From assembly GCA_927911745.1 (NCBI GenBank), contig CAKMQF010000089.1, positions 1 through 19,249 of the forward strand: a DNA stretch of 19,249 bases. The letters run 5' to 3'. This document shows positions 1 to 19,249 of this stretch, piece after piece. Positions within the stretch are counted from its first letter, which is position 1. Every line of letters starts with the position of its first letter. Below the pieces are notes generated by a model that worked only from the letters and a program-made list of their open reading frames with translations, was not told the DNA's origin and did not search any database. A program made the position numbers and the translations under genes. This stretch comes from an uncultured Gemella sp. (GTDB lineage: Bacteria; Bacillota; Bacilli; Staphylococcales; Gemellaceae).

Positions 1-2
1 GA

Positions 3-226
3 TATAAAACACCACTCATTAGACCTAGAACTCCATGGCATAATGGTAAAGTCGAAAGAAGTCATAGAAATGATAACGAACGCTTTTATAAATACTTATC
101 TTTTATTCTTATGATGACCTTATTAACCAAATGAAGAAATATCTATATCGTTCTAATCGACTTCCTATGCAGACTTTAGGATGGCTAACTCCTGTTGAGA
201 AAAGGCAAGAGTTACAGAGAAGCTAG
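3..226 (+). pseudogene. 3' fragment of an IS transposase (DDE integrase type), frameshifted
   Basis: Reading from base 3 gives a DDE/rve-type transposase C-terminus. It includes RPRTPWHNGKVERSHR, in which the E of 'GKVERSHR' is the usual third catalytic acid, followed by a Phe/Tyr-rich stretch. The frame is lost near bases 94-105 (run TTTTA). Adding one T there restores continuity into YDDLINQMKKYLYRSNR, then LGWLTPVEK, and a TAG stop at 224-226. The conserved spacing of 'TPWHNGKVERSH' and 'W.TP.E' is typical of the IS481/IS3-like superfamily; I favour IS481 but cannot separate them from this fragment. The 5' part lies outside the window. The single-base defect may be a true inactivation or one of the many A/T-run errors seen here. 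Confidence 0.8.
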
Positions 227-238
227 CTTCTCTGTAAC
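211..238. repeat. Perfect 28-bp palindrome over the transposase stop codon
   Basis: Two 12-base arms (GTTACAGAGAAG and its exact complement) flank CTAG, which is itself palindromic. The palindrome contains the transposase TAG stop and is followed at about 258-276 by T-rich sequence. It could act as a plus-strand terminator for the insertion sequence or be part of its end structure. The base pairing is seen directly; the role is inferred. Confidence 0.7.
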
Positions 239-386
239 TACTATCATATCAGGTATTTATTTTTTAACTTTTTTTTGTCTCACATCATTTACAAATGTAC
301 AAGTGGCTATTGTAAATAAAACTAGTTATATCATTGATATCATTTAAAAATTAATATCTTTTCCACTGAAATTTTAGACAATAATT

Positions 387-439
387 AAAAATGAACAACT
401 AATAACCATAAATTATATAGTTACTAGCTGCTCATTTTT
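387..439 (-). terminator. Intrinsic terminator of the cmk-plsC-thioesterase operon
   Basis: A long hairpin with arms AAAAATGA.CA.CTA.TAAC and the complementary half lies just after the thioesterase stop. The three mismatches are A/C on the plus strand, which become G-U wobbles in minus-strand RNA. The structure is therefore selected as minus-strand RNA. A T-rich tail follows on the minus strand. The rest of 239-386 shows no recognisable gene. Confidence 0.75.
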
Positions 440-449
440 ATTAAAAAAC

Positions 450-881
450 TTACTCTGTATATTCATTACCTACTACATCTTTAAGGATTTGATCCCATTT
501 CGGTAAGTTACGGTCTATTCTAATAGCACGATCGCTATCAGTACCAAGAATATTGTGAGAACTTGTAGCAATAATCACAACTTCCCCATCCACATAGAAT
601 TCATATGAAAATATAGTTTTAATACCACTATGTTTTTCAATCCATGTTTTAATAAAGATATCTTGGCTATTGTATCTGATATTTGATCTAATAGAATACT
701 TAACATCAATATCAGCATAATATAAATCATAGTTTATTAAAGAATCAATATCAATACCTAAACCATTTAAATAATATTTTTTAGCTAAATTCATCCAATC
801 ATAAACATATTTATTATCTAAAAATCCTGATTGATTGAAGAATTTTTTTTCTAATTTGAATTTTATAGTTTTTTCGTACAC
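450..881 (-). CDS. Acyl-CoA thioesterase-like hotdog-fold protein
   Basis: This 143-residue protein has the size and pattern of the YbgC/FadM 4HBT hotdog thioesterases: an N-terminal beta strand, a segment around 'SGFLDNKYVYDWMNLAKKY' matching the family's helix, then alternating strands ending in 'VDGEVVIIATSSHNIL'. Such enzymes hydrolyse acyl-CoA or acyl-ACP thioesters in the cytoplasm. The start is GTG at 881: an AAAGGAG ribosome site sits 7 bases upstream, inside the last codons of plsC, and the plsC stop is one base away, so the two are translationally coupled. The usual catalytic Asp of the 'D.D..GH' motif is not evident; the aligned region reads 'FNQSGFLDN', with Asn where Asp is expected. 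Enzymatic activity and substrate are therefore uncertain. The placement after plsC suggests a lipid-related role. Confidence 0.65.
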   Translation of the reverse strand: MYEKTIKFKLEKKFFNQSGFLDNKYVYDWMNLAKKYYLNGLGIDIDSLINYDLYYADIDVKYSIRSNIRYNSQDIFIKTWIEKHSGIKTIFSYEFYVDGEVVIIATSSHNILGTDSDRAIRIDRNLPKWDQILKDVVGNEYTE

Positions 882-882
882 T

Positions 883-1470
883 TTACTTCTCCTTTGAAAT
901 CAATTCAGAAATGCTCTCCATTAAAATCGCAGTAATTTCATCATGACTCTTACCTTCTTCTTTTAATGCCGCTGCATCAATTTCATCCCCAACTACAATC
1001 TTAATACTAGAAAAAAATCTGAAATTTTTATTAGGTATAATTGCAAATGGGATAATTTTAGTTTTTGCTCTAGTTGCGATAAATGATGCTCCGTTATGAG
1101 ACTCACCTAAATCTAGTTCTTTAGAGTGCGAGCGAGTTCCTTCTGGGAAAATCCCAACAACTTCACCTTCTCTAAGTAATCTTATACTGTTATTTATCGC
1201 CGTTCTATCAAACGTTCCACGCTTAATTGGTATTGCTCCTGTAGCTTCTAAAGCCTGTTTCACAAAAATAATTTTAAATAATTCTTCTTTTGCTATGAAG
1301 CGTATTTTTTTATCGAAGAATGCTGGAAATAATAGTGGGTCGTGATTGCTCAAGTGATTTCCAGAAATTACAACACCTTTAGCATTCTCGATTTTTTCTT
1401 TATTAACAATAGTAACCTTGTAAAAAGTTTTATAATACAGTGCTAATAACTTTCTAATAAAATTATACAT
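883..1470 (-). CDS. plsC: 1-acyl-sn-glycerol-3-phosphate acyltransferase
   Basis: This 195-residue enzyme of the PlsC/LPLAT family transfers an acyl chain to the sn-2 position of lysophosphatidic acid, making phosphatidic acid at the inner face of the membrane. The acyltransferase motif NHLSNHD gives the catalytic H39-x4-D44. A second block, FPEGTRS at residues 108-114, binds the glycerol phosphate, and a 'GAIPIKRG' block at about 78-85 is also typical. A hydrophobic N-terminal segment fits peripheral membrane attachment. The length is normal for a minimal PlsC. The ATG at 1470 has an AGGAG site 6 bases upstream. It follows cmk by 19 bases and is followed immediately by the thioesterase gene, so all three are probably one transcript. 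The cmk-plsC pairing is common in Bacillota. Confidence 0.93.
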   Translation of the reverse strand: MYNFIRKLLALYYKTFYKVTIVNKEKIENAKGVVISGNHLSNHDPLLFPAFFDKKIRFIAKEELFKIIFVKQALEATGAIPIKRGTFDRTAINNSIRLLREGEVVGIFPEGTRSHSKELDLGESHNGASFIATRAKTKIIPFAIIPNKNFRFFSSIKIVVGDEIDAAALKEEGKSHDEITAILMESISELISKEK

Positions 1471-1489
1471 AGTACTCTCCTACTAATTT

Positions 1490-2174
<685 letters not shown>

Positions 2175-2197
2175 TCAGACAAATTTTTTCAATATAT

Positions 2198-2206
2198 ATT
2201 ATAGCA
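2198..2206 (-). promoter_or_regulatory. Extended -10 promoter of the cmk operon
   Basis: On the minus strand the sequence TGCTATAAT, an extended -10 element, lies about 35 bases upstream of the cmk start. No good -35 hexamer is visible at 17 bases, which is tolerated in extended -10 promoters. Confidence 0.55.
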
Positions 2207-2314
2207 TAGAGTTGTTTTAAACACTAGATTAAAGTGAAAAAAGTTAATTTATCAGCTATAATTAATCGATAAATTTAATTAAAAAATATATTACACTATA
2301 AATAATTTTACATT

Positions 2315-2486
2315 GGGAGTGACTCAAAAATCGTGATTTCGGAGAAATCGATTTTGTAGAGTCACCCCCGCAAAGTTATTATGATATACTCAAAAAGCTT
2401 TTATTAAAGCGAATTTAGATATCAATAAACCACTCCGTCTATGAGTTCTCATATACACTCTGTTTAAGTTTAGGTCTATTGTGTCA
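2315..2486. repeat. MITE-like hairpin element, copy A
   Basis: This element is about 172 bp and is repeated at 18931-19098 in the same orientation with roughly 80-85% identity. It opens with a large imperfect hairpin (GGGAGTGACTC at 2315-2325 pairing with GAGTCACCCCC at 2359-2369, the interior largely complementary as well). It ends in a partly degenerate inverted copy of the same start (TATTGTGTCA at 2477-2486). The interior has no clear gene, although one minus frame reads a short basic segment present in both copies that might be a transposase tail. It ends five bases before the topB stop codon and its hairpin probably serves as the topB terminator. The layout resembles the IS1272/IS1182-type hairpin repeats of staphylococci, but I cannot assign a family. 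Confidence 0.75.
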
Positions 2487-2491
2487 GCACC

Positions 2492-4598
2492 TTATTTTAA
2501 TTTCAATCCTGCTAAACCTGCTAAAGCATTGTTTTCTAATTTTTCTTGTTTCATGTATTTTTTCATATCTACACGACTTGCTTTGTCTTTTTTACTAGAT
2601 TTAATTCGTTTATCTACTTCTTTTTGTTTCAACGAATTACCACATTGACAACGATAAGTAGCATTTTCACCATTACCAAATAAAGTCATCTTTTTATGAC
2701 AATTATCACAACGAAGATTTGTTAATCTACTAATGACCTTACGATTTCGACAAGATGGACTAGAACATTTCAGCATCTTTGTACCTTTTTTATCTACCTC
2801 AAGCATGAAACTACCACATTCTTCACATTTCTTACCACTAATGTTATCATGTTTAAATCTATCTTCGCTATCTTTAATCTCTGCAATACATGATTTCGTA
2901 TATTCTTTAACATCATTTAAGAACTTATCTTTTGAAAGTTTGTTCTTAGCAATATTATCTAATTGTTTCTCCCAAACTGCAGTTAAAGATGGACTCTTAA
3001 GATTTTTAGGTACTAAGTTTAGAAGTTGCTTCGCTTTGTTAGTAGTTTTGATTCGTCCATTATCTAAAACTAAGTAATCATTTGTAAATAATTTTTCTAA
3101 TATATCTGCTCGTGTTGCTACAGTACCAATACCATTTGTTTCTTTAAGAATCTTTCTCTCATTCTCATCATCAACAAACTCAAATGGATTTTCCATCGCA
3201 TAAATTAGAGTACCTTCAGTATAATGACTAGGTGGAGTTGTTTGTTTTTTATTATAAACTAATGATTCCATTTTATAAATACCATTTTGAAGATTAACAG
3301 TTTTATTTTGCAATTCTTCTCTACTTAATTCTTTATATCCCTCTTGAATTACTTTTAATCCTTTGCAGTAAACACCTTATTTCAAGATTAAATGAATACG
3401 TAGTCTCTTCATATTTATACTCTGGTAATAAATTCTCTAAAAATCTTTTCGCTACTAAATTATATATTTTAGTCTCCATATCAGACATCGACATATAGTT
3501 TGCTCTTTGCTCAGTAGGAATAATAGCGTGGTGATCACTAACTTTTGCATTGTTAATAATCTTCTTAGTATTATAGTCTTTTACTTTAAGTAATGTTGCG
3601 GTAGTTTCTTTAAAATCTCCACCAATTGCTTGAATACGATCTTTTAAAGTGTTCTTCATATCACTAGTTAAATATCTACTATCTGTTCTTGGGTAAGTTA
3701 ATACCTTATGTCTTTCATATAGACTTTGAACGATGTTTAATGTTTGTTTCGGTGACATACCGAATAACGCACTCGCTGTTTGCTGAATATCAGTTAAATT
3801 ATACAATGGCTTTGCTGATGATGTTTTAGATTTTTTCTGAACATCATTAAATTTAATTTCTTTGTTGATGTTCTTTTTAATGAATTGTTCTGCTTTTTCC
3901 AGATTAAATTCACTATTACCGCAGCTAAACTTAACACCATCGATTTGTGCTTCAAAAGTATAATAATCTTTTGGTTTAAATTGTTTAATCTTTTCTTCTC
4001 TCTCAAAAACCATCTGCAATGTTGGAGTTTGAACACGACCACAGTTAAGTGACGCATTGTATTTTAATGTTAATGCTCTAGATGCATTTATTCCAACTAA
4101 CCAGTCAGCATTAGCACGTGCTATACCTGAATGATATAGTCCTAAGTATTCTTTCCCATCTTTTAGATTTCTAAATCCATCTTTAATCGCCTTATCTGTT
4201 ACAGAAGAAATCCAAAGTCTTTTTACATTTTTATTGCATTTCGCTTTATCGATAATATAACGAGCAACAAGCTCCCCTTCACGACCTGCATCAGTCGCAA
4301 TGATAACTTCATTAACATCTTTTCTGTTTAAAGCATTTTCTACTACTTTATATTGTTTGAAAGTTTTCTTAATTATTTCTGTTTTCATAAACTTTGGAAT
4401 CATCGGTAAATTTTCTAAGCTTACATTATTAAATTCCTTATATTTATCAGGCGTTTGAAGGGTGATTAAATGACCTAATGCCCAAGTAACAACATATTTA
4501 TCCCCTTCAAGACAACCATTTTTATTATTTCTCGCTCCAAGATTCCTCGCTATATCACGAGCAACCGAAGGCTTTTCACAAAGTACAACACTTTTCAT
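2492..4598 (-). CDS. topB: DNA topoisomerase III, interrupted by small indels
   Basis: This type IA topoisomerase relaxes and decatenates DNA by passing one strand through another. From ATG at 4598 (GAGGA site upstream; an in-frame GTG at 4613 overlaps that site, so I reject it) it opens with KSVVLCEKPSVARDIA. The Toprim acids follow in ATDAGREGELVAR (residues 101-113), then QTPTL at 190-194 and the catalytic tyrosine Y302 in LTYPRTDSRYL. The C-terminal part includes GIGTVATRADI and a zinc-ribbon-like tail with CxxC pairs (CEECG, CDNC, CQCG). Around 3362-3380 the frame shifts. Restoring one A in each of two short A-runs gives EIKVFTAKGLKVIQEG, joining both halves into about 700 residues, the family norm. 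No neighbouring conjugation genes are present, so it is probably chromosomal. Confidence 0.92.
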
Positions 4599-4736
4599 CA
4601 ATAAATTCCTCACATATATATTCTTTACTTCATTAATTATTATAATAGAAATAATTTAAAATAACTAGTAAAATTAGAAAGATAATACATACTGCATTGA
4701 TTATAACTATAAAAACTAATCACAATTTTTCTCCAA

Positions 4737-5725
4737 CTAATACATAGTTACATAAAAAATTTCTTCTAGATCAAATTCAATTATTGTTGGAGGCACTCCT
4801 ATTTCTGTAAGAAGCATATTCTTATCTTCTGGATATTTTGACAAATAATCTTTTAAAATACTTCTAGCTCCTATATTTAATTTTTCATTTAAATCCTTTG
4901 GCATAAAAACTAAAAAATTTTTATGAATGTAAATAAATCATTTTTACCGTAACCAAATCTGTATAATTTATTAGAAATACCAGATTTATTATGAAAAATT
5001 GTATTAAATCTAATATATTCCCTATAGGTAGTGAAATTATAAACCCTTCCTCCATGAGCTGTTCTATTTCTAAACTGATAAACAAGAGCTATACCATCTG
5101 CAAATAATTTTTTTAATTCTTTTTTTTCTTCAATTTCTCTGGTTGAAACACCAAATATTGTACTAATTACTCTATTTTTTACTTCTGCTTTTTGCTCCAT
5201 ATAAAAATAATACATATTACCAAATGTAGCCCCCTTGAAAAGTATCCATGGAGGAATATGGTTATGACTTTCACGGTAATGTTTAAAAGGCTGAGCATTA
5301 CAATTCTTTATCAGATTAAATTTATCTAATAAAATATCTAGATGAAATACTTTGCAATTGTCCTTTATAAAAAACCTCTTCCCCTTATAATTTTCCCTTT
5401 TTAGATATTCACTTTCAATAACCCCATATTTTTTAGATATTTCATAAGCTAATACATTTTTCAATATAATTTCAAACTCTAACGTTATATTCAATACTAT
5501 ATCTTTTATATCACTATCCAATTTAAACAATGAAAACATGTGTTCAAAAGTTACTCCATCTTTGTATGTGTCTATATCTTTTAAAAGTAAATTTTTATAA
5601 CCATTCACTATTTCATAATAACCATATAACTTTAGATTTTCTTTAGCTTTTTCTTCATTCAGTATTCTTAAATTTCTAGATTTCAATAATTTTATTTGAT
5701 TATCTATATTATTAAATTTTTTCAT
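4737..5725 (-). CDS. Abi_2/AbiF-family abortive infection protein with HEPN motif
   Basis: Proteins of the Abi_2 (AbiD/AbiF) family cause abortive infection, and some act as RNA-controlled toxins. I choose ATG at 5725, which follows a GTGGGG ribosome site; the in-frame GTG at 5740 is that site. Visible family features are the N-terminal 'GYYEIVNGYKNLLL' (residues 35-48), HNHIPPWILFKGATFGN (154-170), and FRNRTAHGGRVYN (218-230). The last contains R219-x4-H224, the RNase signature of HEPN domains. The main frame stops at 4910, but one extra A in the run opposite 4918-4922 continues it for another 58 or so residues to TAG at 4737. These end in a MLLTEIGVPP block resembling the 'MGFP.NW' that closes Abi_2 proteins. 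The total is then about 329 residues, typical of the family. A small structured RNA lies immediately upstream on the same strand. Confidence 0.88.
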
Positions 5726-5754
5726 AATCTTATTCCCCACTCACTTCAAAATGC

Positions 5755-5781
5755 AAAAAAGCCCCTGTGTAGACAAGAGCT
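5755..5781 (-). terminator. Intrinsic terminator ending the abi-linked small RNA
   Basis: A 9-bp stem AGCTCTTGT/ACAGGGGCT (with two G-U pairs in minus-strand RNA) around the loop CTAC is followed by six T. Readthrough would be needed to transcribe abi from the upstream promoter, since no other clear promoter lies in the remaining 30 bases. Confidence 0.8.
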
Positions 5782-5815
5782 TTTAGGTAGGACGAACCAC
5801 GTCCATTTCTTTATT
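5755..5815 (-). ncRNA. Small structured RNA upstream of abi (abiF-RNA-like)
   Basis: A predicted transcript of about 61 nt starts 7 bases after a perfect promoter and ends in an intrinsic terminator, 30 bases before the abi ATG. It begins with an A-rich leader. Next comes a hairpin GGACG-UGGUU-CGUCC (5804 to 5790). Its loop GGU can pair with the ACC that follows (5788-5786), making a compact H-type pseudoknot. The terminator hairpin follows. From memory, a conserved 'abiF' RNA motif next to Abi_2 genes has been described, and AbiF-ncRNA pairs have been linked to toxin-antitoxin function and to the ancestry of Cas13. The position, size and pseudoknot fit that, but I could not run a covariance search. 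It could also act in cis as an attenuator of abi. Confidence 0.75.
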
Positions 5816-5821
5816 AACTTC

Positions 5822-5850
5822 ATTATATAATATATCTATACCCCTGTCAA
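5822..5850 (-). promoter_or_regulatory. Consensus sigma-A promoter for the small RNA and abi
   Basis: On the minus strand TTGACA (5850-5845) and TATAAT (5827-5822) are separated by exactly 17 bases. Both hexamers match consensus perfectly, making it the strongest promoter visible in the window. That suits an abundant small RNA more than a rarely needed toxin mRNA. Confidence 0.85.
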
Positions 5851-5983
5851 CAATTCACCTTTAAAACTGTAAATATATATCTATATAGATTTTCACTTTA
5901 AAACATTTCATATATATTATAATTGATTATCTTTAAAATAACTAGTAGAACATATAATCACTATCAATTCCTTTATACTTTAG

Positions 5984-6013
5984 TTGTAAAATTATCCCCT
6001 TATATATTATAAT
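5984..6013 (+). promoter_or_regulatory. Promoter of the nucleoside deoxyribosyltransferase gene
   Basis: TTGTAA at 5984-5989 and TATAAT at 6008-6013 are 18 bases apart, about 29 bases before the start codon. It diverges from the small-RNA promoter; the AT-rich stretch 5851-5983 between them shows nothing else I can name. Confidence 0.6.
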
Positions 6014-6041
6014 TTTATTAAAGACAAAGGAGGACTATTCT

Positions 6042-6542
6042 ATGAAACTTTATTTAGCTGGAGCATTATTTAATGAAGCTGAAATAGCTCAACGTTTAAA
6101 AGAAGGAAAATTATTAAAAGAAAAATTTGGAGAAAGATTATCTGTTTTTAATCCAATAGAACAGCCTTTTAATGAAGATAAACAAACTCTACCTACACCC
6201 CAAGATATTTTTAATGGTGACACTGAAGCTGTTAAAAACTGTGACATCTTCTTAGCTGATGTTACAAACGAAGACAGTGGTGTAATGGTTGAGTTAGGGA
6301 TTGCAATTGCACTTAAGAAAAAGATTATCGCAATAAATTCTGATATTCGATTAAAATCTGCAAACAAATACGATATTCCAAGTTATGCGATGAATCACTA
6401 TGTTCTAGGTGGTATTTTAAAACATGGAACACTTGTTTATAGTTTTGAAGAAGCACTAAACGAACTTGATAAAACTATTTTGTTTAAAAAAACACTTATA
6501 ATTAATAAAATAAGCGAGATCAACTTAAGGATTTTGATTTAA
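6042..6542 (+). CDS. Nucleoside 2-deoxyribosyltransferase
   Basis: This cytoplasmic salvage enzyme exchanges the base on 2'-deoxyribonucleosides through a covalent deoxyribosyl-enzyme intermediate. The start MKLYLAGALFNEAE is the family's nucleotide-binding first strand. CDIFLADVTNEDSG (residues 67-80) carries the conserved acidic pair, and GVMVELG (80-86) holds the likely nucleophile E84. MNHYVLGG near 117-124 fits the family's substrate-closing segment. The ATG at 6042 follows a strong AAAGGAGG site by 8 bases. The last 15 or so residues after 'ILFKK' are odd because they run into the terminator hairpin. If the A-run at 6486-6492 has one base too many, the protein would stop at 6501, which I think is more natural. 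It diverges from abi, and no functional link is evident. Confidence 0.88.
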   Translation: MKLYLAGALFNEAEIAQRLKEGKLLKEKFGERLSVFNPIEQPFNEDKQTLPTPQDIFNGDTEAVKNCDIFLADVTNEDSGVMVELGIAIALKKKIIAINSDIRLKSANKYDIPSYAMNHYVLGGILKHGTLVYSFEEALNELDKTILFKKTLIINKISEINLRILI

Positions 6543-6575
6543 CACAATCAATTTCTAAAGTCAATCTCGCTTTTT
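6512..6575. terminator. Bidirectional terminator between convergent genes
   Basis: Arms AAGCGAGAT (6512-6520) and ATCTCGCTT (6564-6572) with an inner ACTT/AAGT pairing enclose about 40 bases. A T-run follows on the plus strand, and a T-rich stretch follows on the minus strand. It serves both the deoxyribosyltransferase and the ABC operon. Confidence 0.7.
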
Positions 6576-6577
6576 AC

Positions 6578-7210
6578 TTATTTAACTTTTAACTTTTTGT
6601 CTTTCAACTCTAATACTACATCAGCAGCACTCGCTAATTGATTACTGTGAGTAACTACGATAACACATTTATTGTTTTCTACAGCTACCTTTTTTAAGAT
6701 TTCTATTATCTCTTCTGCAGTACTTTCATCTAAGTTTCCTGTTGGTTCATCAGCTAGAATTATAGGGGCTTCTGATACTAACGCTCTCGCGATAGCTACA
6801 CGTTGTTGCTGACCTCCAGAAAGTTTCATAACATTTCGATTAACATGTTCTTCTTCTAATCCGAGTTTTAATAGAATATCCTTACTTGCATTTTTTGAAA
6901 CAAGTTTTAGATTTTCTAGTGGTGTCAGATAATCGATTAGATTATAATTTTGGAAGACTAAAGAAATATCTTTACGTCTATGTTCACTATATCCTATTTT
7001 TTCAATATTAGTATTATTGAATAATATCTCTCCACTCGAAGGACTATCTAATCCCGCTAACAACGATAGTAAAGTTGACTTCCCTGCTCCTGACTTACCT
7101 ATTATCGCATAAAACTTCCCTACTTCAAAATTATAAGTAATTCCACTTAAAACTTTTGACTTACTATTATCATATAAGTAACTTACATTTTTCAATTTAA
7201 AAATCGACAT
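6578..7210 (-). CDS. ABC transporter ATP-binding protein (MacB/LolD type)
   Basis: This 210-residue nucleotide-binding subunit powers the FtsX-type permeases encoded just upstream. All motifs are intact: Walker A GKSGAGKST (residues 38-46), Q-loop Q87 in VFQNYNLI, signature LSGGQQQR (130-137), Walker B IILADE with catalytic E155, D-loop GNLDE, and the switch histidine H188 in VVTHS. The short length and the PTGNLD sequence are typical of the MacB/LolD/YknY exporters of peptides, lipoproteins or antimicrobials. The ATG at 7210 overlaps the 3' end of the permease gene by 19 bases, indicating coupled translation. It is the last gene of the operon and ends at the bidirectional terminator. Confidence 0.93.
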   Translation of the reverse strand: MSIFKLKNVSYLYDNSKSKVLSGITYNFEVGKFYAIIGKSGAGKSTLLSLLAGLDSPSSGEILFNNTNIEKIGYSEHRRKDISLVFQNYNLIDYLTPLENLKLVSKNASKDILLKLGLEEEHVNRNVMKLSGGQQQRVAIARALVSEAPIILADEPTGNLDESTAEEIIEILKKVAVENNKCVIVVTHSNQLASAADVVLELKDKKLKVK

Positions 7211-8484
7211 TTCTTATTCCTCACTAATTTATATTCGTTAAAAATTTTCTTCGGTTTCATCTTCATGATTGGCAATAACGCCACAACTACCGAAATAATC
7301 ACTATAGCTATCATTACTATAACTAGATTAACAATATCTATTCCATTAACAGACATCTTCATTAATTCATCAGCTATTGATTTTGGTAGTTCCTCAGAAA
7401 ATATACTTCCCACATTGCTCGCTAAATACTTGATAGTCGCTATCTCTATACCAAGTGCAATCATTAGACCAACTATTGTTACCAATAATACCTCAACTAT
7501 AAATTGTAACACCAGATTTACCTTGCTAGTTCCTAACGACAGTAAAATCCCAATTTCGTAGGTTCTTTCACGAACCCAAAACATTAATATTAATGATAGT
7601 ATAACTACTCCAACTACAACACTACCTATTCTTATCATATTAGTTATTTTTGTTATACTCTCTACTGAAGATGTAACTAGCTCATAATTTTTATTTGATT
7701 TAGAGACCATTAAGTTATTTATTCCTAAATTCTCAACAGCTTTAATTACATCGTCTAACTTAGTAGGATCTTCAACTCCGTATTCTACTGAAGTTACTTT
7801 ATTATTAGCTATTAGATTTGATAATTCTTGACTTGCTTTATAATCGGTATAAACTGTATTTTCTATAAAATCAGAACTTAAACCATTAAAGGTATTAGTC
7901 TTTTCACCAGAGTAGATTCCAACAATTTCTAGCTCTAATGTTTTACCTTCTTGTGATAATTTAATTTTATCACCCAAATTAACATTATTTAATTCGGCAA
8001 ATTTTTCGTGAATCATGATTTTATTCTTATCATTTTCTTCAATATGTCTTCCCTTTTCCAATTTTAAAACTTCACTCTTAAAATCAATATTATTTTTAGA
8101 AGCAGTAATACCATTCATCATCACTAAATTACTTTTATTTTTTATTTCATCGTTTAAAGTAATATTTTGATTCTCTTGGACTACCTTTTTTCCTTCAACA
8201 CCAACTGGTTTAGAAAAAATATAATTTTTCGTAGATATTCCTTTTAATTCTTCAATTTTTTTCAAAGTATCCTTTTCTATTTCTTTATTGGATTTGTCTG
8301 TACTTTCTATATTAAATCCAAAGTTAACATCTTTATATAAATTTTTAGAAATATTATTTACTGTAGTATTCAAAACACTACCACTTAATAAGAAAAATGA
8401 TATTAGTGTCACTATTAAAAACAAAATACTACTTCTAACTTTTTTTCTAATAATATAAAGATATGCCCTATTAAAAATACTCAT
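7192..8484 (-). CDS. ABC transporter permease, FtsX/MacB-like (first)
   Basis: This 430-residue membrane protein has one N-terminal membrane segment (about residues 16-40). A large extracytoplasmic MacB-type periplasmic-core-like domain follows, with 'LKLEKGRHIEENDKN', 'GDKIKL' and 'VVGI/IVGIYSGE'. Three C-terminal membrane segments (about 283-305, 325-350, 388-412) form the FtsX domain. The cytoplasmic signature RERTYEIGILLSLGTSK between the first two is typical of FtsX coupling loops. Such mechanotransmission permeases move peptides, toxins or lipoproteins rather than small solutes. It starts 15 bases after the stop of a paralogous permease (GGAG site before the ATG at 8484) and overlaps the ATPase gene downstream. 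The substrate is unknown. Confidence 0.9.
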   Translation of the reverse strand: MSIFNRAYLYIIRKKVRSSILFLIVTLISFFLLSGSVLNTTVNNISKNLYKDVNFGFNIESTDKSNKEIEKDTLKKIEELKGISTKNYIFSKPVGVEGKKVVQENQNITLNDEIKNKSNLVMMNGITASKNNIDFKSEVLKLEKGRHIEENDKNKIMIHEKFAELNNVNLGDKIKLSQEGKTLELEIVGIYSGEKTNTFNGLSSDFIENTVYTDYKASQELSNLIANNKVTSVEYGVEDPTKLDDVIKAVENLGINNLMVSKSNKNYELVTSSVESITKITNMIRIGSVVVGVVILSLILMFWVRERTYEIGILLSLGTSKVNLVLQFIVEVLLVTIVGLMIALGIEIATIKYLASNVGSIFSEELPKSIADELMKMSVNGIDIVNLVIVMIAIVIISVVVALLPIMKMKPKKIFNEYKLVRNKKCRFLN

Positions 8485-8499
8485 CGGCTTCTCCTTACA

Positions 8500-9892
8500 T
8501 TAATTAATATCAGATAATAAATCTTTAGGTTTTCTATATGCTAATCTGCTAGATGCAATTCCTACAGCAATGACAATTATTGCAATACCAACAAGTACCA
8601 CTGTTAGCATATTATCCATACTAACACTTACATCTAAGGCAGTTATAATTTTATTAGCTCCCTCTACTTCAGCATTAGCACCTAGATTAACTCCATTAGC
8701 TTGATTTGAAATAGTTTTACTTACAGATTTAATAGATTGTTGTAGTATCTGATTTCCGATATTTTGACTAATTGCACTTCCTACGAAATATGAAGCGATA
8801 AAGCTTGGAATACTAATTAATAGAACCTCAAGAATAAATTGTCCTATGATGCTCGCTTTAGTCATACCAATCGCTAAACTTACACCGATTTCTTTTCTTC
8901 TACTATTTATCCATAAGAATAATATTAGCGATAGAATCACTATACTAAAGACTATTGTACTTATGAATACACCATTAGTCAGACTATAAATTGTATCTAA
9001 TGATTGTTGAAGAGCTGGGAAGTTCTGATTACTTTTAACTAACATATACTGTTTCCAATTAATAGGAAGCTTTTTAGCATCACTAATAATACTATCAACT
9101 TTATCTTTCCCGTCAACTAAGAATGTTGCATCTTGATATATTTTCTTTGCCATCTTCATAGTTGTATAAAAGTTTTTGTTGTTTGAGTATCAGCTATAAA
9201 AATATTATCATATAGTTCCATATGACTAGAAGTAGCGCCTTTGTTCTGACCTCCAAAAATACCAACTACAGTAACTTCAACCTCTTTATCAGATTTTTTC
9301 TCATTATCTGCGTCATTTGGATTACCTTTTAATTTGATCTTATCCCCAACTTTAACTTTATTCTTCTTAGCGAAACCTTCATGAATCAAAACAGAATTTT
9401 TATCATTATCAGTTAGATGACGTCCCTCTTGTAATTTTAACGTCTCTGCAGAGAATCTATCATCTAATGAAGAATCATTAGTTCCAGTTACAATAACCGT
9501 TTTAGAGAAAAGTTGTCTTTGCTTGTTGTTTTTTTCTTCTTGCTGATGATTCGCAAGTTTTAAAGGCTCTAAGTCAATTAGATCCGCACTTACGTTCATT
9601 CTTTTTAAATATATTTTTTTCACTCCTGGAAGATTTTTTTATCTTCTCAATATCCTCACCTATTAAGTTACCTGCCCCCCTAGCAGTCCCTTGATTAGTT
9701 TTTCTATTTATCTCCATAGAAAAACTACTAGTAATATTTTGAAAAGTTTCTTTTGATAAAGCATCAGTTGATTTTTTTAATTGATATAGTACTTAAAATT
9801 AATGATGACATAGTAGCTAATATTAAAAAAATAACTAATGATTTAAAACTTTTTCTGGTTATATATAACCATGCCTTTTTTAGAATCGACAT
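8500..9892 (-). CDS. ABC transporter permease, FtsX/MacB-like (second), frameshifted
   Basis: This is a paralogue of the downstream permease, beginning MSILKKAWLYITRKSFKSL with a GAGGTG site before ATG 9892. Three single-base defects split it: seven A instead of six opposite 9772-9778, the same opposite 9634-9640, and a missing A opposite 9173-9177. With these repaired it reads through a MacB-type core ('LKLQEGRHLTDNDKNSVLIH', 'VGDKIKLKG', 'VTVVGIFGG') to FtsX membrane segments with RRKEIGVSLAIGMTK. It ends PKDLLSDIN after about 463 residues. Membrane segments lie near the N-terminus and in the last 180 residues. Two permeases per ATPase suggests a heterodimeric exporter. The defects are all in A-runs and look like sequencing artefacts, but loss of the gene cannot be excluded. 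Confidence 0.85.
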
Positions 9893-9952
9893 TCTTTACA
9901 CCTCTTTTATTTAATTTTTTCAAATAGTATTAATAACTATTATCATTCTATA

Positions 9953-9958
9953 ATTATA
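9953..9958 (-). promoter_or_regulatory. Possible -10 element of the ABC operon
   Basis: TATAAT on the minus strand lies about 60 bases upstream of the second permease start. No convincing -35 hexamer is present, so activation by a regulator, perhaps the adjacent Rgg, is possible. Confidence 0.35.
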
Positions 9959-10006
9959 TGATACCGTTTTTACTTAAAATATAATTTATATTATTTAAAT
10001 AAATTG

Positions 10007-10018
10007 TAAAACGTTTTA
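10007..10018. promoter_or_regulatory. 12-bp palindrome upstream of the ABC operon promoter
   Basis: TAAAACGTTTTA is a perfect palindrome about 50 bp upstream of the presumed -10 of the exporter operon. It resembles a cre core but has one base too many between TG and CG, so I do not call it a CcpA site. It could be an operator. Confidence 0.35.
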
Positions 10019-10037
10019 ATTAATAATACAAATAAAA

Positions 10038-10078
10038 ATCCAAAACACAAGATTCATTTGTTTCTCGATATTTTGGAT
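10038..10078 (-). terminator. Intrinsic terminator of the first rgg gene
   Basis: Arms ATCCAAAA and TTTTGGAT, with an inner ACAA/TTGT-type pairing, lie about 50 bases after the rgg stop. A T-rich tail (GGATTTTTATTT) follows on the minus strand. It separates rgg from the exporter operon. Confidence 0.6.
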
Positions 10079-10125
10079 AAACACATTTTTAATTAATTTA
10101 CACTATAATTAATAGATAATTTGTT

Positions 10126-11055
10126 TTAGAATTCAAAATCAATACCTGTTTTATTTCTCTCATAAAACCATTTAACTAGTCTATCCCTAGTTAAATTATC
10201 AGCAAGAAGATTGTTTAAAGAAATTTGTGCATCTAAATAACGTATACATTTGTTAGCAAGTTCTACTCCTTCAGGTTTATTAAGTTTAAGTTGAATTTGA
10301 GCTAATATGTAGTTAAAAGCATTCATATGATACTGAAAATGAGTAACATTACTATAATACGTCTTGAGTAAATTTATAGCTTCTATACACCTTTCTTCAG
10401 CCTCTTCAACAAATCCTCTTCTTGATAATAAAGCTACAGCACCATGTATTAATATCAGAGATCTTTCCGATCTGTCAACAGCAAATATACTATCTGAAGT
10501 AACAGGTTTCATGTTTTCCTCTATTACGCGACGAATAAAATCATCTAAAAATTCTTCTGCTGTAGATGTTCTTAACATAAAAGTTAATGTTAGCATTTCA
10601 TTAGAATTATGACTATCTAAACTTCTTAGATGATTTAAAACAATTTCCCTATTTTCTTTAATTATCTTAGGTCCCTCAAGATCACCAGATATACTAATAA
10701 TCTGATCAATATATAGTCTTTCATTCATACTTATTTTATCTTTTTGTAAGCTTTTTACAGCCAATGATCTAATAGCTGAGGTACTTCCTGACGTATCTAG
10801 ATTTCTCACTTCTCTTAAAAATTCAGATATATCGAAACCTACAAGTGGTATATATTCAGAAAAATAATCATGGTAACTAATTCCAATATTTCTCAAAAGT
10901 TGCTCAAAAATCTCTAAAGATACACTTGTTTCATCTGCTTCAAATCTGATCAATGTTCTTACAGAAATTGCATCTCCTGCAGCATCTTTTAATTTGACGC
11001 CACGACCTTCTCTAATCTGTTTGAAGATCTTTCCATGCATTTTATTATCGTCCAT
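10126..11055 (-). CDS. Rgg/GadR/MutR-family transcriptional regulator (complete)
   Basis: This 309-residue cytoplasmic regulator is intact in one frame. The N-terminal helix-turn-helix covers about residues 6-60, with HGKIFKQIREGRGVKLKDA, SVRTLIRFEADETSVS and EQLLRNIGISYHDYF. The remaining 240 residues are the helical-repeat peptide-binding region of the family, ending in KTGIDFEF, an ending shared by all three rgg loci in this window. Rgg proteins bind short hydrophobic signalling peptides and activate or repress neighbouring genes. An AAGGAGG site lies 11 bases before ATG 11055. A TATAAT lies at 11095-11090 on the minus strand. Its likely targets by position are the ABC exporter operon downstream or the small genes upstream. 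I could not find a convincing pheromone gene. Confidence 0.9.
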   Translation of the reverse strand: MDDNKMHGKIFKQIREGRGVKLKDAAGDAISVRTLIRFEADETSVSLEIFEQLLRNIGISYHDYFSEYIPLVGFDISEFLREVRNLDTSGSTSAIRSLAVKSLQKDKISMNERLYIDQIISISGDLEGPKIIKENREIVLNHLRSLDSHNSNEMLTLTFMLRTSTAEEFLDDFIRRVIEENMKPVTSDSIFAVDRSERSLILIHGAVALLSRRGFVEEAEERCIEAINLLKTYYSNVTHFQYHMNAFNYILAQIQLKLNKPEGVELANKCIRYLDAQISLNNLLADNLTRDRLVKWFYERNKTGIDFEF

Positions 11056-11164
11056 TCAAGTATCCGCCTCCTTAAATAATCTCGATAATATTATATCATA
11101 AATTAAGTAACTAATGTAGAAAATATAACCTTTTTTCTTATGTATTTGATTCTATATTTTAATT

Positions 11165-11185
11165 TTGTTCACAAATTGTACACAA
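11165..11185. promoter_or_regulatory. Tandem TTGTnCACAA direct repeats upstream of rgg
   Basis: TTGTTCACAA and TTGTACACAA occur side by side with an 11-base period (one helical turn), about 70 bp upstream of the rgg -10. Each is nearly self-complementary. This fits a cooperative regulator-binding site, perhaps for autoregulation; no family consensus was matched. Confidence 0.4.
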
Positions 11186-11196
11186 TTTAAAAATAT

Positions 11197-11242
11197 AAAA
11201 AAGAGTAACCGACAACACAACACAACACGGTTACTCTTTTTT
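11197..11242. terminator. Strong bidirectional-type terminator hairpin
   Basis: A perfect 14-bp stem (AAAAAAGAGTAACC and complement) encloses an 18-base loop of ACAAC repeats. A T-run closes either side. On the minus strand it immediately follows the possible broken small gene at 11231-11547; on the plus strand no gene precedes it. Confidence 0.75.
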
Positions 11243-11547
11243 AATGCCTATATTATTCTCCGTTAATAATCCTTGTTTATAAACTTCAAAATTAATACTT
11301 TTCTCATCATTATTATATTTTTTTACTTAATATTATTTATTTAGGTACATAATACTTTCTTTTCTCCAACTTTGTTAAATTTAAATTTCTTTGAACACTT
11401 TTTCAATTAAATCTAAAATATAATTTAACAAAATTGTTTTTTTATAAACTTCATTTTCCTTTTCTATAAACGATTATTATAACTACTTTCCCTAGAATAT
11501 TCATGTTGACGAAAAAAACAACCAAAAGTGTCAACATCATATTTCAT
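11231..11547 (-). pseudogene. Possible broken small gene of unknown function
   Basis: Between an extended -10 promoter and a strong terminator, minus-strand frames read coherent pieces in order: MKYDVDTFGCFFRQHEYSRE, then IEKENEVYKKTILLNYILDL followed by IEKVFKEI, then KFNKVGEKKVLCT, then YNNDEKSINFEVYKQGLL with a stop inside the terminator stem. Joining them needs about four single-base changes in A/T runs and would give a protein of roughly 105 residues. I do not recognise it. Alternatives are several tiny ORFs: for example, MKFIKKTILLNYILDL... would be a 24-residue amphipathic peptide with one extra A. The transcript may also be non-coding, since ATGTTGAC/GTCAACAT (11503-11510 and 11530-11537) can form a hairpin near its 5' end. 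Confidence that something is transcribed is higher than that it is this protein. Confidence 0.3.
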
Positions 11548-11595
11548 CTTTTTTATAGTAAATAATAAGTACGGACTCTCTTATAGACATTTATT

Positions 11596-11604
11596 ATTAT
11601 AGCA
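11596..11604 (-). promoter_or_regulatory. Extended -10 promoter
   Basis: TGCTATAAT on the minus strand lies about 50 bases before the presumed start of the broken small gene. It is the same extended -10 sequence seen at cmk. The AT-rich stretch from here to 11892 shows no gene I can support. Confidence 0.5.
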
Positions 11605-11892
11605 TCACAATAATATAAAATAACAAATCATGTTAAAATTGTCACTTTTTGAGATTAATTTTAACTACAAATATAAAAAATGACTCCTGTGACACTTTAT
11701 TCAAAAATATCCTGAAAGTTCGTATTTATGTATATCTATTTTGGTAAAATAAACATATTACATTTTAATATATGTATATTAATATTATAAAACTACTAAT
11801 TTACATAATCAAAGTATTTATTTGATAACTATTAACTTAGTATCGCTACTTTATGTTATGTAGTTACTACCTCCTTATCTCTTTATATCTAA

Positions 11893-11941
11893 ACATATAA
11901 AAAACCAAGGAATAACAGCTATCCCTTGAGTTTTTATATGT
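11893..11941 (-). terminator. Terminator of the CxxC-repeat protein gene
   Basis: A long imperfect hairpin with outer arms ACATATAAAAA and TTTTTATATGT and an inner stem around CCAAGG/CCTTG lies about 50 bases after the gene's stop. A T-rich tail follows on the minus strand. Confidence 0.6.
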
Positions 11942-11993
11942 TTTTTTATTGGTTTATATAAGTCATTATAAGTTATAAAAAACAGTGCTTTTA

Positions 11994-12338
11994 CTAATTA
12001 AACACCGACATTAGCCCTACTACTGTAGTTATTTCATTTTTCTTGACGTCAGTATTGTCATTTTTGTCATTCTGACATTTGTTACATTTTAGAGCTTTTC
12101 TCTTTTTAATGTCATCGGTGTCACTTTTACACATATTACATTTTACCTCTGTTTTATTTTGAATGTCATTCATGTCACTTTGTATAATCTCCCCTTGTAC
12201 CCCAACTATATCTTCTGCGAAATTACTTTGCTTTGTAAAACTATTAGACAATTCCCCTAATGTGCTTAATCCAAATAAGTACATACCTAAGCAACTTTGT
12301 TTCTCATTTATTAATAAGTGTTGTTTTCTATTTTTCAT
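11994..12338 (-). CDS. Small protein with 18-residue CxxC repeats, possibly exported
   Basis: This 114-residue protein is not one I recognise. ATG at 12338 is preferred (GGAG site 7 bases upstream) over the earlier in-frame ATGs. Residues 1-35 have a basic start (MKNRKQ) and a hydrophobic stretch around GMYLFGLSTLG, vaguely like the YSIRK signal of the surface protein nearby, but no clear cleavage site. From residue 54 there is a repeat of exactly 18 residues (54 nt): SDMNDIQNKTEVKCNMCK, SDTDDIKKRKALKCNKCQ, then a degenerate third start NDKNDNTDVKKN. The cysteines (67, 70, 85, 88) form CxxC-x14-CxxC, compatible with a zinc-binding ribbon or disulfides. The C-terminus ends in a hydrophobic ITTVVGLMSVFN. 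It lies between two rgg loci. Confidence 0.6.
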   Translation of the reverse strand: MKNRKQHLLINEKQSCLGMYLFGLSTLGELSNSFTKQSNFAEDIVGVQGEIIQSDMNDIQNKTEVKCNMCKSDTDDIKKRKALKCNKCQNDKNDNTDVKKNEITTVVGLMSVFN

Positions 12339-12381
12339 AAGCATCTCCATTTCTATAAGTTATCGTATGCTTATTTTATCA

Positions 12382-12409
12382 CTGATTAAAGCACTATTTT
12401 TATAATCAG
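12382..12409. promoter_or_regulatory. Inverted repeat upstream of the CxxC-repeat gene
   Basis: CTGATTA (12382-12388) and TAATCAG (12403-12409) form a perfect 7-bp inverted repeat with 14 bases between, 45-70 bp upstream of the start. Its position suits an operator of the gene; no regulator can be assigned. Confidence 0.4.
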
Positions 12410-12469
12410 AAAACATTGTCTTATTTAAAATAAATATAGCTAAAAATAAGGAGTTGATTAAGAAAATCA

Positions 12470-12481
12470 GACAAATTTGTC
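12470..12481. repeat. Perfect palindrome in the intergenic stretch
   Basis: GACAAATTTGTC is a perfect 12-bp palindrome flanked by ATCA and CGAT, about 130 bp upstream of the CxxC-repeat gene. It may be a protein-binding site. The rest of 12410-12534 is AT-rich without visible genes. Confidence 0.35.
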
Positions 12482-12534
12482 CGATTAATATTATCACAAA
12501 ATAATCATTAGTCACTATATTACAAATAAGAATA

Positions 12535-12566
12535 GTATTTAAGGAAAAATTAATCTCCTTAAATAC
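12535..12566 (-). terminator. Hairpin after the rgg remnant
   Basis: A perfect 10-bp stem GTATTTAAGG/CCTTAAATAC with a 12-base loop sits 35 bases after the remnant's stop on the minus strand. The T tail is poor, so termination strength is uncertain. Confidence 0.5.
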
Positions 12567-12600
12567 TCTACTAATACATTATATTGATGTCATATAATTT

Positions 12601-12786
12601 TTAAAATTCAATATCAATTCCAGTTTTATTTACTTCAATGTAGCAATAGGGAGACTTGTTTCATCTGCCTCAAAACGATTTAACGTTCTTGTAGAAATAA
12701 CATCTCCTGCGATATCCTTTAATTTATACCCTCTTTCTTCTCTTAACTTTTTAAAAACTCTTCCATGCATATTTTTTTTCGTTCAT
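12601..12786 (-). pseudogene. rgg remnant: helix-turn-helix fused to the last codons
   Basis: The minus strand has an AGGAG site and ATG at 12786. After removal of one surplus A (eight opposite 12771-12778) it reads MNEKNMHGRVFKKLREERG, then YKLKDIAGDVISTRTLNRFE and ADETSLPIATLK with TAA at 12632-12630. This matches the first 50 or so residues of the other two Rgg proteins and is closest to the one at 16248-17175. Directly after it, in another frame, comes VNKTGIDIEF and a stop, the family's C-terminal ending. About 230 codons between these points have been lost in one internal deletion. It could still make a roughly 51-residue DNA-binding-only protein that competes with intact Rgg; otherwise it is a dead duplicate. 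Confidence 0.8.
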
Positions 12787-13001
12787 TATTTTCTCCTAGA
12801 TTATCTATTAAACAATCAATATTATTCTTTGTATATTTTCCAGTTCTAAAATATTCGCATAAAATCACAGATAATCATTATAATAACTACACAATAATCA
12901 TAATATACCTATATTTTACCATAAATCATGAATATTTTTTTGTAGTTAGATTATATAAAATAAAATTTTTAATTTTACTTTTATATAGTATATATGAACA
13001 A

Positions 13002-13038
13002 AAACCCCAAGGTATAAGTATTTTATACCTCGAGGTTT
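13002..13038 (-). terminator. Terminator of the LPXTG surface protein gene
   Basis: A 16-bp stem with two mismatches (AAACC.C.AGGTATAA and its complement) around GTATT lies 55 bases after the stop. On the minus strand it ends GGGGTTTTTG. The AT-rich 12787-13001 holds only the presumed promoter of the rgg remnant. Confidence 0.7.
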
Positions 13039-13092
13039 AAATTTTATTTCAATAAATATAGACTAAGATTTTAATCTTATATCCAACATTTA

Positions 13093-15986
13093 TTAGTTTT
13101 GTTTATCTTTTCTTTTTAGTCTTGCGGCTACTGCTAAGGCTACTAAACCTGCTACTGTTGCCATTCCACTTTGGCTTTCACCTGTATTAGGTAAAGTTTT
13201 TAATCCATTTGAATTAACACTTGGATGTTGTAAGGCAGGTTGGTTATTTGATGAACCTGGAGCTTTGTCCTCTGATTTTGCAGGTACGTTTGGTGTTTTT
13301 GGCTTATTAGGTGTACCAGGTGTTGTTGGTTGTTCTGGTGTTTCTGGCTTGACAGGAGCACCTGGTATTATTGGCTGACCTGGTAATACAGGCTTATCAG
13401 GAGTCTCTGGTCTTTCAGATTTTTTCTTTTTCTCTTCTTCATCTTTTAGATATTTCTCAAGATCAAACTCTATTGGATCTATTGTATTATTATCAGCTAA
13501 TACTGCCCATTTAAAGTTTTCAAGTTTGAATTGTCTTTGTACTTTTTCTAATTCTTTAGTGTCATCAGCTAATTGTTTAGAAATTGCGATTAATTCAGCT
13601 TTTAGTGTACTTAAATCTTTTTCCAGTTCAGCTTTGACTACTGTTGCTTTAGCTAATTTTTCTTTATTTTTATCTAACTCTAGTCTATCTTTTCTTATTT
13701 TAGCGAAATTATCTTTTGCTTCATCTAATGCTTTTTTAGAAGCTTCTATTTCATTTTCAAGTTGAGAGATTTTAGCTGTAGCTGTACCAATTTCACCTTC
13801 AACGTCTTTTTGTAGTGCTTTTGCTCTGTCTAATAGTTTAGTTCTTTCTTCTACATCTTTTTGAGCAGCGTCTAATCAGCAGCTAATTTAGTCATTTTTT
13901 CAACATATTTAACGTTATCTAATTCAAGTTGGTCTACAACTTTTTGTTGTTCATCTGCTTTAGTTGTTAAGTTGTTGATTTTAGCGTCAACTTCTTGTAC
14001 TTTAGCAGTTGCTTTTTCTGTTTGTTTTTCAGTAGCTTTAAGTTCATCCAATACTTTAGTAGCACTGTCTACGTTAGCTTTAGCGTCTACTACTGGTTGT
14101 TCTTTGCTTTCACGAACTTTTACAGCGTCAGCATATGCTTTCTTGAAACTGTCAAGATCTGGTACTGCTGGTAATTCTACTGTATCTTTTGATTCGTTGC
14201 TGTATTTAGCGATAAAGTTTTGTTTAGCTCTTTCTTCAGCCTCATCACTTTGGTCATCATAAGTCCTGTTACCATCTTTGTCATCAAATCCTGGGATAGC
14301 ATTATCTTCATCAACTTTAACATAAGAGATTTTAATAATACCTTGTTTTGGCAATTTAGCTACCTCTTTTTCAAATTCATCAAAAACATCAAGTGGCATA
14401 GATTTGAACCCTAAAATGTTCCCGAATTCATCTAATTTAAGGTATTGTTTATTCTTTCAACAAATTTTTTTTGAAAGTCGATTGATATTTTCATTTTTAC
14501 CCACATTTTCGAAATGTGCAACACCAAGTCCCATTGGTGTTTTCGCTTTATATAATTCTTCAGCATGACCATAACCACCTGTAATATTTCCCTCATAGAA
14601 GAATAACATTACTGAGTTATAAACATGTTCGTATAATGCGTTTCTTGACATTTTGTGATCACTAAATGTTGTTGAACCTGCATTATAAAGGTTTTCGTAG
14701 TAGTTTTTACCTCTGATTAAACCATGTTTGGCTGCAACTTCAGAAATACCTTTGATGTAGTGACCACCGTGTAAATCGTAGTGGTTATCTCTCATTACAG
14801 TTTCTGTGATTTCTTTTGCTAATTGCATTGAATTTTTGTTAACTTTTAATGGTTCAAGTCCGAATTGACTACGGATTTGGTTTAATAAGTAAATACCATA
14901 TTGTGACATTTTAAGTCTTTCTTCTTCAGACATGTTTCTTAAGTCGATTTCATAATCATCATCGTGACTATATCTGTTGTAAACAAATTCATGGTTAATT
15001 TCTTTTTCTATAGCTTTTAATTGGTCACGCAATTCTCTACGTTTAGCAAATTTTTCATCTATAGTTAGACCTTTTTGTTTCCAGTTTAGAGTATAATCCA
15101 TGTATTCTTTGAATTTATCTACGAAACGTTGATCTAATGAAATTTTATATTTTACATTTCTACCATAAGGCATCACTACAGCATCATATTCTTCTTTTTT
15201 AGTCGCTTCATCTTTCTTCGCTTCATCAAGTTCAGCTGTCTTAGCTTTTAATTCTTCTTGTTTAGCTTTTAAGTTTTCTTCAGCTTTCTTAGTATCTTCA
15301 GCAAGTTTAGCATCAAATTCTTTAGCTTTCTCTAATTCTTTTTCAGCAACCACTTTATTAGATTTTTCTGTTTCTAATTCTTTTTTAATATCTTCGTTCT
15401 TAGCTTTTTCAGATTCTAGTTTCTTAGTAACATTTTCAGTTCCGTCAATTTCATCTTTGATTTCTTTAGCTTTTGCTTGTTTAGATTCAAGATCTTTAAT
15501 TTTATCCGCAACATCTTTTTTCACTAGTACTAAATCAGATTCTCTTTCTTCTTTTTCAGTATTAGTTTTTTACTAGTTCACTATTTTTTATTTTTTTAAT
15601 TCTTCAGTCGCTGATTCTACATTTTTTTCAGCTTTATTGATATTTTCATCAGTAGCATCTTTATCTCTTTCGATATCTGCCTTAATTTTACTGATTTCAT
15701 TATCATTGTTAGTGATTTCTGTTGTTTTATTTTCAATTGCTTTATTTTTTAAGCTTTCTGCTTCTTTAGATGCATCTACCTTTGCTTGAGCTTTTTCTAC
15801 ATCTTGTTTTGTAGTCTTACCAACTACCTCTTTTTCAATTAGCTTCGGAGCTTTTTCTTCGCTAATTTCATTAGCTTTAACATCACTACCACTAGCTACT
15901 GCTCCAATAAAACTAATTCCTAAAAGAACTGACATAGCTCCTATTTTATTCTTCCTAAGTGAAAACCTTTGTTTTCTTTTTATCAT
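13093..15986 (-). CDS. LPXTG cell-wall surface protein with SEC10/PgrA-like domain, frameshifted
   Basis: Reconstructed, this is a wall-anchored protein of about 960 residues. The N-terminus KQRFSLRKNKIGAMSVLLG is a YSIRK-type signal directing secretion at the septum. A charged coiled coil follows (about 45-270), rich in Lys, Glu and Ala. The central region (about 270-530) reads ISLDQRFVDKFKEYMDYTL, MSQYGIYLLNQIRSQFGLEP, DLHGGHYIKGISEVAAKHGL and GGYGHAEELY. This matches, from memory, the SEC10/PgrA surface-exclusion domain, a CAP-like fold. A second coiled coil, a Pro-rich wall-spanning linker (about 840-920), LPNTGE (coding 13194-13180), a membrane helix and RLKRKDKQN complete it. A stop at 15590-15588 and single-base defects near 15566-15571, 14465-14472, 14436-14438 and 13873-13875 split it, mostly in A/T runs. 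GGAGG precedes ATG 15986. The likely role is adhesion or cell-cell contact. Confidence 0.87.
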
Positions 15987-16129
15987 AATATATTTCCTCC
16001 ATAAACAAATGTAAACAATGATTTATAGAGATAATTTTAACATGAAGTATTACTGTTTACATAAATTATGAAGAAATAGTCACATCACCCTTAAAATATG
16101 CAGTTATCTTTAATATTTACTTCTCATAA

Positions 16130-16145
16130 ATGACAAAACTGTCTG
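16130..16145. promoter_or_regulatory. Possible operator upstream of the surface protein gene
   Basis: ATGACAAAACTGTCTG shares the GAC-N6-GTC core of the two stronger GTGAC-N6-GTCAC sites at 17307 and 17367. It lies about 145 bp upstream of the surface gene start. The match is partial (7 of 10 arm bases). An inverted pair TGTAAACA/TGTTTACA also lies in 16011-16062, nearer the start codon. Confidence 0.25.
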
Positions 16146-16195
16146 CTGAATTTATAACGAAAATAATATAAAATAAGATTTAAATAATAAAAAAA

Positions 16196-16227
16196 GAAAC
16201 TAATCCACAAACTTGTGAACTAGTTTC
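16196..16227 (-). terminator. Terminator of the second rgg gene
   Basis: A 15-bp stem, GAAACTA/TAGTTTC extended inward by TTCACAA/TTGTGGA with wobble pairs, is followed by CTTTTTTTATT on the minus strand. It lies 20 bases after the rgg stop and separates it from the surface protein gene. Confidence 0.8.
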
Positions 16228-16247
16228 TCAAACACTTTTATAAATTA

Positions 16248-17175
16248 TTAAAATTCAATATCAAGACCTGTTTTATTTGCTTTACAATAAGCTTCATAAG
16301 TCACATCTCTTACCTGTCTGTAATAAGGATCACCAGTAATCTCAGCAACAATATCTTCATATTTTAGAATTTTATTCGCTAATATAACCCCTTCTTCCTT
16401 GTCTTGTAATAAATATAATGAAGCCAATATTGCAACAATTTCCTTAGAAAAAGCAGCCCTATTTAATAACAGAGGATTTTCATTAAATAGTTTAAGTGTC
16501 TCTTTACATCTCTTCTCAGCTAATTCATAATAACCTGATCTTACTAAGAACGATATAGCTACTTTTAACAAATCACAATATACAGCACTCATATATTTAC
16601 TCAAATAATTTCTTACTGGGATATTTTTAAAGCATTCATCAATAATTCTTTCAATATATTCTACTGAATAATCACCTTTTGAAGCCGAATATATTAAAAT
16701 GAACAGTCCGTAAATTTCATCAAATCCCAATTTATTCAATGATTCAATTCTATCCTTTATTATTCTTCTATTCTCTTCAAATAATTCTTTATCCTCTTTC
16801 CAAAGAATATTATTTAAATAAATCAATATAGTTAATCTCTTACTAAATTCGATATCTTTTTTTCTTCAGCTCTTTTTTACATTCATTTACTAACTTTGAA
16901 GAAGAACCTGATTGCAGAAGTTTCTGCAGTCTATTAGCAAATTCCGTAGTTTCAGTGTCTGTATTATCATAATAAAACGTTAAATAATCTAAGTAATTGA
17001 TATCTAAATTTTCTAATAACTTTTCAAATGTGGCTATAGATATACTCGTTTCATCAGATTCAAATCGAATCAATGTTCTCGTAGAGATAATATCACCTGC
17101 CACATCTTTTAATTTATATTCCCTTTCTTCCCTTAGTTTTTTAAAAATACTTCCATGCACATTCTTTTCGGCCAT
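16248..17175 (-). CDS. Rgg/GadR/MutR-family transcriptional regulator, one frameshift
   Basis: This is a second Rgg-type regulator of about 309 residues. The first 110 residues carry the helix-turn-helix: VHGSIFKKLREEREYKLKD, then DIISTRTLIRFESDETSIS and EKLLENLDINYLDYL. The frame breaks at seven A opposite 16857-16863; with six it continues ELKKKDIEFSKRLTILIYLN without interruption. The C-terminal helical-repeat region has 'GYYELAEKRCKETLKLF' and ends KANKTGLDIEF, the same ending as its paralogues. A TAGGAGGT site lies 5 bases before ATG 17175. It stands directly upstream of the LPXTG surface protein gene on the same strand but has its own terminator, so regulation of that gene would be in trans. 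The defect looks like a base-count error. Confidence 0.88.
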
Positions 17176-17306
17176 TCTCTACCTCCTAAACTTTAATATT
17201 AAGAATAATTCATCACTTTTTTCTTGTATAAATAAATACGTAAAATACTATTACACTAGTCTTTTCTTATATATTTTACCATTAAATTTATCCTTATTTT
17301 AATTAC

Positions 17307-17322
17307 GTGACAAATTAGTCAT
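17307..17322. promoter_or_regulatory. Candidate operator, first of a pair
   Basis: GTGAC-AAATTA-GTCAT is an inverted repeat with a six-base spacer, about 130 bp upstream of the rgg start at 17175. An equivalent site starts exactly 60 bp away at 17367. Confidence 0.4.
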
Positions 17323-17366
17323 ATTCTAGTACATTTTCTTCATATCTATACAAATAACTACTCTAT

Positions 17367-17382
17367 GTGACATTTTCGTCAC
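17367..17382. promoter_or_regulatory. Candidate operator, second of a pair
   Basis: GTGAC-ATTTTC-GTCAC is a perfect 5-bp inverted repeat with a six-base spacer. It shares arms and spacing with the site at 17307. The two are 60 bp apart centre to centre, placing them on the same DNA face if the helix turn is 10 to 10.5 bp. Confidence 0.45.
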
Positions 17383-17422
17383 TTGGTTTCCTCTGTTTTT
17401 TAATCTAATTTAAAAAAAATAA

Positions 17423-17453
17423 ACTTCGAGGTATAATTTAATTACCTCGAAGT
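17423..17453 (-). terminator. Terminator of purA
   Basis: A perfect 11-bp stem ACTTCGAGGTA/TACCTCGAAGT with a 9-base loop is followed on the minus strand by TTATTTTTTTT. It begins 23 bases after the purA stop. Confidence 0.85.
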
Positions 17454-17475
17454 CTACTTATTATTTCATTTTATT

Positions 17476-18766
<1,291 letters not shown>

Positions 18767-18803
18767 TTACGCCTCCTGAAAGCAATTATTTTTTCCATTA
18801 ATA

Positions 18804-18831
18804 ATTATATCACAAATACAGACGTTTACAA
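18804..18831 (-). promoter_or_regulatory. Promoter of purA
   Basis: On the minus strand TTGTAA (18831-18826) and TATAAT (18809-18804) are 16 bases apart, about 40 bases upstream of the start. I see no PurR box pair or purine riboswitch in 18832-18930. Confidence 0.65.
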
Positions 18832-18930
18832 CCATTTTTTTATAAAAAAACTCAAAATTATCGGACAATTTTAATCTTCTTTCACAGTTTATATACTTTT
18901 ATGCGTTTTCATTAAAAACAATTATCATTT

Positions 18931-19098
18931 GGGAGTGACTCAAAAATCGTGATTTCATAGAAATCGATTTTGTCGAGTCACCCCCCACAGTTTATTAGAT
19001 ATCTAAAAAGGTTTTATAAAGCAAATTTAGATATCAATAAACCACTGTGTCTATGAATTCTCATATACACTTTGTTAAAATTTAGGTCTTTTGAGTCA
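18931..19098. repeat. MITE-like hairpin element, copy B
   Basis: This is the second copy of the element at 2315-2486, same orientation. The left hairpin runs from GGGAGTGACTC (18931) to GAGTCACCCCC (ending 18985). Here the terminal inverted repeat is clearer: TGACTCAAAA at 18936-18945 and its exact complement TTTTGAGTCA at 19089-19098. The two copies differ by scattered substitutions and short gaps, so they are not a recent duplication. The element lies between purA's promoter and the next gene's terminator, in a place where it breaks no reading frame. Confidence 0.78.
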
Positions 19099-19120
19099 TC
19101 CACCGGATAAAAATCAAAAA

Positions 19121-19162
19121 AAGTAACCTGGGAATCAGTTTATACTAATTCTCAAGTTACTT
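19121..19162 (-). terminator. Terminator of the gene at the right window edge
   Basis: Arms AAGTAAC and GTTACTT, continued inward by TGGGAAT/AATTCTCA pairing with one mismatch, are followed by TTTTTTT on the minus strand, just after the stop at 19168. Confidence 0.75.
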
Positions 19163-19167
19163 AGTTC

Positions 19168-19249
19168 TTATTGTTTTAATTCTGTCGTATATTTTGTGTT
19201 AGAAGATTCCGATGATTGTTCTGTTTCTTCATCGATATCGATATTTAAT
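19168..19249 (-). CDS. 3' end of an unidentified gene (partial)
   Basis: Only the last 27 codons are in the window, read from the right edge to TAA at 19170-19168. The peptide (NIDIDEETEQSSESSNTKYT, then TELKQ) is acidic and Ser/Thr-rich, like a disordered tail. Its correct position just before a strong terminator supports it being real coding sequence. Nothing in it identifies a family. Confidence 0.55.
   Translation of the reverse strand, partial: LNIDIDEETEQSSESSNTKYTTELKQ

Follow-up and report, generated by a model that had tools for sequence, protein, structure and literature searches.

A probable compact AbiF-type toxin module with its own restraining RNA in a Gemella-like genome

Introduction

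AbiD and AbiF have been classed as HEPN families (PMC3710099). An AbiD/F clade with ancestral Cas13 HEPN domains has been reported (PMC12165695), and Cas13 has been proposed to descend from AbiF-RNA pairs (PMC12165695, PMC12737573); statements on the literature here and below follow excerpts of the cited reports. AbiFCd, encoded by the phi027 prophage of C. difficile, is toxic, loses its toxicity when R202/H207 are changed, and is neutralised in cis and in trans by direct binding of the RNA RCd22 (PMC12373285). In the PbAbiF-ncRNA complex (PDB 8vz6; Zilberzwige-Tal et al.), the RNA binds an Abi_2 HEPN dimer and blocks the RNase site (as given in PMC12737573 and in the title of the PDB entry), and covariance models of AbiF RNAs from the same authors exist (PMC12804078). 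A third case is AbiD1 of the L. lactis plasmid pIL105, where a 50-base transcript stops just before the gene. Readthrough there was low and did not rise on infection, and in the excerpt used the terminator is given no major role in expression, activation being translational and exerted by phage Orf1 (PMC2661086).

Here we analyse an abiF/abiD-like gene and the sequence upstream of it in a 19,249-nucleotide stretch of DNA (the window). The locus is very probably a compact AbiF-type module in which an RNA restrains a toxin, and would be a further example of the recently described RNA-restrained AbiF systems, related to the ancestor of Cas13. A literature search combining Gemella and AbiF returned nothing related by title. 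The features of the cassette are collected in Table 1.

Table 1. Features of the AbiF cassette, with positions in the window.
Feature	Position	Strand	Remarks
Left copy of the 36-bp imperfect direct repeat	4638..4673	+	Core TAAAATAACTAGTA at 4657-4670
C-terminal piece of the abiF gene, in another frame	4740..4916	-	tblastn, residues 270-328 of the 328-aa relative, 85% identical
abiF/abiD-like gene (Abi_2, PF07751), main open frame	4910..5725	-	ATG at 5725; profile matches, alignment, model
HEPN motif RNRTAH (R219 ... H224)	5054..5071	-	R, N and H invariant in 25/25
AbiF-associated RNA, about 62 nt	5754..5815	-	Both ends predicted from the promoter and the terminator
Intrinsic terminator between RNA and gene	5757..5784	-	12 pairs, then T-run
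5-bp hairpin GGACG-UGGUU-CGUCC	5790..5804	-	Stem covaries among 20 selected RNAs
Sigma-70/SigA-type promoter TTGACA-17-TATAAT	5822..5850	-	Sole match of 12/12 within the window
Right copy of the direct repeat	5915..5950	+	81% identical; core 5934-5947

The AbiF-like protein and its reading frame

The protein matched the Abi_2 profile with 93.1 bits against a cut-off of 25.6, the PADLOC AbiD model with 133.2 bits and the PHROG family of abortive infection proteins with 194 bits. Its predicted structure (pLDDT 93.0) has a fold that matches PDB 8vz6 at 18% sequence identity, and these results agree with the Abi_2/AbiF HEPN identity proposed in a first-pass annotation. The RNxxxH-type motif named there, R219-x4-H224, was likewise borne out: R219, N220 and H224 are invariant in all 25 aligned sequences, the window's own counted. 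AbiFCd also has an R-N-x-x-x-H motif, and its toxicity depends on the R and the H (PMC12373285); the copy in the C. difficile phage phiCDKH02 shares 26% protein identity with that of the window. The locus does not qualify as Cas13 or CRISPR type VI, which combines two HEPN domains with a CRISPR array: the protein has one Abi_2 domain, and no CRISPR-repeat family was found in the window at E<=1. A CRISPR-DR21 row (14.3 bits, cut-off 48, E 8.1) in the search of 5700-5900 is at chance level.

The gene is split over two frames, with the change near 4892-4916. A relative of 328 aa, 94% identical, is whole; by tblastn, its residues 1-278 match 5725-4892 of the window, crossing the stop at 4910. The frame change could mean that the module has decayed, the gene being a pseudogene and the RNA a relic, a reading that we consider unlikely. 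No damage is seen in the promoter, stem, terminator or catalytic residues, the 94% relative is whole, and further ORFs of the window are likewise split. The topoisomerase (2492-4613) is broken into 426 and 273 aa, compared with one ORF of 707 aa in a genus-mate (G001); what we take to be a gene similar to that for adenylosuccinate synthetase (purA-like) lies at 17476-18763 in two ORFs, and a presumably cmk-like ORF at 1490-1981 is split or shortened. Because other genes of the window are also split, assembly indel errors are the simpler reading of the abiF frame break, and the split or shortened housekeeping ORFs suggest errors of this kind in the assembly.

Promoter, RNA and terminator upstream of the gene

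On the minus strand, a -35 TTGACA (5850-5845) and a -10 TATAAT (5827-5822) are separated by 17 nt, and this perfect promoter, as the first-pass annotation had called it, is the only one of its kind in the window. At up to two mismatches, scanning the window gave 14 matches vs 9.3 expected, so the perfect promoter alone stands out. The RNA is predicted to start about 7 bases downstream, at about 5815. Directly after its hairpin comes UACC (5789-5786), in which ACC occupies 5788-5786. Terminator-like sites numbered two in 4600-6050, vs 0.2 in shuffles, the second being the hairpin of the RNA read on the plus strand, and the folding z-score was -2.08. In the gap between terminator and gene, the scan found no promoter-like site (at least 9/12) on the minus strand, so the toxin mRNA is expected to arise by readthrough. 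The proposed order of a small RNA with a 5-bp hairpin, a terminator and the abi gene was thus recovered, in a layout that suits readthrough into the HEPN gene.

ToxIN-kind type III toxin-antitoxin systems encode an RNA antitoxin beside an RNase toxin, and their RNA is repetitive. The logic proposed for the present locus is the same, but its toxin is a HEPN protein and its RNA has one motif: only one clear copy is present, and 5754-5815 contains no direct repeats of at least 14 nt and hence no ToxIN-like tandem repeats. AbiFCd/RCd22 has the arrangement of the present locus, with an Abi_2 HEPN toxin, a SigA promoter, a short RNA, a terminator before the gene and readthrough mRNA (PMC12373285). 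RCd22, however, is 132 nt in full, with a major form of 98 nt, and holds two abiF motifs (PMC12373285), whereas the RNA of the window would measure about 62 nt, has a single hairpin and lacks a match to the Rfam abiF family (RF03085).

The RNA element among relatives

Relatives' DNA was drawn from genomes, viral contigs, phages and plasmids and searched for a promoter (at least 9/12) followed by 20-80 nt and then a terminator. This layout was found in 53 of 85 distinct upstream regions (the window counted), in none of 850 shuffles and in 17 of 847 random stretches from the same loci. The 32 regions in which it was not found include distant relatives with other arrangements, a C. difficile control (L106) and two loci (L038, L084) where the start-codon rule probably failed. 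Together with the profile match and the 8vz6-like fold, the recurrence of the layout upholds the first-pass claim that a HEPN protein of AbiF type is preceded by a small RNA of its own.

We aligned 20 RNAs of the window's kind (alignment A3). Standard pairs fill 93.3% of the 120 stem cells, vs 22.5-46.7% with the partner strand slid, a percentage that is partly circular because the hairpins were picked for pairing; the covariation score was 0.794 vs 0.042-0.219 with the partner strand slid. Two of the five measures were not clearly above shuffles: five pairs changed on both sides, a number reached by 123 of 500 shuffles, and 15 further pair types, reached by 34 of 500, are both weak measures. 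The compensatory changes sought in homologous loci were therefore found among these 20 RNAs, qualified by the selection for pairing and by the two weak measures.

As an independent test, a covariance model (R1), built from 14 RNAs with the window left out, had its best match in the window at 5781-5819 on the minus strand (19.9 bits, rough E 0.014), followed by a runner-up of 13.7 bits (E 0.51). Of 62 other loci scanned with R1, 12 yielded matches at E<=1 (13 in all) and 50 yielded none; this survey adds little, since the matches are mostly training RNAs or near copies (L028 was itself used for training, and several others share an identical or almost identical RNA with a training locus). L076-L078 and L080 reached only 14-16 bits. 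The AbiF genes of more distant relatives are preceded by other RNAs, and the scarcity of R1 matches beyond near relatives indicates a narrow RNA class, limited to near relatives of the window's protein, whose stem and flanks can be scored by a covariance model. On these comparisons, the RNA is a conserved, covarying element ahead of abiF-type genes. AbiD1 (NC_000906) resembles the locus in having an Abi_2 gene with a promoter, a terminated transcript of about 50 bases and readthrough, but its upstream region is without an R1 match at E<=5, and it was published as translationally activated by Orf1 (PMC2661086).

An Rfam abiF match had been expected at 5740-5830. RF03085 gave none in the window, 5700-5900 being searched up to E 10, and no Rfam family reached its cut-off over the RNA of the window. 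Among 39 loci of relatives, RF03085 had no match at its cut-off. A further run up to E 10 gave no match in 13 loci, and in that run L106, the control from a C. difficile phage, scored 37.6 bits (cut-off 37). The C. difficile abiF motif differs in shape, by its letters, from the RNA of the window. The window copy and its relatives represent a class of RNA that goes undetected by the abiF model of Rfam, Rfam being the one collection compared.

The first-pass annotation also proposed a pseudoknot between the hairpin loop and the adjacent ACC. In the RNA of the window this pairing can form with 3 bp, which alone is at chance level, and pairing of at least 3 bp occurred in 7 of the 20 RNAs vs 7.75 expected with swapped flanks, no better than chance. 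Among the six RNAs nearest the window (its own counted), all six can pair (p 0.005 with the loop shuffled, p 0.27 with the flanks swapped), and a single sequence shows a two-sided change in one of the three pairs. Over the 20 RNAs the proposal is not supported; a pseudoknot is possible in the window's subgroup.

Orphan RNA units in prophages

R1 also matched Streptococcus phage Javan597, where a complete unit of promoter, RNA and terminator (RNA at L127:109-150, unit at L127:79-178) has no abiF of its own behind it. When viral contigs were scanned by pattern for this exact RNA, ten places came up. In five (L130, L131, L132, L137 and L138), the start of the cognate AbiF lies 74-75 bases beyond the RNA; in L138 the gene is truncated by the end of the locus. 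The other five Streptococcus prophage places keep the RNA unit with its own toxin absent, replaced or internally deleted: no AbiF follows in L133, the next AbiF lies 488 bases beyond in L134, a DUF6978 gene (804-1274, minus strand) stands directly behind the RNA in abiF's place in L135, and only an abiF remnant is left in L136 and L139. Three phage records carry a similar unit, namely Javan597 (orphan), IPP5 (the same remnant as L136 and L139) and Javan565 (abiF behind). In L134 and Javan597, the orphan unit stands ahead of a second abiF, which in Javan597 has a different RNA of its own. Some viral contigs are near copies of each other, so the five orphans are not five independent events; different junctions indicate at least three. 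The scan required an intact RNA, so the frequency of RNA loss cannot be measured from it.

An orphan unit can be a relic, the toxin necessarily having been lost first, or it can be a decoy. The decoy idea is made testable by a report of RNA mimicry against ToxIN (PMC3475682), and the orphan prophage RNAs offer a direct test case for phage use of an antitoxin RNA against its toxin.

These units also bear on whether the RNA might be solely a cis-acting leader or attenuator of abiF, riboswitch-like or responsive to a phage protein, that does not bind the protein. Such a leader would suit a terminator directly before the gene and the precedent of AbiD1, with its 50-base terminated transcript and translational activation by phage Orf1 (PMC2661086), but we judge it improbable, as the element recurs ahead of relatives' genes, the related C. 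difficile RNA acts in trans and binds the protein (PMC12373285), and half of the prophage copies keep the RNA without their own intact gene behind it. It is scarcely credible that a small RNA or terminator with no relation to the gene lies upstream by chance: no Rfam family was found there at cut-off, but the same arrangement is far commoner upstream of relatives' genes than in random stretches, and the site in the window is the best match of a model made without it.

Proposed mechanism

We therefore return to the RNA-restrained toxin. The promoter, the terminator, the conserved and covarying RNA element, the HEPN fold and motif and the insertion as one unit (below) are observed here; transcription, RNA-protein binding and toxicity would follow by analogy with published relatives. 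The strong promoter, probably constitutive, would make a short structured RNA ending at the terminator, with an AU-rich leader and a stem-loop of 5-6 bp, often followed by NACC and then AAAG. This RNA would bind the Abi_2 HEPN dimer and block its RNase site, the mode of restraint reported both for PbAbiF and for the AbiF of C. difficile. Toxin mRNA would come from occasional readthrough only, which we propose would leave the RNA in excess. For the trigger and a role in phage defence, we infer that phage infection or stress may lower or displace the RNA, freeing the RNase and stopping growth.

Insertion of the cassette and its host

The two direct-repeat copies lie 1277 bases apart and flank the AbiF cassette. 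In five of nine genus-mates (G001, G002, G004, G005 and G009), the flanks are contiguous with overlaps of 33-38 bases, which marks an empty site, and the overlapping stretch is what is doubled in the window as the 36-bp imperfect repeats. The exact 14-bp core occurs once each in six of the nine and lies at the empty site in five. The flanks are 130 and 160 bases apart in G006 and G007, so no insert of such size is present there; in G003 and G008 the flanking pieces are far apart and not usable for judging the site. The insert contains the RNA and abiF, and no other ORF of at least 60 codons is listed inside it, hence no recombinase gene. Other AbiF relatives occur in four genus-mates (G002, G004, G005 and G006) at 24-33% identity and in none of the other five, so the nine hold no close copy. 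By sequence comparison, then, the RNA and abiF were inserted as one unit.

Setting the cassette beside the orphan prophage units, we offer as a speculation, with little confidence, that AbiF-class RNA is selected on its own and that orphan RNAs may be decoys that protect phages, or cells, against AbiF; on this view the Gemella cassette would be the toxin-bearing form, a 1.28-kb unit that lacks a recombinase of its own and moves at a conserved site of 14 bp.

The best named relatives of the neighbouring nucleoside deoxyribosyltransferase are from Gemella and Gemelliphila (81-83%), which points to a Gemella-like host, as first suggested. Elsewhere in the window, two similar helix-turn-helix regulator genes lie on the minus strand at 10126-11055 and 16248-17175, one of them split; by eye, we take them to be Rgg-like. 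An ORF near them (15588-15986) presumably corresponds to the start of a YSIRK-type surface protein. At 18917-19060 on the plus strand lies a sub-threshold match to Rfam RF02894 (Staphylococcus sRNA S35; 41.4 bits, cut-off 69, E 1.2e-7), together with a long inverted repeat.
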